Shown in pieces: positions 1 through 64,000 of a DNA stretch of 64,000 nucleotides. Origin of the DNA: Phenylobacterium sp. LH3H17 (GTDB lineage: Bacteria > Pseudomonadota > Alphaproteobacteria > Caulobacterales > Caulobacteraceae); contig NZ_CP101283.1 of the NCBI RefSeq assembly GCF_024298925.1, forward strand, positions 620,001-684,000. The letters run 5' to 3'. A program made the position numbers and the translations under genes. The notes beneath the pieces were generated by a model. The model was not told where the DNA came from and ran no database searches. It saw only the letters and a program-made list of their open reading frames with translations. Within the stretch, counting starts at the first letter, position 1. The number at the start of each line of letters is the position of its first letter.

Positions 1-748
1 CGAGCGCCCGGGCCGCGGCCTTGCCGTCGATCACCACCACGCCGTCGGCGGCGGCGAAGTCGCGAACCCGGCGCAGCAGGCGGCCGGCCACGCGCGGCGT
101 GCCCCGGGCGCGGGCGGCGATCTCGGCGGCGCCGTCGGCCGCCAGGCTCAAGCCCATCTTCAGCGCCGCCTGGGCCAGCACCTTCTGCAGCTCGCCATGG
201 GTGTAGAACTCCAGGCGCAGGGGGATGCCGAACCGGTCGCGCAGGGGCGTGGCCAGCAGGCCCGCCCGCGTGGTGGCCGCCACCAGGGTGAAGGGCGCGA
301 GATCGATGCGGATCGAGCGGGCCGAGGGTCCCTCGCCGATCATCAGGTCCAGCACATGGTCCTCCATGGCCGGATAGAGGATCTCCTCCACATTGGCGGC
401 CAGGCGGTGGATCTCGTCGATGAACAGCACGTCGCGCGGTTCGAGATTGGTCAGGATCGCTGCCAGGTCCCCGGCCTTGGCCAGGACCGGGCCGGAGGTG
501 GCGCGGAAGTTCACCCCCAGCTCGCGGGCGACGATCTGGGCGAGCGTGGTCTTGCCCAGGCCCGGGGGGCCGAACAGCAGCACGTGGTCCAGCGCCTCGG
601 CCCGGCTCTTGGCCGCCTCGATGAACACCTTGAGATTGCTCTTGGCCTGCTCCTGGCCGACGAACTCGGCCAGGGTCTGCGGGCGCAGGGCCTTGTCGTG
701 GGTCGGGGCGTCCTGCGCCTGGGGCTCGCTGGAGACGATCCGGGTCAT
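1..748 (-). CDS. ruvB: Holliday junction branch migration ATPase RuvB (C-terminus beyond window)
   Basis: RuvB is the hexameric AAA+ motor that, with RuvA, drives branch migration of Holliday junctions during recombinational repair. The visible 249 codons start at an ATG (746-748) and carry the family core: Walker [10 protein letters not shown] at about residues 60-68, Walker B FIDEIHRL near residue 108, and the sensor/arginine-finger region [15 protein letters not shown]. Full-length RuvB is about 340 residues, so roughly the last quarter (winged-helix DNA-binding domain) lies left of base 1. It is the last gene of a ruvC-ruvA-ruvB order read leftwards, but 265 bp containing an inverted repeat separate it from ruvA. 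Identification is firm. Confidence 0.97.
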
Positions 749-807
749 GGCGCCTCTCCCCATTCATGGCGGGGCGGTCGCATATGACCTGGCCGGGCAT
801 GGCGGCC

Positions 808-947
808 AGATGCTCCCCCTCTGGGGGAGCTCCCGGCCGAATGGCCGGGTGAGGGGGACCTTGATGGTCTGCGGTTCGACGGGTCTGAGAGGGAGTCAAA
901 GTCCCCCTCAGGCCCTTCGGGCCAGCTCCCCCAGTGGGGGAGCATCT
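808..947. repeat. Palindromic GC-rich intergenic repeat, copy 1 (between ruvA and ruvB)
   Basis: Both outer ends carry the same sequence in inverted orientation (AGATGCTCCCCCT at 808, AGGGGGAGCATCT form at the right end, ending 947), with inner motifs GAGGGGGAC and GTCCCCCTCA. Related elements lie at 26974-27113, 46501-46620 and 49111-49253. The element can fold into long stems in either strand. It fills most of the 265-bp gap between ruvA and ruvB; I see no ORF or obvious promoter in the rest of that gap. Confidence 0.85.
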
Positions 948-1013
948 TGGAAAGCCTCGCGCGGCCCTCTCCCTCCAAGGAGCGGGGGGAGCGGAAGTGG
1001 GCTGCGATGCGGC

Positions 1014-1631
1014 TCACCGGCCCAGCTCCTGCAGGCCGGCCTTGATCAGGGCCTGGATGGTGGCGTCTTCGCCCAGCCGCAGGTGGGCCTGTTCGACCAC
1101 GCGCCGCGCATTGACCTCGGCGACGCCGAGACCCAGCAGGGCGGCCACCGCCTCGCCGGCGGCGGACGGGGGCGGCGGTGTCGCCGACGTGAGCGCCGAG
1201 GCGTGGAAGGCCGCCACCGGGCCGTCGGTCAGGGGCTTGTCCTTCAGCTCGGTGACGATGCGCTGGGCGAGCTTGGGGCCCACCCCGTTGGCGCGGCCGA
1301 CGGCGGCCTTGTCGTCGCGGGCGCAGGCCTGGGCGAGCTCGGCGGGCGGCAGAACGTCCAAAACCGAGAGCGCCGCCTTGGGCCCCACCCCCTGGATGGC
1401 CTGCAGCATGACGAAGGCCCGGCGCTCGTCGCGGCCCAGGAAGCCGTACAGCTTCATGCCGTTGGCCTCCGACCACTGGGTCTCCACGTGCAGCACCGCC
1501 TCCTCGCCCATGGCGGGCAGGTGGGAAAGCGTGCGCGACCCGCAGCGGACCACATAGCCGACCCCGGCCACGTCGATCAGGGCGTCTTCCTCGCCCACCT
1601 CGGCGACCAGGCCGCGCAGCCGGCCGATCAT
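1014..1631 (-). CDS. ruvA: Holliday junction DNA helicase subunit RuvA
   Basis: RuvA forms the tetramer that binds the four-way junction and loads RuvB. The 205-residue protein starts MIGRLRG, the usual RuvA N-terminus (OB-fold domain I), and has the two helix-hairpin-helix motifs of domain II (QGVGPKAA at about 80-87 and [10 protein letters not shown] at about 115-124). A proline/alanine linker leads to the small C-terminal domain III that contacts RuvB. Length matches the family. Its ATG overlaps the ruvC stop in an ATGA, so the two are translationally coupled. Confidence 0.97.
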
Positions 1632-2152
1632 GCCGCGGCCCCGATGTTGCGGACCCGGCGGTGGTGGGCGTGGGCGATGGCGACGGCCAGGGCGTCGGCG
1701 GCGTCGGCGGTGGTCTTGCCCGCCGTGGGCAGCAGGCGCGCGATCATGAAGCCCACCTGGTCCTTGTCGGCCGCCCCGGTCCCGACCACCGACTTCTTGA
1801 CCACGGTGGCGGCGTATTCGGCCACCGGTATGCCGGCGCGGGCCGGCACGATCATGGCCATGGCCCGGGCGTGGCCCAGCTTCAGCGCCGAGGCCGCGTT
1901 GTTGTTCATGAAGGTCTCCTCCACCGCGGCCTCGTGCGGCGCGTGCAGGGCGACGACCTCGGAGATGGCGTCGAACAGGCAGAGCAGCCGCTCGGCGAAG
2001 GGCAGGCTGTCCTTGGGCGCGATCACCCCGTGGGCCAGGTGGGTCAGCCTGGACCCCTCCACCGCGATCACCCCCCAGCCCGTGCGGCGCAGGCCGGGAT
2101 CGAGGCCGAGGATGCGGAGGGGCGTGGGCATGGGAATCGGCGCGTTCGTCAT
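1628..2152 (-). CDS. ruvC: Crossover junction endodeoxyribonuclease RuvC
   Basis: RuvC is the Holliday junction resolvase. The acidic catalytic tetrad is visible: D18 in GLDPG, E78 in AVEETF, and D150/D153 in TADAADALA, with the [16 protein letters not shown] segment typical of the family. I chose the ATG at 2150-2152 because it gives a normal length of 174 residues and is preceded by a CCGGAA purine stretch; an internal ATG seven codons later is possible. Longer upstream extension in frame has no family similarity. First gene of the ruvCAB cluster; stop overlaps the ruvA start by 4 bp. Confidence 0.95.
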
Positions 2153-2388
2153 CTGTTCCGGGTAGGAGTACAGGACGTTGGCGGGGTTAAGCAAACGTTG
2201 AGGGGGAAGCGCCTGAGATCGAGCCTGAACCCCGTGCGATCGAAAATAGAAGGAGGGCAGCCGGGACAAGTGGGCGACGGGCTACCGGGCATCTCGGCCC
2301 TCAAGCTACTGGGGACGGAGATAGCTGGGAGGTCGCAAGCTCGATCCCATAGTCAAGCATGCTACCCGGATCGGGGGCGGTGGCCGCC

Positions 2389-3552
2389 TCAGTTGGATTT
2401 GTTGTGATGGGGCAAGTAACTCCCCCGGATAATTTCCGGGGTGGTGCCATCTGGTCCGGTTGGTCCGGATGGGCGCCAGAATACCTGCTGTGCAAAGGTC
2501 GTGCGGTGAGAGCGGCGGAAGATGTCGCGGTAGGAAACGACTCCCCAAACATAGAGGGCCTGGCCGAAGCCTAGCTTCGTCCTCAAGACCTCGCCGGGCT
2601 CAATCCGGCCGTCGACTATCCCTCTCATCTCAAACGTCTGCTGGGGAGGAAGCAAGAGGCTGCGCGCAGTGCGGCGCGGGCGCTCAGGCAAAGGGAAGCG
2701 GAAATCGTCCGGCAACGGGACGGGAAGCACCGCAGCCGCTACACGCCAAGTCACCTTGTGCGCTGGCGTTCCGCCGCTGTTGTACAAGACTGGATTAGCC
2801 TCGAAAACATAGTTGTCGTCTTGGTATAGAGCGCCGCCAATCTGCACAGAAACATAAGCACGAAGTTGACCTTCCCCGAGTATTTTCTGTCGGGCCGCTA
2901 TAGATCTATTTATGTCTACGGTCTCGTTTATCTTCTCAATATTCGTCGCCATGGCGTCAGCGACACGTCCCATAGCGGCAGCATTGTCAGCCGTATAGTG
3001 CATGGTCTGGTCCATAAGACCGAGTTGATCCGTGTATCGCTTCGCCTGCCTTGCTGCTTCCGCCCTAGCCTCTCCAGCGGCTTCTCTGGTTTCCGCCAAG
3101 GCCTCATTGTCGGCGTCTGCGCTCCGCTTGCTGTGATAGACGGCGAGGCCGGCGAAAACGGCCGCAACACTCGCCGCGATGAAGGCCAGCACGGTGGCGA
3201 TGGTCTGAGCGAACGCAATACGGGCCTGCTGATGGGCAACCCGCAGGTTCCCTTCGGATAGGTCGTTCGCTCGAACCGCTTGGAAGAGTACGGCTTGTTG
3301 AACGCGATGATCTTCGCGGATCTGGGCGCAACGGTCTCTTTCGGATGGGGCCTTTTCGGGCGGAAGCGCATTCAGCCGCTTTGGGTCGCAGGCAGCGCCG
3401 CCGAGCTTGTAGCCGCGTTCTGGTCCTTGAGAGGCTTCATAGCGGGCTATACGTGGCTGCTGTGGTAACGAGTACCACCAGGTAAGCCAGACGCCAAAAA
3501 GGGCTGCAAGTCCTCCAGCCGTAATGACGTAACCCCAACGGCGACCAGACAT
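2389..3552 (-). CDS. Hypothetical inner-membrane protein with coiled coil
   Basis: Function not recognised. The 387-residue product has a membrane segment near the N-terminus (about residues 8-28), a polar region of about 80 residues, a second membrane segment around 113-138 (TIATVLAFIAASVAAVFAGLA), then a long Ala/Glu/Arg-rich helical region of about 90 residues likely to form a coiled coil. After it comes a globular C-terminal domain opened by a GQLRAYVSV motif. The topology suggests an inner-membrane anchor with a large soluble C-terminal domain. The gene has visibly more A/T and less biased codon use than neighbouring housekeeping genes, which suggests recent acquisition. It stands alone, flanked by gene-poor DNA. 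Confidence 0.7.
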   Translation of the reverse strand: MSGRRWGYVITAGGLAALFGVWLTWWYSLPQQPRIARYEASQGPERGYKLGGAACDPKRLNALPPEKAPSERDRCAQIREDHRVQQAVLFQAVRANDLSEGNLRVAHQQARIAFAQTIATVLAFIAASVAAVFAGLAVYHSKRSADADNEALAETREAAGEARAEAARQAKRYTDQLGLMDQTMHYTADNAAAMGRVADAMATNIEKINETVDINRSIAARQKILGEGQLRAYVSVQIGGALYQDDNYVFEANPVLYNSGGTPAHKVTWRVAAAVLPVPLPDDFRFPLPERPRRTARSLLLPPQQTFEMRGIVDGRIEPGEVLRTKLGFGQALYVWGVVSYRDIFRRSHRTTFAQQVFWRPSGPTGPDGTTPEIIRGSYLPHHNKSN

Positions 3553-3969
3553 TGGATCAAGAAAGCCCCGGTGAATCAGCCCCGGCTGATGTTGTTCTCA
3601 ATGTTCTGGTCTGTCTCAGGGATTCCATGGCAGCTAGCTTGCCAGCCACCTCCCGATAGTTAACTCCGCGCAGCAAGCGGCCCAGCACCAGCACGTCCGG
3701 GCTCGCTTCCTAGGGATGGAAGTGGTTTGGCCCGAAGGCAACCAGCGCGCCTCACGCGACGCCGAGGCTGTCGGCGGCGCGCGTACGGCGCGGCGATCCC
3801 GGCCATGGTCCGCACCTCGACCGCGACGACGATGCGATCGGCCGCGAGTCGGTTCGAGGGATGGCGAATGCTACCTGGCGCCACATTCATTTGATATACA
3901 ACCAGTGGACTCGACTTTGCGAACGAATCCGGTACGTTCTCTACAGTTGAGCTCAAAAGGATGTTCTTC
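3553..3969. other. Gene-poor stretch, possible decayed coding remnant
   Basis: No convincing gene is visible in these 417 bases. A short open stretch on the minus strand (about 3550-3710) reads like helix-rich protein (LGRLLRGVNYREVAGKL) but is bounded upstream by an in-frame TAG with no good start, so it may be a remnant of a degraded gene. A strong palindrome lies at 3575-3590. A/T-rich sequence at about 3888-3950 probably carries the promoter of the small gene at 3970. Confidence 0.4.
3575..3590. promoter_or_regulatory. 16-bp palindrome upstream of 2389-3552 gene
   Basis: ATCAGCC-CC-GGCTGAT: seven-base perfect arms around a two-base centre, 23 bp upstream of the start of the minus-strand membrane protein gene. 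It could be an operator for that gene or a small hairpin; there is no T-run to suggest a terminator. Confidence 0.4.
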
Positions 3970-4131
3970 ATGGCATACAGAAAGCGTACTTCTAGCGACA
4001 CGTGGCACTGGTGCCGTAATTGCACGAACTGGCCGACTTCCGACTTCGTGGAGCGAGAGACCAAGCCGACTTCTGGCGATCTCTGCAATGAGTGCAAAGC
4101 CAAACAAGCCGCCGGAACTTGTAAGTCTTAG
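3970..4131 (+). CDS. 53-residue four-cysteine (zinc-ribbon-like) protein
   Basis: A compact ORF of 53 codons beginning MAYRKRTSSDTWHWC. It has two CxxC pairs, WCRNC at residues 15-18 and LCNEC at 39-42, spaced like a small zinc ribbon, plus a final Cys. The start ATG (3970-3972) has an AAGG Shine-Dalgarno nine bases upstream and an A/T-rich region ahead of it. The sequence TWHWCxNCxNWPT followed by KPTSGxLCNEC is, from memory, that of a small conserved uncharacterised protein found in diverse bacteria. Function unknown; nucleic-acid or protein binding is a guess. It lies in the accessory stretch downstream of ruvC. Confidence 0.75.
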   Translation: MAYRKRTSSDTWHWCRNCTNWPTSDFVERETKPTSGDLCNECKAKQAAGTCKS

Positions 4132-4170
4132 TCGCCGAAAAAGTGGCTTCGCCGACCTCGCTGGCGAATT

Positions 4171-4230
4171 CTGAGAGACCTCTCATCCGACCGCTCGCCG
4201 AGCGGCCATCTTCTCCCAAGGCGAGAAGGG
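4171..4230. repeat. Half copy of the CTTCTCCC/GGGAGAAGG repeat family
   Basis: CTGAGAGACCTCTCATCCGA followed by a CGCTCGCCGAGCG stem and CTTCTCCCAAGGCGAGAAGGG. The same order of motifs makes up the right half of the larger element at 5411-5588, so this is a single-sided or decayed copy. It lies between the four-cysteine gene and the end of the secreted-protein gene. Confidence 0.75.
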
Positions 4231-4236
4231 CGACAG

Positions 4237-4665
4237 CTAGGGCAGGCCGGTGACGCAGGAGGCGAGCTTGCCTCGAACGGCGCCATCGGCAGCCTGCCAG
4301 ACCAGATAGGTCTCGCCGCGCTTGGGCAAGTAGCCGGAGATGAATGGTCCGGTGTCGGTCTCAACGTAGCTGAACGGAATGCGGACCGTTCCCTTGCGCG
4401 GCGCGCCTTTCAAGGTCCGCTTGAGCCGCACCACGGCGAAGCCCTTGTCCTTTCCGCCGAACATGTGCCGGAGGGACTCCAGGACGCGCACGTTCACGAC
4501 GGGACCGGAGGCCGCCCACGAGATGGGGTCCTCGATCGCGGTGACCTCTAGGCCGTCGCGGACCGGGCAGGTGAGATCGGACGACGGTCGCGCGCGGGCG
4601 CCGGCCTGGGCGGGGACACATAAGGCCACGAGGCAAATGATGAGCAGCGCCTTCAAGTCGTCCAT
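4237..4665 (-). CDS. Small secreted hypothetical protein
   Basis: 142 residues with a clear signal peptide (hydrophobic ALLIICLVALCV, likely cleavage after AQA at about residue 21). The mature part has two cysteines, one near the N-terminus (LTCPV) and one near the C-terminus (ASCVTG), that may form a disulfide. A central GKDKGFAVVRLKRTLKG segment and a GETYLVWQA motif look beta-rich. Function not recognised; periplasmic location is inferred. Start taken at the ATG 4663-4665; an in-frame GTG nine bases upstream (4674) is an alternative. It is the only gene in its transcription unit. Confidence 0.65.
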   Translation of the reverse strand: MDDLKALLIICLVALCVPAQAGARARPSSDLTCPVRDGLEVTAIEDPISWAASGPVVNVRVLESLRHMFGGKDKGFAVVRLKRTLKGAPRKGTVRIPFSYVETDTGPFISGYLPKRGETYLVWQAADGAVRGKLASCVTGLP

Positions 4666-4766
4666 CCCAAGCACGGTTCGTCGAGTTCTGCATGCTATGC
4701 GCGAAGCTACAATAGTTCCCGGTTTGTTCTTGCCAGTCTCCCCGACCTAGCCTAACCTCCACCGGC

Positions 4767-5486
4767 ATGGCGCTCGCCGATTGGACACCTCCCACCAAGG
4801 GCGTGACGCCCGCCTTCACCAGCGGTTTCACGGTCGAACTGCGGGCCGAGGTGCTGCGGGCTATGGCTCGGGGCGAGAGCCTGCACGCCATCTGCCGGCG
4901 GCCGGGGATGCCGACGCCGCCGACGGTCTATCGCTGGGCCGAGAAGGACCCCCAGTTCGGCGAGGCCTTCCACATCGTGCGGCGCGAGGCGCGGCGCAGG
5001 CGGGCGCAGGAGATGCTGGCGCGGCGGGCGGCCAGGCCGCCCAAGGTGAAGAAGCGCAACTGTCCGGGTTCGGTGAGCACCTATTCCGAGGCGCGGGCCG
5101 AAGCGATCTGCCTGGGGCTGATCAAGGGCCGCAGCCTGGCGGCCATCTGCCGCGATCGCGGCATGCCGACGATCGTGACGGTCTATAACTGGCTGCACCG
5201 CTATCCGGCGTTCGCGGCGGACTATGGGCTGAGCCGGCGGCTGCAGGCCGACATGCTGAGCGACCGGCTGATCGGGCTGATCGACGGAGCGAAGCCTTCG
5301 ACCCTGCGCGCGGCCCTGAAGCATGTGCGCCACCGGACCGCGGTGCTGTCGGCCAAGGCCTGGGACCCGGATGACCGGCCGGAGGCGGCTGCGGAAGTCG
5401 GCTCGTGGTCTCCTTCTCCCCTTGCGGGAGAAGGTGGCCCCGCGAGAGCGGGGTCGGATGAGGGGTCGATAGACCTATCGGTCTGA
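4767..5486 (+). CDS. Terminase-small-subunit-like HTH protein with repeat-derived tail
   Basis: 239 residues. The N-terminal half contains two tandem helix-turn-helix units of similar design: GESLHAICRRPGMPTPPTVYRW at about 34-54 and GRSLAAICRDRGMPTIVTVYNW at about 121-141. This AICRxxGMPTxxTVYxW pattern is typical of small terminase-like DNA-binding proteins of phage origin that are also found solo in alphaproteobacterial chromosomes. No large terminase or other phage gene is adjacent, so DNA packaging is unlikely here; a domesticated DNA-binding role is more plausible. The last ~25 residues (from SPSPLAGEG) are encoded by the inverted repeat at 5411-5588, so the original C-terminus has been replaced or extended. 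No clear Shine-Dalgarno before the ATG. Confidence 0.8.
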   Translation: MALADWTPPTKGVTPAFTSGFTVELRAEVLRAMARGESLHAICRRPGMPTPPTVYRWAEKDPQFGEAFHIVRREARRRRAQEMLARRAARPPKVKKRNCPGSVSTYSEARAEAICLGLIKGRSLAAICRDRGMPTIVTVYNWLHRYPAFAADYGLSRRLQADMLSDRLIGLIDGAKPSTLRAALKHVRHRTAVLSAKAWDPDDRPEAAAEVGSWSPSPLAGEGGPARAGSDEGSIDLSV

Positions 5487-5588
5487 TGTGTGAGTCGCGG
5501 CTAGGTCGAAGGCTAGCCGGAGGGTTCTGAGAGACCCCTCATCCGTCGGGCTCCTCGCCCGACACCTTCTCCCGCAAGGGGAGAAGGA
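5411..5588. repeat. Palindromic repeat (CTTCTCCC-type), full copy overlapping a gene end
   Basis: Outer ends TCCTTCTCCCCTTGCGGGAGAAGG (left) and its inverted counterpart ending at 5588; the halves also carry GGGGTCGGATGAGGGG and its inverted partner CCCCTCATCCG. Total about 178 bp. The left half is translated as the last part of the 4767-5486 gene. Another half copy is at 4171-4230. Such elements are frequent between genes in alphaproteobacteria. Confidence 0.85.
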
Positions 5589-5607
5589 ACGTGGCGCTCA
5601 ATCGACC

Positions 5608-6534
5608 CTAGGCTTGGTTGACCGTGTTGGCGCGGATGGCGGCCGAGCCGTCCTGGGCCAGGTCGACGCGGGTGTCGGAGAGGCGCAGGGGACCCTTGAG
5701 GGCGGCGTTGACGGCGTCGAGGCCCGCGGGGCCGGGGCCGCGCGAGAGCAGGTAGCGCAGGGAGATCCGCTCGTGGTCGGCGGCGTCGGGTTGGGTGCCG
5801 TGCAGGGTGCAGGGATGCCACATGGCGGTGAAGCCGGTGTCGCCGGTCAGCACCCGCTGGCGCACGGGGATCTCGTTTCCGCGGCGGTCGCCATAGGTCC
5901 AGACCTCCCCCTCGGCGCGGCGCAGGTCATGGGGAAAGACCGTGGCGCCGAGCGCGTGGCTGCCGTCCAGCAGGAACAGCGGCGCATCGGCGCGACCCAC
6001 GGGATGGAGGTAGCAGTAGAGGGTGACGAAATCGGCCTCCCGGTCCTTGAAGTCGATCAGGTCCTGGTGGAAATCGATGCCGTAGAAATAGGTGACGTCG
6101 CGATATTCCGGCCGCACGAAGGCGCCGAGATTGTTCACCGGGTTGCCGGCGATCATCGTCTTGACCCAGGCCGGCACGGCGCTGTCGGGCACGCCGCAGA
6201 CGATCTTGCGGTTCATGATCTGGTAGCCCTGGCCCAGCACGGCGGTCAGCGCGTCCACGATGCGGGGATCGGCCTCCAGGAAGCCGAGCCGGGCCTCGAA
6301 ACGGTCCAGCAGGTTGCGGCCGGGGCGAGGATTGACCCCGGTATATTGCGGGTCGGCGCGGAAGGCGGCCTCGTCCAGGAACAGGCCGGCGTCGAAGCCG
6401 CGGTCGGCGCGGATCTCGTCCAGCAGGCTCGCGGCGGCCCTGGGATCCACCGGCCTTGGGAAGACATGAGACCCGTGGAGCATCAGGTCCTGTTCGGCCG
6501 CCGTGGGCGCCAGAGCCGTGTTGGGCAGGGTCAT
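5608..6534 (-). CDS. Phytanoyl-CoA dioxygenase (PhyH)-like Fe(II)/2-oxoglutarate oxygenase
   Basis: 308 residues. The Fe(II) facial triad is visible as HxD in DFHQDLIDF (about residues 163-165) and a distal His in TLHGTQP (about 255), followed by the 2-oxoglutarate-binding Arg in ERISLRYLL. Length and motif spacing fit the PhyH family, which hydroxylates small molecules or lipids using O2 and 2-oxoglutarate. Good Shine-Dalgarno (GGAGGGGACC) precedes the ATG. It is divergent from a second PhyH-like gene (6610) with 75 bp between the starts, suggesting shared control and a related substrate. Substrate unknown. Confidence 0.85.
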   Translation of the reverse strand: MTLPNTALAPTAAEQDLMLHGSHVFPRPVDPRAAASLLDEIRADRGFDAGLFLDEAAFRADPQYTGVNPRPGRNLLDRFEARLGFLEADPRIVDALTAVLGQGYQIMNRKIVCGVPDSAVPAWVKTMIAGNPVNNLGAFVRPEYRDVTYFYGIDFHQDLIDFKDREADFVTLYCYLHPVGRADAPLFLLDGSHALGATVFPHDLRRAEGEVWTYGDRRGNEIPVRQRVLTGDTGFTAMWHPCTLHGTQPDAADHERISLRYLLSRGPGPAGLDAVNAALKGPLRLSDTRVDLAQDGSAAIRANTVNQA

Positions 6535-6575
6535 GGTCCCCTCCGTAGACTGTCGGCCCGAGCGCTACACAGATA

Positions 6576-6585
6576 TGGTTAACCA
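6576..6585. promoter_or_regulatory. Palindrome TGGTTAACCA in divergent promoter region
   Basis: A perfect 10-bp palindrome containing a TTAACC core, in the 75-bp region between the two divergent dioxygenase genes. It could be an operator acting on both, or a CtrA-type half-site (TTAACC); evidence is sequence symmetry and position only. Confidence 0.3.
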
Positions 6586-6609
6586 GTTCTGCCTAGTGTC
6601 GCCGGGCCC

Positions 6610-7452
6610 ATGACCGACACCCTTCCTCGCCCGTCATCCGACAGCGCCCGGCCCCCGGCGGGGGAGCTGCTGCGCATCGCGCCGAAGCTGCTGCCCGCCG
6701 CCCTGGTGGACGAGGCGGTCGCCACCCTGTGCGACATGCTGGACGCCATGGGCGCGGGGGGTGGAGAGCCGGGCGACATCGATGGCCGGGTGGATCGGCT
6801 GCGCGGGCAGGAGCGCCGGCGGCTGGGCGCGGTCTATGACGGCTTCCGCGAGACCCTGGTGTTCCAGAGGGTGGTCACCGCCCCGGAACTGACCGCGGCG
6901 GCCCAGGCCATGACGGGGGCCAGGCGCCTGCACAGCCCCTTCCAGCACGCGGTGTTCCGCATGGACCTGGCCGGCGAGCACTGGCGCGGCTTCGGTTGGC
7001 ACCAGGACTATCCGTACAACATGCTGTCGGGCGCCTATGTCACGGCCTGGACGCCGCTGACGCCCAGCGGCGCGGCCAATGGCGGGGTGGAGGCGGCGCC
7101 GGCCCTGTCGGACCAGATCCATCCGGTGGAAATCCGCTACAAGCGCGACGCGGCGGGAAACCGGCTGGGGACCCGCGACGCCTTCATCGCCCAGCGCCTG
7201 CAGGCCGGGTTCGACGCGCAGGCCCAGACCCTGGAGCTTGGGCCCGGCGACGTGGCCCTGTTCGACAACCGCCTGGTGCATCGCTCGGGCTTCAATCCCG
7301 GGCCCCGGCACCGCTTTTCCATCCAGGTCCGCTTCGGCGACCTGCTGGCGCCCGAGTGCGTCGCGCGCGGCTGGGCCAATCGCCGGGCCGACGGCTTCGA
7401 CACCTTCAAGGCGCTGCATCCCGACCTGGTCGAATACGAGGAAACCGAATGA
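6610..7452 (+). CDS. Second PhyH-like Fe(II)/2-oxoglutarate oxygenase
   Basis: 280 residues. The metal triad appears as HxD in GWHQDYPYN (about 136-138) and a distal His in RLVHRSGFNPG (about 224), with the 2-oxoglutarate Arg in RHRFSIQVRF. An insert rich in charged residues lies between the two halves, as in PhyH enzymes. The N-terminal region (about 20-60) is helical. The gene is followed immediately by a TylF-type methyltransferase whose ATG overlaps its TGA (ATGA at 7449-7452), so the two proteins are co-translated. It is only distantly similar to the divergent dioxygenase at 5608-6534. Probable small-molecule hydroxylase; substrate unknown. Confidence 0.85.
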   Translation: MTDTLPRPSSDSARPPAGELLRIAPKLLPAALVDEAVATLCDMLDAMGAGGGEPGDIDGRVDRLRGQERRRLGAVYDGFRETLVFQRVVTAPELTAAAQAMTGARRLHSPFQHAVFRMDLAGEHWRGFGWHQDYPYNMLSGAYVTAWTPLTPSGAANGGVEAAPALSDQIHPVEIRYKRDAAGNRLGTRDAFIAQRLQAGFDAQAQTLELGPGDVALFDNRLVHRSGFNPGPRHRFSIQVRFGDLLAPECVARGWANRRADGFDTFKALHPDLVEYEETE

Positions 7453-8177
7453 TCCCCGCCGATGAAACCCTGCGCGCCCTGCTCAAGCTGCACCTGGACG
7501 ACCATGACCTGATCGCCAACCTGGGCTCGTTCGGCCGGCGCATGCATTTCATGAAGGCCTTCGCCCACTACGAGGTGTTCCAGATGGTGGCCGACCTGCC
7601 GGGCGATATCGTCGAGTGCGGGGTCTATAAGGGCTCGTCGCTGTTGAGCTTCGCGCGGTTCCTGGAGACCTTCTGTCCCGGCGACCGCACCCGCAAGGTG
7701 CTGGGCTTCGACCACTTCCGGGGCCTGGCCGACCGCACGGCGAAGGACGGCCTGGACTCCCGGGTCGGCAACACCGCCGAGGGCTGGAACCCGGCGGCCT
7801 TCCGCGACACGCTATTCGCCCTGGTGGACGCCTTCAACGCCGACAGCTTCGTGCCCCAGCGGCCGCGGGTGGAGCTGGTGGACGGCGACGTCTGCCAGAC
7901 CGCGGGCCAGTACGTGGCCGAGAACCCGGGCCTGCGGATCAGCCTGCTGCACCTGGACATGGACCTCTACGAGCCGACCCTGGCGGCGCTGAAGGCCTTC
8001 TGGCCGCGGCTGCTGACCGGCGGGGTGGTGCTGTTCGACGAGTACGCCATCCGCGAATGGCCGGGCGAGTCCGAGGCGGTGGAGGAGTTCTTCAAGGGCG
8101 CCGTTCCCCGGATCGAGAAGTTCGGCTGGGCCTCGGCCCCCGGCGGCTATTTCGTCAAGGCCTCAACGGGGGCCTGA
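7449..8177 (+). CDS. TylF/MycF-type class I SAM methyltransferase
   Basis: 242 residues starting MIPADETLRALL at the ATG inside an ATGA overlap. The GDIVECGVYKGSS segment (about 50-62) is the SAM-binding glycine motif of the TylF family, followed by VLGFDHFRGL and the metal-binding acidic motif LHLDMDLYEPT (about 170-180) and LFDEY (about 197-201). Family members are Mg-dependent O-methyltransferases acting on macrolide sugars or related glycosyl substrates. Together with the upstream dioxygenase this forms a hydroxylate-then-methylate pair, possibly tailoring a sugar or secondary metabolite. No glycosyltransferase or synthase is nearby. Confidence 0.88.
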   Translation: MIPADETLRALLKLHLDDHDLIANLGSFGRRMHFMKAFAHYEVFQMVADLPGDIVECGVYKGSSLLSFARFLETFCPGDRTRKVLGFDHFRGLADRTAKDGLDSRVGNTAEGWNPAAFRDTLFALVDAFNADSFVPQRPRVELVDGDVCQTAGQYVAENPGLRISLLHLDMDLYEPTLAALKAFWPRLLTGGVVLFDEYAIREWPGESEAVEEFFKGAVPRIEKFGWASAPGGYFVKASTGA

Positions 8178-8205
8178 ACGGGGCCCTGAACCGGGGGCCG
8201 GAACG

Positions 8206-9456
8206 CTAGTGCAGGGGCTGGCCGGGCCGGGGGCCTTCCCAGCGCGGCTCCGGCTCGCCGGCCGCGCCGGCCGCTTCGGCGCCGATGCCCGCCTCGCCGG
8301 CCACGAAGCTGCGCGGATCGACCGTCTTGCGGCCCTGAACCGACAGGGCGAATTCGGCGATCAGGCTGTTGTAGAGGTCGGCGCGCTCCAGGAAGCCCAG
8401 GTGGTTGACGTCCTCGATCACCCGCAACTGGGCGCCGGCGGTCTCCTGGGCGATGACGCGGCTGGCCTCCAGCTTGGTGACGATGTCCTTGTCGCCGCCG
8501 ATCACCAGGACCGGCTTGTCGAAGCCGATCAGGGCGCCGGTGGCGTCCCAGTCGAACATGGCCAGGTTGCCCTTGGCCTGGACCCCGGGCGGATTGCGGG
8601 TGGCCAGCAGGGTGACGTGCTCGAGCTGGCTGCGGGTGACGAACCGCCCGAAGCCCAGCCGGTTGGCCAGGTGGGCCGAGCCGCTGAGATAGCTCTGCCA
8701 GGCCATCAGCCAGGCCAGGGGCTGCAGCCAGGCGGTCAGCCGCATGAGGGGCTCCAGGACCGGCTTGCGCAGGGCCTGGACCAGGCCGCTGAGGATCATG
8801 GTCTTCAGCGGGTTGGTGTAGGTGGTGTTGAGCAGCACCACGCCGGCGATGCGGTCCTGGATCGCCGGGTGGTCGCGCACCAGGGTCTGGATGGTCATGC
8901 CCCCGATGCTGTGGCCGACCAGGACGGCGGGCTTGTCCCCCGCGGCGGCGAGCACCGCCTCCAGGTCCCTGGCGAAGTCGGGCAGGCAGATTTCGCCGCC
9001 GCGCGGGGCCTTCGAGGCGCCCAGGCCCGGCAGGTCCCAGAGCACCAGGCGGAACCGGTCGGAGAGGTCTTCGCGGGCATAGCGCCAGATCGTGCTGTCC
9101 AGACCCCAGCCATGGGTGAAGACGATGGGAGGACCGTCGAGGCGGCCATGGGTCTCCACGTGCAGCGACGATCCGCTTGGCCCGGCCAGCACCCGCGCCG
9201 CGCCCCGCTGAGGCGCCGTGACCCGCTTGTCGGGCCTGGCGAGCAGCGGCGTCAGGACGACCCGGCCGAGCAGCGACCAGGCGGCCAGCCCGATGCCGGT
9301 CCAAAGCCGCCAGTCCTCGCGGACGCGGAACAGGACCCCGTCGGGGCTGGTCAGCCACTCCCCCTGCCACCAGCTCCAGAGCAGGTATCCCGCCCCGCCC
9401 AGGATCGCGAGCGACAGGAGGCTGGTGAAGATGCGGAGAACGAAGAACAGCGGCAT
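8206..9456 (-). CDS. Membrane-anchored alpha/beta-hydrolase
   Basis: 416 residues. Two N-terminal hydrophobic segments (about 5-28 and 52-72) precede an alpha/beta-hydrolase domain. The catalytic triad is visible: Ser in VGHSIGG, Asp in IGGDKDIV and His in DVNHLGF; the oxyanion loop is THGWGLDS. The C-terminal ~45 residues are Ala/Pro/Glu-rich and probably disordered. Likely an inner-membrane-tethered esterase or lipase; the substrate cannot be told. It converges with the TylF gene, 28 bp apart, and is preceded by an unusual inverted repeat (9486-9516). Confidence 0.85.
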   Translation of the reverse strand: MPLFFVLRIFTSLLSLAILGGAGYLLWSWWQGEWLTSPDGVLFRVREDWRLWTGIGLAAWSLLGRVVLTPLLARPDKRVTAPQRGAARVLAGPSGSSLHVETHGRLDGPPIVFTHGWGLDSTIWRYAREDLSDRFRLVLWDLPGLGASKAPRGGEICLPDFARDLEAVLAAAGDKPAVLVGHSIGGMTIQTLVRDHPAIQDRIAGVVLLNTTYTNPLKTMILSGLVQALRKPVLEPLMRLTAWLQPLAWLMAWQSYLSGSAHLANRLGFGRFVTRSQLEHVTLLATRNPPGVQAKGNLAMFDWDATGALIGFDKPVLVIGGDKDIVTKLEASRVIAQETAGAQLRVIEDVNHLGFLERADLYNSLIAEFALSVQGRKTVDPRSFVAGEAGIGAEAAGAAGEPEPRWEGPRPGQPLH

Positions 9457-9485
9457 GTCGCGGGTCCGGGTTGGGGTGCGGACCA

Positions 9486-9516
9486 GCGGAACACGGCGGG
9501 GGGTGGGATGTTCCGC
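9486..9516 (-). promoter_or_regulatory. Inverted repeat with near-consensus EcfG spacing
   Basis: GCGGAACA and TGTTCCGC, eight-base perfect arms 15 bp apart, 30 bp upstream of the hydrolase start. Read on the minus strand it also gives GGAAC-N16-TGTT, one mismatch from the alphaproteobacterial EcfG promoter GGAAC-N16/17-CGTT. Either an operator or a weak stress promoter; undecided. Confidence 0.3.
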
Positions 9517-9544
9517 AAGCGGCTGTCGTGGCGTGCCGCGAGAC

Positions 9545-10615
9545 TCAGTGCGCGTGTCCGTGCCGATGATGGATGTCGGGGTAGTGGGGGTGGCTGTGGG
9601 TCAGCGGCCCGTGCTTATGGACATGGGTGTGGGGTTCGCCGTCCGGGTCGGCGGGCCCATGCTCGTGGCGGTGGTGAGCGTCGTGGATGTGGCGGTGCTC
9701 GTGTTCCATCGGCTCATGGGCGTGCTGATGTTCGTGCCCCTCGGTCAGGTGCAGGGCCACGCCGATCAGCATCAGGACTGAGGCGACCAACAGCTGGACG
9801 GTGAAGGGCTCGCCGAACATGGCGATGGCCAGGCCCGCCCCTATGAAGGGGGCCGTCGAGAAGTAGGCGCCGGTTCTGGCGACGCCGAGGTGGCGCAGGG
9901 CGAGGACGAACATCACCAGGCTCACCCCGTAGCCGAGGAAGCCGACGATCCCGGCGCCCAGCAGGGGGCCGGGGGGCGGCAGCTGCGCCCCGGTCGCGAG
10001 CGCGAGCGCGAAGTTCACCGCCCCGGCCACCAGGCCCTTGACCATGGCGCTTTGCACCGGGTCGGCGGCGCTGAGCTTGCGGGTGAGATTGTTGTCGACG
10101 CCCCAGGCCAGGCAGGCGCCGGCGATGGCAAGGGATCCCAGGCCGAAGCCGGTGGGGCCGCCCTGGTAGGACAGGACGACGGCGCCGGCCAGGATCGCCG
10201 CCGCGCCGGCCAGCAGCCGGCGGTCGACGTTCTCTTTGAACACCAGCCAGGCGATGGCCATGGTGGCCAGGGCCTCGAGGTTGAGCAGCAGCGCCGAGGT
10301 GGAGGCCGCGGTGGTGGTCAGGCCGATCATCAGGAGCACGGGGCCGATGACGCCGCCGCTGAGGATCACCAGCGCCAGCCAGGGCAGGTCGCCGCGCCGC
10401 AACGGCGCCTCGGCGGGCGCGATCCCGAAGCGCCGGCGACCGAGGTGGACCACGCTCAGGCCGAGACCCGACCCCAGATAGAGCAGGCCCGCGAGCAGCC
10501 AGGGGCTGACTCCGGTTCCAAGCAGCAGCTTGGCGAACGGCGTGCTGGCGCCGAACAGGGCCGCCGACCCCATGGCCAGAGGGACGCCGGGCCAGGCGAT
10601 GAGATTGCGAAACAT
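9545..10615 (-). CDS. EamA/DMT-family permease with histidine-rich C-terminal tail
   Basis: 356 residues. The first ~285 form the ten-helix drug/metabolite transporter fold as two EamA repeats (internal duplication, e.g. GGVIGPVLLMIGL in the first and GYGVSLVMFVLALR in the second). The final ~67 residues are hydrophilic and contain about two dozen histidines, mostly as HxH repeats (HEHQHAHE, HTHVHKH, HHRHGHAH). Such tails bind transition metals in zinc and nickel transporters, so a metal-linked role is plausible, although DMT proteins usually move small organic molecules. Start ATG is preceded by AGG. Single-gene unit. Confidence 0.88.
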   Translation of the reverse strand: MFRNLIAWPGVPLAMGSAALFGASTPFAKLLLGTGVSPWLLAGLLYLGSGLGLSVVHLGRRRFGIAPAEAPLRRGDLPWLALVILSGGVIGPVLLMIGLTTTAASTSALLLNLEALATMAIAWLVFKENVDRRLLAGAAAILAGAVVLSYQGGPTGFGLGSLAIAGACLAWGVDNNLTRKLSAADPVQSAMVKGLVAGAVNFALALATGAQLPPPGPLLGAGIVGFLGYGVSLVMFVLALRHLGVARTGAYFSTAPFIGAGLAIAMFGEPFTVQLLVASVLMLIGVALHLTEGHEHQHAHEPMEHEHRHIHDAHHRHEHGPADPDGEPHTHVHKHGPLTHSHPHYPDIHHRHGHAH

Positions 10616-10715
10616 GGACCTGGCGGGGTTCGAGCGGCGGGAAGCGGGTCGACCCTAGGCGATCAGGTCCGTGAAGTGGAAGAACCCGTTTTGTCGCCGC
10701 GCGCCTGGCCGCTGG

Positions 10716-11027
10716 TCAATTCCGATACCGCCCGGCCAGCCGCCTGGTCTCCCGCGCGTCGATGTGGGCCGGGTAGGCGAGCTTCGTCACCCAGTTCCTC
10801 GCCTTGCACGTCGGGCATGACCGCTTCACCGAGCCCGCCACGTCCGCCACCAGGGTGGTGAAGCCGCCGTCGCGGAGCTCGTAGAGGCGGTTGATGACCT
10901 TGCCCACGTCATAGCCCCTGGCCCAGCCGCAGCCCGCGCAGGCCAGCATGAGGACGCAGCCCGGATAGCGGCGGGCGTCCTCCAGCCGGGCCTGGGCGAG
11001 GTTGGCGAGCGGGCGCAGGTCAGCCAT
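10716..11027 (-). CDS. Small zinc-ribbon-like protein
   Basis: 103 residues with two cysteine pairs, CAGC at about 30-33 and CPTC at about 71-74, typical of a zinc-ribbon knuckle pair. Between them lies GYDVGKVINRLYELRDGGF, probably helical. Function not recognised. The start overlaps the end of the preceding small gene by 8 bp, so the two form a co-translated pair. Both are hydrophilic and probably cytoplasmic. Confidence 0.7.
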   Translation of the reverse strand: MADLRPLANLAQARLEDARRYPGCVLMLACAGCGWARGYDVGKVINRLYELRDGGFTTLVADVAGSVKRSCPTCKARNWVTKLAYPAHIDARETRRLAGRYRN

Positions 11028-11232
11028 GCGGCCTGCCGGCGTAGAAGCCGCTGTCGCGGGTGAAGTGGAAGGCGGCGGTCTCCAGGGCCTCCTTGGCGGC
11101 CAGGATCACCAGGTAGTCGGCGCCGAACGGCCGGCACCGGGTCTGCAGCTTGACCAGGGCGTGGTGGTAGTCGCGCAGGGCCTCGAAGGCGGCCTTGGGA
11201 TCGGCGACGCCGGTGTAGCGGACCTTGGTCAT
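11020..11232 (-). CDS. 70-residue hypothetical protein
   Basis: The ATG at 11230-11232 (MTKVRYTG) is preceded by a good AGGAGC Shine-Dalgarno, which decides the start over a longer frame that extends to 11400. The 70-residue product is helical, with YHHALVKLQTRCRPFG and LAAKEALETAAFHF segments and no membrane or signal sequence. Function unknown. It overlaps and probably couples translation of the zinc-ribbon gene at 10716-11027. The pair is divergent from the intradiol dioxygenase gene. Confidence 0.65.
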   Translation of the reverse strand: MTKVRYTGVADPKAAFEALRDYHHALVKLQTRCRPFGADYLVILAAKEALETAAFHFTRDSGFYAGRPHG

Positions 11233-11435
11233 GGGTGCTCCTGCTGACAATGTTGACGTGAACAAAAGCAGAACATCAGCGGCGCGGCGAGTCCGCCCCG
11301 GCTGCATTTCGCGCGGCGGCGCAGCCTCAGGGTGAGAGGGCCGGCGGCCCGCGGAAAGTTGAACAAGTTCCAATGGACTTGGCCGACCAAGGGTATCCAA
11401 TCGCGTCCGGGATGAACGCAGATGGGGAGGTGTCA

Positions 11436-12068
11436 GTGAGCAGTCTTCTGGTTTCGCGTCGGGGTTTCGCCGTCATGGCCGGGGCGGCGCTGGCCGCCGG
11501 CGGGCGAGGCGCGCACGGGCAGGCGCCGCCGGCGGGGACGGCGGAGTCGCCCATGGGGCCGTTCTATCCGGTGAGCCACCTGGCCGAGGCCGACGCCGAC
11601 CTGGTCTGGCTGAAGGGCGCCAAGGCCCGCGCCCTGGGCGAGGTCATCGAGGTGTCGGGCCGGGTGCTGAACCGCCACGGGGCGCCGATGCGCGACGCGA
11701 ACCTCGAGATCTGGCAGGCCAACGCCGCGGGCCGCTACGCCCACCCCAACGATATCAGCAAGGCGCCGCTGGATCCCAACTTCCAGGGCTTCGCCAACCT
11801 GCGCACCGACAAGGACGGCGGCTGGCGGATCACCACGGTCAAGCCGGCGGCCTACGACTCGCCGATCGGCCTGCGCACCCCGCATATCCATTTCGACGTG
11901 CGCGGGACCGCCCACCGGCTGAGCGCCCAGATGTACTTCCCGGATGAGGCGACGCTGAACGCCGGGGACCAGCTCTACAAGGATCTCGGCGGCGAGGCCG
12001 GGACCTCGGTGGCGGCCGCGGCCGGGGCGGGCAAGTACCGCTGGGATATCGTGCTGATGGACGGGTAG
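11436..12068 (+). CDS. Tat-exported intradiol ring-cleavage dioxygenase-like protein
   Basis: Intradiol dioxygenases use non-haem Fe(III) held by two Tyr and two His to cleave catechol-type rings. Here the ligands appear as Tyr in AGRYAHP, Tyr in PAAYDSP, and the His pair in TPHIHFDV. The N-terminus has a twin-arginine signal (SRRGF followed by AVMAGAALAAGG), so the enzyme is probably exported folded with its metal. I placed the start at GTG 11436 because GGGGAGG lies five bases upstream; ATGs at 11412 and 11373 are in frame but lack ribosome-binding sites. About 210 residues, matching the secreted subgroup rather than classic protocatechuate dioxygenase subunits. Substrate unknown. Confidence 0.85.
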   Translation: MSSLLVSRRGFAVMAGAALAAGGRGAHGQAPPAGTAESPMGPFYPVSHLAEADADLVWLKGAKARALGEVIEVSGRVLNRHGAPMRDANLEIWQANAAGRYAHPNDISKAPLDPNFQGFANLRTDKDGGWRITTVKPAAYDSPIGLRTPHIHFDVRGTAHRLSAQMYFPDEATLNAGDQLYKDLGGEAGTSVAAAAGAGKYRWDIVLMDG

Positions 12069-12075
12069 GGGAGGC

Positions 12076-12102
12076 GTCCTTCTCCCGGGACGGAAGAAGG
12101 AC
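12076..12102. terminator. Hairpin between convergent genes
   Basis: GTCCTTCT and AGAAGGAC, perfect eight-base arms with an 11-base loop, just after the dioxygenase stop and before the stop of the convergent SRPBCC gene. No T-run follows, so a weak bidirectional terminator is only likely. It resembles the end motif of the CTTCTCCC repeat family and may derive from it. Confidence 0.45.
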
Positions 12103-12125
12103 GTTCCATCTGTCTAGGGAAGTTC

Positions 12126-12608
12126 TCAGGCTCTCAGGGTGGCTCCGGTTTCCAGCAGCGACTTCAGGTCGCTGAGGATCCAGGTCCAGCCGCCCCCGCC
12201 CTGCTCGGAGAAGTCGCCGCGGATCGCGCTGGCCATCAGCGGGGCGCCGGCGACGTCGTGGGTGACGGTGAGCTTGCAGAAGCCGGCGCTGGTGAGGGTG
12301 ATCTCCCAGGTGATGCGGGTGAAGCCCTCGGCCTTGTTCTCCTCGCTGAACAACCAGCGATAGGTGTTGACCAGGCGGCGCGGCGGATCGGCCTCCAGAA
12401 CCTCCCCGTCGATGATCACCTCGGGCAGGCCCATCTGGACCATCTCGGCGGTGGCGTGGTGGCGGGCGACGCCGCCGGGGCGCAGGTCGTACTCGGCGCG
12501 AGCCTGATAGCCGTACTTGGCCGTCCATTCCGGACTGGTGATGGCGTCCCAGATCTTCTGGGGCGGGGCCTTGATGTAGATCTCGAAGATCTGGGTGGTG
12601 TCGCTCAT
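12126..12608 (-). CDS. SRPBCC/AHSA1-like domain protein
   Basis: 160 residues of the START-like (AHSA1/CalC) fold: IYIKAPPQKIWDAIT at the start (ligand-binding beta strand and first helix), GGxxxxHHA in the middle, and a long C-terminal helix (FSEQGGGGWTWILSDLKSLLE). The start ATG (12606-12608) overlaps the stop of the upstream ArsR regulator (ATGA). ArsR-AHSA1 pairs are common in soil bacteria and usually autoregulated; a ligand is not known. Probably binds a hydrophobic small molecule. Confidence 0.88.
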   Translation of the reverse strand: MSDTTQIFEIYIKAPPQKIWDAITSPEWTAKYGYQARAEYDLRPGGVARHHATAEMVQMGLPEVIIDGEVLEADPPRRLVNTYRWLFSEENKAEGFTRITWEITLTSAGFCKLTVTHDVAGAPLMASAIRGDFSEQGGGGWTWILSDLKSLLETGATLRA

Positions 12609-12925
12609 GTGTCGGACTCCAGGTCGGCTTTCAGGTTTGTGAGCGCCGAGAGGGGACGCTCGGCGTACTTGCCGATCCAACGGTCGTGGATCAGGCGGAT
12701 GGGAACGGGGTTGAGGTAGTGCAGCTTCTCGCGCCCCGAACGGCGCGTGACCACCAGACCGGCCGCCTCCAGCAGCTTCAGATGCTTCATCACACCGAAG
12801 CGGCTCATCGCCACCTCGGCCTCCAGCTCGGAGAGCGTGCGCCCGTCACGGGCGTGGAGGAGGTCGAGGAGGAACCGCCTCGTCGCATCGGAAAGCGCTT
12901 TGAAAACCAGGTCGTCGTCGGTCAC
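12605..12925 (-). CDS. ArsR-family winged-helix repressor
   Basis: 106 residues. FKALSDATRRFLLDLL is the ArsR N-terminal helix, and SELEAEVAMSRFGVMKHLKLLEAAGLV is the recognition helix-turn-helix, followed by the RRSGREKLHYLNP beta wing. There is no CxC metal motif, so it is likely a small-molecule or redox member of the PadR/ArsR-AHSA1 type. I set the start at GTG 12923-12925: an in-frame ATG (12946) lies inside the palindromic operator and a TTG (12961) inside the -35 box. The GTG sits about where transcription should begin, implying a leaderless message. Co-translated with the SRPBCC gene. Confidence 0.88.
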   Translation of the reverse strand: MTDDDLVFKALSDATRRFLLDLLHARDGRTLSELEAEVAMSRFGVMKHLKLLEAAGLVVTRRSGREKLHYLNPVPIRLIHDRWIGKYAERPLSALTNLKADLESDT

Positions 12926-12931
12926 GGGCGG

Positions 12932-12961
12932 ACAATAGGTGACCATAAGGTCACATGTCAA
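12932..12961 (-). promoter_or_regulatory. ArsR promoter with embedded palindromic operator
   Basis: On the minus strand: TTGACA (-35, 12956-12961), 18-bp spacer, TATTGT (-10, 12932-12937). The spacer is almost filled by GTGACC-TTAT-GGTCAC, a perfect palindrome with six-base arms (12939-12954). A dimeric repressor bound here would block RNA polymerase. The predicted transcription start falls at or next to the GTG codon at 12925. Confidence 0.75.
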
Positions 12962-13003
12962 GCCGTGGCGAACGGAGGGGTGAATCCGCGACTGTGGAAG
13001 GGA

Positions 13004-14134
13004 TCAGGCCTTGGTCTTGCCGGTGGTGGACTCGGCACCGGTGAACACCACCACGGTCCCGGGCTTGACCGCCGCGCCCAGTTCCTCGGCGTCCCAGTTG
13101 GTCAGCCGCACGCAGCCGTGGCTGTCGCGCTTGCCGATCAGGCGAGGGTCGGGTCCGCCGTGGATGCCGTAGGTGTCCTTGGTCAGGTCGATCCAGATCG
13201 AGCCGACCGGGTTGTTGGGGCCCGCGGCGATGGAGAGCTTCTCCTTGCCGTCGCCGAAAGTCAGGCGCTTGGGGTCGTAGTTCCAGGTGGGCTCGGCCGC
13301 CACGGTGCGCACCGCCCACTCCCCGCTGGGGGCCGGGCGGCTGACCGAGCCGACCGTGGCCGGATAGACGGCGAGCAGGCGCTGCTGGGCGTCATAGGCG
13401 CGCACCTCGCGCTCGGCCTTGTCGACCTCGATGCGCGCCACCTGGGCGGGCAGGGTCTCGGGACCGAGCTGGGCGACCACGATGACCTGGCCGGGCTTGG
13501 TGAAGTCCGCGCCGGGGTTCAGCGCCTTCAGCAGCGGCTCGTCCATGTGGAACTTCTCGGCCAGCAGCTCCAGGGGGCTGGTGTAGGCGAGTGTCTTGAG
13601 CGCTGCCATCGCCTTGGGCTCGGTGGGGACCTTGTCGATGAACGGGCCGGCCACGTCCTGGGCGGTGATCGTGTAGTCCATCATTACCGGGGCGGCGTCG
13701 GCGGCGCTGAGCGCGGTCCAGGTCTCGGCGTCCAGCTTACCATCGGGCGTGAGGCCCTTGGCCTTTTCGAAGGCGGCGACCGCCTGGCGCAGGTTCTCGC
13801 CCGCCTGGCCGTCGATGACCCCGGGCGAGAAATGGGCGCGGTCCAGCAGGACCTGGGCGCGGATCAGCAGGTTCCTGGCGGCCTTTGGGTCGGCGGTCTC
13901 GGTGAAGGCGGCGGCGTCCACGGCCTGGGCCAGCGGGGAGGCCGAGGCCGGGACAGCCGGGACCGACAGGGGCGCGGTGGCGATGTCCGAGCCGGCCGGG
14001 AGTACGCCGACCTGGGCGCCCTTGATCGGCGGCATGGCGCCGGCGGCGGCCACCTCGTTGGCGGCGGGGGCGTCAGAACAGGCGCCCGCCAGCAGGGTCA
14101 GGCCAATAAGTGCGAAGCTTGAGCGAAGACGCAT
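13004..14134 (-). CDS. L,D-transpeptidase lipoprotein (YkuD) with peptidoglycan-binding domain
   Basis: 376 residues. The N-terminus is a lipoprotein signal ([13 protein letters not shown], Cys at about residue 19). Then comes a peptidoglycan-binding-1-like domain (about 90-140; [28 protein letters not shown]), a LysM-like stretch near [14 protein letters not shown], and the YkuD catalytic domain in the C-terminal third. The active site is the YGIHG motif followed by [11 protein letters not shown] (catalytic Cys about residue 345). Such enzymes form 3-3 peptidoglycan crosslinks or attach proteins to the wall. The ATG at 14132-14134 fits the signal peptide best. Divergent from an M15 peptidase gene, giving a cell-wall gene pair. 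Confidence 0.92.
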
Positions 14135-14171
14135 CTGTGATCTCGACGGTATCCGGCGCACAATCGCCGCC

Positions 14172-15122
14172 GTGATTGGGAAGCGTCGAAAAGCGGGGAG
14201 GTTCCGGGCGGTCGCGCTTGGCCTGGTGATCCTGGGGCTGGGGACGCTAGCCCTGGCCCGATGCTTCGCCCCGTCCGAGCGCCAGCCATCCCCGCCGCCG
14301 GCGGAGCGGCCGCCGCTCGCCGCCCCACCTGGAGCGCCGCCTACTTTTCCGGCTCCACCCCCCGTGGCGACGGGCGATTGCGCCGCCCCGGCCTATGCGG
14401 AGGCGGCCCGTGCCAACGCCGAAAGCCTGGTCCGGATGAACCTGTCGGTGTTCGGTCGCCCCGAGGCAGGGTGGGAGACCTACGCCCCCGTGGCCGCCCG
14501 CGAGATCGGCACGCGCTGCGCTCCTGACACCCCGGGCTTCGCCCAGGCCCTGGCCGGCTGGCCGCCGGGCGGCGCGCCAGACGGGGTGATGACCGAGGCC
14601 GCACTCCAGGCGGTCGAGATCGCCGTCCAGGCCCGGCGCCCGATCGTGGCGGTGCTCGACCGCGGCGTATGTCCCGATCCGCCGACCGAACTGGCCGACG
14701 CGCGGCCGGGGGAGGGGTACGGCGGCAAGGCCGTGCAGCTTCGGCCCGGGGCGCTGGCCGCCTATCGGGCGATGGTCGCCGCGGCCCGGGCCGAGTCGCC
14801 GGAGATCGCCGCCGATCCACGGTTCCTGCAGATCTATTCGGGGTTCCGCAGCCCGGCCTCTGACGCGGCGCGATGCGAGCGCGACGGCGATTGCAACGGG
14901 GTGACGCGGGCGACCTGCTCGCCCCATCGGACGGGCCTGGCGATGGACATCTATGTGGGCCAGGCCGAGGGCTACGGTCCCGATTCCAGCGCCGATCCCA
15001 ACCGCCTGGCCCAAAGCCGGATGGCCGCGTACCGCTGGCTGGTGGTCAATGCCGGGCGGTTCGGCTTCGCCGGCTACGCCTTCGAGCCCTGGCATTGGGA
15101 ATGGACCGGAGAGGCGCCCTGA
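14172..15122 (+). CDS. D-alanyl-D-alanine carboxypeptidase-like M15 (VanY-type) peptidase
   Basis: About 316 residues from GTG 14172. An N-terminal membrane anchor ([18 protein letters not shown]) is followed by a Pro-rich linker, an extensin-like region, and the M15 peptidase domain with [13 protein letters not shown], the zinc ligands in [14 protein letters not shown] (His and Asp), and the terminal EPWHWEW His. This family trims D-Ala from peptidoglycan stem peptides in the periplasm. The start is uncertain: the frame stays open further upstream inside the divergent gene, but the membrane anchor supports a start near 14172. Confidence 0.85.
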
Positions 15123-15181
15123 CGGCCGTGGAACCGCCAGCCGGCCCGCGAGGTTGGTCCTCCAGGACGGAGGACGGCGAG

Positions 15182-15391
15182 ATGGACTATCGGCTCTACG
15201 TGTTCGATTCCGCGGGCCAGGTGGCCCATGCGGAGGAGTGGTCGTGCGCCTCGGAGGCCCAGGCCCTGGAGCGGGCCTCGCGCCTGGTAAACGCCTTCGG
15301 CGCGGAACTGTGGCAGGGCGCGCGGCATGTGAGCACCTTCGCAGGGCGGCTAAGCGCCCGCGCCGCCGAGCCGGGCGAGGCCCACGCCTAG
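15182..15391 (+). CDS. 69-residue hypothetical protein
   Basis: Starts MDYRLYVFDSAGQV with a GGAGGAC Shine-Dalgarno upstream of ATG 15182. The product has a beta-alpha-beta look (YRLYVFDSAG, EAQALERASRLVNAFG, ELWQGARHVSTFAG) like short proteins abundant in Caulobacterales. No known function. It is 59 bp downstream of the M15 peptidase gene and shares its stop, in a CTAG overlap, with the convergent M50 protease gene. Confidence 0.7.
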   Translation: MDYRLYVFDSAGQVAHAEEWSCASEAQALERASRLVNAFGAELWQGARHVSTFAGRLSARAAEPGEAHA

Positions 15392-16170
15392 GTCCAGAAT
15401 TTGAAGGCGTCCCAACCGGCCTGGATCAGCTCGCGGGGCAGGGCCAGGATGTCGGTGAGCAGCAGCGCCACGGCGAAGAACAGGGCCGTGGCGAACGGCA
15501 CGAAGAACAGCAGGGCCAGCAGGGCCAGCATGGCGATCCCCTCGATGGGGCGCAGCCGCTCGCGCACGGCCTGGGGCAGCCAGGGGCGCAGGATGCCGAA
15601 ACCGTCGAGGCCGGGAACCGGCAACAGGTTCAGCACCAGGGCGGTGGCCTGCAGGAAGGCCAGGAAGGCCAGGGCCGCGACCAGCGGATTGGCCGCGCCG
15701 CCGGGCAGGGCCGGGGCGGCGAGGTGGATGACCGCGCCCAGAGCCAGCAGGACCACGAAGGTGCCGACCGGCCCGGCCAGGCTGGCCAGGGAGCGCCAGC
15801 CGCGCGAGCGCATCATGTCCTCGCGCAGATAGACCGCCCCGCCCGGAAAGCCGATGCCGCCCAGGACCAGGGCGATGACCGGGATGACGATGGAGGTCCC
15901 CAGGTCGGCGTATTTCAGCGGGTCGAGGGTCAGGTAGCCCTTCTCCACGATGGTCGGATCGCCGGCTTTGTGGGCGGTGAAGGCGTGGCCGAACTCATGG
16001 ACCACCACCGCGGCGATCCAGCCCAGGACGACGAAGGCGAAGGTCAGCGGGCCGGTGGCCTCGGGAACCAGGGCGAGGGCAAAGCCGGAGACGATCCAGG
16101 CCGCCAGCAGGATGAGCGCGTTGGGACTGATCGGCGGGCGTTCGGTCGTGGGCAGGACGGCGTCGGCCAA
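15388..16170 (-). CDS. Site-2 protease family (M50) membrane metalloprotease
   Basis: About 260 residues, five to six membrane segments. The zinc motif HEFGH lies in the first transmembrane helix pair (VVVHEFGHAFTAH), and the second conserved motif NLLPVPGLDG supplies the Asp ligand. These proteins cleave membrane-embedded substrates, for example in regulated intramembrane proteolysis; the substrate here is unknown. I chose TTG 16168-16170, preceded by GGAG five bases upstream, over a longer TTG at 16218. It follows the TonB-like gene by 34 bp and probably shares its transcript. Confidence 0.88.
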   Translation of the reverse strand: MADAVLPTTERPPISPNALILLAAWIVSGFALALVPEATGPLTFAFVVLGWIAAVVVHEFGHAFTAHKAGDPTIVEKGYLTLDPLKYADLGTSIVIPVIALVLGGIGFPGGAVYLREDMMRSRGWRSLASLAGPVGTFVVLLALGAVIHLAAPALPGGAANPLVAALAFLAFLQATALVLNLLPVPGLDGFGILRPWLPQAVRERLRPIEGIAMLALLALLFFVPFATALFFAVALLLTDILALPRELIQAGWDAFKFWT

Positions 16171-16204
16171 GGGGGCTCCAATCGAGGGGGTGGGGCGAGT
16201 TAGC

Positions 16205-16561
16205 CTATCGCGGCGCAAAACTCAGGGGAATTCGAACTGATCCGCCCTCAACGGATACTCCGTCCGCCGTGGTGGGGCGTAGCTTGAACTTGGATCTGAG
16301 TTTCATAGCCGCAGCCCCAAACCCCGCGCCGGTGGGCGTCTCGTCCTCAATCCTGCATTCGGTGAGGTTGCCATCCGCCTTCACTAGGCAAACGAGCACC
16401 GCGCGGCCCGCGATGTGACCGCCGCGCCCCGCCCGCGAGCCGGCCGAGGCGAGTTCACGCGGCGTCGGCACGCGCACAAAGTAGCCGGCCATGGACTGAT
16501 CGGCGGCCGGAGCCTCGGCGACGGCCGAGGCCGGTGCGAGTGCGGCGAGGACGAGCAGCAT
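16205..16561 (-). CDS. Secreted TonB-C-terminal-domain-like protein
   Basis: 118 residues with a signal peptide (MLLVLAALAPASAVAEA). The rest resembles the TonB C-terminal fold: VPTPRELA, VLVCLVKADGNLTECRIEDETP, then AAMKLRSKFKLRPTT and VRIPLSF. Unlike true TonB it lacks a transmembrane anchor and the proline-rich spacer. A second small protein of the same type is at 55673. Good GGAG ribosome-binding site. Likely periplasmic, role unknown; first gene of a two-gene unit with the M50 protease. Confidence 0.75.
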   Translation of the reverse strand: MLLVLAALAPASAVAEAPAADQSMAGYFVRVPTPRELASAGSRAGRGGHIAGRAVLVCLVKADGNLTECRIEDETPTGAGFGAAAMKLRSKFKLRPTTADGVSVEGGSVRIPLSFAPR

Positions 16562-16615
16562 CGATCAAGCTCCACCATGGGTGGCGGTCAACCTGCCGCA
16601 ATCCGCTGTCGGGAG

Positions 16616-17320
16616 CTAGGGCCTCTCGACGCCGGTGATGGCGTGGTCGCCGGCCTTGCGGACCACCAGGTCGGCGAGGGCGCGTGCCGGGGCGATGTGG
16701 TCGCGCAGGTTGGGCAGGTTGATGCGGTCCCAGACCATCTTGCCGAAGGCCTGCGCCTCCGGGCGGCTCATGGACCGGAAGCGGGCGTAGAACGAGGTGG
16801 GGTCATGCTCGGCCAGGTCCCAGAGGCCCATGAAACGGGCCACGAACCAACGCTCCAGGTCGGCCTCATCGGCCTCCAGATAGACCAGGGCGTCCAGCAG
16901 GCCGGGCGGTCCGGTCAGGGGATGGCGCAGGGTCAGGCCCTCGATGACCAGCACGTCCGGCGGGGCGACCTCGCGGGTCAGCGCCTCATCGACGTCGTAG
17001 GTCACGTGGCTGTAGCCGGGGAAGCGGGTGGGCACGCGGCGCACGCCTTCCAGGGCGGCGCGCAGGGCGGCGTGGTCGTAGCTCGCGGGAAAGCCCTTCT
17101 GTGCGGTGAGGCCCAGCTCCTCCAGCCGGGCGTTCGAATGCAGGAAGCCGTCGGTGCAGACCAGGTCCACGCCCTGCTCGTCGGCTTCGAAGGCCGCCTT
17201 CAGCGCCTGGGCGAAGGTGCTCTTGCCCACCGCCACCGAGCCGGTGATCCCAACCACGAAGGGGCCGGCCGTCGGGCGGAAGGGCGTCAGGAGGCGCGCT
17301 ATGGCGGCGAGGTCACTCAC
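16616..17320 (-). CDS. P-loop kinase, type I pantothenate kinase (CoaA)-like
   Basis: About 235 residues. Walker A is GITGSVAVGKST; CoaA-like signatures follow: LVCTDGFLHSNARLEELGL, KGFPASYD, FPGYSHVTYD and VLVIEGLTL. Type I pantothenate kinase phosphorylates pantothenate in the first step of coenzyme A synthesis. The protein is shorter than E. coli CoaA (316 residues), missing part of the N-terminal helices, so a related uridine-kinase-like activity is possible. Start GTG 17320 has AGGA nine bases upstream; ATG 17329 is the alternative but abuts that AGGA with no spacing. Confidence 0.82.
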   Translation of the reverse strand: MSDLAAIARLLTPFRPTAGPFVVGITGSVAVGKSTFAQALKAAFEADEQGVDLVCTDGFLHSNARLEELGLTAQKGFPASYDHAALRAALEGVRRVPTRFPGYSHVTYDVDEALTREVAPPDVLVIEGLTLRHPLTGPPGLLDALVYLEADEADLERWFVARFMGLWDLAEHDPTSFYARFRSMSRPEAQAFGKMVWDRINLPNLRDHIAPARALADLVVRKAGDHAITGVERP

Positions 17321-17489
17321 GGCGCCCATTCCTACCCAAGGCGAAGGTTTGCGCCAGGGCCCGGTTGCCATCGGATCACGCTTCTGTTGTCCTGAACGTC
17401 CGAACAACCGATCCCGGAGAGCCACGTGCGCCGAAGCTTCATGTCCATCGCGAAAGGAGATTCCTCTTATCGACAGGATTTGAAGCTCT

Positions 17490-19478
17490 ATGCCCACGCT
17501 CAACTTGGGGATTCTGGCGCACGTAGACGCCGGCAAGACTAGCCTCACCGAACGGCTGCTCTACGAGGCCGGCGCCATCGCGGCGATCGGCAGCGTCGAC
17601 GACGGCGACACCCAGACCGACTCGCTCGCCCAGGAGCGACGACGCGGGATCACCATCAAGACCGCGGTCGCCTCCTTCGTGGTCGGCGACGTCACCGTCA
17701 ACCTGATCGACACCCCGGGCCACCCGGACTTCATCGCCGAGGTGGAGCGGGTGCTGACCGTGCTGGACGGCGCGGTGCTGGTGATCTCGGCCGTGGAGGG
17801 GGTGCAGGCCCAGACCCGCATCCTGATGCGAACCCTGCAGCGCCTGCGGATTCCGACGCTGATCTTCGTCAACAAGATCGACCGCGGCGGGGCGCAGGAC
17901 GAGGCGGTGCTGCAGGCGATTTCCGAGCGGTTGACCCCGGCGATCATCGCCATGGGATCGGCGCGCAATCTTGGTGGGCGGGAGGCCGGCTTCACGCCGT
18001 TCGAACCGGAGGACTCGGTCTTCCGGGCGCGTCTGGTCGAGCGGCTGGCCGACCATGACGACCTCATGCTGGCGGCCTATCTCGACGGGGCGCGCGCGCT
18101 CTCGCCTGGCCGGCTTCGAAAGGGGCTGGCCGCCCAGACCCGGCGGGCCCTGGTCCACCCGGTCTATTTCGGCTCGGCGATCACCGGCTCCGGGGTGGAG
18201 GCGCTGATGGCCGGGGCGACCCGGCTGCTGCCGAGGGCGCGCGCCGAGGGCGACGGCCCGGTCTCCGGCGCGGTGTTCAAGGTGGAGCGCGGTCCCGCGG
18301 GCGAGAAGATCGCCTATGTCCGAATGTTCTCCGGAACCCTGCGCACCCGGGACCGTCTGCGGTTCGGCCAGGGCAGGGAGGCCAGGGTCACCGCCATCGG
18401 GGTCTTCGACCGCGGCGGCGCGGTCAAGCGCGACTGCCTGGCCGCCGGTCAGATCGGCAAGCTCTGGGGCCTGGGCGACATCCAGATCGGCGATGCGATC
18501 GGCCTGCCGCGAGAGGGTTCGGTCCAGCGCCATTTCGCGCCGCCGACCCTGGAGACCGTGATCGCGCCGCGCCATCCCGTCGAGCGCGGGGCCCTGCTGG
18601 GCGCCCTGGTCCAGCTCGCGGAGCAGGATCCGCTGATCAACCTGCGGCAGGACGACGTCCGCCAGGAAATCTACGTCTCGCTCTATGGCGAGGTGCAGAA
18701 GGAGGTCATCCAGGAGACCCTGGCCAGCGACTACGGCGTCGAGGTCACGTTCCGCGAGACCACCACCATCTGCATCGAGCGGCCGGTGGGGACCGGTTGC
18801 GCGGTGGAGGTGCTGCGCGAACCGCCCAACCCCTTCCTCGCCACGGTGGGCCTGCGGATCGACCCGGCGCCCATCGATTCGGGCGTCACGTTCCGGCTGG
18901 AGGTGGAGTTCGGCTCGATCCCGCACGCCTTCCACCGGGCGGTGGAGGAAACCGTGTTCAAGACCCTGAGCCAGGGCCTGCACGGCTGGGCCGTCACCGA
19001 CTGCGTGGTGACCATGACCCACTCCGGCTACCAGCCGCGGCAGAGCCACTCCCACGCCATCTTCGACAAGAGCATGTCGAGCACGGCGGGGGACTTCCGC
19101 AACCTGACGCCCCTGGTGCTGATGGACGCCCTTAAGCAGGCCGGGGTCGCGGTTTGCGAACCCATGCAGCGCTTCGAGCTGGACGTTCCCGCCGACACCC
19201 TGGGATCGATCCTCTCGGTCCTGGCCCAGGTGGAGGCCATCCCGCGGACCCAGGTCCCGAGGGGCCAGGCCTGTCGGCTGGAAGGCGAGATCCCGGCGGC
19301 GCGGGTGCACGAGCTGCAGCTCAAGTTGCCGACCCTGACCCGTGGCGAGGGGGTGCTGGAAACCAGCTTCCACCAGCACCAGCCGGTGCGCGGGCAGGTT
19401 CCCTCGCGGCCTCGAACCGATCACGACCCGCTCGACCGCAAGGTCTATTTGCTGAACCTCAAGCGGCGGCTCAGCTAG
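17490..19478 (+). CDS. Tet(M)/Tet(O)-like ribosomal protection GTPase (EF-G superfamily)
   Basis: 662 residues. GTPase motifs: AHVDAGKTS (G1, about 10-18), RRGITIKT (switch I), DTPGH (G3, 74-78) and NKID (G4, 128-131). The following beta-barrel and domains III-V match tetracycline ribosomal protection proteins: VSLYGEVQKEVIQETL and the Tet(M)-type segment SMSSTAGDFRNLTPLVL near the C-terminus, in place of EF-G features. Family members dislodge tetracycline from the 30S A site; an intrinsic translation-factor role is also possible. No mobile element flanks it and base composition matches its neighbours, so it looks native. The ribosome-binding site (AGGA, 12 bases upstream) is weak. Shares a CTAG stop overlap with the convergent gene. 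Confidence 0.88.
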   Translation: MPTLNLGILAHVDAGKTSLTERLLYEAGAIAAIGSVDDGDTQTDSLAQERRRGITIKTAVASFVVGDVTVNLIDTPGHPDFIAEVERVLTVLDGAVLVISAVEGVQAQTRILMRTLQRLRIPTLIFVNKIDRGGAQDEAVLQAISERLTPAIIAMGSARNLGGREAGFTPFEPEDSVFRARLVERLADHDDLMLAAYLDGARALSPGRLRKGLAAQTRRALVHPVYFGSAITGSGVEALMAGATRLLPRARAEGDGPVSGAVFKVERGPAGEKIAYVRMFSGTLRTRDRLRFGQGREARVTAIGVFDRGGAVKRDCLAAGQIGKLWGLGDIQIGDAIGLPREGSVQRHFAPPTLETVIAPRHPVERGALLGALVQLAEQDPLINLRQDDVRQEIYVSLYGEVQKEVIQETLASDYGVEVTFRETTTICIERPVGTGCAVEVLREPPNPFLATVGLRIDPAPIDSGVTFRLEVEFGSIPHAFHRAVEETVFKTLSQGLHGWAVTDCVVTMTHSGYQPRQSHSHAIFDKSMSSTAGDFRNLTPLVLMDALKQAGVAVCEPMQRFELDVPADTLGSILSVLAQVEAIPRTQVPRGQACRLEGEIPAARVHELQLKLPTLTRGEGVLETSFHQHQPVRGQVPSRPRTDHDPLDRKVYLLNLKRRLS

Positions 19479-19942
19479 AGCCCCTGGACCTTAGCGAGGT
19501 TGGGCTTGGGGATCGGGTGGGTGAAGGGGCCATGGGTCTTGGCCTTGTCGCGGGCCAGTTCAGCCCAGGCGGCGGCGAAGGCCTGGGGTGTGTTCGGCGT
19601 GACCGGGGCGCGGACGAAAGTCGCGGTGCGAGATTTGAGCGCGGTCTGGACCTGGGCCCAGAGGTCGAGGTCGGCCTCCGGCGGGTCGGCGGCCTCGCCC
19701 AGGATCACGGCCCGGATCCGGCCCAGGACGATCGGGCTGTCGGCGTGAATGACGACGGCGCCCGGCGGCAGGTCCTTCAGCGCCGCGGCGAGCCCGGCCA
19801 GGACCGTGCGCTCCGGCGTGATGTGACGCGCCCCGCCGGCCGCTCCGGCCAGGCCTTCAGCGGTCTTGCGCAGATGGGCCCAGCCGCCGACGCGGAAGGC
19901 GGAGTGGTGGCTGGACAGGGTCCAGAGGCGGATGGCGCTCAT
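19475..19942 (-). CDS. RNase H-fold-like protein, probably catalytically degenerate
   Basis: 155 residues that resemble RNase HI in outline: LWTLSSHHSAFRVGGWAHL at the N-terminus, TPERTVLAGLAAAL in the middle, and AVVIHADSPIVLGRI. The Glu and the HADS Asp of the catalytic site may be present, but the first Asp (DGS motif) is replaced by SSH and the last acidic residue near the C-terminus is not evident. I therefore infer an RNase-H-like fold without normal nuclease activity. Assignment is tentative. It ends in a CTAG shared with the Tet(M)-like gene. Confidence 0.55.
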   Translation of the reverse strand: MSAIRLWTLSSHHSAFRVGGWAHLRKTAEGLAGAAGGARHITPERTVLAGLAAALKDLPPGAVVIHADSPIVLGRIRAVILGEAADPPEADLDLWAQVQTALKSRTATFVRAPVTPNTPQAFAAAWAELARDKAKTHGPFTHPIPKPNLAKVQGL

Positions 19943-19987
19943 GGGCGGGGCTGTAGCACCCCGCCCACGAGATTCTTAGGGCCGACG

Positions 19988-20395
19988 TCAGCGGTCGTCG
20001 CGGAGATAGACGACGTTGGTCTTGGCGTTGGAGATGATGTGGCCGATCAGGAACCCGGCGAAGGCCGCCACCGCCAGGGAGGCGTAGGGGCGTTCGTGGA
20101 CGAAGGTCTCGGCCTCGCCCAGTCGGCGGCGGGCCTGCTCGCGGGCGACGTCGTAGCCTTCCTGAGCCCTTGCCTGCAGGACGCTGGCCCTCTCGCCGAG
20201 GGCCACCTTGGCCTCGTGGGCGAGTTCGGTGGCGGCGCCGACCAGGGGGGCGGCGGCCTGCTTCAGCGCCGCGCCGCGCTTTCCCTTGCCCTTGGGCTCG
20301 GCCGACTGGAGCTTGGCGGCGGCGTCCTCGAACTTGTCGAATTCGGGGCCGGGGCCCGCCAGGTGAGTGGGTTGGGTGTTCGTCTGGTCGACCAT
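19988..20395 (-). CDS. DUF883/ElaB-YqjD-like stress-associated membrane protein
   Basis: About 135 residues: an Ala/Lys-rich amphipathic helical region (about 20-100) followed by VHERPYASLAVAAFAGFLIGHIIS, the C-terminal single membrane helix with the RPYxSL motif of the ElaB/YqjD/DUF883 group. E. coli members bind ribosomes in stationary phase via the helical part and sit in the inner membrane. Start ATG 20393-20395 has AGGAGA upstream. A sigma-EcfG-type promoter lies directly upstream, fitting stress induction. Confidence 0.85.
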   Translation of the reverse strand: MVDQTNTQPTHLAGPGPEFDKFEDAAAKLQSAEPKGKGKRGAALKQAAAPLVGAATELAHEAKVALGERASVLQARAQEGYDVAREQARRRLGEAETFVHERPYASLAVAAFAGFLIGHIISNAKTNVVYLRDDR

Positions 20396-20428
20396 GGCCT
20401 GGGGTTCTCCTGAAGCTTCGGGAGACAC

Positions 20429-20454
20429 AACGGCCTTACGGTCCCAGCAGTTCC
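20429..20454 (-). promoter_or_regulatory. Sigma-EcfG-type promoter for the DUF883-like gene
   Basis: On the minus strand: GGAAC (20450-20454), 17-bp spacer, CGTT (20429-20432), matching the alphaproteobacterial general-stress consensus GGAAC-N16/17-CGTT. It lies 34 bp upstream of the start codon, with an AGGAGA ribosome-binding site between. Confidence 0.75.
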
Positions 20455-20462
20455 GGCCTGGG

Positions 20463-21077
20463 TCAGGCGGTCGCGGCCTGGTCCCGGCGGCGCGCCCCGC
20501 GGATCAGCACCCCGACCCCGCCGAAACCGACGACCAGCATCGCCCAGGTCGAGGGCTCGGGGACCTCGGAGGTGAGCATTAGGTTGTCCATCACGAACTG
20601 GCGGCCCTTGCAGGAACAGCCGTCGTACCAGGTGGTGAAGGTCAGCTTGTCGAGGCCGCCCCAGCCGGCGGCGAAGAAGGTCGGCCCGGCGGTGTCGAGG
20701 TTCAGCACCTGGGAGAACAGTTCAATCCCGTCGTTGAAGCCCTGGATGCGCAGCTGCAAGCCGTCGATCCAGGCAGCGGTGAGATAGGCGCTGTCGAAGT
20801 CGAAGGTCCCCGTGGCCAGCGACACGGCGCCCACCACGTCGCCGCCGGCGTTGAAGGCGACGTTCTCCGGCGAGACGGTCCCGTGGCCGAAGCCGGTGTC
20901 TTCGAAGCCCGTGTACCAGACGGCGCCCAGGGTGCTCATGTTCTCCCAGTCGAGGCCCTCATAGGAGGTCAGGGCCTGGGCGACCGGCGCGCGGTCGTCG
21001 AAGGTGATGAGCTTGGCCTGGGCGGGACCCGCCAGGACCACAAACGCCAGGGCCAGCGCCCCGAGAACCGACTTCAT
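20463..21077 (-). CDS. PEP-CTERM sorting-domain secreted protein
   Basis: 204 residues: signal peptide (MKSVLGALALAFVVLAGPAQA), a beta-rich domain with Cys pair CSC, and a C-terminal VPEPSTWAMLVVGFGGVG-membrane helix-RGARRR. That is the PEP-CTERM tripartite signal handled by an exosortase, which usually leads to surface or exopolysaccharide association. No exosortase is in this window. The start is taken at the MKS codon (21075-21077) because the signal peptide begins there; an upstream in-frame ATG would put unrelated residues ahead of it. Confidence 0.9.
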   Translation of the reverse strand: MKSVLGALALAFVVLAGPAQAKLITFDDRAPVAQALTSYEGLDWENMSTLGAVWYTGFEDTGFGHGTVSPENVAFNAGGDVVGAVSLATGTFDFDSAYLTAAWIDGLQLRIQGFNDGIELFSQVLNLDTAGPTFFAAGWGGLDKLTFTTWYDGCSCKGRQFVMDNLMLTSEVPEPSTWAMLVVGFGGVGVLIRGARRRDQAATA

Positions 21078-21231
21078 GATCGTCACCCGACTCGAACTGG
21101 CGGCGATCTCGCTCGTGCCCGGCGCCATGGCCAAGCTGATTCAGGCGCCGGCGGGCGAATTAACCTTGCCCCGTCCCGCGTGGGGGGAATTGGCTCAATC
21201 GGGTTGTCCCCGACCACCCCCCCGCGACCCG

Positions 21232-22650
21232 TCAGACCCGCTCGACGATCATCGGCATGCCCCCGAGCGGTTTGAGGGTGGCGTGGGCCAGCGGGGTGAC
21301 TGTGTGGCCCTCGACCGGGCGGAACCGGAACCGGGCCAGCCAGTGGGAGAGGATCAGCAGGGCCTCGGCCTGGGCGAAGGCCATGCCGATGCAGATGCGC
21401 GGCCCGGCGCCGAAGGGGATGTACTGGAAGCGGTGATGCTGAGCCTTGGCCTCGGGGTCGAAGTTCTCCGGATTGAACAGTTCGGGCTCGGCCCAGAGCT
21501 TGCGGTGGCGATGGACCACCCAGGGCCAGACGCTGACCATCTCGCCCTTGCGCACCGGCTGACCGCAGATCTCGTCGTCCTCAAGGGCCTGCCGGTCCAT
21601 GCGCGGGACGGGCGGGTAGAGGCGCAGGGTCTCGTCCCAGACCATCCGCAGATAGGGCAGGCGGGCCAGGATCTCGGCGGGGGACCCGCCGGCGTCCCAG
21701 GCGGCCTGGGATTCTTCGCGCGCCCAGTCCTGGGCCTGGGGGTCGCGGCTGAGCAGGTAGATGGCCCAGGCCAGGCCGTTGGCGGTGGTCTCGTGGCCGG
21801 CGACGAAGAAGGTGGCGGCGTTGTCGAGGGCAAGCTTGGCGGCGGCCCGCGGCTCGTGATGCTCGGCGAAGCTGTCCAGCAGCCGGGTCATGAAGTCGTC
21901 GGTGGGCGCGCGGCTGGCCTGGCGGCGCGCGATGAAGTCGGCGAGCTTGCCCAGCAGCACCTTGCGGCCGCGCGCGCCGCGACGCTGGATGGCGCTGTTG
22001 TCCAGCCAGGGCATGCCGAACAGGATTCCGAGCCGGTACTCGGCGGTGGCGGCGATCACGGCGTCCAGGTGCGGCGCGGTGTCATGGAAGGCCAGGCCCG
22101 CCGCGCCCTAGAACAGGGCCTCGTCGATGATCTCGAAGGTGGTGCGGGTGGCCTCGGCCGCGATGTCGACCTGGTCGGCCGAGGCCATGGCCCAGCGGTC
22201 GGCGGTGCGCCTGGCCACGCGCGCGAAGGTGGGATTGAAGCCTGCGAGCGCCGCCGGCGTGAAGACCGGGGCCATCAGCCGGCGCTGGCCGCGCCACGAC
22301 TCACCCTCGGCGGAGAACAGGCCTTCGCCGATCGCGGGCGCCACCATCCTGCGCACCAGGCCGGGCTTGGGATAGTTGGCGGCGTTGTCGAGGAAGACAC
22401 GCTTGATCCCCTCGGGGTCGCTGATGCCGTGATAGGTCAGGTGCAGGACCTTGGTCCGGCGATTGAAGAGGTCGAAGGTCTCCTTCGGCCAGCCGACCAG
22501 CGGATTGCGCGAGGTCTCGCCCAGGAACAGGTCGAGCAGGGTCGGCCAGTGGTCGGTCTGATCCGGCGCGGCGGGCCGAAAGCGCGTGGGAGGTACGCGC
22601 GGCGGCGACATGTCCTGGGCGAGGGGGGCGGCGAAGTTGATATCCGTCAT
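21232..22650 (-). pseudogene. Cytochrome P450, interrupted by an in-frame TAG
   Basis: Read through, this is a complete P450 of about 471 residues beginning MTDINFAAPLAQDMSPP with a typical substrate-binding N-terminal half. The I-helix AGHETTANGL, ExxR in ETLRLYPP, and the haem Cys in PFGAGPRICIG are all intact downstream. A single TAG (22108-22110) splits the frame after IIDEALF; both halves are in the same frame with no indel, so one base change explains it (a Ser TCG to TAG change, for instance). The downstream part has an internal ATG at 22059 but would lack the N-terminal third and could not fold as a P450. Most likely recently inactivated or a sequencing error. Divergent from a LysR regulator. 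Confidence 0.85.
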
Positions 22651-22762
22651 GGCGTTGTTCTTGCGAGCCTTTCGACAACCTTAGGATGGGGCGCGATGCT
22701 GCATTGCACCAAACGATATAACCGCGATATGCTTGTGAGCTGAGATCACAGGGGGCGGGGTC

Positions 22763-23656
22763 GTGGAAAAGCGTTCGCTACCGTCGCTGACGGCGCTTCG
22801 GGCCTTCGAGGCCTTCGCACGGCGGGGTCGCATGACTCTCGCGGCCGACGAGTTGTGCGTCACCCACGGGGCCGTAAGCCGCCAGATCCGCAGCCTGGAA
22901 GAGGCCGTGGGCCTCGTTCTCACCGAAGGCCCGCGCCACCGGCTGAAACTGACCGAGGCGGGGGCGAGGCTGGCCGCGACACTGTCGGGCGCCTTCGATC
23001 AGGTGGAACGGACGGTCGCCGACCTGAAGTCCACGGCGCACGAGGAACTGCATCTTTCCTGCGTCGGCACCCTGGCCATCCGCTGGCTGATCCCGCGCCT
23101 GTCGGCCTTCCACGCGCTCCATCCCGGCGTGCGGGTCAGGGTGACGGAGTCCTACGCCCCGGTGGACTTCGCCCGCGAGCGGTTCGACGCGGCCATCCGA
23201 GTGAACGAGACCGCACCGATCACCGGGGCTCACGCCACGGCCTTCCTGGAGAACTTCACCGGACCGGTGACGGCGCCGCGGCTGGTCGGCAACGGGCCGA
23301 CGGGACTGGAAGGCCTGACCCGGCTGACCACCGGCACCCGCCAGACCGCCTGGATCGAGTGGGAGAACCACTCGGGCATAACCCTGCCGCCGGCGCCCGA
23401 GGTCCAGGAGTTCGAGCACGTCTTCTATGTGCTGGAGGCCGCCGCCGCCGGGATGGGCGTGGGCCTGAGCCCGTGGATCTATGTGGCGGGCGACATCGCC
23501 GCCGGGCGGCTGGCCGCGCCGCTAGGCTTCGCCCCCACGCCCTCGCGGTTCTGGTTCCTGACTCCCTCGCGGGAGGTCAAGCCGGCGGTGGCGGCGTTCC
23601 GCGACTGGCTGGTCGAGCAGGCCGCCGAGGCGCCCGCGCCGCCAGGGCGGGGCTGA
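22763..23656 (+). CDS. LysR-family regulator (GcvA-like)
   Basis: 297 residues. N-terminal winged helix-turn-helix (LPSLTALRAFEAFARRGRMTLAADELCVTHGAVSRQIRSLEE) and the usual LysR substrate-binding domain. The LPSLxALRAFEA opening and VTHGAVSRQIR recognition helix are characteristic of the GcvA subgroup. Start GTG 22763 with GGGGGCGGGG upstream. It is divergent from the interrupted P450 gene with 112 bp between, so it probably regulates that gene; the intergenic region contains TGCATTGCA and repeated GATAT motifs that could be LysR boxes. Confidence 0.92.
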   Translation: MEKRSLPSLTALRAFEAFARRGRMTLAADELCVTHGAVSRQIRSLEEAVGLVLTEGPRHRLKLTEAGARLAATLSGAFDQVERTVADLKSTAHEELHLSCVGTLAIRWLIPRLSAFHALHPGVRVRVTESYAPVDFARERFDAAIRVNETAPITGAHATAFLENFTGPVTAPRLVGNGPTGLEGLTRLTTGTRQTAWIEWENHSGITLPPAPEVQEFEHVFYVLEAAAAGMGVGLSPWIYVAGDIAAGRLAAPLGFAPTPSRFWFLTPSREVKPAVAAFRDWLVEQAAEAPAPPGRG

Positions 23657-23672
23657 AGCCAGCTCCGCCGTC

Positions 23673-24419
23673 TCAGCCGCCGTACTTCTCCAGGTCCTCG
23701 TCGGAGATGTCGTAGTCGCCGTAGACGTTCTGCACGTCGTCGTCGTCGTCCAGGGCGTCGAGCAGCTTCATCAACGTGCCCACCGGTTCGCCGGAGATCG
23801 GGGTGAGGTTCTGGGCGCGCCAGACGATCTTGGTGGTCTTGGCCTCGCCGAGCGCAACCTCCAGCGCCGCGGCGACCTCGGCGAAGTCCTCATAGGCGGT
23901 GTAGATGGTGTGGCCGTCCTCGTCGGACTCCACGTCCTGGGCCCCTGCCTCGATGGCCGCCTCCATGACCGCGTCCTCGGTGCCCACCTTGGCGGGGTAG
24001 GTAATCTCGCCCAGTCGGTCGAACTGGAAGGCCACCGAGCCGGAGGCGCCGAGATTGCCGCCGTTCTTCGAGAAGATGGTGCGGATATTGGCCGCGGCGC
24101 GGTTGCGATTGTCGGTCAGGCCCTCGACGATGATGGCCACGCCGCCGGGGCCGAAACCCTCGTAGCGGACCTCGTCATAGCTCTCGGCGTCGCCGCCGGC
24201 GCCCTTCTTGATCGCCCGGTCGATATTGTCCTTGGGCATGGACTCGGCCTTGGCGTTGGCCACCGCCAGGCGCAGGCGGGCGTTCATCGCCGGATCGGGC
24301 AGGCCGGCCTTGGCGGCCACCGTGATCTCGCGGCTGAGCTTGGAGAACAGCTTGGACCGCACCGCGTCGGCGCGGCCCTTGCGGTGCATGATATTCTTGA
24401 ATTTCGAGTGTCCGGCCAT
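23673..24419 (-). CDS. yebC: YebC/PmpR-family transcriptional/translational regulator
   Basis: 248 residues, starting [19 protein letters not shown], the nearly invariant YebC N-terminus. Family features include [28 protein letters not shown] and the acidic C-terminal end. YebC proteins act as regulators and, in recent work, as ribosome-associated factors that help translate proline-rich stretches. Length matches the family. It converges with the LysR gene, 16 bp apart. In many proteobacteria yebC is next to ruvC; here the two are about 22 kb apart. Confidence 0.97.
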
Positions 24420-24495
24420 GGGTCTCGTTCTGGCTTTTCTTGCAGCAGGTGGGCGCTTCTAGCGTTGGACGGCGGCGAAGGCCAGCCGGGCCGGA

Positions 24496-24520
24496 GGAAC
24501 CAGGGCCGCGCCTGGGGGTT
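24496..24520 (+). promoter_or_regulatory. Near-consensus EcfG-type promoter upstream of small membrane protein
   Basis: GGAAC (24496-24500), 16-bp spacer, GGTT (24517-24520). Only the first base of the -10 element differs from GGAAC-N16-CGTT. It ends 28 bp upstream of the ATG of the 76-residue membrane protein. One mismatch in a GC-rich genome means this could be chance. Confidence 0.35.
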
Positions 24521-24548
24521 GAGCCCATGGACGAGGTGGAGCCCAGAG

Positions 24549-24779
24549 ATGACCGACTACAGCGACTATACCGACGACAACCTCGCCGAGCCCCCGGAGA
24601 CCGAGGTCGTCCACTGGATGGATCGCCGCCCGATGACCATCGGGGCCGCGGGACTTTCCGGCGCGGTGGCCGGCGCCTTCCTGCTGGGGGCCGTGGCGGC
24701 CCTGGGGCTGGTCGTGCTCTCGACCCGGATCACTCCGCGGCCACGCTGGAACAATCTATTCTCTCGCTCGATCCATTGA
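24549..24779 (+). CDS. Small single-pass membrane protein
   Basis: 76 residues: acidic N-terminus (MTDYSDYTDDNLAEPP), then a glycine/alanine-rich membrane helix (about 34-58; GLSGAVAGAFLLGAVAALGLVVL) and a basic C-terminal end (RITPRPRW). Topology: inner membrane, N-out or N-in undetermined. Start ATG 24549 is preceded by GGAG. The 3' end overlaps the convergent histidine-phosphatase gene by 50 bp. Function unknown; a possible stress promoter lies upstream. Confidence 0.65.
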   Translation: MTDYSDYTDDNLAEPPETEVVHWMDRRPMTIGAAGLSGAVAGAFLLGAVAALGLVVLSTRITPRPRWNNLFSRSIH

Positions 24780-25320
24780 GCAGGCGATAGACGGCGTCCT
24801 GCGGGACGTCCTGGGCCCAGGTCTCAGCGCGTGAAAGGCCGAGATAGGCGCCGCGGACCACGCGGCCCGATCCGCCGTGGCAGACGATGACGATCTTGCG
24901 CTCCGGCTCGGGCGGCAGCTCGGCCAGCCAGTCGGCGACGCGCCCCTCGACCGCCTCATAGCTCTCGCCGTCGGGCGCCGCGAACTGCCACTGCCCGCGG
25001 GCGAAGGTGTCGGGGTTCTCTCGCGCCAGTTCGGCGCGCAGCCGTCCGTCCCAGGCGCCGAACGACACCTCGATCAGCCGGTGGTCGATCTCCGTCATGA
25101 TCCCGACCCGCGCGGCGATCGCCCTGGCGGTGGCCTGGGCGCGGCCGAGCGGGCTGGAGATCAGCCGCCAGCCGGACGGATCGCCGATCAGCTCGGCCAG
25201 CCGCTCGCCCATGGCCTGCGCCTGGGCGCGGCCGCGCTCGGTGAGGGGCGAGTCCAGGTGACCCTGCATCCGCCCCTCGGCGTTGAACGCCGTCTCGCCG
25301 TGCCGCGCCAGATAGATCAT
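24730..25320 (-). CDS. Histidine phosphatase superfamily (PGAM-like) protein
   Basis: 196 residues. The phosphohistidine motif LARHGET (His about residue 7) is at the N-terminus, with R in [13 protein letters not shown], the catalytic acid region SFGAWDG, and the second His in [10 protein letters not shown]. This fits phosphoglycerate-mutase-like phosphatases of broad substrate range. Start ATG 25318-25320 overlaps the end of the upstream SDR gene by 4 bp, making it the last gene in a leftward run from 28097. Confidence 0.9.
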
Positions 25321-26102
25321 CGCTTGCGGCGGACCACCGGGTGGGAGGAGGACAGCCCGCCGTCGACCACGATGGCGTGGCCGTTGACATAGGAGGCCTC
25401 ATCGGAGGCCAGGAACAGGGCGGCGTTGGCGATCTCGATGGGCACGCCGCCGCGGGTGAGCGGGTTCAGTTGGCCGATCTTGTCCTCGTTCCCGCGGGCC
25501 CGGGCGCCGTCGAAGATCGGCTGGGTCATGCCGGTCTCGATCAGGCCGGGGCAGATGGCGTTGACCCGCACGCCCGTGCCGTAGAACTCGTTGGCCGCGG
25601 TCTGGGCCAGGCTGATGACGCCGGCCTTGGAGGCCGAATAGGGCGAGCCGCCCGCGCCCGAGCGGATGCCGGCCACCGAGGCGGTGCAGATGATCGAGCC
25701 CTTGCCAGCCGGGATCATCACGCGCGAGGCGTGCTTCACGGCCAGGAAAGCGCCGATCAGGTTGATGCGCAGGATCTCGGCCCAGAAGGCGCCGTCCTGC
25801 TCGTCGAAGGGCGTCCAGCCACCGGAGACGCCGGCATTGGCCCAGCATATGTCGAGCCCGCCGAAATCCTTGACCGCCCGGGCGATCAGGCTCTCGACGA
25901 AGGCCTCCTCGCCGGCGTCGCCGACCATGGCGACCGCCTTGCCGCCGGCGTCGGTCACCAGCTTGGCGGTGTCGTTCACCGCCTCGGCCTTGTCGGCGAT
26001 GACCAGGTTCGCGCCCTCTTTCGCGAACAGGATGGCGCTGGCCCGGCCGATGCCGCTGGCCGCGCCAGTGATGACGGCGGTCTTGCCGGAAAGTCGTCCC
26101 AT
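25317..26102 (-). CDS. Short-chain dehydrogenase/reductase (SDR)
   Basis: 261 residues. Rossmann glycine motif TGAASGIG at about 12-19, NAG in WANAGVSGG, the Ser in ICTASVAG, and YSASK catalytic Tyr/Lys. C-terminus ends in the usual [11 protein letters not shown]. The start at ATG 26102 has AAGGA seven bases upstream. Oxidises or reduces an alcohol/ketone with NAD(P). Sits between an alpha/beta-hydrolase gene (15-bp gap) and the phosphatase gene (4-bp overlap), suggesting a catabolic operon. Confidence 0.93.
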
Positions 26103-26116
26103 GATGGTTTCCTTGT

Positions 26117-26956
26117 TCAAGCTTGGGCGCGCGCGGCGGCGGCCAGGATGGCGTCGATGAAGATGTCGTGGAGGGCCGGCGGCAGATCGTGGCCCATGCC
26201 GGGGATCACCCGCAGCTCGGCGCCGGGAATGGCGCTGGCGGTGGCTTCGCCGCCGACCCGCCGAACGAGCGGATCGTCGTCGCCGTGCAGGACCACGGTG
26301 GGGACACTCAGCTTGGCGAGCCGTTCAGTGCGGTCGCCGTCTGCGCGGATAGCGGCCATCTGGCGGGCCGAGCCGGTGGGATTGAAGGCTCGCCCATGCT
26401 CGGCGATGACCCGCTCGCGCAGGGCGCCCTCGGGCCAGGGATAGCCTGGGCTGCCGATGGTCAGGGCGTTTTTCACACCATGGGCGATGAAGGCTTCCCG
26501 GTCCGCCTCGGGATCCGGCGGGGCGGTGGTCAGGACCGCGCCGGCCTCCGGGGTCGGGTCCATGGTCCCCGGCGCGCCGCTGGCCGACATGATCGAGGTC
26601 AGCGACAGCACGCGGTCCGGATGCTCGATGGCCACGGCCTGGCCGATCATGCCGCCCATGGAGACCCCGGCCACGTGGGCCTTGTTCACGCCGACGGCGT
26701 CCAGCACCGCCACGGCGTCGGCGGCCATGTCGGAGAGCGAATAGGACTCGCCCGGCTTGAACCAGGTGGAGAGCCCGGTGTCGCGGTTGTCGAAGCGGAT
26801 GGCGCGATAGCCCTTGGCCACCAGCTTCTCGCAGAAAGCCGCCGGCCAGCGGGTCATCTGCGAGCCCAAGCCGTTGATCAGCAGGACGGCGGGCGCTTCG
26901 GCGGGGCCGAAGCTCTCGTACTCGATCTCGACGGCGCCGTTTTTCGCGCGGGGCAT
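26117..26956 (-). CDS. Alpha/beta-hydrolase (esterase/epoxide-hydrolase-like)
   Basis: 279 residues. Triad: Ser in [10 protein letters not shown], Asp in HGDDDPLV, His in GMGHDLPP; oxyanion loop INGLGSQM. The [10 protein letters not shown] motif is shared with a large group of bacterial hydrolases resembling TesE/DhaA-like esterases. Cytoplasmic. Start ATG 26954-26956. Lies upstream of the SDR gene in the same direction and downstream of a quinone oxidoreductase gene, with repeat copy 2 in between. Confidence 0.9.
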
Positions 26957-26973
26957 GGGTGTCCTTCCTCCTC

Positions 26974-27113
26974 AGATCCTCCCCCAGCGCGCAGCGGCTT
27001 GGGGGAGGTGGCTCGGAGCGAAGCGGAGAGACGGAGGGGGTTGAAACGCCCGAAAGCGAGTCAAGTCCCCCTCAGCCGGCTTCGCCGACAGCTCCCCCAG
27101 AGGGGGAGCATCT
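26974..27113. repeat. Palindromic GC-rich intergenic repeat, copy 2
   Basis: Left end AGATCCTCCCCCAGCGCGC, centre GGAGGGGGTTGAA and AAGTCCCCCTCAGC, right end CTCCCCCAGAGGGGGAGCATCT. About 140 bp between a hydrolase and an oxidoreductase gene of the same direction. It has the mixed-end form (AGATCC at one end, GGAGCATCT at the other), the same as the inverted copy at 49111-49253. Confidence 0.9.
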
Positions 27114-27131
27114 ATCATTCGTCGTTCGCGG

Positions 27132-28097
27132 CTACGGCACCAGCACAACGCGGCCGACGGCGGCGCGGCTTTCGATATAGGCGTGGGCCTCGGCGGCTTC
27201 CGACAGCTTGAAGACCTTGTCGACCACCACCTCGAGTTCGCCCTTGGCGGCGTCATTGATCAGCTGCTGGATGTTGTCGTGCACGCGGTCCGTGCCGATC
27301 TCAGCGCCCAGGAAGACGCCCGACAGCGAGCGGTTGCCGCCCATCATCGAGCCCACATCCACCACCATGGGCTCGCGCCCGGCGGCGCCGACCATGGAGA
27401 CCCGGCCGCGATAGGCCAGGGCGTTGATCGAGCCCTGCAGGGTGGGACCGCCGACCGAGTCGACGATGACATCCACGCCCTTGTTGTCGGTCAGACGCTT
27501 GGCTTCGCGGACCACATCGTCACGGGTGTAGTTGATGCCGTGGTCGAGGCCGAGCGGCTTCAGCCGCTCCAGCCGTTCGTCGGAGGAGGCGGTGGCGAGG
27601 ATCAGGCTGGCCCCGCCGCGCTTGGCGAGTTGGATAGCGGCCACGCCGACGCCCGAGGCGCCGGCCTGGACCAGGACCGTCTCGCCCTTCTTCAGGCGGC
27701 CGAACTCGAACAGGCAATCGTGCGCGGTGCCGAAGGTCACCGGGATGGCCGCGGCCTTCTTGACGTCGAAGCCGTCGGGGATCGGCCAGCAGTTGCGGGC
27801 GGGGACCGAGCGCAGCTCGGCATGGCTGCCCCAGTTGTTCACGGTGGCGACCTTCTGGCCGACCTTCAGATGGGTGACCTCGGCGCCGACTTCGACGATC
27901 TCGCCGGCGGCCTGGTAGCCGACCACGTGGGGAACGGTCATCAGCGGGCCGCGCCAGCGATTGAGGGTGTCGCCGCCCTCGATGGCCACCGCCTCGACGC
28001 GGATCACGACGCCCTTGGGATGGCAGGCGGGGTCGGGGACATCCTCGTACTTCAGGACCTCGGGACCGCCGTTCTCGTAATAGACCGCCGCCTTCAT
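27132..28097 (-). CDS. Zinc-free MDR family NADPH:quinone oxidoreductase-like
   Basis: 321 residues of the medium-chain reductase fold. GroES-like N-terminal domain with GGDTLNRWRG and VVGYQAAGEIVEVG, then the nucleotide-binding domain with AGASGVGVAAIQLA. The structural-zinc cysteines of alcohol dehydrogenases are missing, so it belongs to the quinone-oxidoreductase group that reduces quinones or enals using NADPH. Good GGGAGAAGG ribosome-binding site. First gene of the leftward run to 24730, with a TetR-like inverted repeat upstream. Confidence 0.9.
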   Translation of the reverse strand: MKAAVYYENGGPEVLKYEDVPDPACHPKGVVIRVEAVAIEGGDTLNRWRGPLMTVPHVVGYQAAGEIVEVGAEVTHLKVGQKVATVNNWGSHAELRSVPARNCWPIPDGFDVKKAAAIPVTFGTAHDCLFEFGRLKKGETVLVQAGASGVGVAAIQLAKRGGASLILATASSDERLERLKPLGLDHGINYTRDDVVREAKRLTDNKGVDVIVDSVGGPTLQGSINALAYRGRVSMVGAAGREPMVVDVGSMMGGNRSLSGVFLGAEIGTDRVHDNIQQLINDAAKGELEVVVDKVFKLSEAAEAHAYIESRAAVGRVVLVP

Positions 28098-28117
28098 GCG
28101 CCTTCTCCCAATAACTT

Positions 28118-28129
28118 AAACAAATGTTT
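28118..28129 (-). promoter_or_regulatory. Inverted repeat AAACA-N2-TGTTT upstream of the quinone oxidoreductase
   Basis: AAACA-AA-TGTTT, 20 bp upstream of the start codon in A/T-rich DNA. Short A/T-rich inverted repeats of this kind are typical operators of TetR-family regulators of acyl or xenobiotic metabolism, but no such regulator is adjacent. Confidence 0.4.
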
Positions 28130-28293
28130 GACCGGAAGCTAACCGGGCGGAAGGGCGCCGCGCAAGGGAAAGCCCGGCGTCGCCTGCGGATTTGGCGGGC
28201 GCAGCGCCGGGAGTGTTTAGATTGTCGTGTTCGGCGGTTCTGTTCGCTAGGGTCGAGACCTGATTCTCCCGCAGGAACTGGCGACCCAATCGC

Positions 28294-29979
28294 ATGGACG
28301 CCGAACGAGACGCCAAGGCCGCCCTGGTCATCGAGGCGATGTATCGGATCGCCGCGGACCTGGAGAACTGGGAACAGCTCATCGACGCCCTGGGCGCCGA
28401 GGGCGAGGATGAAGACCCTTCCGTCCAGTCGATCCGCGACCTGGCTCACAGCGAGGACATCGCCCGCCTGCTGAGCCGGGCCGACGAGGGGCCGGGCGCC
28501 GGTCACCAACTCCGACGCGACATCGGTTGGATGGTGCTGTCGCCGCAGGGGCGGGCGATCGCGGCCAACCCGGCGGCCCATGCGGTGATCGAGGATGGCC
28601 TGGGCCAGTTGCGGCTCGGAGACGCGCCAGCCTTCTCCGATCCGGCGAACGGAGAGGCCCTGACCCAGGCGCTGGGCCAGGCCCGTGGTCTGGCCGGAGG
28701 TCGCATCATCCTGAAGCTGCAGCGCGACGCCGAGGAGGGCCCGCGCTTCGCCTACCTGATCCCGGCCCGCGACCTGCCCGGCGGGGTAGGTCCCGCGGAG
28801 CTGGCGGAGGACGCCTTCGCAGTCGTGTTCCCGGCTATCGAGGAGACTGGGCGGCTGTGGGCGGCCATGCGGGAGAGCTTCGGCCTCACCGCCGCCGAGG
28901 TCCGGCTGGCCGTCAAGCTGAGGGATGGGCGCACCCTGAAGGAGGCCGCGGACGAGCTGGAGGTCAGCGTCAACACCGTGCGCAACCAGCTTCGCGCCAT
29001 CTTCGACAAGATGGGGTTGAACCGGCAGAGCGACCTGATCCGGGCTCTGACGGAGCTGTCGGCCGTGGCCAACGCCATGGACGCCGCCGGGCCCGAACCG
29101 CAGATTGCGCACCCTGTCGCCGACGCGCCCACGGTGCGCAGCATCGTGCTGGGCGACGGCCGGCGGCTGGCCTATCGCGACTATGGCGATCCCGACGGCC
29201 GGGCGATCCTGTCCTTCCACGAGGGCCTGGGCTCGTCGCTGATGCCGCCGGGCACCCATGGGCTGGCCCGCGAGCTGGGCCTGCGGATCATCAGCGCCGA
29301 ACGGCCCGGGTTCGGCCAGTCCGATCCGCGGCCGGACTACAGTTTCGATGGCGTGGCCCAGGACATGGTCGAACTGTGCGACCGACTGGAGCTCAGGAAG
29401 CTGCAGATCGGCGCCCTGCTGTCGGGCGCCCCCTCGGCCCTGCAAACTGCGATTCGGCTGGGATCACGGGTCACTCAGGTCCACCTCTATTCCGGCCGGC
29501 CGCCCCGGCGGCTGGAAAACGCCCCTCGCAGCGCGCTCGCACAGTTCCGCGCCCGCATCGAGAGCAATCCCTGGGTGGTCGAGACCCTGTTCGCGGTGCT
29601 GCGGCTGCGGAACTCGCCGGCCCAGGTGGAGAAGGTGGTGCGCCGATCGATCGCCCATTCCCCCAGCGACCGGGCCTTCGTGGAGGCGCACCCCGAGGTG
29701 CTGCCCTTCATCTCCGCCTATGTGGCCGAGGCCCTGGCGCGCACGAGCCGTGGGCCGGCCGACGAGGTACGCGCCTTCCGACGAGGCCAGAACCAGACGA
29801 TAAGCGCGCTGCGGGCGCCGCTGGTGGTCTGGCACGGGGCGGAGGACGTGATGGCCCCGCTCCCCGACCTGCTGGCCTTCCTGGGCGACACCCCCCACGA
29901 GGTGCGGATCAAGCCGGGCATAGGCCACCTGCTGGCCTTGAAGCATTGGGAGGAGATCCTGCGCGACGCCGCGGCATAG
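28294..29979 (+). CDS. LuxR-type HTH fused to an alpha/beta-hydrolase-like domain
   Basis: 561 residues in three parts: an N-terminal sensor-like region (about 1-190), a LuxR helix-turn-helix (about 195-250; FGLTAAEVRLAVKL, LEVSVNTVRNQLRAIFDKMG), and an alpha/beta-hydrolase domain (about 270-561) with FHEGLGSS oxyanion region, HGAEDVM Asp and GIGHLL His. Where the catalytic GxSxG should be, the sequence is IGALLSGAPSAL, so the nucleophile elbow is not canonical and the hydrolase may serve as a ligand sensor. The fusion suggests a transcription factor controlled by a small ester or acyl molecule. Stands alone with 196 bp upstream. Confidence 0.85.
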   Translation: MDAERDAKAALVIEAMYRIAADLENWEQLIDALGAEGEDEDPSVQSIRDLAHSEDIARLLSRADEGPGAGHQLRRDIGWMVLSPQGRAIAANPAAHAVIEDGLGQLRLGDAPAFSDPANGEALTQALGQARGLAGGRIILKLQRDAEEGPRFAYLIPARDLPGGVGPAELAEDAFAVVFPAIEETGRLWAAMRESFGLTAAEVRLAVKLRDGRTLKEAADELEVSVNTVRNQLRAIFDKMGLNRQSDLIRALTELSAVANAMDAAGPEPQIAHPVADAPTVRSIVLGDGRRLAYRDYGDPDGRAILSFHEGLGSSLMPPGTHGLARELGLRIISAERPGFGQSDPRPDYSFDGVAQDMVELCDRLELRKLQIGALLSGAPSALQTAIRLGSRVTQVHLYSGRPPRRLENAPRSALAQFRARIESNPWVVETLFAVLRLRNSPAQVEKVVRRSIAHSPSDRAFVEAHPEVLPFISAYVAEALARTSRGPADEVRAFRRGQNQTISALRAPLVVWHGAEDVMAPLPDLLAFLGDTPHEVRIKPGIGHLLALKHWEEILRDAAA

Positions 29980-30076
29980 TCCATTTGCGTCATGCGCGGC
30001 CGTCGCACCTGTGTTTCCTTCGCTCCGACTGGAGAGGCCGAGCTTGGGGGAGTTTCGGTCGATCACAGCTCAAAGG

Positions 30077-30105
30077 CGGACGCGGCCCCCCACGGGCTGC
30101 GTCCG
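30077..30105. terminator. Bidirectional hairpin terminator
   Basis: CGGACGCGGCCC and GGGCTGCGTCCG form a 12-bp stem (one G-T pair) with a short loop, followed on the plus strand by TTGTCGTTT. Placed between the convergent LuxR-hydrolase and aminotransferase genes, so it can end both. Confidence 0.7.
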
Positions 30106-30132
30106 TTGTCGTTTCAGGACGACGATTGAAGG

Positions 30133-31296
30133 TCAGCCGTTGCGCTTCACATAGGCGCGGATGGCGGCGATCACCTGGTCCTGGTGGTCGGGGGTGAGAT
30201 AGGGGTGCATGGGCAGGCTCATCACCACCTTCGACTTGGCCTCGGTGACCGGCAGCCCTCCAGGCGCCGGATAGACCGAATAGACGTCCTGCCTGTGGAT
30301 CGGGATCGGATAGTAGACGGCGCTGGGGATGTCCTGGCTTTTCAGGTGCGCGGCCAGGCCGTCGCGGTCCGGCGTCTCGATGGTGTACTGGGCCCACACC
30401 GAGACCCCGCCATCGATCACCCTCGGCACGGTCACCAGGTCGCCGAGACCCTGGGCGTAGCGGTCGGCGACCTCGTTGCGCGCTCGGATCTCGTCGTCGA
30501 AGATGGTCAGCTTCTGCAGCAAGACCGCGGCCTGGATGGTGTCCATGCGGCTGTTCATGCCGATGCGCAGGTTCAGGTACTTGGGGTCGTGCTCGAAGGT
30601 GCGGCCCACCAGGTCGGACTTCACCGCCTGGCCGTGCACGCGCAGGCTGACCAGCAGGTCGTTCAGCCGCTCGTCCTTGCACAGCACCGCCCCGCCATCG
30701 CCGTAGCAGCCGAGCGGCTTGGCCGGGAAGAAGCTGGTGGTGGTGACGTCGGCCCAATGGATCGGGTGCCGGCCGTTCAGCGTGCAGCCGAAGCCCTGGG
30801 CGGAATCGGCGATCAGCTTCAGGCCGTGCTTGCGGGCCACCGCGGCGATGGCCGGATAGTCCGCCGGCTGGCCGAACAGGTCGACGGCGATCACGGCCCT
30901 TGGGGTCAGCTTGCCTTCGGCCTTCACCGCGGCGACGGCGGCGTCCAGCTTGGCTGGGTCGAGATTGTAGGTGTCCGGCAGGATATCGACGAAGACCGGC
31001 GAGGCGCCGACCAGGGGCATGGCCTCGGCGGTGGCGGCGAAGGTGAAGGACGGGCAGAAGACCGCGTCGCCCGGCCCGATCTCCCACGCCATCAGCGGCA
31101 GAACCAGGGCTTCGGTCCCCGAGCCGCAGGACAGCACGAACGGCGCCTGGCCATAGTCGGACATCGCCCGTTCGAACTCGGCGATCTCCGGCCCCATGAT
31201 GTAGGCGCCCGAGCGCACCACCTTGAGGATGGCGTCCTCCAGCGGCTGGCCGAGGCGGGCCCGCTGGGCCTGGAGGTCGATGAACGGAATGGGCAT
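30133..31296 (-). CDS. DegT/DnrJ/EryC1/StrS-family sugar aminotransferase
   Basis: 387 residues. PLP-dependent type I fold: IPFIDLQAQRARLG start, GSGTEALVLPL, SCPSF-type region VFCPSFTFAATA, D-x-A/E in LIADSAQGFG, and the PLP Lys in SFFPAKPLGCYGDGG. Family members transfer an amino group to 3- or 4-keto nucleotide sugars for O-antigen, capsule or antibiotic sugars; the opening resembles WbpE-type enzymes for UDP-2,3-diamino sugars. Start ATG 31294-31296. No glycan cluster surrounds it in the window, so the product sugar cannot be deduced. Confidence 0.9.
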   Translation of the reverse strand: MPIPFIDLQAQRARLGQPLEDAILKVVRSGAYIMGPEIAEFERAMSDYGQAPFVLSCGSGTEALVLPLMAWEIGPGDAVFCPSFTFAATAEAMPLVGASPVFVDILPDTYNLDPAKLDAAVAAVKAEGKLTPRAVIAVDLFGQPADYPAIAAVARKHGLKLIADSAQGFGCTLNGRHPIHWADVTTTSFFPAKPLGCYGDGGAVLCKDERLNDLLVSLRVHGQAVKSDLVGRTFEHDPKYLNLRIGMNSRMDTIQAAVLLQKLTIFDDEIRARNEVADRYAQGLGDLVTVPRVIDGGVSVWAQYTIETPDRDGLAAHLKSQDIPSAVYYPIPIHRQDVYSVYPAPGGLPVTEAKSKVVMSLPMHPYLTPDHQDQVIAAIRAYVKRNG

Positions 31297-31385
31297 CTGG
31301 CGATCCGGCGATTGAAGCGGCGCGCTTCATGGCATGGGGAGTCTATCGGAGCCAAACACGCTTGGTGACGGATTTTTGCGTCCGC

Positions 31386-32285
31386 TCAGGCCATCGTGGC
31401 CCGTACGAGACCCAGGAACCAGTCGACCCCCGGATCGGCGCCTTCGCGGCGCACCGCCTGGATGTCGAAGGACCAGAGCTCGAAGTCGGCCTTAAGGATC
31501 TGCAGACCCAGCCGCTCGGCGTATCGCCGGGCCAATCGTTCCGGGCAGGTGGCGAGGGCGTCGGTGACCGAGACCATGTCCAGGGCGGTCAGCCAGCCGG
31601 GAACGGCGGCGACCATGTTTCCAGTGTCCGCGGTCTCCGAAGCCTGAACTCCCACCTCGCCTTGTGCATAGGCGAAGATGTGACGGCCGGCGTTGTAGGC
31701 AGCCAAGTCTATGTCGCCCCTGAGGGTCGGATGGTCGCGCCGCGCAACCACGCAGTAGCGGTCTGAGAACAAGGGCTCGGCGGTTACGCCGGCCGGCAGG
31801 GCCCCGAAGCGGCCGATCGCCAGGTCGGCCTCGCCCCGGCGCAGCCCGTCCAGCGCCGCCGCCTGGGCCGCGTGTCCGATGGCGAAGGAAACGCCGGGCG
31901 CTTCCTGGCGCAGCGCCTCGATCATCGGTCCGCCGATCAGGGCGGTGACGAACTCAGGGGCGGCGATGTTGAAGCGACGGCCGCTGCGGGCGGGATCGAA
32001 GCCGTCATGGGGCTTGAGCGCCTGGCCGGCCATCTCGATCAAGGCCTCGATGCGCGGGCCCAGTTCCAGGGCGCGGCGGGTCGGCTCCAGGCCGTGGGGC
32101 CGGCGCACGAACAGCGGATCGTCGAACAGGTCGCGCAGGCGGGTCAGGGCGTGGCTGACCGCCGATGGTGTGAGCCCCAGGCGGCGCGCGGTCTCGCTGG
32201 CCCGGCCGCAGCGGAGCAGCTCGCGGAAGACCAGCAGCAGGCCGCCGTCCAGCCGACGTATTTGATTGAGATCGAATTCACTCAT
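31386..32285 (-). CDS. LysR-family regulator with start codon inside an inverted repeat
   Basis: 299 residues. Winged HTH: LLLVFRELLRCGRASETARRLGLTPSAVSHALTRLRDLFDDPLFVR, close to the NodD/PcaQ-type subgroup with the FDDPLFVR motif, then a periplasmic-binding-like effector domain. The ATG (32283-32285) lies in the loop of an 11-bp perfect inverted repeat; no ribosome-binding site precedes it. It is transcribed towards the aminotransferase gene but ends 89 bp short of its start. Targets unknown. Confidence 0.92.
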   Translation of the reverse strand: MSEFDLNQIRRLDGGLLLVFRELLRCGRASETARRLGLTPSAVSHALTRLRDLFDDPLFVRRPHGLEPTRRALELGPRIEALIEMAGQALKPHDGFDPARSGRRFNIAAPEFVTALIGGPMIEALRQEAPGVSFAIGHAAQAAALDGLRRGEADLAIGRFGALPAGVTAEPLFSDRYCVVARRDHPTLRGDIDLAAYNAGRHIFAYAQGEVGVQASETADTGNMVAAVPGWLTALDMVSVTDALATCPERLARRYAERLGLQILKADFELWSFDIQAVRREGADPGVDWFLGLVRATMA

Positions 32286-32299
32286 GACGTGAATTCGAT
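32271..32299 (-). promoter_or_regulatory. 11-bp inverted repeat flanking the LysR start codon
   Basis: ATCGAATTCAC and GTGAATTCGAT, perfect 11-base arms, with the seven-base spacer TCATGAC that contains the start codon. In mRNA it would fold into a hairpin presenting AUG in the loop; as DNA it would be an operator for autoregulation. Confidence 0.75.
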
Positions 32300-32383
32300 A
32301 AATCGCAATCTAACCGAGGTCCAGGCTTTGCGGCGCCCCCGCCGGTGGGCCGGCGCAAGACATTCTCGGCCGTGAGCCGTCAG

Positions 32384-33676
32384 CTAGTCCTTGTGGACCG
32401 TGCCGCCCTTCATCACGAAGCCGACCTTCTGCAGGACCGTGACGTCGCTGAGCGGGTCGCCCTTCACGGCGATGAGGTCGGCGGCGTGGCCTGGCGTCAG
32501 GGCGCCGACCTCCTTGGAGAGGCCAAGGTGCTCGGCGGCGACCACCGTGGCGGACTGGACGGCTTCCAGCGGGGTGAGGCCGGCCTTCACCAGCAGGGCG
32601 AACTCCTGCGCGTTGTCGCCGTGGGCCGAGACCCCCGTGTCGGTGCCGAAGGCGATCTTGACCCCGCCTTCATGAGCGCGCCGCGCCATGTCCAGCATCC
32701 TGGGGCCGGCCTCCAGGGCCTTGGCCGACTGAGCCGGTGTGAGGAAGTTACCGGGGCCGGCGGCGACCCGCGCGACATAGTCGCCGGCCATCAGGGTCGG
32801 GACCAGGTAGCCGCCGGACTTCTTGAACAGGGCGACGGACGAGGCGTCGAGATAGGTCCCGTGCTCGATGGAATCGCCGCCGGCCTTGAGGAAGGCGTTG
32901 ACCCCGTCGAGGCCGTGGGCGTGGGCGGTGACCTTGCGGCCCATGCGGTGGGCGGCGTCGACGATGGCCGCCAGCTCCTCGTCGGAGAACTGCTGGCCCA
33001 GGCCCGCGGCGGTGTTGGACAGCACCCCGCCGGTGGCGGTGATCTTGATGATGTCGGCGCCCTTCCAGACCTGCTCGCGCACCGCGCGTCGGCAGTCGTC
33101 GGGGCCCGAGCAGACAGAGCCCGGCCGCAGGACGTGCATGACCTCCTCGCTGAAGCCGTTGACGTCGCCGTGGCCGCCATGGACCGAGATCGCCGAACCC
33201 GAGGCGATGATCCGCGGCCCGGGGACGTCGCCATTGGCGGTGGCTGCGCGCAGGGCGAAGATCGCGGCATTGTCGGCGCCCAGGTCGGCGACGGTGGTGT
33301 AGCCGGCCATCAGCGTGCGTCGGGCGTAGCGCGCGCCGACCATGGCCTGGTCGGCCGAGGACTGGGTGACCTCCTCCAGGCGGCTGTTGGGATTCTGCTG
33401 GCTGGTCAGGTGGACGTGGCTGTCGATCAGGCCGGGCAGGACGAAGCTGTCCTTCAGGTCGACCACGCCGGCGCCGGGATCGGAGACATAGCCGTCGGCG
33501 ATGCGCACGACCTTGCCGTCCTGGACCACCAGGGTCTTGGCTGTCTCGACCTTGCCCGAGGCAGGGTCGATCAGCACCTTTCCGGCCTGGACGAAGGTCA
33601 GGGGCCCGGCGGCCTGGGCAGAGGCGGCCAGGGCGAGCGTCGCGGCGAGCGCGGCGCCCGAAATCAGGTATTTCAC
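32384..33676 (-). CDS. Secreted amidohydrolase-family enzyme
   Basis: About 430 residues from GTG 33676 with a signal peptide (YLISGAALAATLALAASAQA). Metal-dependent amidohydrolase motifs: HVHLTS (His-X-His metal site), the Lys of KGADIIKITATGG, HAHGLDG, SIEHGTYLD and the Asp in GTDTGVSAHG. Closest in style to exported imidazolonepropionase/prolidase-like hydrolases of xenobiotic or peptide turnover. Substrate unknown. Its start lies 162 bp from the end of the acyl-CoA synthetase gene of the same direction, separated by a strong hairpin. Confidence 0.9.
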   Translation of the reverse strand: MKYLISGAALAATLALAASAQAAGPLTFVQAGKVLIDPASGKVETAKTLVVQDGKVVRIADGYVSDPGAGVVDLKDSFVLPGLIDSHVHLTSQQNPNSRLEEVTQSSADQAMVGARYARRTLMAGYTTVADLGADNAAIFALRAATANGDVPGPRIIASGSAISVHGGHGDVNGFSEEVMHVLRPGSVCSGPDDCRRAVREQVWKGADIIKITATGGVLSNTAAGLGQQFSDEELAAIVDAAHRMGRKVTAHAHGLDGVNAFLKAGGDSIEHGTYLDASSVALFKKSGGYLVPTLMAGDYVARVAAGPGNFLTPAQSAKALEAGPRMLDMARRAHEGGVKIAFGTDTGVSAHGDNAQEFALLVKAGLTPLEAVQSATVVAAEHLGLSKEVGALTPGHAADLIAVKGDPLSDVTVLQKVGFVMKGGTVHKD

Positions 33677-33792
33677 GTCGTCAGCCCCACTGGATTTCGA
33701 GGCCGCGCCCCGAGAAGGCGCGATCCTATGCGGGGCCCCGCGGGGTGGCCAAGGCCTTGCGGTCAAAACGACTGTTTTTCAGGAACCGGCAT

Positions 33793-33829
33793 CCCCCGTT
33801 CATCCCCTCGAAGGGGGGGTGAACGGGGG
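33793..33829 (-). terminator. Long hairpin after the acyl-CoA synthetase gene
   Basis: CCCCCGTTCA and TGAACGGGGG (10-base perfect arms) enclose CCCC/GGGG, giving a 14-bp stem, just downstream of the minus-strand stop at 33839. A four-T run lies on the plus-strand side only, so it terminates by stem strength if at all on the minus strand. Confidence 0.6.
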
Positions 33830-33838
33830 CTTTTGCCT

Positions 33839-35425
33839 TCAGATCTGCCGGGTGCGGCCTTCCCAATAGGGGGCGCGGACCTTGTTGCGCTGGATCTTGC
33901 CGGCCTCGGATCGCGGCAGTTCGGTGACGAAGTCCAGGCTGCGGGGCACCTTGAAGGCGGGCAGGGTCTTGCGGCCGAAGTCGAGGATCTCCTGGGCCAG
34001 CTGGTCGGAAGGCTGGTAGCCCGGCTCCAGCAGGATCACGGCCTTGACCTGTTCGCCCCACTCGTCGTGCGGCACGCCGACCGTGGCCGAGTCGGCGACG
34101 GCGTCGTGCTTGATCAGCTCATTGTCGACTTCCTGGGGATAGATGTTCACCCCGCCCGAGATGATGGTCTCGGCGTTGCGGCCTGTGAGGAACAGGTAGT
34201 CGTCCTCGTCGAAATATCCGACGTCGCCCATGGTGAAGAAGCCCTCCTTGCGGGAGGCTTCGGTCTTCGCGTTGTCCTTGTAGTAGGTGAAGCCGCCGCC
34301 AGGCGGCAGCTGGTGGTAGATGGCCCCGGGCACGCCATTGGGCAGTTCGTTGCCCTCTTCGTCGAGGATCCGGCACTGCAGCAGCGCAGGGCGCTTGCCG
34401 ACGCTGCCGGGCTTCTTGAGCCATTCCTCGGAACTGATGGCGAAGCCCGCGCCGCCTTCCGAGCCCGCATAGTACTCCGACAGGATCGGGCCGAACCACT
34501 CGATCATGGCGTGCTTGACCTCGGGCGGGCAGGGCGCCGCGCCGTGAACGATGTATTTCACGTGGCTGACGTCGTACTTGGCCTTCACTTCCGGCGGCAG
34601 GGCCAGCAAGCGCTGGAACATGATCGGCACCAGGTGCAGGTGCGTGACCTTCTGTTCCGATATGGTCTTCAGGACCTGTTCGGAATCCCACTTGTCGATG
34701 AAGTGCAGCGGCACGCCGGCGCCCATGGCGGCGCGGACGTCGAAGGCCAGCGGCGCGGCATGATAGGCGGGACCGGCGCAGAGCTGAACCGAGGTCTCGT
34801 GATCATAGCCGCGCATGGCGTACATGGCCTGCGGCGTCACCGCGGGAACCGGGCGGAACACACCTTTCGGCCGGCCCGTGGTGCCCGAGGTGTACATCAT
34901 CGAGTTGCCGAGAATGGGATCAGGGATGTCTGAGCCGTCGAGCGGCGCGAGCGCGGTGTCGTAGTCGACGAAGCCGGGGATGTCGCCGCCAATGGAGAGC
35001 TTCAGCACCAGGTCGGGGCATTGCTCGGCGGCTGGCCCGACGCTGGCCACGCGGACCTCGCCGACCAGGACCTTGGCTTCGCAATCCTTGATGATGTAGG
35101 CGACCTCGTCGACCGTCAGGTGCCAGTTGACCGGCGTGAAGCGGATGCCGGCGCGCAGGGTGGCGGCCAGGACCTCCACGAACTCGGCGCGGTTGGAGCA
35201 GACCAGGGCCAGCGAATCGCCGGCCTCCAGGCCGTGTTGACGGAAGAGGCGGGCGAGCCGGTTGGCGTTGGCGTTGACCTCGGCGAAGGTCCTGACGCGG
35301 CCGTTGGGGTCGATGACCGCTGGCTTGTCTGGATGCACCTTGGCCCAGACCGCCGTCGTCATGCCGGTCGCCGCGGCCGCTTCCAGGGCCTGATCCAGGC
35401 TCACGCGCTCTTTCAAATCTTCCAT
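33839..35425 (-). CDS. AMP-forming acyl-CoA synthetase / ligase
   Basis: 528 residues, ANL superfamily. The AMP-binding P-loop MYTSGTTGRPKG, the LSEYYAGSEGG motif, GDVGYFDEDDYLFLTGR with its Asp/Arg pair, and the C-terminal catalytic Lys in SEAGKIQRNK are all visible. Activates a carboxylic acid as CoA thioester; long-chain or aromatic acids are likely. The start ATG 35423-35425 with GGGAGG upstream gives the normal length; a longer frame to 35746 is not needed. Divergent from the KaiC-like operon. Confidence 0.92.
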   Translation of the reverse strand: MEDLKERVSLDQALEAAAATGMTTAVWAKVHPDKPAVIDPNGRVRTFAEVNANANRLARLFRQHGLEAGDSLALVCSNRAEFVEVLAATLRAGIRFTPVNWHLTVDEVAYIIKDCEAKVLVGEVRVASVGPAAEQCPDLVLKLSIGGDIPGFVDYDTALAPLDGSDIPDPILGNSMMYTSGTTGRPKGVFRPVPAVTPQAMYAMRGYDHETSVQLCAGPAYHAAPLAFDVRAAMGAGVPLHFIDKWDSEQVLKTISEQKVTHLHLVPIMFQRLLALPPEVKAKYDVSHVKYIVHGAAPCPPEVKHAMIEWFGPILSEYYAGSEGGAGFAISSEEWLKKPGSVGKRPALLQCRILDEEGNELPNGVPGAIYHQLPPGGGFTYYKDNAKTEASRKEGFFTMGDVGYFDEDDYLFLTGRNAETIISGGVNIYPQEVDNELIKHDAVADSATVGVPHDEWGEQVKAVILLEPGYQPSDQLAQEILDFGRKTLPAFKVPRSLDFVTELPRSEAGKIQRNKVRAPYWEGRTRQI

Positions 35426-35633
35426 CAAATCCTCCCGTCGCCGCGGGCCGGAGGAACGGCGGCGCGGCTCTTTTCTATGGTGCGAAACGAATCTGTGGGG
35501 CCCGATCCGGCGCGAAATATGCGCTGGCGAGGCGGGCCCTTCCGTCTCGTAAGCCCACCATGACAGGGCTTCACGGCGCGGACAACGGCGCCCCCGATCC
35601 AAACAATGACTGGATGGGCGGCCGAGCGGTCCG

Positions 35634-35658
35634 GGAACGCGCCCGAAAACAGGGCGTT
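35634..35658 (+). promoter_or_regulatory. Sigma-EcfG-type promoter for the KaiC-like/histidine-kinase operon
   Basis: GGAAC (35634-35638), 16-bp spacer, CGTT (35655-35658): an exact match to the alphaproteobacterial general stress response consensus. Transcription would start about 40 bases upstream of the GTG at 35706. The rest of the 280-bp gap before it contains only the upstream promoter region of the divergent acyl-CoA synthetase. Confidence 0.8.
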
Positions 35659-35705
35659 GAAATCGCCTGAAGGGGCCAGGAGCCTCGTGGCAAGCGAGAG
35701 AGCGA

Positions 35706-37208
35706 GTGAAGGATAAGGCAGCGGGCGTCCGCGACCTGGCGAGCACCGGAATAGATGGCCTGGACGATATCCTGCGCGGCGGCTTCGCCCGGCGGCGGGT
35801 CTATCTGATCGAGGGTACGCCCGGCACCGGCAAGACGACGATGGCCCTGCAGTTCCTGATGGCCGGCGCGGAGCTAGGCGAGAAGGGATTGTACATCACC
35901 CTGTCGGAGACCCGGGAAGAGCTGCTGGAGACGGCGCGATCGCACGGCTGGACGATTAGCGATCTCATCGAGATCTTCGAATTGACGCCGCCTGAGAACC
36001 TGCTCGACGAGCAGCAGCAGCAGAGCCTGCTCTATTCGTCGGACCTGGAACTGGGCGAGACCACGCGAATCATCTTCAACCAGATCCAGAATGCCAAGCC
36101 GACCCGGGTGGTGATCGACAGTCTGTCCGAGATCAGGCTGCTGGCCGGCGGCTCCCTGCGCTATCGCCGCCAGATCCTGGCGCTCAAGCACTATTTCGCC
36201 AAGCACAACACCACCGTGATGCTCTTGGACGACATGACCGCGGACGTCCTGGACAAGACTGTCCACAGCGTGGCGCACGCCGTCGTGCGGCTGGAGGAAC
36301 TTGCGCCGATCTACGGCAAGGAGCGCCGACGGCTGCGGATCATCAAGTATCGCGGCCAGGAGTTCCGCGGCGGCTATCACGACTTCGCCATCCGTCCGGG
36401 TGGGCTGGTGGTGTTTCCGCGCCTGGTGGCCGCTGAGCATCGGGCCAGCTTCACACGCGAAGCGCTGCCCAGTGGGGTGGCGGGCCTAGACACCCTGTTG
36501 GGCGGAGGCGTCGAACGGGGATCGAGCGCCCTGATTCTAGGGCCGGCTGGGGCGGGAAAGTCCCTGATGACCCTGCAGTTCGTGGCCTCGGCCATCGCGC
36601 GGGGCGAGAAGGCGGCGCTGTTCGTCTTCGACGAAGAGATCAACCTGCTGTTCGATCGCGCCCGGGGCCTGGGGTTTGACCTGGAAGCCCTGCGCGATGC
36701 CGGGAGCCTTTTGATCGAGCAGGTGGACGCGGCCGAACTGGCGCCGGGGGAGTTCACGCATCGAGTTCGAGCCTGCATGGAGGCCAAGGATCTCCGCACC
36801 ATCGTGATCGACAGCCTGAACGGCTACCAGGCGGCCATGCCGGAAGAGCAGTTCCTGGTCCTGCACATGCACGAACTGCTGCAGTTCCTGAACCGCAGCG
36901 GGGTCACAACCTTCCTGACCATCGCCCAGCACGGGCTGGTGGGGGACATGCAGGCCCCGGTGGACATCACCTACCTGGCCGACACGGTGATCCTGCTGCG
37001 TTACTTCGAGGCCAATGGGCGCGTGCGGCGGGCGATGTCGGTGATCAAGAAGCGCACCAGCGCCCATGAGGACACGATCCGGGAATACCAGATCGGCGCG
37101 GACGGCCTCACCGTCGGCGCGCCCGTGGTCGGTTTCCAGGGCGTGCTTCGGGGCGTCCCGACCTATGTCGGCCAGAACCATTCCTTGCTGGCGGACTCCG
37201 GCGCGTGA
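35706..37208 (+). CDS. KaiC-like double RecA-domain ATPase
   Basis: 500 residues with two KaiC/RadA-type RecA domains: Walker A GTPGTGKTT at about 37-45 and GPAGAGKSL at about 279-287. KaiC signatures recur in both halves: STGIDGLDDILRGG and SGVAGLDTLLGGG, ITLSETREEL and VFDEEINLL, VVIDSLSEIR and IVIDSLNGYQ, YRGQEFRGGYHDF. At the autophosphorylation site of cyanobacterial KaiC (Ser431/Thr432), this protein has DITYLADT, i.e. Thr/Tyr. The catalytic Glu pairs are altered to SE and DE. It is thus a KaiC paralog of the non-cyanobacterial type with likely ATPase activity; no kaiA or kaiB is nearby. GTG start; the stop overlaps the downstream kinase start (GTGA). Confidence 0.9.
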   Translation: MKDKAAGVRDLASTGIDGLDDILRGGFARRRVYLIEGTPGTGKTTMALQFLMAGAELGEKGLYITLSETREELLETARSHGWTISDLIEIFELTPPENLLDEQQQQSLLYSSDLELGETTRIIFNQIQNAKPTRVVIDSLSEIRLLAGGSLRYRRQILALKHYFAKHNTTVMLLDDMTADVLDKTVHSVAHAVVRLEELAPIYGKERRRLRIIKYRGQEFRGGYHDFAIRPGGLVVFPRLVAAEHRASFTREALPSGVAGLDTLLGGGVERGSSALILGPAGAGKSLMTLQFVASAIARGEKAALFVFDEEINLLFDRARGLGFDLEALRDAGSLLIEQVDAAELAPGEFTHRVRACMEAKDLRTIVIDSLNGYQAAMPEEQFLVLHMHELLQFLNRSGVTTFLTIAQHGLVGDMQAPVDITYLADTVILLRYFEANGRVRRAMSVIKKRTSAHEDTIREYQIGADGLTVGAPVVGFQGVLRGVPTYVGQNHSLLADSGA

Positions 37209-38923
37209 GTCCGGCTCGACATCCCCGAGCGGAAGTCGCCCTCGTGCTGACGCCGCTCGGTCGTGACTCCGAGATCGCCGCCTCGCTGATGCGCGAGGCC
37301 GGCATCGAGGTGCTGGTCTGCTCGACGCTGGAAGCCCTGTGCCATGAGCTGACCTATGGAGCGGGATTCGCGCTGGTCACCGACGACGCCCTGCAGTCCT
37401 CCGATCTCTCCGGACTCGCAGCCTGGGTCGGCGAGCAACCGCCGTGGTCGGATTTTCCCTTCGTCCTGCTTACCGAGCGCGGCGGCGGCCTGGAACGCAA
37501 CCCCAGCGCCTCGCGGCTCACCTCGGCCCTCGGCAATGTCATCTTCCTGGAGCGGCCCTTCCACCCCACCAGCCTGGTGAGCGTCGCGCGCACCGCCTTG
37601 CGCGGCCGTCGGCGGCAGTACGAGTCACGCCAGCGCATCGAGGAGATCCGCGAGGCGGAACACACCTTGGAGCGCCGCGTCGAGGAGCGGACCTCCGAGC
37701 TGGCCGCCGCCAACCGCCAGCTGCTCGGCCAGATAGAGGAGCGCGAGAAGGTCGAAGCCGCCCTTCGCCAGGCCCAGCGGCTGGAGGCTGTCGGACAGCT
37801 CACCTCCGGCGTGGCCCACGACTTCAACAACCTGCTCACCGTGGTGATCGGCAACGCCCGTCAGCTCGCCAAGGGCGATGTGGAGCCCAACGTCCGTCGC
37901 CGGCTGGAGATGATGGAACAGGCCGCCTCCCGCGGCGCGAAGCTGACCGCTCAGCTGCTGGCCTTCTCACGCCGCCAGAAGCTGGAGCCCCAGCTCGTCG
38001 ACCTGAACCACACGGTCGCCAACATGCGCGACCTGCTGCACAGCACCATGGGGGGCTCCACCCGCATCGAGACCGTGCTGCATCCGGAGCTGTGGACCGC
38101 GCTGATCGACCCGACCCAGATCGAGCTGGTCATCCTCAACCTGGCGATCAACGCCCGCGACGCCATGGAGGTGGGCGGCACCCTGGTCGTCGAGACCGGC
38201 AACGCGACCCTGGGAGAACCACAGCGGCCCGAGGAGCCTCCGGGGGGCGAATATGTGATGGTCTCGGTGTCCGACACGGGTTCGGGCATGAGCCCCGAGG
38301 TCTTGGCGAAGGCCTTCGAACCGTTCTTCACCACCAAGATGGTCGGCAAGGGTTCGGGCCTGGGCCTGAGCCAGGTGTTCGGGCTGGCCAAGCAATCCGG
38401 CGGCGGGGTGCGCATCGACACCCGGCCAGGCGAGGGAACCTCGGTGAAGGTCTATCTACCCCGGGCGCGGGCCGCGAGCGCGCCGCGGACGGAACGCCGG
38501 GCGGCGGTCCCGCCGAGAGCCGATGGCGATCGGGTGGTGCTGCTGGTCGATGACGACAGCGCAGTGCGGGAGATCACCGCCACCCTGCTGACCGAGCTGG
38601 GCTATACGGTGGTGGAGGCCGGCAGCGGCGGGGCGGCGCTGGACATGCTGCAACGGCGCGCCGACATCGATCTGATGCTGCTCGACTTCGCAATGCCCGG
38701 GATGAACGGCGCGGAGGTGGCGCGCGAGGCCCGGGCCCGACGACCGGACCTGCCGATCCTGTTCGTCACCGGCTATGCCGACACCGAGGCGCTCGCCCAT
38801 GCCGACGAATGCGGGATCATCCAGAAGCCGTTCGACGATCATGAACTGGCGACCAAGGTCGGCTCCGTCCTGCGGCCCGCCGATCCGACGGTGGTGGCTT
38901 TTCGGGGACGCTCCGAGGCCTAG
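37205..38923 (+). CDS. Hybrid sensor histidine kinase with N-terminal pseudo-receiver
   Basis: 572 residues. An N-terminal receiver-like domain (about 10-120) lacks an obvious phospho-Asp and may be a pseudo-receiver, as in clock-output kinases. A coiled-coil linker (about 130-195) follows, then HisKA with TSGVAHDFNNLL (His about residue 205), HATPase_c (NARDAM, DTGSGM, GKGSGLGLS), and a C-terminal receiver with DDDSAVRE and phospho-Asp in LMLLDFAMPG (about 493), ending in the Lys of IQKPF. Translationally coupled to the KaiC-like gene. It shares a CTAG stop overlap with the convergent DUF2177 gene. Confidence 0.92.
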   Translation: MSPARHPRAEVALVLTPLGRDSEIAASLMREAGIEVLVCSTLEALCHELTYGAGFALVTDDALQSSDLSGLAAWVGEQPPWSDFPFVLLTERGGGLERNPSASRLTSALGNVIFLERPFHPTSLVSVARTALRGRRRQYESRQRIEEIREAEHTLERRVEERTSELAAANRQLLGQIEEREKVEAALRQAQRLEAVGQLTSGVAHDFNNLLTVVIGNARQLAKGDVEPNVRRRLEMMEQAASRGAKLTAQLLAFSRRQKLEPQLVDLNHTVANMRDLLHSTMGGSTRIETVLHPELWTALIDPTQIELVILNLAINARDAMEVGGTLVVETGNATLGEPQRPEEPPGGEYVMVSVSDTGSGMSPEVLAKAFEPFFTTKMVGKGSGLGLSQVFGLAKQSGGGVRIDTRPGEGTSVKVYLPRARAASAPRTERRAAVPPRADGDRVVLLVDDDSAVREITATLLTELGYTVVEAGSGGAALDMLQRRADIDLMLLDFAMPGMNGAEVAREARARRPDLPILFVTGYADTEALAHADECGIIQKPFDDHELATKVGSVLRPADPTVVAFRGRSEA

Positions 38924-39336
38924 CCGAACTTCGCCTCCGCCCAGCGATAGGCGAAGTATCCCGCCGTGGCGGCGCAGGCCGTGAGCAAGGTCCCCCAGCC
39001 GATGTCGGCCAGGGTGATCCTTGTGGACCAGACCTTCAGCGTCGCCTGGTTGGTCAGGTCGTAGGTGGCGTAGGCCACGAACCCCAGCAGGGCGCCGTTG
39101 AGCAGAGCCCGGGTCCAGCCGGCGTTCTCCCGCGCGGCGGGCAGAATGGCCAGCAACAGAACGCCGCCGATATAGATCACGTAGAAGGCCACAGCGGGCG
39201 CCAAGCGGAAGGCGTCCGCCAGGACCTCATTGAGGGCGGGTCGGTAGAGCCTGGGGCCGACCATGGTCAGCCAGATCGCATCGACGACGGCGAAAGTTCC
39301 AGCACAGGCGAAATAGGCGATGACGAACTTCAGCAT
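38920..39336 (-). CDS. DUF2177-family membrane protein
   Basis: 138 residues with four membrane segments: MLKFVIAYFACAGTFAVVDAIWL, AVAFYVIYIGGVLLLAIL, LNGALLGFVAYATYDL and GTLLTACAATAGYFAY. FVAYATYDLTNQATLKVW is the DUF2177 signature. Genes of this family are often found with cyclopropane-synthase-like and FAD amine-oxidase genes, as here; role unknown. The ATG 39334-39336 overlaps the stop of the upstream methyltransferase gene by one base, implying coupling. Confidence 0.88.
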   Translation of the reverse strand: MLKFVIAYFACAGTFAVVDAIWLTMVGPRLYRPALNEVLADAFRLAPAVAFYVIYIGGVLLLAILPAARENAGWTRALLNGALLGFVAYATYDLTNQATLKVWSTRITLADIGWGTLLTACAATAGYFAYRWAEAKFG

Positions 39337-40370
39337 CAGGCCGCCACCGGCCGCAGCCGATAGTGGCTGACACCCCACTCGGCGCCGCGGCGATGGCCGA
39401 ACAGGCCGGCCGTGGCGAGGAAGAACAGCCGCCAACGCCGGCGCCACAACACTGCCTGGTCGCCATAGACCTCGGCCAGGATCGTACGGATCATCGCGGC
39501 GTTGCGGTCGTAATTGGCCAGCCAGTCGTTGGCGGTCCGCTCATAGTGCGCGCCGCTCCAGCGCCAATCGGCCTCGATCGTGAACAGGTCGGGGAACTGG
39601 CCCGCCAGATCGTGGCTGGGCATGACCCCGCCGGTGAAGAAGTGCTGGGCGATCCAGTCGGCCTCGTCGTCCACATCGAAGCGATAGGGCGTGGTCTTGT
39701 GGGTGAAGACGTGCAGGAACAGCCGCCCGTCGGGCTTCAGCCAGCCCCTGGCGCGGGTCAGCAGGGCCCGCCAGTTGGCCATGTGCTCGAACATCTCCAC
39801 CGAGACGATACGGTCGAAGTCGGCGGCCGGGGCGTCGAAATCGTTCATGTCGGCGGTGATGACGGTGAGGTTCGTCAGGCCCTGCTCGGCCGCGCGGGCA
39901 CGGATGAACGCCCCCTGGCTGGCGGAATTGGACACGCAGGTGACCCGGGCCATGGGCAGGGTCCGCGCCATCCACAGCGATAGCGATCCCCAGCCGCAGC
40001 CGAGCTCCAGGATCTGCTGTCCGTCCTTGAGGTCGGCGTGGACGGCGGTCTCCAGCAGGGCGGCTTCCTCGGCCTGGGCCAAGGTGGTGGTCGGGGTCGG
40101 ATAGAGGCCGGAGGAATACTTGAGCTGCGGCCCCAGCACGGCCTCGAAGAAGGCGGCGGGGAGTTCGTAGTGCTGCTCATTGGCCGCGCCGGTGTGCTCG
40201 GCGATGGGGCGCAGTTCCATTTCGCGGGCGAAGACGGCCGCCGCCTCGGGAGGGCTGGCGGCCAGCTGACGGCGGGCCTGGGCGACCAGCAGGTCAACCG
40301 CCGCCCGGCGCACCAGGTCGGGTAGGGGCGCGCCCTCGAAGGCATGGATAGTGTTGGCGACCAGGCTCAT
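39336..40370 (-). CDS. Cyclopropane-fatty-acyl-phospholipid-synthase-like SAM methyltransferase
   Basis: 344 residues. SAM motif ILELGCGWGSLSLWMA, preceded by LKYSSGLYPTPTTTLAQAEEAALL, and followed by VTCVSNSASQ, VITADMNDFD and VSVEMFEHMANW: the cyclopropane-synthase/coclaurine-N-methyltransferase branch. Family members methylenate or methylate unsaturated fatty acyl chains or other substrates at the membrane. Start ATG 40370 has a GAGAGA site upstream; ATG 40403 in frame is the alternative. Divergent from an FAD amine-oxidase-like gene, coupled to the DUF2177 gene. Confidence 0.88.
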   Translation of the reverse strand: MSLVANTIHAFEGAPLPDLVRRAAVDLLVAQARRQLAASPPEAAAVFAREMELRPIAEHTGAANEQHYELPAAFFEAVLGPQLKYSSGLYPTPTTTLAQAEEAALLETAVHADLKDGQQILELGCGWGSLSLWMARTLPMARVTCVSNSASQGAFIRARAAEQGLTNLTVITADMNDFDAPAADFDRIVSVEMFEHMANWRALLTRARGWLKPDGRLFLHVFTHKTTPYRFDVDDEADWIAQHFFTGGVMPSHDLAGQFPDLFTIEADWRWSGAHYERTANDWLANYDRNAAMIRTILAEVYGDQAVLWRRRWRLFFLATAGLFGHRRGAEWGVSHYRLRPVAA

Positions 40371-40422
40371 GTCGATCTCTCGGGTGCGGACGTCATCAGC
40401 CATACGCACCGCCGTCCGTTTC

Positions 40423-40439
40423 GGATGCGGCCTGCATCC
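40423..40439. promoter_or_regulatory. Inverted repeat in the divergent lipid-gene promoter region
   Basis: GGATGC-GGCCT-GCATCC, six-base perfect arms, midway between the divergent starts at 40370 and 40508. Likely an operator coordinating the two transcription units. Confidence 0.45.
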
Positions 40440-40507
40440 ATTTCCAGCCGCAACCGTAATGCTCCGAGGGGAGAGCGATCGCGCTCGAGGATAAGGGACC
40501 AAGCCAG

Positions 40508-41845
40508 GTGACCGTGACTGCAGCCGAGACTCCGCTTCGCATCGCCGTAGTCGGCGGAGGTATCGCCGGCCTGTCCGCCGCTTGGATGCTGGGACAACGC
40601 CATCAGGTCGTGCTGTTCGAGGGCGACAATCGCGTGGGGGGCCATGCCAACACCGCCGAGGCGCCCGGCCGCAAGGGACCAGTCCCGGTGGACACCGGCT
40701 TCATCGTCTATAACGAGCCCAACTACCCGAACTTCACCGCCCTGTTGGAGCACCTGGGCGTGGCAAGCCGCCCCGCCGACATGGCGCTCAGCGTCTCTTT
40801 CGACGAGGGCGAGTTCGAGTACTCCTCGGGCGCCCTGTTCGCCCAGCTCAGCAATCTGTTCTCGGCGCGGTTCTGGTCGATGCTGCGCGACGTGAACCGG
40901 TTCTACCGCCAGGGGCCGCGTGACCTGGCCGGCCTGGACGCGCCGCTCACCTCGCTGGACGACTACCTGACGGAGAAGGGGTACTGCCAGGCCTTCCGGG
41001 ACGACCACCTGATCCCTCAGGCCGCCGCCATCTGGTCGACCCCGGTGGGCGCGATCGCCGACTATCCGGCGGCGGCGCTGATCCGCTTCTTCCAGAACCA
41101 CGGGATGATGAGCCTGTTCGGGCGCGGCAAATGGCGCACGGTGGCCGGCGGCAGCCGCGCCTATGTGGGCCCTCTGGCCGCGGCCTTCGGCGGCGAGATC
41201 CGAACGGGGGTGCGGGTCAGCTCCATCCAAAGGGATGCGACAGGCGTGACGATCCGCGACGCCCGGGGCCATGCCGAGCGCTTCGATCAGGTGGTGATCG
41301 CCACCCATGGGGACACGGCGCTGTCGCTGCTGGATGACGCGGGCCCGGAGGAGAGGCGGCTGCTGTCGGCCTTCCGCTACACGCGAAACCTGGCGGTGCT
41401 GCACACCGATCCGAGCCTGATGCCGCGGCGCCGGGCAGCCTGGACGAGCTGGAATCATATCGGCCGGCGCGACGCGCCCAATGAGGGCTGCGTCACCTAT
41501 TGGATGAACCGGCTGCAGTCGATCAAGGACGCCGGCGACCTGTTCGTCACCCTCAACCCCACCCGCGAGATCGCGCCCGAGACCGTGATCCATACCGACG
41601 TTTACGACCACCCGCTGTTCGACGCCGGGGCGATCGCCGCCCAGGAACAACTCTGGTCGCTGCAGGGCGTGCGTCGGACCTGGTTCTGCGGCTCGTATTT
41701 CGGCCACGGCTTCCACGAGGACGCCCTGCAGTCGGGCCTGGCCGTCGCCGAGACGCTGGGTGATGTGCGCCGGCCCTGGACCGTCGACGACGAGTCGGGC
41801 CGCATCCATGCGCGACCGGCGCAGCCCCTGGAGCGAGCCGCGTGA
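40508..41845 (+). CDS. FAD-dependent amine-oxidase-like (NAD(P)-binding) oxidoreductase
   Basis: 445 residues. N-terminal dinucleotide motif VVGGGIAGLSAAWML (about 15-30) with EGDNRVGGHANT, the flavin-binding pattern of the MAO/phytoene-desaturase superfamily; a C-terminal FAD-binding stretch WFCGSYFGHGFHEDA. Proteins with this domain next to DUF1365 and cyclopropane-synthase-like genes are associated with unusual fatty-acid formation and singlet-oxygen responses in alphaproteobacteria. GTG start 40508 (or GTG 40514 with AGGTGA site). Co-translated with the DUF1365 gene (GTGA). Confidence 0.9.
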   Translation: MTVTAAETPLRIAVVGGGIAGLSAAWMLGQRHQVVLFEGDNRVGGHANTAEAPGRKGPVPVDTGFIVYNEPNYPNFTALLEHLGVASRPADMALSVSFDEGEFEYSSGALFAQLSNLFSARFWSMLRDVNRFYRQGPRDLAGLDAPLTSLDDYLTEKGYCQAFRDDHLIPQAAAIWSTPVGAIADYPAAALIRFFQNHGMMSLFGRGKWRTVAGGSRAYVGPLAAAFGGEIRTGVRVSSIQRDATGVTIRDARGHAERFDQVVIATHGDTALSLLDDAGPEERRLLSAFRYTRNLAVLHTDPSLMPRRRAAWTSWNHIGRRDAPNEGCVTYWMNRLQSIKDAGDLFVTLNPTREIAPETVIHTDVYDHPLFDAGAIAAQEQLWSLQGVRRTWFCGSYFGHGFHEDALQSGLAVAETLGDVRRPWTVDDESGRIHARPAQPLERAA

Positions 41846-42621
41846 CGCCGTTCGCGTCCGGAATCTATCCGGGCGTCGTGACCCACACGCGGGTCAAGCC
41901 CCGGGCGCATCGGCTGCGCTACCGCATCTTCATGCTGCTGCTGGATCTGGACGAGATCTCCGCCCTGGACCGGGGGCTGAGGTTGTTCGCCCACAATCGG
42001 TTCGCGCTCACCGGCTTCCATGAGGCCGATCATCTGAACGGCTCGGGGGCGGACCTGAAGGCCCAGGTGGAGGCCCATCTCGCCGCCGCCGGCGTCGCCC
42101 ACGGCGGGGCGGTGCGGATGCTGGCCATGCCGCGAATCCTGGGCGGCGTGTTCAATCCGCTCACTGTCTATTTCTGCCACCGGCGAGACGGGATCCTGTC
42201 GGCGATCCTTTATGAGGTGACCAACACCTTCGGCGAGCGGCACAGCTACGTGATCGACGCCGGCGGCCGGCAAGGCTGTGACAAGGCCTTCTTTGTCTCG
42301 CCGTTCATGGACATGGAGCTCTCCTACGTCTTTCGGATCGCGCCTCCGGGCGAGCGGGTCTCGGTTGGCGTGGATGTTTATGACGCCGATGGCCTGGTGC
42401 TGGCGACGGCCTTCGGGGGAAGGCGCGTGGAGCTCTCGGACCGCGCTCTGTTCCGGGCTTGGCGAGACCATCCCCTGATGACCTTGGGCGTCATGGCCGC
42501 GATCCATTGGGAGGCCCTGAAGATCTGGCGCAAGGGCGAGCGAGTGCGGCGGCGGCCCGCGCCGCCGGCGGCTCCGGTCACCGTCGTCCGGGCGCGCAAT
42601 CCTTCGCCCGCAGGCGGTTGA
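41842..42621 (+). CDS. DUF1365-family protein
   Basis: 259 residues. Typical DUF1365 elements: GVVTHTRVKPRAHRLRYRIFMLLLDLDE at the N-terminus, RMLAMPRILGGVFNPLTVYFCH, VTNTFGERHSY and DKAFFVSPFMDM. Usually found downstream of FAD amine-oxidase genes of the same cluster and linked to formation of modified membrane fatty acids. The start GTG overlaps the upstream stop. The C-terminal ~25 residues are Pro/Arg-rich and probably disordered. Confidence 0.9.
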   Translation: MTPFASGIYPGVVTHTRVKPRAHRLRYRIFMLLLDLDEISALDRGLRLFAHNRFALTGFHEADHLNGSGADLKAQVEAHLAAAGVAHGGAVRMLAMPRILGGVFNPLTVYFCHRRDGILSAILYEVTNTFGERHSYVIDAGGRQGCDKAFFVSPFMDMELSYVFRIAPPGERVSVGVDVYDADGLVLATAFGGRRVELSDRALFRAWRDHPLMTLGVMAAIHWEALKIWRKGERVRRRPAPPAAPVTVVRARNPSPAGG

Positions 42622-42741
42622 AGCGCGCCTAGAACGGCGCATACGGACAAATCTATATTTCATCTGTGTCGTCAAATCGTGTCTGGCGCACGGGGAACCG
42701 GCGCCGCAAAATAGTTTCCATACTCGGACATGGAAATTGTG

Positions 42742-44625
42742 ATGAGTGATTCTCCCCCCTCCCAGCGGAGGGCGGGACCTTCTGACTCCGCACCGAAGGT
42801 GGATGTCAGTCAGATGCCCAGGGTCTTGCAGCGGATCACCGCCCTGGCCCTGAAGTATCCGGGTCGCGTGTCGCTGGCCATTATCTGCTCGCTGGGGTCC
42901 GCCGTGGCGAGCCTCACCTTGCCGCGCCTGTTCGGCAACGCGGTCGATCAGGCCCAGGTGCTGCTCACGGCCGGCGCCGGCCATGCGGGGGAGGCTCAGG
43001 CGGCGCTGTGGGGCACCGCCCTGCTGGTGATCGCCGCCACCATCGTGCGCGGCCTGATGACCATGGCCGCCGGCTATCACGGGGAATATGTCAGCCAGCA
43101 GGTCGGTTACGACCTGCGCCTGCGCTTCTTCCAGCAGCTGCAGCGGCTCAGCTTCGGTTTCCATGACCGCATCCATTCGGGCGACCTGATCACCCGGGGC
43201 ATGCTCGATCTGGAGGGGGCGCGGGTCTTCATCCAGGGCGGGATGATGCAGGCCCTGACGCTCACCCTGCTGCTCGGCTTCGCCAGCTACATGATGCTGT
43301 CGACCGACGTGGTCATGGGGCTGATCGGCCTGGCCTTCGTGCCGATCGCCGGCGCGGCGCTGGGGCGGATGGGCTTCCTGCTGCGGGTCACCTGGCTGCG
43401 AGTGCAGGAGCTGATGGCGATCCTGACGCTCACCATGGAGGAGAACCTGCAGGGCATCCGCGTGGTTCGCGCCTTCGCCGGCAAGCGCTTCGAGATGGCC
43501 AAGTTCGACGCCGCCTCGCTGGACGCGCTCCACTATTCCTACAAGCGCATCACCCTGCGGTTCCGGGCGGTGTCGGTGATGCAGGTGTCGTTCTACGGCT
43601 CCATGGGCCTGCTGCTCTGGTACGGCGGCCACAAGGTGATCGACGGGACGATGTCGGTGGGCAAGCTGACCGAGTTCCTCACCTACATGACCCTGCTGCA
43701 GACCCCGATCCGCCAGATCGCCATGATCTTCAACGCCGCGGCGCGGGCCACCTCCTCGGGGGCGCGGCTGTTCGAGGTGCTGGATCTGGAGCCGGAGATC
43801 GCCGACGCGCCCGGCGCCAAGGCGCTGGCGCCGACCAAGGGAACCCTGCGCTTCGACCATGTGGATTTCGCCTACGACCCGGGCGGCAAGCAGATCCTGA
43901 AGGATGTCAGCTTCGAGGTGCGCGCGGGCCAGACCCTGGGCGTCGTCGGGCCGCCGGGCAGCGGCAAGTCGACCCTCGCCAACCTGATCCCGCGCTTCTA
44001 CGACGTCACCGGCGGTGCGATCACCATCGACGGCCAGGACATCCGCGACGTGACCCTGGCGTCCTTGCGGGAATATGTCGGCCTGGTGCAGCAGGAGGCC
44101 TTCCTGTTCGACTCGTCCATCGGCCACAACGTCGCCTATGCCGATCCCTGGGCGGCCGAAGATCGCATCGTCGACGCCGCCAAGACCGCCCAGATCCACG
44201 ACCACATCGCCGGCTTGCCGGAGACCTATGAGACCCGGGTCGGCGAGCGCGGCGTGGCCCTGTCCGGCGGCCAGCGACAGCGGATGAGCATCGCCCGCGG
44301 CGTGGTGCCGGGCCCCGGCGTGATGATCTTCGATGACTCCACGGCCGCCATCGACGCGGTGACCGAACGCCGCGTGCGCGACGCGCTCGCCCACGCCACC
44401 CAGACCAAGGCCACCATCGTTATCGCTCACCGGCTGTCGTCCCTGATGCACGCCGACCACATCATCGTCCTGGACGACGGCCAGGTGGTGGAGCGTGGGA
44501 CCCATGCCGAGCTGGTCCGGCAGGGTGGGGTCTATGCTGATCTCTATGAGCTGCAGACCCGCTCCGACGCAGAGGCGGTGCTGGACGATGCGCCCGTGCT
44601 CGAGACCGAGGAGGTCCGCGGATGA
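42742..44625 (+). CDS. ABC transporter half, fused TM and nucleotide-binding domains (degenerate site subunit)
   Basis: 627 residues: six membrane helices (about 30-340) and a nucleotide-binding domain with Walker A GPPGSGKST (about 404-412), signature LSGGQRQRMS, Walker B VMIFDDS and H-loop IVIAHRLSS. The Walker B Glu that activates water is replaced by Asp (FDDS), the hallmark of the degenerate site in heterodimeric exporters. Start ATG 42742 has a GGAA site; an ATG at 42730 is in frame. The partner half-transporter follows with an ATGA overlap. Type IV ABC exporter, substrate unknown. Confidence 0.92.
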   Translation: MSDSPPSQRRAGPSDSAPKVDVSQMPRVLQRITALALKYPGRVSLAIICSLGSAVASLTLPRLFGNAVDQAQVLLTAGAGHAGEAQAALWGTALLVIAATIVRGLMTMAAGYHGEYVSQQVGYDLRLRFFQQLQRLSFGFHDRIHSGDLITRGMLDLEGARVFIQGGMMQALTLTLLLGFASYMMLSTDVVMGLIGLAFVPIAGAALGRMGFLLRVTWLRVQELMAILTLTMEENLQGIRVVRAFAGKRFEMAKFDAASLDALHYSYKRITLRFRAVSVMQVSFYGSMGLLLWYGGHKVIDGTMSVGKLTEFLTYMTLLQTPIRQIAMIFNAAARATSSGARLFEVLDLEPEIADAPGAKALAPTKGTLRFDHVDFAYDPGGKQILKDVSFEVRAGQTLGVVGPPGSGKSTLANLIPRFYDVTGGAITIDGQDIRDVTLASLREYVGLVQQEAFLFDSSIGHNVAYADPWAAEDRIVDAAKTAQIHDHIAGLPETYETRVGERGVALSGGQRQRMSIARGVVPGPGVMIFDDSTAAIDAVTERRVRDALAHATQTKATIVIAHRLSSLMHADHIIVLDDGQVVERGTHAELVRQGGVYADLYELQTRSDAEAVLDDAPVLETEEVRG

Positions 44626-46493
44626 GCGACATCACGGCCGACATCCCCTCGAACGAGGCGCCGCGCCAGCCGCGCGCCTCCCTGGGCTCCTCCGAGGGCG
44701 ACGACATCTTCGGGACCTTCGACACCAAGGTCGCGCGGCGGTTCTTCGTCTTCCTCAAGCCGCACAAGAAGGCCTTCGCCATGGCGGTGGTCGCTGTGTT
44801 GGTGGCGGCGATCTCGGTGGTGGCCATCCCGGCCCTGATCGGACAGGCGGTCAATTCGGCGGTGGCCGGGGACGGGGCCAAGCTGGACCGCACCCTGCTG
44901 GCCTTCGCGGCCCTGGTGGTGGTCTATTCGATCGCCTTCTTCATGGAGCAGTGGCTGTCGGCGCGGCTGGCCCAACGGGTGATCTTCGACATCCGCCGCA
45001 AGATGTTCGACCACTTCCAGGATGTGTCGCTGTCCTTCATGGACAAGACCCATGTGGGCCGGATCATGGCCCGGCTGCAGGGCGACGTGAACGCCCTGCA
45101 GGAGTTCCTGGAGAGCTCCACAGGCGCCATCGGCGACGTGGTCATGCTGGTGGGGATCACCGCGGTTCTGCTCAGCATGGACCTGAAGTTGGGCCTGCTG
45201 ACCCTCACCGTCCTGCCGGCCCTGATCCTGATCCGGGCGATCTGGCTGCCGTTCTCGAAGTCCAGCTTCCGGGAGGCGCGCGACGCCTCCTCCACCGCCA
45301 ACTCGGCCCTGGCCGAGAACATCAACGGCATCCGCACGGTGCAGGAGACCCGGCGTGAGGCGGTGAACTTCGAGCTCTACAAGGAGAAGGCCCGCGAAAA
45401 CATGGACGCGCAGAACGGCGCGGCCTGGATGACCCAGATCATGGTGCCGACGGTGGACGTGCTGACCGGCTTCGCCGTGGCCATCGTCATCGTGGTGGGC
45501 GGCGGCGCGGTGCTGGGCGGGCGGCTGGATGTCGGCGTCATGGTCGCCTTCATCTTCTATGTGCAGCGGTTCTTCGATCCCGTCCGCATGCTGTCCATGC
45601 AGTATACGATCATGCAGCGGGCCATGGCCGCGGGGCACCGGATCTTCGAGGTGCTGGACGTCTCCATCGCCATCCAGGACAAGCCCGACGCGATTCCGCT
45701 GAAGGACATCCCGGCCACGGTCGAGTTCAGGAACGTCACCTTCGGCTACGATCCCAAGCGCCCGGTGCTGCACGATATCAGCCTGACGGTGCGGCCCAAG
45801 GAGGTGGTGGCCCTGGTCGGGCCGACGGGTTCGGGCAAGACCTCGATCATCGCGCTCACCCACCGCTTCTATGAGGTCGACAAGGGTCAGGTCCTGGTGG
45901 GCGGCCACGACGTGCGCGACGTCACCCTCGACAGCCTGGGCGCCACCATCGGCATGGTGCTGCAGGAGCCGTTCCTGTTCACCGGCACCATCGAGCAGAA
46001 CATCCGCTACAACACCGAAGGCGCCACCACCGAGGACGTCATCGCCGCGGCCAAGGCGGTCTCGGCCCACGACTTCATCATGCGGCTGCCCGAGGGCTAC
46101 CAGACCATGCTGGGCCAGCGGGGACGCAACATCTCCATGGGCCAGCGGCAGCTGATCTCGTTCGCCCGCGCCCTGGTGGCCGACCCGCAGATCCTGATCC
46201 TCGACGAGGCGACGGCCAATATCGACAGCTTCACCGAGCAGGCGATCCAGAAGGCGCTGAAGGTGCTGTTCGCCGGCCGCACCTGCATGGTCATCGCCCA
46301 CCGGCTGGCCACCATCCGCGACGCGGCCCGCATCGTGGTGCTGCAGCAGGGCCGCATCCTCGAGCAGGGGCCGCACGACGAGCTGATGGCCCATGGCGGG
46401 CTGTACGCCCACCTCTACACCTCGGCCCACGCCTCGTTCGACGACCAGGTGGTGGCGGTGACGGGCGACGCGGAGTTCGCGACGCGGACCTGA
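44622..46493 (+). CDS. ABC transporter half, fused TM and nucleotide-binding domains (canonical ATPase subunit)
   Basis: 623 residues: six membrane helices (about 35-330) and a nucleotide-binding domain with Walker A GPTGSGKTS (about 399-407), Walker B ILILDEATANID with intact catalytic Glu, and H-loop VIAHRLATI. The signature is ISMGQRQL instead of LSGGQ. Together with the upstream subunit this makes one consensus and one degenerate ATP site, as in LmrCD/TM287-288-type heterodimers. Translationally coupled. Likely exports hydrophobic compounds, drugs or lipids. Confidence 0.93.
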   Translation: MSDITADIPSNEAPRQPRASLGSSEGDDIFGTFDTKVARRFFVFLKPHKKAFAMAVVAVLVAAISVVAIPALIGQAVNSAVAGDGAKLDRTLLAFAALVVVYSIAFFMEQWLSARLAQRVIFDIRRKMFDHFQDVSLSFMDKTHVGRIMARLQGDVNALQEFLESSTGAIGDVVMLVGITAVLLSMDLKLGLLTLTVLPALILIRAIWLPFSKSSFREARDASSTANSALAENINGIRTVQETRREAVNFELYKEKARENMDAQNGAAWMTQIMVPTVDVLTGFAVAIVIVVGGGAVLGGRLDVGVMVAFIFYVQRFFDPVRMLSMQYTIMQRAMAAGHRIFEVLDVSIAIQDKPDAIPLKDIPATVEFRNVTFGYDPKRPVLHDISLTVRPKEVVALVGPTGSGKTSIIALTHRFYEVDKGQVLVGGHDVRDVTLDSLGATIGMVLQEPFLFTGTIEQNIRYNTEGATTEDVIAAAKAVSAHDFIMRLPEGYQTMLGQRGRNISMGQRQLISFARALVADPQILILDEATANIDSFTEQAIQKALKVLFAGRTCMVIAHRLATIRDAARIVVLQQGRILEQGPHDELMAHGGLYAHLYTSAHASFDDQVVAVTGDAEFATRT

Positions 46494-46500
46494 GCGAGCT

Positions 46501-46620
46501 AGATCCTCCCCTCTTGGGGGAGGGGGACCGCGAAGCGGTGGAGGGGGTTGAAGCCCACAGGCAAGGGTCAATGTCTCCTCAGTCAGCTTCGCTGACAGCT
46601 CCCCCAGAGGGGGAGCATCT
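46501..46620. repeat. Palindromic GC-rich intergenic repeat, copy 3
   Basis: AGATCCTCCCCTCTTGGGGGAGG at the left, GGAGGGGGTTGAAGC in the middle, CAGCTCCCCCAGAGGGGGAGCATCT at the right. About 120 bp between the ABC operon end and the peptidase gene. Same family as copies 1, 2 and 4, shorter in the left arm. Confidence 0.9.
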
Positions 46621-46659
46621 GACTATATTGACCCTCCCGCCGTCGTCAGAGTCTCCCCC

Positions 46660-48312
46660 ATGCTCCGCACCGCCCTCGCACTCTCGCTGTTCGCCACCGC
46701 CGCCCAGGCCCAGGACTCCGGCCCCATCGATCCGGCGCGGCTGTCGGCGATCGTCAAGACCATGGCCGCGCCCGAGTTCGAGGGACGTGGCCCTGGCTCG
46801 GCCGGCGAGGCCAAGACCATCGCCTATCTGACGCAGGAGTTCGCAGCTCTGGGCCTGGAGCCGGCCGGCGAGAAGGGCGCCTGGACGCAGGACGTGGCCC
46901 TGGTGAAGTTCGAGCTGCCAGGCGCCTCGACGATCTCGCTCAGCCAGGACGGCGCGGTCCGGCCCCTGGTGCGCGGAACCGACATCTCGGTCTCGACCCT
47001 GCGGCCGGTCGATAGGGTGGCGATCAAGGACGCGCCGCTGGTCTTCGTGGGCTATGGCGTCACCGCCCCGGAGCGCGGCTGGGACGACTACAAGGACGTC
47101 GACTTGAAGGGCAAGATCGCCGTCTTCCTGATCAGCGACCCCGACTTCGAGGCCAAGGCCGGTGAGCCGGTGGCCGGGACGTTCGGCGGCCAGGCGGCCA
47201 CCTATTACGCCCGCTGGACCTACAAGTACGAGGAGGCGGCGCGGCGAGGCGCCTTGGGCGCCCTTATCGTCCACGAGGCGCCGGGAGCGGGCTATGGCTG
47301 GTCGACGGTGATCGCCTCCAATGGCGAAGCCTTCGACATCGTCCGCGCCGACCCGGCCAAGGACAAGCTGTTGCTGCAGGGGTGGCTGACCCGCGAGGCG
47401 GCGGCCGACCTGTTCGCCAAGGCCGGCCTCGACCTGGAGGCGCAGAAGGTCGCCGCCCGGTCGAAGGCCTTCAAGCCCGTGGCCCTGAAGGGCGCCGCCT
47501 TCTCGGCCGACTATTCGGTGGTCCACACCCAGGTGGTCAGCCGCAACGTCATCGGCAAGCTGACCGGCGCCAGGCGGCCGAACGAGAGCGTGATGTTCTC
47601 CGCACACTGGGACGCCTATGGGCTGGGCGCGCCCGATGCGTCAGGCAAGACCGATCGCCCCGGAGCCCTGGACGACGCCATCGGGGTGGCAGGGGTCATG
47701 GAGATCGCCCGGGCCTTCAAGGCCGGACCGCGGCCCGACCGCACCCTGGTCTTCGCCGCCTGGACCGCCGAGGAGCGCGGCCTGTTGGGCTCGGAATATT
47801 ACGGCGTCAATCCGACGGTCCCGCTGGAGACCATGGCCGCCAACCTGACCATGGACGTGCTGCAGCCCGTGGGGCCCGCCAGGGACGTGGTGCTGATCGG
47901 GGCCGGCCAGAGCGACCTGGAAGACCAGCTCGCCGCGGCGGCGAAACGCCAGGACCGCACGGTGACGCCGGACGCCCACCCGGAGCGGGCGCTGTTCTAC
48001 CGCGCCGACCATTTCAGCCTGGCCAAGCGCGGGGTGCCCGTGTTGCTGCTGATGGGGCTGGGTGGCGGCCAGGACCTGATCGCGGGCGGCCGCGCGGCGG
48101 GCGAGGCCTGGGTCAGCGACTACACGGCCAACTGCTACCATAAGACCTGCGACGTCTGGCGCGCGGACTGGGACCTGCGCGGCGCGGCGCAGGACGTGGC
48201 CCTGCTCTACGAGATGGGCAAGGAAACCGCCAACTCGACGGCCTGGCCCAACTGGAAGCCCGGCTCGGAGTTCAAGCCGCTGCGCGACGCCAGCGCGGCG
48301 AAGCGGAGGTAG
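46660..48312 (+). CDS. Secreted M28-family metallopeptidase
   Basis: 550 residues: signal peptide (MLRTALALSLFATAAQA), a protease-associated (PA) domain with VFVGYGVTAPERGWDDY, and the M28 catalytic domain. Zinc ligands visible: His in FSAHWDAYG, Asp in GALDDAIG, Glu pair in TAEERGLLGSEY, Asp in NLTMDV and His in NCYHKTCD. Aminopeptidase or glutamate-carboxypeptidase-like, periplasmic or extracellular. A paralog lies at 56869-58518; the N-terminal and C-terminal thirds correspond closely. Confidence 0.92.
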   Translation: MLRTALALSLFATAAQAQDSGPIDPARLSAIVKTMAAPEFEGRGPGSAGEAKTIAYLTQEFAALGLEPAGEKGAWTQDVALVKFELPGASTISLSQDGAVRPLVRGTDISVSTLRPVDRVAIKDAPLVFVGYGVTAPERGWDDYKDVDLKGKIAVFLISDPDFEAKAGEPVAGTFGGQAATYYARWTYKYEEAARRGALGALIVHEAPGAGYGWSTVIASNGEAFDIVRADPAKDKLLLQGWLTREAAADLFAKAGLDLEAQKVAARSKAFKPVALKGAAFSADYSVVHTQVVSRNVIGKLTGARRPNESVMFSAHWDAYGLGAPDASGKTDRPGALDDAIGVAGVMEIARAFKAGPRPDRTLVFAAWTAEERGLLGSEYYGVNPTVPLETMAANLTMDVLQPVGPARDVVLIGAGQSDLEDQLAAAAKRQDRTVTPDAHPERALFYRADHFSLAKRGVPVLLLMGLGGGQDLIAGGRAAGEAWVSDYTANCYHKTCDVWRADWDLRGAAQDVALLYEMGKETANSTAWPNWKPGSEFKPLRDASAAKRR

Positions 48313-48320
48313 GGGGCGGC

Positions 48321-49067
48321 CTACGCCAAGGTCAAGATCACCGGCCCGTTGCGCGTGGCGACCAGGCTGTGTTCGTATTGCACCGTGGGCTGATGGTCGG
48401 GCGGTGTGAGCGTCCAGCCGTCGTCGCCTTCCTCCACCCAGTCGGCGCCCAGGGACAGGAAGGGCTCGATGGTGAAGACCAGACCCTCGTGGATGCGACG
48501 ATTGTCGCGCGGCTCGTACCAGGTGGGGATCTCGCCCGGATCGTCGTGCAGGGAGCGGCCGACCCCGTGGCTGGCGAGGTTCCGGACCAGGGTGTAGCCG
48601 TTGCGGTCGGCGAAGGCCTCGATGGCCTTGCCGATCTCGTTGAGCCGCCCGCCGGACTTCACCGCGCGGATGCCGCTCCACATGGCGCGGCGGCCGTCGC
48701 GGCACAGGCGCTCGATCTTGGCCGTGACCGGCGGCACCGCGAAGCTGGCGCCGGTGTCGCCGAAATAGCCGCCGAGCTCGGCCGAGACGTCGATATTCAC
48801 CAGGTCGCCGGCCGCCACCCTGCGGTCATCGGGGATGCCGTGGGCGCAGTCGGGACCCACCGAGATGCAGGTCGCGCCCGGGAAGTTGTAGGTGATCTCC
48901 GGCGCCGAGCGGGCGCCCTCGCGCTCCAGCATGGCGCGACCCAGCTGGTCCAGTTCGCGGGTGGTGATGCCGGGCTCGAGCGCCTTGCCCATGGCTTCCA
49001 GCGTGCGGGCCACCAGCCGGCCGGCGGCCTTCAGACCCTGCAGGTCGTCGTCGTTCTCGATGGTCAT
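48321..49067 (-). CDS. map: Methionine aminopeptidase type I
   Basis: 248 residues of the pita-bread fold. Metal ligands and catalytic residues: AHGIPD His, NIDVSA and FGDTG Asp pair, SHGVGRSLHDDP His, IEPFL Glu and QYEHSLVAT Glu/His. Removes N-terminal Met from nascent proteins. The N-terminal zinc-finger extension of eukaryotic type Ia enzymes is missing. Convergent with the M28 peptidase gene, 8 bp apart. Whether this is the only map gene cannot be seen from the window. Confidence 0.92.
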   Translation of the reverse strand: MTIENDDDLQGLKAAGRLVARTLEAMGKALEPGITTRELDQLGRAMLEREGARSAPEITYNFPGATCISVGPDCAHGIPDDRRVAAGDLVNIDVSAELGGYFGDTGASFAVPPVTAKIERLCRDGRRAMWSGIRAVKSGGRLNEIGKAIEAFADRNGYTLVRNLASHGVGRSLHDDPGEIPTWYEPRDNRRIHEGLVFTIEPFLSLGADWVEEGDDGWTLTPPDHQPTVQYEHSLVATRNGPVILTLA

Positions 49068-49110
49068 GGCGGCTAATATGCACGGGGCCCCGCTTCAGCC
49101 CAAGCGCACA

Positions 49111-49253
49111 AGATGCTCCCCCTTTGGGGGAGCTGTCGGCGAAGCCGACTGAGGGGGACTTCAACTCGCGTTCGTGGGCTTCAACCCCCTCCGTCTCTCC
49201 GCTTCGCTCCGAGCCACCTCCCCCACATCGCGCTGCGCGCTGGGGGAGGATCT
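49111..49253. repeat. Palindromic GC-rich intergenic repeat, copy 4 (inverted relative to copy 2)
   Basis: AGATGCTCCCCCTTTGGGGGAGC at the left, GAGGGGGACTTCAAC and TTCAACCCCCTCCGTC in the middle, and GCGCTGGGGGAGGATCT at the right. About 143 bp. Mixed ends as in copy 2 but opposite orientation. Lies between map and the oxidoreductase gene. Confidence 0.9.
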
Positions 49254-49262
49254 GATCGGAGA

Positions 49263-50240
49263 CTACAGATCGGGCCGGATGATCGTCTTCCCCACCACCG
49301 TGCGCTCGGCCAGGGTGTCGAAGGCGGCGCGCCAGTCGGCCAGCGCGTATTCCGCGTGGACGCGCGGCTTCATGTGCGGGGCCAGGTCCCAGATGGCGGC
49401 ATTGTTCTCGCGGCCCTTCTCGGGGAGTTGGCGGCCGTATTCTCCTGCGCGGACGCCCATCAGCGAGATGCCTTTGATCAGGGCGATATTGACCGGCATG
49501 ACCGGCAAGCGGCCCGAGGTGAAGCCGATGGAGAGGATGCGGCCGTTGAAGGCGATGCAGCGGATGCTCTCGTCGAAGACGTCGCCGCCCACGGGGTCGT
49601 AGATCACGTCGGCCCCGCGGCCGCCGGTGATCTCCTTGACCCGCTCGCGGAAGCCGCCGGTGACATTGACGATAGCGTCGGGGGCGTATTCGCGCTGGAT
49701 GATCGCCAGCTTTTCGTCGGAGGCCGAGGCGGCGATCACCTTGCAGCCGAGATGCTTGGCCAGGTCGACGGCGGCGAGGCCGACGCCGCCGGCCGCGCCG
49801 TGGACCAGCACCCATTCGCCGGGCTCGACCTGGGCGCGGCGGACGAAGGCCACATAGGCGGTGAGATAGGCCACCGCGTAGCCCGCCGCCTGGCTGAAGC
49901 TGAGCGACGGGGGCTTGGCGCGCAGGGCCGAGGCGGGGGTCACGGCGTATTCGGAGAAGCCGCCGATCCGGGCGCCGCCCACCACCGCATCGCCGAGCTT
50001 CCAGCCGGTGACACCTTCACCGAGGGCGTCGATCTCGCCGGCCAGCTCCATGCCGGGGATGAACGGCACCTGCGGCTTGTGCTGGTGTTCGCCCCGCGTC
50101 TGCATGAGGTCGGGGAAGTTGACCGCCGCGGCGCGGACCTTGATCCGCACCTCGCCCGGTCCGGGATCGGGGGTGGGAATCTCCTTGACCACGCAGCCGG
50201 CGTAATCGGGCTTCAGTTCCTCAACGACCAGCGCGCGCAA
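49263..50240 (-). CDS. MDR-family NADPH:quinone oxidoreductase-like
   Basis: 325 residues. GroES-like domain (VRAAAVNFPDLMQTRG, VPFIPGMELAGEIDALGEG) and nucleotide-binding domain (HGAAGGVGLAAVDLA, YDPVGG). No zinc cysteines; quinone-reductase branch. Start ATG 50238-50240 overlaps the upstream hydrolase gene by 20 bp. Third gene of a leftward TetR-hydrolase-oxidoreductase operon. Confidence 0.92.
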   Translation of the reverse strand: MRALVVEELKPDYAGCVVKEIPTPDPGPGEVRIKVRAAAVNFPDLMQTRGEHQHKPQVPFIPGMELAGEIDALGEGVTGWKLGDAVVGGARIGGFSEYAVTPASALRAKPPSLSFSQAAGYAVAYLTAYVAFVRRAQVEPGEWVLVHGAAGGVGLAAVDLAKHLGCKVIAASASDEKLAIIQREYAPDAIVNVTGGFRERVKEITGGRGADVIYDPVGGDVFDESIRCIAFNGRILSIGFTSGRLPVMPVNIALIKGISLMGVRAGEYGRQLPEKGRENNAAIWDLAPHMKPRVHAEYALADWRAAFDTLAERTVVGKTIIRPDL

Positions 50241-51279
50241 TTCGTCCCTCCAGGCCTTCCCGCACCAGGCCCGCGATCTCGCGGCAGGCGGTGTCGGCGG
50301 CCGGGACCGCGCCGGTGAAGGCGGTGAAGGCGTGGGCCAGGCTGTCGTAGCAACGGTAGATCACGGGCGACCCCGCGTCAGCCAAGCGCTTGGCGTAGGC
50401 CTCGCCCTGGTCGACCAGGGGATCGAAACCGGCGGTGACGATGATCGCCGGCGCCAGGCCCGAGACGTCAGGGTTGCGGAGCGGTGACAGGGTCGGGTCG
50501 GCCGGGTCGGCGTCCGGGCCCATATAGTGGCCCATGAACCAGTCCATCATCGCCGACGAAAGCGGGAAGGCCTCGCCGTAGGTGGTCATGGACTGGGTCT
50601 CGCTGGCCACGTCCACGCAGGGATAGATCAGCAATTGCAGGGCCGGCTGCGGCTCGCCGGAGCGCTTCATCTCCTGGCAGACGATGGCGGCGAAGTTGCC
50701 CCCCATGGAGTCGCCGCCGATGGCCGCGTGGCCGGGCGGGGCGCCGAAATCCTGCGCATGGTCGCGGACGTGACGATAGGCGGCGAGCACGTCGTCCAGG
50801 CCGGCGGGGAAGCGATGCTCGGGCGCCAGACGATAGTCCACCGACACCACGGCGGCGTGGCCCACCTTGGCCAGCATCGAACAGAAGGCGTCACAGGTGT
50901 CGAGGTCGCCGATCACCCCACCGCCGAAGTGGGCGAAGACCATGACCGGGGCGCTGGGGTCCTGGATGGCCGGTCGATAGGCGCGGGCGGGAATCGGACC
51001 ATCCGGGCCGGGGATCGACAGGGTTTCGACTCGGACGCCGGGCTCGCGCTCGCCGCTGAGCGCGGCCAGGCCCTGGGTATTGGCGCGCCGGGCCTCCTCC
51101 GGCGACAGGCCGGTCATGGCCGGGCCGCGCGAGGCCTGGGCCGCCAGGAACTGGAGGCGGGGATCAAGGGTGCGGCCCCCGACATAGACAACGCCGCCAC
51201 CGGCCATCAACCGCAGGATCGGCGAGGGCAGCGACAGGAGGGTGCGGACCAGGAAACGCTGAACGCGCTGGTCAGCCAT
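50221..51279 (-). CDS. Hormone-sensitive-lipase-family alpha/beta-hydrolase
   Basis: 352 residues. HSL features: oxyanion motif FAHFGGG (usually HGGG), nucleophile in GGDSMGGN, Asp in AGFDPLVD, His in LAHAFT, and SVDYRLAPEHRFPA. Hydrolyses short acyl esters or related substrates. The N-terminal ~40 residues have a hydrophobic patch (LLSLPSPILRLMAGGGVVYVG) that may be membrane-associated. Co-transcribed and overlapping with the TetR gene (8 bp) and the oxidoreductase gene (20 bp). Confidence 0.92.
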   Translation of the reverse strand: MADQRVQRFLVRTLLSLPSPILRLMAGGGVVYVGGRTLDPRLQFLAAQASRGPAMTGLSPEEARRANTQGLAALSGEREPGVRVETLSIPGPDGPIPARAYRPAIQDPSAPVMVFAHFGGGVIGDLDTCDAFCSMLAKVGHAAVVSVDYRLAPEHRFPAGLDDVLAAYRHVRDHAQDFGAPPGHAAIGGDSMGGNFAAIVCQEMKRSGEPQPALQLLIYPCVDVASETQSMTTYGEAFPLSSAMMDWFMGHYMGPDADPADPTLSPLRNPDVSGLAPAIIVTAGFDPLVDQGEAYAKRLADAGSPVIYRCYDSLAHAFTAFTGAVPAADTACREIAGLVREGLEGRIARAGR

Positions 51280-51901
51280 CGTGCCTGGCCTTGGGCAGGC
51301 CCTTCAGCCCCCCTTGGATCATGGCGACCGCGAATTCGGTGGCGCTTTTGACGTCCACGGGCCGGCGCGACAGCATCTTGTCGCCAACCTCGCGGGCGAT
51401 GGCGATGCAGGACACGGCGACATAGTCGGGATCGGCCGCCGGCGCGCCGCCGCGAGCGATCTCCTCGATGATGGCGTCGCGCACCTCGTTGAAGACCGCC
51501 TTCATCTCCGGCGTCTCGCCGTGGACATGGGGATGGGTCTCTCCCGGCGGGCGCTGGGCCTCCCAGTTCTTGTGCACGTCGGCCAGGAACAGGAAATAGG
51601 CCTGGATGGCGGCGTGGACGAACTCTTCCCAATTGGCCGACTGGGCGCGGTGGGCCTTCAGTATGGGTGCGAACTGGCGCGCGCCCTCGTCGGAGAGGGC
51701 GACGTACACCTCCTCCTTGGACTTGAAGTAGTTGTAGAAGGTCCCCGCGGCCAAGCCGGTACGGCGGATGATGTCGCGCACCGTGACGTTGTCGTAGCCC
51801 AGCTCGCCGAACACCTCGCGGGCGGCGTCCAGGATGGCCTGGCGGTTGGCGACCTTAGTGAGTTCGCGCTTGCCGGAGGGAAGATAGGCGACTTCGGGCA
51901 T
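51272..51901 (-). CDS. TetR-family repressor
   Basis: 209 residues. Helix-turn-helix NRQAILDAAREVFGELGYDNVTVRDIIRRTGLAAGTFYNYFKSKEEV is the TetR signature; the C-terminal part is the ligand-binding helical domain. It heads the operon with the hydrolase and oxidoreductase genes, so it probably represses its own operon in response to a lipophilic inducer. Start ATG 51899-51901. A palindrome lies 23 bp upstream. Confidence 0.93.
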   Translation of the reverse strand: MPEVAYLPSGKRELTKVANRQAILDAAREVFGELGYDNVTVRDIIRRTGLAAGTFYNYFKSKEEVYVALSDEGARQFAPILKAHRAQSANWEEFVHAAIQAYFLFLADVHKNWEAQRPPGETHPHVHGETPEMKAVFNEVRDAIIEEIARGGAPAADPDYVAVSCIAIAREVGDKMLSRRPVDVKSATEFAVAMIQGGLKGLPKARHDG

Positions 51902-51923
51902 GGAAGACTGACTCGGATAAAAC

Positions 51924-51935
51924 TGACGCGCGTCA
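51924..51935 (-). promoter_or_regulatory. Palindromic operator candidate TGACGCGCGTCA
   Basis: Perfect 12-bp palindrome 23 bp upstream of the TetR start, with a related GTCACGCGCGAC seven bases further upstream and a TTTTATC (-10-like) element between it and the gene. Arrangement fits autoregulation of the TetR operon. Confidence 0.6.
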
Positions 51936-51987
51936 TTCTAGTCACGCGCGACGCCCCGCGCCAATCTCCTGCGCTCACGACGCGAGA

Positions 51988-52392
51988 TCAAGCGGCCGGA
52001 ACGCCCAGATTGGATCCGTCGCAGCGGGCGCGGCACTGCCCCCAGGCGGCCGGGCATTCGTCGGCGCTCTCACCAGACAGGCAGAAATAATAGCTGCGCG
52101 CGCAGGACAGCCGGCAGGCGCCGCCATCGACCGAGCCCGGCCGGGCCAACGGCGCGAGCATCGGCGGCAGCGGGGTTGGGGTGGAGGCCCACGGCTGGGA
52201 CGTCGCATCCTTCGCCGCGCCGTGACGGGCCTCGTCGGTGGCCTTGGCCAGGCCGTCCAGCGATCCAGGCGTGGCGGGTACCACGATCCGCCCGCCCTGG
52301 AACTGCGGCTCGGCGGCGGGCCTGACCTGCTGGGCGCCCGCGGGGCCGGCGGCCAGGACGGCGAGGCTGAGGAGCAGCGGGAGGAGGCGCAT
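51988..52392 (-). CDS. Small secreted Cys-rich protein
   Basis: 134 residues with a signal peptide (MRLLPLLLSLAVLAAGPAGAQ) and a Pro/Ala-rich linker, then a C-terminal region with five cysteines (GACRLSCARSYYFCLSG, DECPAAW, QCRARCDG: six in total) likely disulfide-bonded in the periplasm. No known function. It lies between the TetR operon and a dienoyl-reductase-like gene, 86 bp from the TetR start. Confidence 0.75.
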   Translation of the reverse strand: MRLLPLLLSLAVLAAGPAGAQQVRPAAEPQFQGGRIVVPATPGSLDGLAKATDEARHGAAKDATSQPWASTPTPLPPMLAPLARPGSVDGGACRLSCARSYYFCLSGESADECPAAWGQCRARCDGSNLGVPAA

Positions 52393-52437
52393 GGCCCGAT
52401 CCTCCGCCGACCGGCCTTAAGACCCGGTTAACCATGA

Positions 52438-53355
52438 TCAGACCGTGCGCTGAGCCCGGTCCTTGGCGTTGGCCGCCTGGATCGCCTCGCGCGCGGCGGT
52501 CCACTGGGCGTCGGTCCAGCTCCTCATGCGCGAGAAGTTGCCGCCCGAGGCCTGCCAGGAGGCTCCATCGATGGCGATGGTCTGGCCGTTCACATAGGCC
52601 GAAAGCGGGTGCAGCAGGTAGACGGCCAGGTTCGCGAGTTCGCGCATCTCGCCCACCCGGCCCATGGGATTGCCGCTCATGTCGGCATAGGCGCCGCCGG
52701 TCTCCTGGTCCTGGCTGGGGTTGAGCCGGGCGCTCATGCCCTCGGTGGGGAAGGGGCCCGGCGCAATGTTGTTGAAGCGGATGCCGTAGTCGCCCCACTC
52801 CACCGCGAGGGACTGGCTCATGGTGGCGATGCCGGCCTTCGACATGGCCGAGGGCACGGTGTAGGGCCCGCCGTTCCAGATCCAGGTGGTGAGGATCGAG
52901 ATCACCGAGGCGGGTCGGCCCTCGGCGATCCAGCGCTTGCCGCAGTCCAGGGTGACGAAGAACGATCCGCGAAAGACGATGTTGGCGATGGCGTCGAAAG
53001 CCCGGGGGCTGAGATCCTGGGTGCGGCTGATGAAGTTGCCGGCGGCGTTATTGACTAGGCCGGTGAGCGCCCCCCCGTCGGCCCAGATGGTGTCAAGCAT
53101 CTCCGAGATCGCCTCGGGCACGCGGATGTCGCAGGCCAGGCCGACGCATTTGCCGCCGTGCGCCGCCATCAGCTCTTTGGCGGTCGCCTCGACCACCCCG
53201 CCGCGGCGGCCACAGACATAGACCTCCGCCCCCAGCATCAGGCAGGCCTCGGCCATGACCTTGCCCAGGCCCGTGCCGCCGCCGGTGATCAGGATCCGTT
53301 CGCCGGTCATCAGGCCGGGCTTGAACATCAGGTCGTCGAAGCTGAGTTGCGCCAT
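52438..53355 (-). CDS. 2,4-dienoyl-CoA-reductase-type SDR
   Basis: 305 residues. Rossmann motif TGGGTGLG, NNAAGNF (NAG-type), and a C-terminal INPGP-type NNIAPGPFPTEGMSARL. Instead of the YxxxK pair it has SAMSKAGIATMSQSLAVEWGDYGIRFN, the Ser/Lys arrangement of mitochondrial-type 2,4-dienoyl-CoA reductases. Reduces unsaturated acyl-CoA with NADPH in fatty-acid degradation. Start ATG 53353-53355 with GGAGGAGACC upstream. Single-gene unit preceded by the chemoreceptor terminator. Confidence 0.88.
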   Translation of the reverse strand: MAQLSFDDLMFKPGLMTGERILITGGGTGLGKVMAEACLMLGAEVYVCGRRGGVVEATAKELMAAHGGKCVGLACDIRVPEAISEMLDTIWADGGALTGLVNNAAGNFISRTQDLSPRAFDAIANIVFRGSFFVTLDCGKRWIAEGRPASVISILTTWIWNGGPYTVPSAMSKAGIATMSQSLAVEWGDYGIRFNNIAPGPFPTEGMSARLNPSQDQETGGAYADMSGNPMGRVGEMRELANLAVYLLHPLSAYVNGQTIAIDGASWQASGGNFSRMRSWTDAQWTAAREAIQAANAKDRAQRTV

Positions 53356-53430
53356 GGCGGTCTCCTCCCATTTCTGGGCGGAAGTCCGCGCCCCTGACGC
53401 CGGGTCGGTCAAGCGCGCGTCGGCTCAAGG

Positions 53431-53457
53431 AAAAAGGGGCCGCCTCTCGGCGACCCC
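53431..53457 (-). terminator. Rho-independent terminator of the chemoreceptor gene
   Basis: On the minus strand: GGGGTCGCC-GAGA-GGCGGCCCC, a nine-base-pair stem with one mismatch, followed by TTTTT. Starts 28 bp after the stop codon at 53485. Textbook intrinsic terminator. Confidence 0.85.
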
Positions 53458-53484
53458 TCGTAATACGCTACTCTTCCTCGGGTA

Positions 53485-55422
53485 CTAAAACTCTTCCCAG
53501 CTATCGTCCTCGGCGTGGGGCGCGGAGGCCAGCGCCGTGTTCCCGCGGCTCTGCGGACGCGGCGGCGGGGCATGGGAACGCTGGGGCGGCGGAGCGTGGC
53601 GGGCGATCGGGGCGGCCTGGCCGCCGTTGACCTTGAAGCGGGCCACGAGGCGGGCCAGTTCCTGGGCTTCGTCGGCGAGCACGCGGCTGGCCGCGGTCGA
53701 CTCCTCCACCATGGCGGCGTTCTGCTGGGTGACCTGGTCCATCTGGTTGACGGCGGTGTTCACCTGGCCGAGGCCCAGCGCCTCTTCCTTGGCCGAGGCG
53801 GCGATCTCACCGACAACGTTGGAGATCTCGGCGACCTGGCGGACGATGCGCTCCAGCGCCTTGCCGGTCTCGCCGACCAGGTTCACCCCTTCGGCGACCT
53901 GCTGGCTGGAGGCCGAAATCAGGGCCTTGATCTCCTTAGCCGCTTCCGCCGAGCGTTGGGCCAGCGCCCGCACTTCGGAGGCGACGACCGCGAAGCCCTT
54001 GCCGGCGTCGCCGGCCCGGGCCGCTTCGACCCCGGCGTTCAGCGCCAGAAGGTTGGTCTGGAAGGCGATCTCGTCGATGACGCCGATGATCTGGCTGATC
54101 TGCTTGGCCGAACCCTCGATCTGGCCCATGGCCTCGATGGCGCGGCTGACGACGACGCCGCCTTCTTCCGCGTCCGTCTTGGCCGAGGCGACGGCTTCGC
54201 GGCCGTGGCTGGCGCCGTCCGAGGTCTTGTTGACCGTCGCGGTGATCTCATCCAGGGCCGCGGCGGTCTGTTCCAGCGTGGCGGCCTGGTGTTCGGTGCG
54301 GCGCGACAGGTCGTCGGCCGAATGGCTGATCTCGCCCGCGCCGGACTGGATGGAGGCGGTGGCGCCGGCAATGGCGCGCATGGCTTCTTCCAGCTTGGCG
54401 GAGGCGGCGTTGAAGTCGTCGCGCAGCTTGCGGTAGTCGCCGGGGAATTCCCGGTCCAGACGGTAGGTCAGGTCGCCGGTGGCGAGGCTGTCCAGGGCCT
54501 GGGCGAGGGAGTTGACCACCATGGCCTGCTCCTCGGCGACGGCCGCGGCGGCTTCGGCGTTCTCGCGGCGCGTGGTCTCGGCGGCGGCCTCGGTCTGCTC
54601 GTGTTCCTGGCGCAGCTTCTCCAGGTGCAGCTGGTTGTCGCGGAAGATGGTCAGCGACGAGACGATGGCGCCCAGCTCGTCCTTACGCTCCAGGGCGGCC
54701 AGGTCGATGCTGTTGTCGCCGCGGGCCAGGGCCTCGGTGGCGCTGGCGATCTTCTTGACGTCCTTGCGCAGCATGGTGGTCAGCGCCCAGGCCAGGGTCC
54801 CGGCGATCAGCAGGGTGGCGAGGGCGGCGATCAGGGTCATGGTCTGGGCCGAGTTGGCGCTGGCCTCGCTGGCCTTGGCGTTGGCGTCGGTCTGGGCCTG
54901 GCCGGCCTGAACGATCTTGTTCAGGGTGCCGGTCATATTGCCGTACTCTTCCTCGAACGGCGCGGCGAAGCCGGCGGCCGTGCCGAAGTCGGTGGTGATC
55001 ATGGCCGCGATGACGTCGAGCGCGTCGCGGGTCTGCTTCAGGGCCTTCACCAGGTCGGCGAAGTTCTTCTTCTGGGAGGCGGGGGCGTTGGCCTGGATCG
55101 CCTGAACTTCCTTGGTGATCGCGTCGACCTCGGTGAGCAGAGCCTGGCTCTTGCCCTCGATCTTTTCGACTTCGATCGCCGCGGCCTGGTGGGTCAGGAG
55201 GAAGTAGAGTTCGCCATGGACGGCGGTGATCCGCTCGGAGACCTTCTGCAGCCTCAGAGTGTTGGGCAGGTCGGTGCGAACCACCTGCTCAAGGTCGGCC
55301 GCCTGGCCGCGTTGAATGACCACGGCGCCGCCAGCCATCAGGGCCAGCATCACCAAGGCGAAGGCAGGTGCGAAGCCGATCTTTACGATCAGCGGCAAGT
55401 CCACAAGCCGAAGGCGCTTCAC
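53485..55422 (-). CDS. Methyl-accepting chemotaxis protein
   Basis: 645 residues. Membrane helices at about 13-35 and 196-217 flank a ~160-residue helical periplasmic domain (four-helix type). HAMP follows at about 218-270 and a second HAMP-like segment ([14 protein letters not shown]) near 310-345, then the signalling coiled coil with the conserved tip [23 protein letters not shown]. The C-terminus ends in DSWEEF, a CheR/CheB-type tethering pentapeptide (xWxxF). The ligand is not predictable. Downstream terminator is at 53431-53457; 250 bp separate its start from the small secreted gene at 55673. Confidence 0.94.
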
Positions 55423-55672
55423 TTCCGATATCCCCCAGAAGGACGATTAGCATTTCGAACACCATGGCGTGAGGTTGCTAACCAAACGTCACTGAAACCC
55501 GGTTTCTCAGAGGGTTGCGCGCGCGGGCGTCTATAAAGACTGGCGAAGACAGCGCCAAAAGGTCGCGGCATCTTTACTTGGTGTTAACTACAAATCAGTT
55601 GGCCGACTCAGATTCCTTTAACCTGAATCCTGCATAGAGGGGCTGCGTCCGTTATCTAGAAAGGAGTGGGGC
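55423..55672. promoter_or_regulatory. Divergent promoter region (chemoreceptor / small secreted protein)
   Basis: A/T-rich relative to surroundings. On the plus side TTAACC and TTTAACC motifs (possible CtrA half-sites) precede GAAAGGAGTGGGGC, the ribosome-binding site of the 55673 gene. On the minus side GGTTGCTAACC and an inverted repeat GAAACC-C-GGTTTC (55494-55506) lie upstream of the chemoreceptor start. No gene seen. Confidence 0.5.
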
Positions 55673-55981
55673 ATGAAGAATTTCATCAAACTCGTGGGGG
55701 GTGTCGCTCTCTGCATGGCATTCGCCGGTGCATCGTCTGCGGCCGATTTCCAAGCCAGCATGAGCAAGTGCCTGACCAAGCACGCCAATACGCGTGATGC
55801 GGCCATGGTCATGCTCGAGTGCACGGCCGACGCCGGCAAGCTCTCGGGCTGCAAGGTGTTGGAAGACAACAAGGCGGGCAAGGGTTTCGACAAGGCGGCG
55901 CTCTGCGTGGCCGAGGCCCTGCCGATGGGAACCAAGACCGGGACCGTGAAGGTTCCGATGCGCTTCCCGGGCGGCGCCTAA
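55673..55981 (+). CDS. Small secreted TonB-like/cysteine protein
   Basis: 102 residues, signal peptide MKNFIKLVGGVALCMAFAGASSAA. Mature part has KCLTKH, MVMLECTADAGKLSGCKVLEDN and ALCVAEALPMGTKTGTVKVPMRF: a short TonB-C-terminal-like unit with four cysteines (two probable disulfides). The protein at 16205-16561 is the same type. Strong AAGGAG ribosome-binding site and a terminator immediately after; probably well expressed. Periplasmic role unknown. Confidence 0.8.
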   Translation: MKNFIKLVGGVALCMAFAGASSAADFQASMSKCLTKHANTRDAAMVMLECTADAGKLSGCKVLEDNKAGKGFDKAALCVAEALPMGTKTGTVKVPMRFPGGA

Positions 55982-56016
55982 GCCGCACCAACAAGAATTC
56001 CGTATTCTTGCTCTCA

Positions 56017-56044
56017 CGCCTCCGGCTCCCGCCGGAGGCGTTTT
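56017..56044 (+). terminator. Rho-independent terminator
   Basis: CGCCTCCGGC-TCCC-GCCGGAGGCG, a perfect ten-base-pair stem, followed by TTTT. Placed 35 bp after the small secreted gene and 12 bp before the end of the convergent DUF72 gene, so it can act on both. Confidence 0.9.
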
Positions 56045-56056
56045 GCATTGGCGGTC

Positions 56057-56860
56057 CTACTTGTTGACCCGCGACAGCAGGGCCTGGGCCGCGGCCGGGG
56101 CGCGGACCTTTCCCTCGTGGATGAAGTAGGCGAACACCTCGCGCGGGCCTTCGGCCGGGCCGGTGCGGTCGATGGGCGACAGGTCGCCGGGGACCTGGCC
56201 GTCGGCATAGGCCGCGAACCGCTCGGCCCAGGCGTCGAGGCCGTCCTCGGGATAGCCGTTCGGCAGGTCGTCGGAACCCTTCAGCAGGCGGGCGTAGACG
56301 AAGTCGGCGGTGATGTCGGGGATCAGCGGATAGTTCTCGTTCTCGGAGACGCAGATCGCCACGTTGCGGTCCCGGCACAGCTTGATGAAGGCCGGGTCGG
56401 CGAAGCTGGCGTGCCGCACCTCGACCACGTGGCGTAGTTTCAGGCCGTCCTGGGTCTTGGGCAGCAGGTCCAGGAAGCCGGCGAAGTCGTCGAGGTCGAA
56501 CTTCTTGGTCGGCATGAACTGCCAGAGGATCGGTCCCAGCCGGTCGCCCAGCTCGACGATCCCCTGGGACAGGAACTTCTGCACCGAGTCCGCGCCCTCG
56601 GCGAGAACCCGGCGGTTGGTGGCGAACCGCGAGGCCTTCACCGAGAAGACGAAGCCCTCCGGCGTGGAGGCCGCCCACTTGGCGAAGGTCTCGGGCTTCT
56701 GGCTGGAATAGTAGGTGGAGTTGATCTCGAGCGTGGTCAGGTGACGGCTGGCGTAGCTCAGCTCGTCGGCCTGTTTCAGTCCCTTGGGATAGAACACGCC
56801 CCGCCAGGGTTCGAAGGTCCAGCCTCCGATCCCGGCCCGGATCAGGCCCTTGCCAGCCAT
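56057..56860 (-). CDS. DUF72 family protein
   Basis: 267 residues of the DUF72 (YecE-like) TIM-barrel family: IGGWTFEPWRGVFYPKG at the N-terminus, LEINSTYYSSQKPETFAKWA, FVFSVKASRFATN, GPILWQFMPT and VVEVRHASF. Function of the family is not settled. Normal length. The start is 8 bp downstream of the end of the upstream M28 peptidase gene, so the two are probably co-transcribed. Confidence 0.92.
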   Translation of the reverse strand: MAGKGLIRAGIGGWTFEPWRGVFYPKGLKQADELSYASRHLTTLEINSTYYSSQKPETFAKWAASTPEGFVFSVKASRFATNRRVLAEGADSVQKFLSQGIVELGDRLGPILWQFMPTKKFDLDDFAGFLDLLPKTQDGLKLRHVVEVRHASFADPAFIKLCRDRNVAICVSENENYPLIPDITADFVYARLLKGSDDLPNGYPEDGLDAWAERFAAYADGQVPGDLSPIDRTGPAEGPREVFAYFIHEGKVRAPAAAQALLSRVNK

Positions 56861-56868
56861 CTAGCGCC

Positions 56869-58518
<1,650 letters not shown>

Positions 58519-58851
58519 GGATCACTCAGAAGGGGGATTGGAAATGCCGCAGGACCCTAGATCGGGCGATGCGAGGGCGGAAGGCCGCTTTTGCACCTCC
58601 ATTCGGGTCGCAAGTGTGACCGTCGCGCCCCAAGCCTGGAACCAAAGGCGCGTGCGCCAAGGCCCACGATGCGCTAGGTCGCTGACGCTACGAGAGCCGG
58701 CCGCTCATTGTTAAGCTTTTTTAATGTGACTGGCCTGCAATCGCCATGACGTCGTACCGTGTACAGAACTGCCGATACCCAGACCCAGGTCGCGCCTCCC
58801 CAAGGCCGGGATTTCCCGGCCGGCGATTCCCGGGCCCGATAGACGAAAAGA
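58519..58851. promoter_or_regulatory. Divergent promoter region of the efflux operon and M28 peptidase
   Basis: 333 bases without a gene. It contains A/T-rich TTGTTAAGCTTTTTTAATG (about 58708-58726), a GTACCGTGTAC palindrome (58753-58763) and the inverted repeat at 58804-58821. These are plausible operator and promoter elements for the efflux operon; no regulator gene is in the window. Confidence 0.5.
58804..58821 (+). promoter_or_regulatory. Inverted repeat GGCCGGGA-TT-TCCCGGCC
   Basis: Eight-base perfect arms around a two-base centre, ending 30 bp upstream of the efflux operon start. Could be an operator for a TetR-type efflux repressor, or form a 5'-leader hairpin. Confidence 0.5.
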
Positions 58852-60288
58852 ATGATGCGCCCAGCTTCTCTCGCAGCCGGCCCCATGGCCGTGGCTTGCC
58901 TCGCGCTGGCGGCTTGCGGCTCGACGCGCGGCGTCGACACCCGTCTTCCCGCCGCCTATGAGCTGCCCGCCGGACCGCCGGCGGGAGCCGTGGCGCTGGA
59001 CGCCTGGTGGACCGCCTTCGAGGATCCGCAGCTCACCGGCCTGATCGATCAGGCGCTGGCCGCCAGCCCCGACGCCCGCTCGGCCGCGGCGCGGCTGAAG
59101 GAGGCCCGCGCCCAGCGCTCGGGGGCGCTCACCAACTTCCTGCCCCAGGGCAATGTCCGCGGCGCGGCGTCGAAGACCGAGAACGAGGTCATCGACGGCA
59201 CGGTCGTCAACATCCCGGGCTTTTCCTCCAGCGGCGAGAGCGAGAGCCAGTCTGGCAATTTCGATGTCACCTGGGAGATCGACCTGTTCGGCCGGGTGTT
59301 CGCCGCCCGCCGGGCCGCCAACGCCGAGATGGCCGCGGCGCGCCTCGACTATGAGGGGACCCGCGCCAGCCTCGCGGCCAGCGTGGCCGACAGCTATTTC
59401 CAGGCCCGCGGTCTGGCCATCCAGCTCGCCGACGCCCGCGAAGCTGTCCGCATCCAGGAGAGCCTGGCCCAGATCGCCCAGACCCGCGTCGAGCGGGGCA
59501 TCACCGCGCGATCCGACGAGGACCGTGTGGCCGGCGACGTCGCCCAGGCCCGGGCCCAGGCGGCGGGCCTGGAGGCCGAACTCCAGGCCCAGCGCCGCAC
59601 CCTGCTTATCCTGGTCGGCCGCGGCGTCGAACCCACGACCAACCTGGCTGTCGATGCCCAGGTGGGCGCGGTCCCCGAAGTCCCCGCCAGCCTGCCGGGT
59701 GAGCTGCTGACCCGCCGCCCCGATGTACGCCAGGCCGAGGCCATGCTGGTCTCCTCCCTGGGACGGCGCGACTATGCGCGGCTGGCGTTCCTGCCGACCT
59801 TCAAGCTGGCGCCGGGGATCGGCGTCCAGAAGACCGAGCAGCCCGGCTATTCGGCCACCATCCAGAGCTGGACCCTGGGCGGCGTCGTCACGGTTCCGGT
59901 GCTGGACATCCCGCGCCTGCTCTCGGAGCTCAAGGTGCAGAACGCCAAGGTCGAGCAGGCCGCCATCGCCTACGAGAAGGCGGTGCAGGTCGCCTATGGC
60001 GAGGCCGAGAACGCCATGATCCAGCTTGCCGCCGACCGCCGCCGAGTGGAGCTTCTGGACGCAGGCGAGGATCGGGCCGAGCGAGCCTATGAGGCGTCGC
60101 GCCGCGGTTACGACGCAGGCCTCACCGACCTTCAGACCGCGCTCGGCGCCGAACAGTCATGGCGCGCGGTGCGAACCCAGGAGACCGGCGCCCAGGTCCA
60201 GGCCCTGCGTCGCGCGGTCCAGACCTACAAGGCGCTCGGCGGCGGCTGGCCGCTGGCGTCCGCCCCCAACAACAAGAAGGCTCGCTGA
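58852..60288 (+). CDS. Outer-membrane efflux lipoprotein (NodT/OprM-type)
   Basis: 478 residues. Lipobox LALAAC (Cys about residue 22) after the signal sequence. Two repeats of the outer-membrane efflux fold are seen: WWTAFEDPQLTGLIDQAL, and a second with LGGVVTVPVLDIPRLLSELKVQNAKVEQA. The trimeric TolC-like channel spans outer membrane and periplasm. First gene of the operon, followed by the adaptor gene after one base (TGAC GTG). Confidence 0.93.
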   Translation: MMRPASLAAGPMAVACLALAACGSTRGVDTRLPAAYELPAGPPAGAVALDAWWTAFEDPQLTGLIDQALAASPDARSAAARLKEARAQRSGALTNFLPQGNVRGAASKTENEVIDGTVVNIPGFSSSGESESQSGNFDVTWEIDLFGRVFAARRAANAEMAAARLDYEGTRASLAASVADSYFQARGLAIQLADAREAVRIQESLAQIAQTRVERGITARSDEDRVAGDVAQARAQAAGLEAELQAQRRTLLILVGRGVEPTTNLAVDAQVGAVPEVPASLPGELLTRRPDVRQAEAMLVSSLGRRDYARLAFLPTFKLAPGIGVQKTEQPGYSATIQSWTLGGVVTVPVLDIPRLLSELKVQNAKVEQAAIAYEKAVQVAYGEAENAMIQLAADRRRVELLDAGEDRAERAYEASRRGYDAGLTDLQTALGAEQSWRAVRTQETGAQVQALRRAVQTYKALGGGWPLASAPNNKKAR

Positions 60289-60289
60289 C

Positions 60290-61405
60290 GTGACGAGATC
60301 CAAACTCCTGCTGACCGTCACGGTCGCCGTCTCGCTCCTGGGCCTCGCCGCCTGCGGCAAGAAGGAGCCGCCGAAGAAGGATCCCGCCGCCCAGGCCCGC
60401 GCCGTGCGCGTGGTCCGGGTGGAAGCCCGGCCGATCACCGGGGCGCTCACCGCCTCGGGCAGCCTGATCCCCCGCGAGGAGGCCGCCGTGGTTCCCGAGG
60501 TCACCGGCTACCGCGTCGCCCGCGTGCTGGTCGAGGAAGGCGCCTATGTCCGCGCCGGCCAGACCCTGGCCCAGCTCGACGGGGCCCTGATCAGCGCCCA
60601 GGTCGAGCAGCAGAAGGCCCTGGCCGCACAGGCCGCGGTCCAGGCCGAGCAGGCCGAGCGCGAGGCCGCGCGCGTCAAGGGCCTGGACGGCCAGGGCGTG
60701 CTCTCCGACGAGGCGCTGGACCAGCGCCGCTTCCAGGCCCGCGCCGCGCGCGCCACGGCCAACGCCCAGGCCGCGGCCTATCGCGACGCCACCACCCGGG
60801 CCGGCAAGCTCGCCGTCTCGGCCCCGGTCTCCGGCCTGGTGCTGGAACGCACGGTGCGGCCGGGCGACCTCTCGGCCGGGGGCGGGACGCCCTGGTTCCG
60901 CATCGCCCGGGACGGGCAGATCGAGCTCGCCGCCGAACTGACTGAGGACGACCTGGCCCGGGTGCGCCCCGGCCAGCGCGCGACCGTGACCCTGCCTTCC
61001 GGGGCCAGCGCCGTCGGCCATGTCCGACTGGTCTCGCCCCAGGTCAACACCCAGTCGAAGCTGGGGGTCGCGCGCATCCTTCTGCCGGTCCGCTCCGACA
61101 TCCGAGCCGGCGGCTACGGCCGCGCCCAGTTCGAGGACGCGGTCGGCGTCGGCCTCTCGGTGCCGGAGACCGCCGTGCGTTACGACGCCGACGGGGCCAG
61201 CGTGATGACCGTCGACGCCGCCAACAAGGTCAAGCGCGTGGCCATCACCACCGGCGCGCGCGGCGGCGGCCTGGTCGCCCTGGTCAAGGGTCCGCCCGCC
61301 GGAACGCGCGTCGTCCAGAACGCCGCGGCCTTCTTGCTGGACGGCGATCTGGTCAAGCCCGTTGAGGCCGCCGTCGCCGCCAAGCCCGCGAGCAAGGCCC
61401 GATGA
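60290..61405 (+). CDS. RND efflux periplasmic adaptor (AcrA/MexA-type lipoprotein)
   Basis: About 371 residues from GTG 60290. Lipobox VSLLGLAAC near residue 20, a Lys/Pro linker, then the membrane-fusion architecture: beta-barrel lipoyl half (GSLIPREEAAVVPEVTGY, VLVEEGAYVRAGQTLAQLDG), an alpha-helical hairpin of Ala/Gln/Glu-rich heptads (about 100-160), and the second lipoyl half (APVSGLVLERTVRPGDL). It docks the RND pump to the outer-membrane channel. The ATG of the pump gene overlaps its TGA. Confidence 0.92.
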   Translation: MTRSKLLLTVTVAVSLLGLAACGKKEPPKKDPAAQARAVRVVRVEARPITGALTASGSLIPREEAAVVPEVTGYRVARVLVEEGAYVRAGQTLAQLDGALISAQVEQQKALAAQAAVQAEQAEREAARVKGLDGQGVLSDEALDQRRFQARAARATANAQAAAYRDATTRAGKLAVSAPVSGLVLERTVRPGDLSAGGGTPWFRIARDGQIELAAELTEDDLARVRPGQRATVTLPSGASAVGHVRLVSPQVNTQSKLGVARILLPVRSDIRAGGYGRAQFEDAVGVGLSVPETAVRYDADGASVMTVDAANKVKRVAITTGARGGGLVALVKGPPAGTRVVQNAAAFLLDGDLVKPVEAAVAAKPASKAR

Positions 61406-64000
61406 CCGCCCCCAATCCTCACGACAGCTCGGGCGGGATGCGAATCTCCGCCTGGGGAATCATGAATCCGGTGCCGGTGGCGGTGCTGTTCGCCGCCCTC
61501 GTCCTGGCCGGGGTGTTCGCCTATGCCGGGCTGACGGTGAAGATGTATCCCGACGTCTCCCTGCCCATGGTCTCGGTGACCGTGACGCAGAACGGCGCCG
61601 CGCCGGGCGAGATGGAGACCCAGATCACCCGTCCCGTCGAGGACGCCGTGGCGAGCCTGGCGAACGTCAAGAACGTCTATTCCACCGTCACCCAGGGCGT
61701 CTCCAGCACCAATATCGAGTTCGAGCTGGGCGAGGACCTGCAAAAGAAGACCGACGAGGTCCAATCGCGCATCGACCAGGCCCGGTCAGTGTTGCCGCGC
61801 GAGATCGACGAGCCCACCGTGGCCCGGGTCGAGTTCGATAACCTGCCAATCATGACCTACGCCGTGGCCGCCCCGGCCATGTCGGACGTGGAGCTGTCCT
61901 GGTTCGTCGACGACACCCTGGCCCGCGCCCTGCAGGGCGAAAAGGGCGTGGCCCAGGTGGCCCGCGTGGGCGGGGTGACCCGCGAGATCAACGTCATACT
62001 CGACCCCGACAAGATGAACGCCCGGGGCCTGACCGCCAGCCAGGTCAACAACGCCCTGCGCGCCGCCAACCTGGATTCCCCCGGCGGCCGGGTGCAGGTG
62101 GGCGGGCGCGAACAGACCCTGCGGGTGCTGGGATCGGTCAACACCCTGGCCCTGCTGCGCGAGTTCACCGTGCCCACCGGCGCCGGCGGCTACGTGAAAC
62201 TGACCGATATCGCCGAGGTCGGCGACGGTTCGTCGGAGGTGCGCGGTTTCGCCCGCCTCAACGGTCGGCCCGTGGTCGGGGTCATGGTCATGAAGACCAA
62301 GGACGCCAGCGACGTGGCGGTCGAGGACAAGGTCCTGGCCAAACTCAAGGAGATGGAGACCGCCCACAAGGGCGTCAGCTTCACCAAGATCTTCTCGGCG
62401 GTGGACGAGACCCGGGCCAGCTTCCGGGCCACCCAGCACGTGCTGCTGGAGGGCATGTTCCTGGCGGCCCTGGTGGTGCTGTTCTTCCTGCGCGACTGGC
62501 GCTCGACGGCGATCACCGCCTTCGCCATGCCGGTGTCGCTGATCCCCACCTTCTTCTTCATGCAGATGTTCGGCTTCTCGCTGAACGTGGTGACCCTGCT
62601 GGCGCTCACCCTGGTGGTCGGCATCCTGGTCGACGACGCCATCGTCGAGATCGAGAACATCGAGAAGCGGGTGTCCCAGGGCATGCGCCCGTTCCAGGCG
62701 GCCATGGAAGGCGCCGACGCCATCGGCCTTGCGGTGGTCGCCACCACCGCGGCCATCATCGTGGTGTTCACTCCGGTCTCGTTCATGAAGGGCATGGCCG
62801 GCCAGTTCTTCCGCGAGTTCGGCATCACCGTCTCGGTGGCGGTGCTGTTCTCGCTGGTGGTCGCCCGGCTGCTCACCCCGCTGATGGCCGCCTATCTGAT
62901 GAAGCCGGCGGCCAATCCCCACCCGCGCAAGCCCTTCGAGGGCTTCTACCGCAACGCCCTGGAATGGGCGCTGGACCACCGGATCATCGCCTCCATCGCC
63001 GGCGGCGTGATGTTCGTGGGCTCCCTGTTCCTGGCCACCCTGCTGCCGCAGGGCTTCCAGCCGGCCGGCGATCCCGACTACGTCTATGTCAACGTCCAGG
63101 GGCCGCCGGGCGCGACCGCGGCCGACATGGAAGAGGTGGCCGCCCGGGTCAACCAGGTGTTCCAGAAGCGTCCCGAGGTCATCGGGGTCTTCGCCCAGAT
63201 GGGCTCGACCGTGGCCTCCGCCGGGCCTGGCAGCATGAGCGGCGGCGGCGGCGACCTGCGATCGGGCACCATCACCGTGCTGCTGAACGAGAAGCGCGAC
63301 ATCTCGGGGGCCGAGCTGCGCAAGGAGATGCGCGCCGAGCTCCTGGCCATCCCCGACGCCCGCGTCAGCTTCCTGGACTCCCAGGGATCGGCCGGCCTGC
63401 AGAAAATCCTCACCAGCGACGACCCCGACGCCTTGCTGGCCGCCTCCACCGAGCTGGAGCGCCAGATGCGGACCCTGGACGTGATCGCCGACCCCCGTCC
63501 GGCCACCCCGCCCGTCGGACCCGAGGTGATCATCCGGCCTCGGGCCGACCAGGCGGCCCGCCTGGGCGTCTCGGTGGACTCCATCGCCCAGGCCGCCCGC
63601 GTCGCCACGGTGGGCGACATCGACGCCAACGTGGCCAAGCTGACTGACGGCGAACGCCGCCTGCCGATCCGCATCCGCCTGCCCGCCGAAGCCCGCGCCG
63701 ACATCGCGCGGATCAAGGCCCTGCGCCTGCCCACCGCCTCGGGCGGCATGACCACCCTGGACGCCGTGGCCGATGTGGAGTTCCAGGCCGGTCCCGCCCG
63801 GATCGAACGCCTCAACCGCAAGCGTCAGCAGACGGTCCAGGCCGAGCTCAACGGCGTGGAGATGGGCGTGGCCAACAAGGCGGTGGATGAACTGCCGATC
63901 ATGAAGGACCTGCCCAAGGGAGTGACCCCCGCCGAGACCGGCGACCTGGAGGCCATGCAGGAGCTGTTCGCCTCCTTCGGCCTGGCGGTGTTCTCCGGCG
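61402..64000 (+). CDS. RND multidrug efflux pump, AcrB/HAE1 family (runs off window)
   Basis: The visible 866 codons start at ATG 61402 (MTAPNPHDSSGG) and cover the N-terminal helix, first porter-domain loop, the membrane block with the relay motif VGILVDDAIVEIENI (paired Asp), FKGMAG-type SFMKGMAGQFFREFGITV, and the second porter loop. Full RND pumps are about 1030-1050 residues, so the C-terminal part of the second membrane block lies beyond the window. Drug/proton antiporter of the tripartite system with the two upstream genes. Confidence 0.93.
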   Translation, partial: MTAPNPHDSSGGMRISAWGIMNPVPVAVLFAALVLAGVFAYAGLTVKMYPDVSLPMVSVTVTQNGAAPGEMETQITRPVEDAVASLANVKNVYSTVTQGVSSTNIEFELGEDLQKKTDEVQSRIDQARSVLPREIDEPTVARVEFDNLPIMTYAVAAPAMSDVELSWFVDDTLARALQGEKGVAQVARVGGVTREINVILDPDKMNARGLTASQVNNALRAANLDSPGGRVQVGGREQTLRVLGSVNTLALLREFTVPTGAGGYVKLTDIAEVGDGSSEVRGFARLNGRPVVGVMVMKTKDASDVAVEDKVLAKLKEMETAHKGVSFTKIFSAVDETRASFRATQHVLLEGMFLAALVVLFFLRDWRSTAITAFAMPVSLIPTFFFMQMFGFSLNVVTLLALTLVVGILVDDAIVEIENIEKRVSQGMRPFQAAMEGADAIGLAVVATTAAIIVVFTPVSFMKGMAGQFFREFGITVSVAVLFSLVVARLLTPLMAAYLMKPAANPHPRKPFEGFYRNALEWALDHRIIASIAGGVMFVGSLFLATLLPQGFQPAGDPDYVYVNVQGPPGATAADMEEVAARVNQVFQKRPEVIGVFAQMGSTVASAGPGSMSGGGGDLRSGTITVLLNEKRDISGAELRKEMRAELLAIPDARVSFLDSQGSAGLQKILTSDDPDALLAASTELERQMRTLDVIADPRPATPPVGPEVIIRPRADQAARLGVSVDSIAQAARVATVGDIDANVAKLTDGERRLPIRIRLPAEARADIARIKALRLPTASGGMTTLDAVADVEFQAGPARIERLNRKRQQTVQAELNGVEMGVANKAVDELPIMKDLPKGVTPAETGDLEAMQELFASFGLAVFSG

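Follow-up and report, generated by a model that had tools for sequence, protein, structure and literature searches.

The 64-kb stretch of DNA analysed here (the window) contains a two-gene unit that pairs a relative of KaiC, the clock protein of cyanobacteria, with a signalling kinase bearing a conserved but degenerate receiver domain. The kaiC-like gene (35706..37208, plus strand; GTG start, 500 aa) contains two RecA-type KaiC domains, CI and CII (PF06745, E = 1.5e-77), and the GTG at 35706 is the sole in-frame ATG, GTG or TTG available as its start downstream of the stop codon at 35658. The second gene (37205..38923, plus strand) encodes a hybrid histidine kinase of 572 aa with HisKA at residues 196–258, HATPase_c at 302–421 and Response_reg at 445–552. 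A 4-nt GTGA stop–start overlap (37205..37208, plus strand) joins the two genes and makes their co-transcription very likely at this locus; the sequence-only reading, which had described a double-domain KaiC paralog overlapping a hybrid kinase, was borne out in this respect. At non-repeated loci elsewhere the two genes overlapped by 4 nt in 72/134 cases and by 1 nt in 14/134. Scans of positions 35400–39100 detected only one sigma-70 promoter-like site, on the minus strand (0.3 in shuffles), and only one terminator-like site, within the last part of the kinase gene (1.4 in shuffles).

Proteins of the KaiC family are hexamers, and the closest sequence relative of the window KaiC in the PDB was the KaiC of 8zn5 (E = 9.7e-61). 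All of the 81 KaiCs compared retained the two P-loops and, in each catalytic pair, the second Glu; the first catalytic Glu was replaced in all 81, by S67 in CI and by D309 in CII. Residues T422-Y423 (36969..36974, plus strand) aligned to S431-T432 of Synechococcus elongatus KaiC, so in this alignment the circadian phosphosite pair was not found in the window KaiC and T/Y stood there instead. T and Y occupied these places in all 81 KaiCs; when the set was enlarged, the first place was T or S in 130/130 and the second Y in 127/130 or F in 3/130. To our knowledge, no KaiC site with Tyr or Phe at the T432 place has been described. The window KaiC scored well under both cut-offs of the circadian KaiC equivalogs (278.1 vs 408 bits and 179.7 vs 546.25 bits). 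The earlier remark that no kaiA or kaiB is visible held for the whole genome of the window, where the KaiA and KaiB models gave 0 matches each; in 14 control genomes the KaiA model matched Synechococcus elongatus only and the KaiB model matched 6, over the cut-off in 1. Among 289 alphaproteobacterial genomes KaiB exceeded the cut-off in 9, always beside another KaiC and never on the contig of this KaiC branch, and kaiB lay near another kaiC in 3 of the 18 alphaproteobacterial genomes that bear the pair, the window genome being one of the 18. With KaiA and KaiB absent, KaiC under the cut-offs and T/Y in place of S431/T432, the locus lacks these hallmarks of a circadian KaiABC clock.

These features bear on the idea that the pair is an hourglass or circadian timer, in which a slow T422/Y423 autophosphorylation cycle would run without KaiA and KaiB and the kinase would be the output. 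We consider this improbable in view of the replaced first glutamates, the Tyr or Phe at the T432 place, the low equivalog scores and the missing KaiA and KaiB. The retained P-loops, second glutamates and phosphosite residues nevertheless speak for a timer, and De Luca et al. proposed one for the same sort of gene pair (PMC3164672). Against it, one published account of Pseudomonas KaiC, a protein possibly of another clade, reports stress roles and gives no evidence of circadian function.

The N-terminal domain of the kinase (residues 10–120; 37232..37564, plus strand), which we propose to be the part that reads KaiC, is predicted to adopt a receiver fold. The sequence-only reading had taken it as seeming to lack a phospho-Asp, which needs correction: HMMER alignment to FixJ placed the phospho-Asp at residue 60, which is Asp in the window protein. 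Asp was found there in 19 of 130 aligned copies, one of them the window protein, against E in 73 and S in 17. The losses lie elsewhere in the domain. The two acidic residues expected behind strand one are gone, with D/E at residue 16 or 17 in 0/130 copies (this place being our reading of the model's strand 11–15), and the receiver Lys was replaced by R117 in 130/130. Without the acidic pair and the Lys the domain does not qualify as a phosphorylatable receiver, though Asp60 is present here. KaiB and SasA folds were not among the 50 matches listed by VIA-align for the pseudo-receiver, an absence that, as the tool itself notes, excludes nothing.

A long helix (residues 121–156; 37565..37672, plus strand) joins the pseudo-receiver to the kinase core, and its R135 and Q138 were found in 130/130 copies and R137 in 129/130. 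Domain matches of Pfam type together with motifs defined the HisKA and HATPase_c core (37790..38467, plus strand), with the phosphoacceptor H205 in HDFNN, and the C-terminal receiver (38537..38860, plus strand; PF00072, 9.6e-24), in which DDD, D and K are intact. The catalytic motifs of the kinase are HDFNN at 205, NARDAM, DTGSGM and GSGLGL, and those of the C-terminal receiver are VDDD, LLD and QKP. HisKA, HATPase_c, the receiver and the catalytic motifs together make the protein a HisKA-type hybrid histidine kinase.

The sequence-only reading had named conservation of the two genes as neighbours as a check on its interpretation, and this check came out in its favour. The kaiC gene adjoined the kinase gene in 80/80 kept loci (the best 80 of 568 relatives), and in the enlarged set kaiC stood directly before a kinase with the conserved N-terminal domain in 138/139 loci. 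In the sample of 289 alphaproteobacteria 19/19 strong domain copies adjoined this KaiC; both were strong in 18 genomes, KaiC occurred alone in 1, the domain alone in 0 and neither in 270 (Fisher p = 1e-27), where 21/289 genomes with weak domain matches only (≤31 bits) were counted as absent, and where extra copies can be missed because 13 domain and 5 KaiC candidates were scored per genome. The reverse search detected the domain in 36/398 sampled genomes of the phylum, with 40 copies found, and KaiC lay directly upstream of 25 of the 26 copies examined. The exceptions were a KaiC without the domain (G015/L124, 352 bits) and a weak domain copy without KaiC (L170); at L130 the domain is present and its KaiC has an in-frame stop. 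Partial KaiC matches (G324, G356 and G400) and a split one (G071) were left out of the locus examination. No third recurrent gene family was found near the pair outside Pseudomonas (at most 6/52 loci; flanks of up to 4 kb, 80 loci).

One long frame (1572 aa, in G620) was considered as a KaiC–kinase fusion and rejected, since the open frame lies in another reading frame than KaiC, which is separate. Natural fusions were not found in the other 28 loci, which had separate frames or, in the case of L170, no KaiC.

Pair comparisons drew on 130 of 133 complete pairs. In a mirror-tree comparison, distances of the N-terminal domain followed those of KaiC more closely than distances of the kinase core did (r = 0.91 vs 0.65, 116 pairs; bootstrap 95% range of the difference 0.20–0.34). 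Inside the main clade the contrast was not significant (0.87 vs 0.83, range −0.005 to 0.088, 84 pairs), and it came back only when Pseudomonas was removed from that clade (0.67 vs 0.45, 56 pairs). As for residue coupling between KaiC and the domain, the main clade shows no variation at the relevant positions, and a single deep split confounds the remainder. The KaiC tree, built from 105 of 130 sequences after 25 from Pseudomonas were dropped, contained 8 changes of kinase class, at least 6 of them on well-supported branches, with the domain and the pairing retained; the class comparison was made partly on 55/81 kinases, leaving out 22 from Pseudomonas, two with frameshifts (L055 and L070) and two that are truncated (L020 and L038). 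Some relatives carry the domain on an HWE kinase, others together with additional PAS sensors. HWE-type kinases occurred in 13/130 pairs, 11 of them being 346–395 aa long, and kept the domain. Pseudo-receivers can, according to a review (PMC12632262), contact other two-component parts or act within their kinase, so KaiC and the kinase might belong to one stress regulon and never touch, with the pseudo-receiver acting on the kinase's own DHp or C-terminal receiver. We regard such co-regulation without contact as unlikely. The domain was hardly ever seen away from this KaiC, and it survived both exchange of the kinase core and, in the HWE types, loss of the C-terminal receiver. As the pair is conserved as neighbours, a KaiC-controlled kinase is the likeliest reading of the genomic data.

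An exact match to the EcfG-type pattern GGAAC-N16-CGTT, GGAACGCGCCCGAAAACAGGGCGTT, forms a putative promoter-like site (35634..35658, plus strand) that ends 47 nt upstream of the kaiC start codon, just where the sequence-only reading had reported one. The 64 kb contain one other strict GGAAC site (N16/17), on the minus strand at 20429. Genome-wide, the pattern with N15–18 matched 93 times vs 98 for the reversed control, and since there is no excess, the site is by itself weak evidence. This result, and near relatives such as L010, L012 and L028 that have no motif, would suit a chance match in an operon outside the EcfG regulon, a possibility that we take seriously without favouring it. Against a chance match, the relaxed motif GGAAC-N16/17-NGTT was detected in 21/106 alphaproteobacterial upstream regions vs a shuffle mean of 0.53 (about 40-fold), and the strict motif in 12/106 vs 0.26, with the correct strand and spacing; controls with the relaxed motif gave 2/106 on the reverse strand, 0/106 with spacing 10/11 and 2/106 with spacing 22/23. 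The count used 136/139 regions, the dropped ones being records present twice (L093, L094 and L100), and L029 and L075, named only 'bacterium', were counted as alphaproteobacteria. The genome also encodes NepR (56.9 bits), with clustered GGAAC-type sites beside nepR. The site at 35634, together with NepR as the marker of an EcfG system, would place the operon in the sigma-EcfG regulon by sequence.

The claim of a stress promoter thus survived in part. It is plausible for the window locus, and the motif as a class is significantly enriched, but the motif was missing from 85/106 alphaproteobacterial upstream regions and found in 0/28 from Pseudomonas. EcfG control of the pair would therefore be lineage-specific at best, and no defining part of it. 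The many regions without the motif would agree with a plain energy gauge, in which the ATP/ADP ratio sets the conformation of KaiC and the kinase reports the energy state, neither a phosphorylation cycle nor EcfG control being involved; in Rhodobacter, KaiC is described as set by the ATP-to-ADP ratio (PMC10076222). We find such a gauge possible but doubtful, as it has no need of the conserved phosphosite residues and leaves aside the enrichment of the promoter motif over shuffles.

The pair is not of a new kind, its outline having been known since 2011. De Luca et al. described kaiC genes that have a kinase of their own directly behind them and no kaiB, showed by RT-PCR that the two are transcribed together in Ramlibacter, and already proposed an hourglass function for such a KaiB-less KaiC with its dedicated kinase (PMC3164672); closest to the window pair are the Ramlibacter tataouinensis pair Rta_04330/Rta_04340 and the 'dark-blue' kaiC context of that paper. 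By that description the window pair resembles theirs in having kaiC directly before the kinase, a conserved N-terminal domain and no adjoining kaiB, and its TY fits the phosphosites SY, TY and SF given there. De Luca et al. found their N-terminal domain similar to both the receiver and SasA/KaiB, whereas a receiver fold is predicted here, and their rule of 'no kaiB in genome' fits the window genome but is broken by 3 of the 18 pair-bearing alphaproteobacteria. Compared with that description, the co-occurrence counts, the kinase swapping, the EcfG-type motif and the exceptions to that rule are new. Of the first interpretation as a whole, the conserved neighbourhood was upheld and the stress promoter in part, while the idea of a KaiB-less KaiC/kinase hourglass proved to be already published.

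Other known systems differ more. SasA of cyanobacteria and, on our proposal, the window kinase both carry an N-terminal KaiC-reading domain, but that of SasA is KaiB-like with a thioredoxin fold, according to PMC5520375 and PMC6378743, and the predicted receiver fold of the window kinase sets it apart from SasA. The window KaiC and the Rhodobacter KaiBC hourglass are alike in having a KaiA-less KaiC outside cyanobacteria; that hourglass, however, is reported to need KaiB and a C-terminal coiled coil (PMC10076222), and the window genome has no KaiB. In the alignment with the 568-residue Rhodobacter KaiC (8dba), the window KaiC extends only about 16 residues beyond the aligned region. A pseudo-receiver within a clock-linked kinase is also found in CikA, where it is C-terminal. 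The CikA domain is described as binding KaiB (PMC12632262), while in the window the pseudo-receiver is N-terminal, the C-terminal receiver keeps its motifs and KaiB is absent.

A 2017 survey held that KaiC output outside cyanobacteria must differ from that of Synechococcus, SasA homologues there having no KaiB-like domain (PMC5520375); the pseudo-receiver kinase is an obvious output candidate for this KaiC branch. In S. elongatus KaiC the B-loop, residues 116–123, is reported to bind KaiB and SasA (PMC12084410), and it aligns with residues 107–114 of the window KaiC, within the segment 107–118 (SLLYSSDLELGE; 36024..36059, plus strand). Among 478 twelve-residue segments this one ranked 2 in conservation over 95 main-clade KaiCs (segment 106–117 ranked 1), 45 over all 130 KaiCs and 292 in the 35 diverged ones. 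Its standing as the best-conserved stretch of main-clade KaiC favours docking there; because it is not specially conserved in the diverged KaiCs, the docking site may not be common to both clades.

The reading that we prefer, and hold to be reasonably probable, is a KaiB-less signalling module in which KaiC works with its own receptor kinase and a docking pseudo-receiver sets the kinase output; the Asp still present at residue 60 of the window protein counts against it. On these data, the conserved degenerate receiver domain may be what allows KaiC to be read in bacteria of this type although KaiB is missing. The KaiC-like ATPase, probably hexameric like others of its family, would be made together with its kinase, and here sigma-EcfG would probably raise the operon under stress. 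KaiC would be bound by the pseudo-receiver, probably at the surface of CI to which KaiB and SasA attach in cyanobacteria, and the nucleotide or autophosphorylation state of KaiC, passed along the connecting helix, would shift the balance between kinase and phosphatase activity. A role as timer or energy sensor, as the sequence-only reading had suggested, is an inference. More tentatively, the degenerate receiver may have taken over the KaiB/SasA docking site, plugging KaiC into whatever kinase the lineage uses, with stress wiring in several alphaproteobacteria; such a takeover would mean that a way of reading KaiC arose independently. The two-protein system is compact and widespread, and if the pseudo-receiver kinase does prove to be the output of this KaiC, KaiC would serve generally as a sensor of state whose kinases can be exchanged, with the clock of cyanobacteria as one particular case. 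In the window genome the signal would pass out by way of the HisKA core and the C-terminal receiver, and a CckA-ChpT-like phosphorelay may take it up. Among NCBIfam matches of the kinase, CckA models came second and third behind a general kinase subfamily, all under cut-off, and a ChpT-type phosphotransferase gene was detected elsewhere in the genome (115.7 bits).

The KaiC-like protein (500 aa; 35706-37208, + strand) and the hybrid histidine kinase (572 aa; 37205-38923, + strand) are encoded by genes that share a GTGA overlap. Since the neighbouring genes, for an AMP-binding enzyme upstream and a DUF2177 membrane protein downstream, both lie on the opposite strand, kaiC and the kinase gene look like an isolated two-gene unit. 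Just downstream of the pair (38920-42621) come clustered genes for a DUF2177 protein, a cyclopropane-synthase-like methyltransferase, a flavin amine oxidase and a DUF1365 protein, a combination characteristic of ChrR/sigma-E regulons for membrane-lipid stress; frames similar to these by eye recur downstream in related loci, L008 and L010 among them (in families spanning 3 loci).

Both P-loops were intact in 81 of 81 KaiC loci, and in the alignment the catalytic pair falls on S67-E68 in CI and on D309-E310 in CII. Residues S431/T432 of Synechococcus KaiC aligned with T422/Y423, the protein scored far below the circadian KaiC equivalog cut-offs, and neither KaiB nor KaiA had a match anywhere in the 4.27 Mb genome, which extends to the whole genome the earlier claim that no kaiA or kaiB is visible. 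By these sequence criteria the window protein is a KaiC paralogue from another branch. Its closest relatives (79% identity) were found in Phenylobacterium among the best 80 of 568 relatives, on which ground the window is assigned to the Caulobacteraceae. The same genome (G000:C1) encodes a second double-domain KaiC (L089:5005-6624, - strand) with a PAS and HisKA_2/HWE-type kinase directly 3' (L089:3893-5005, - strand; 1-nt overlap), so that both double-domain KaiCs directly precede kinases; the only match to the pseudo-receiver profile in this genome was the window copy.

Screening species genomes yielded 568 confirmed relatives, of which the best 80 were kept; these came from Alpha-, Beta- and Gammaproteobacteria, and in all 80 a homologue of the kinase N-terminus lay directly downstream of KaiC, the kinase being frameshifted in two (L055 and L070). 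In an enlarged set of 139 (the 80 loci, the window and 58 further regions) pairing was detected in 137 by the automated rule and in 138 when L130 was counted, where the domain is present behind a KaiC containing a stop. Dropping three duplicate records gave 135 of 136, the sole remaining exception being L124, a distant KaiC without the domain. The neighbourhood described in the sequence-only reading is thus conserved, and the gene overlap that it had described recurs, being 4 nt in 72 and 1 nt in 14 of 134 non-repeated loci.

Among 289 evenly sampled alphaproteobacteria, 18 genomes had the strong domain (≥90 bits), in 19 copies, and every copy had a KaiC of this branch immediately upstream (≥350 bits; one split across two contigs); a single KaiC occurred without the domain (Fisher p 1e-27 for co-occurrence). 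Since the genome search scored at most 13 domain and 5 KaiC candidates per genome, extra copies may be missed in these counts. Weak matches only (≤31 bits) were obtained in a further 21 of the 289. A domain-first search with a threshold of E 1e-15 turned up 40 copies, spread over 36 genomes out of 398 from the phylum. Of the 26 copies inspected, 25 follow a KaiC of this branch; the other, a weak pseudo-receiver kinase copy at L170 (77 bits), has no KaiC beside it and lies in a genome (G704) with a normal pair as well. At a threshold of E 1e-60, the KaiC was present in 43 of 149 genomes of the window's own family. KaiB was found in 13 of the 289 alphaproteobacteria, above the cut-off in nine; in all nine it lies near a different KaiC, and three of them also carry the pair, on other contigs.

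Among 55 kinases scanned, 46 were HisKA and 9 HWE, 45 had a Response_reg match and any one PAS family was found in at most 16; models built from members assigned 116 of 130 pairs to HisKA and 13 to HWE, leaving one unclassified. On a quick KaiC tree (105 rows) kinase class switches 8 times, at least 6 of the switches being forced by well-supported branches, and is still clustered beyond chance (8 changes versus a shuffled mean of 12.5). Domain distances tracked KaiC distances more closely than did those of the kinase core (0.91 versus 0.65 over 116 pairs); in the main clade this advantage was not significant with Pseudomonas included (0.87 versus 0.83, 84 pairs) and was significant without it (0.67 versus 0.45, 56 pairs). 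Shared descent alone explains part of these correlations, and the results fit a domain that is a plug belonging to KaiC, with the kinase exchangeable. At L115 (genome G045) only PAS domains come after the pseudo-receiver, in a 432-aa frame in which the scan found no kinase domain; the KaiC of this locus diverges too and sits on a long branch of the tree.

De Luca et al. (2011) already defined the kaiC–kinase gene context, demonstrated co-transcription in Ramlibacter and proposed both an hourglass and a family of kinases that interact with KaiC. Among the open-licence literature matches listed, as far as their accessible text goes, no subsequent test of the KaiC–kinase interaction was found; a 2023 paper, known through citations of it, deals with Pseudomonas KaiC and stress resistance and may go further. 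The module is genuine, widespread and little-tested, and what is new here is the evidence on the nature of the conserved domain and its belonging to KaiC.

According to two published reports, KaiB binds the B-loop of KaiC (residues 116-123; PMC12084410) and SasA shares this site (PMC6378743). The B-loop aligns with residues 107-114 of the window KaiC, and 12-residue segments starting at 105-107 were the three most conserved in 95 main-clade KaiCs (0.985-0.986), exceeding the P-loops. The equivalent segment ranked 45 of 478 over all 130 KaiCs and 292 of 478 in the 35 diverged ones, in which pseudo-receiver positions 109, 110, 119 and 120 also vary. Because this is a single deep split, it hints at docking in the B-loop-equivalent segment but does not test it.

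Against NCBIfam, the kinase scored highest with a general kinase subfamily (372.6 bits versus a cut-off of 631) and next with the two CckA models, all below cut-off. From these CckA matches and a ChpT-type phosphotransferase encoded in the genome, our guess is that output might pass through a CckA-like relay. Just 3' of the kinase, 26 of the 28 Pseudomonas loci encode on the opposite strand a small protein that by eye resembles a single receiver domain (141 aa in L080) and might serve as a phosphorelay partner in this genus.

The EcfG-type promoter proposed earlier stood in part. The exact GGAAC-N16-CGTT site has its 3' end 47 nt upstream of the sole possible kaiC start. Across 106 non-redundant alphaproteobacterial upstream regions, GGAAC-N16/17-CGTT occurred in 12 and the NGTT version in 21 (0.26 and 0.53 in shuffles), with relaxed-motif controls giving 2 (reverse strand), 0 (spacing 10/11) and 2 (spacing 22/23); 80% of the alphaproteobacterial members, close relatives included, have no motif. 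It was present in 6 of 49 regions of the window's family and upstream of none of 28 Pseudomonas and 2 betaproteobacterial loci. The genome encodes NepR, with a cluster of GGAAC-type sites beside it, and this together with the enrichment over shuffles and controls suggests that the motif is probably functional as a class. Genome-wide the pattern was not in excess (93 versus 98 for the control). Nine GGAAC-N15..18-CGTT sites lie in 10 kb around nepR (G000:C1:443405-452949), two of them back to back at 445994-446081.
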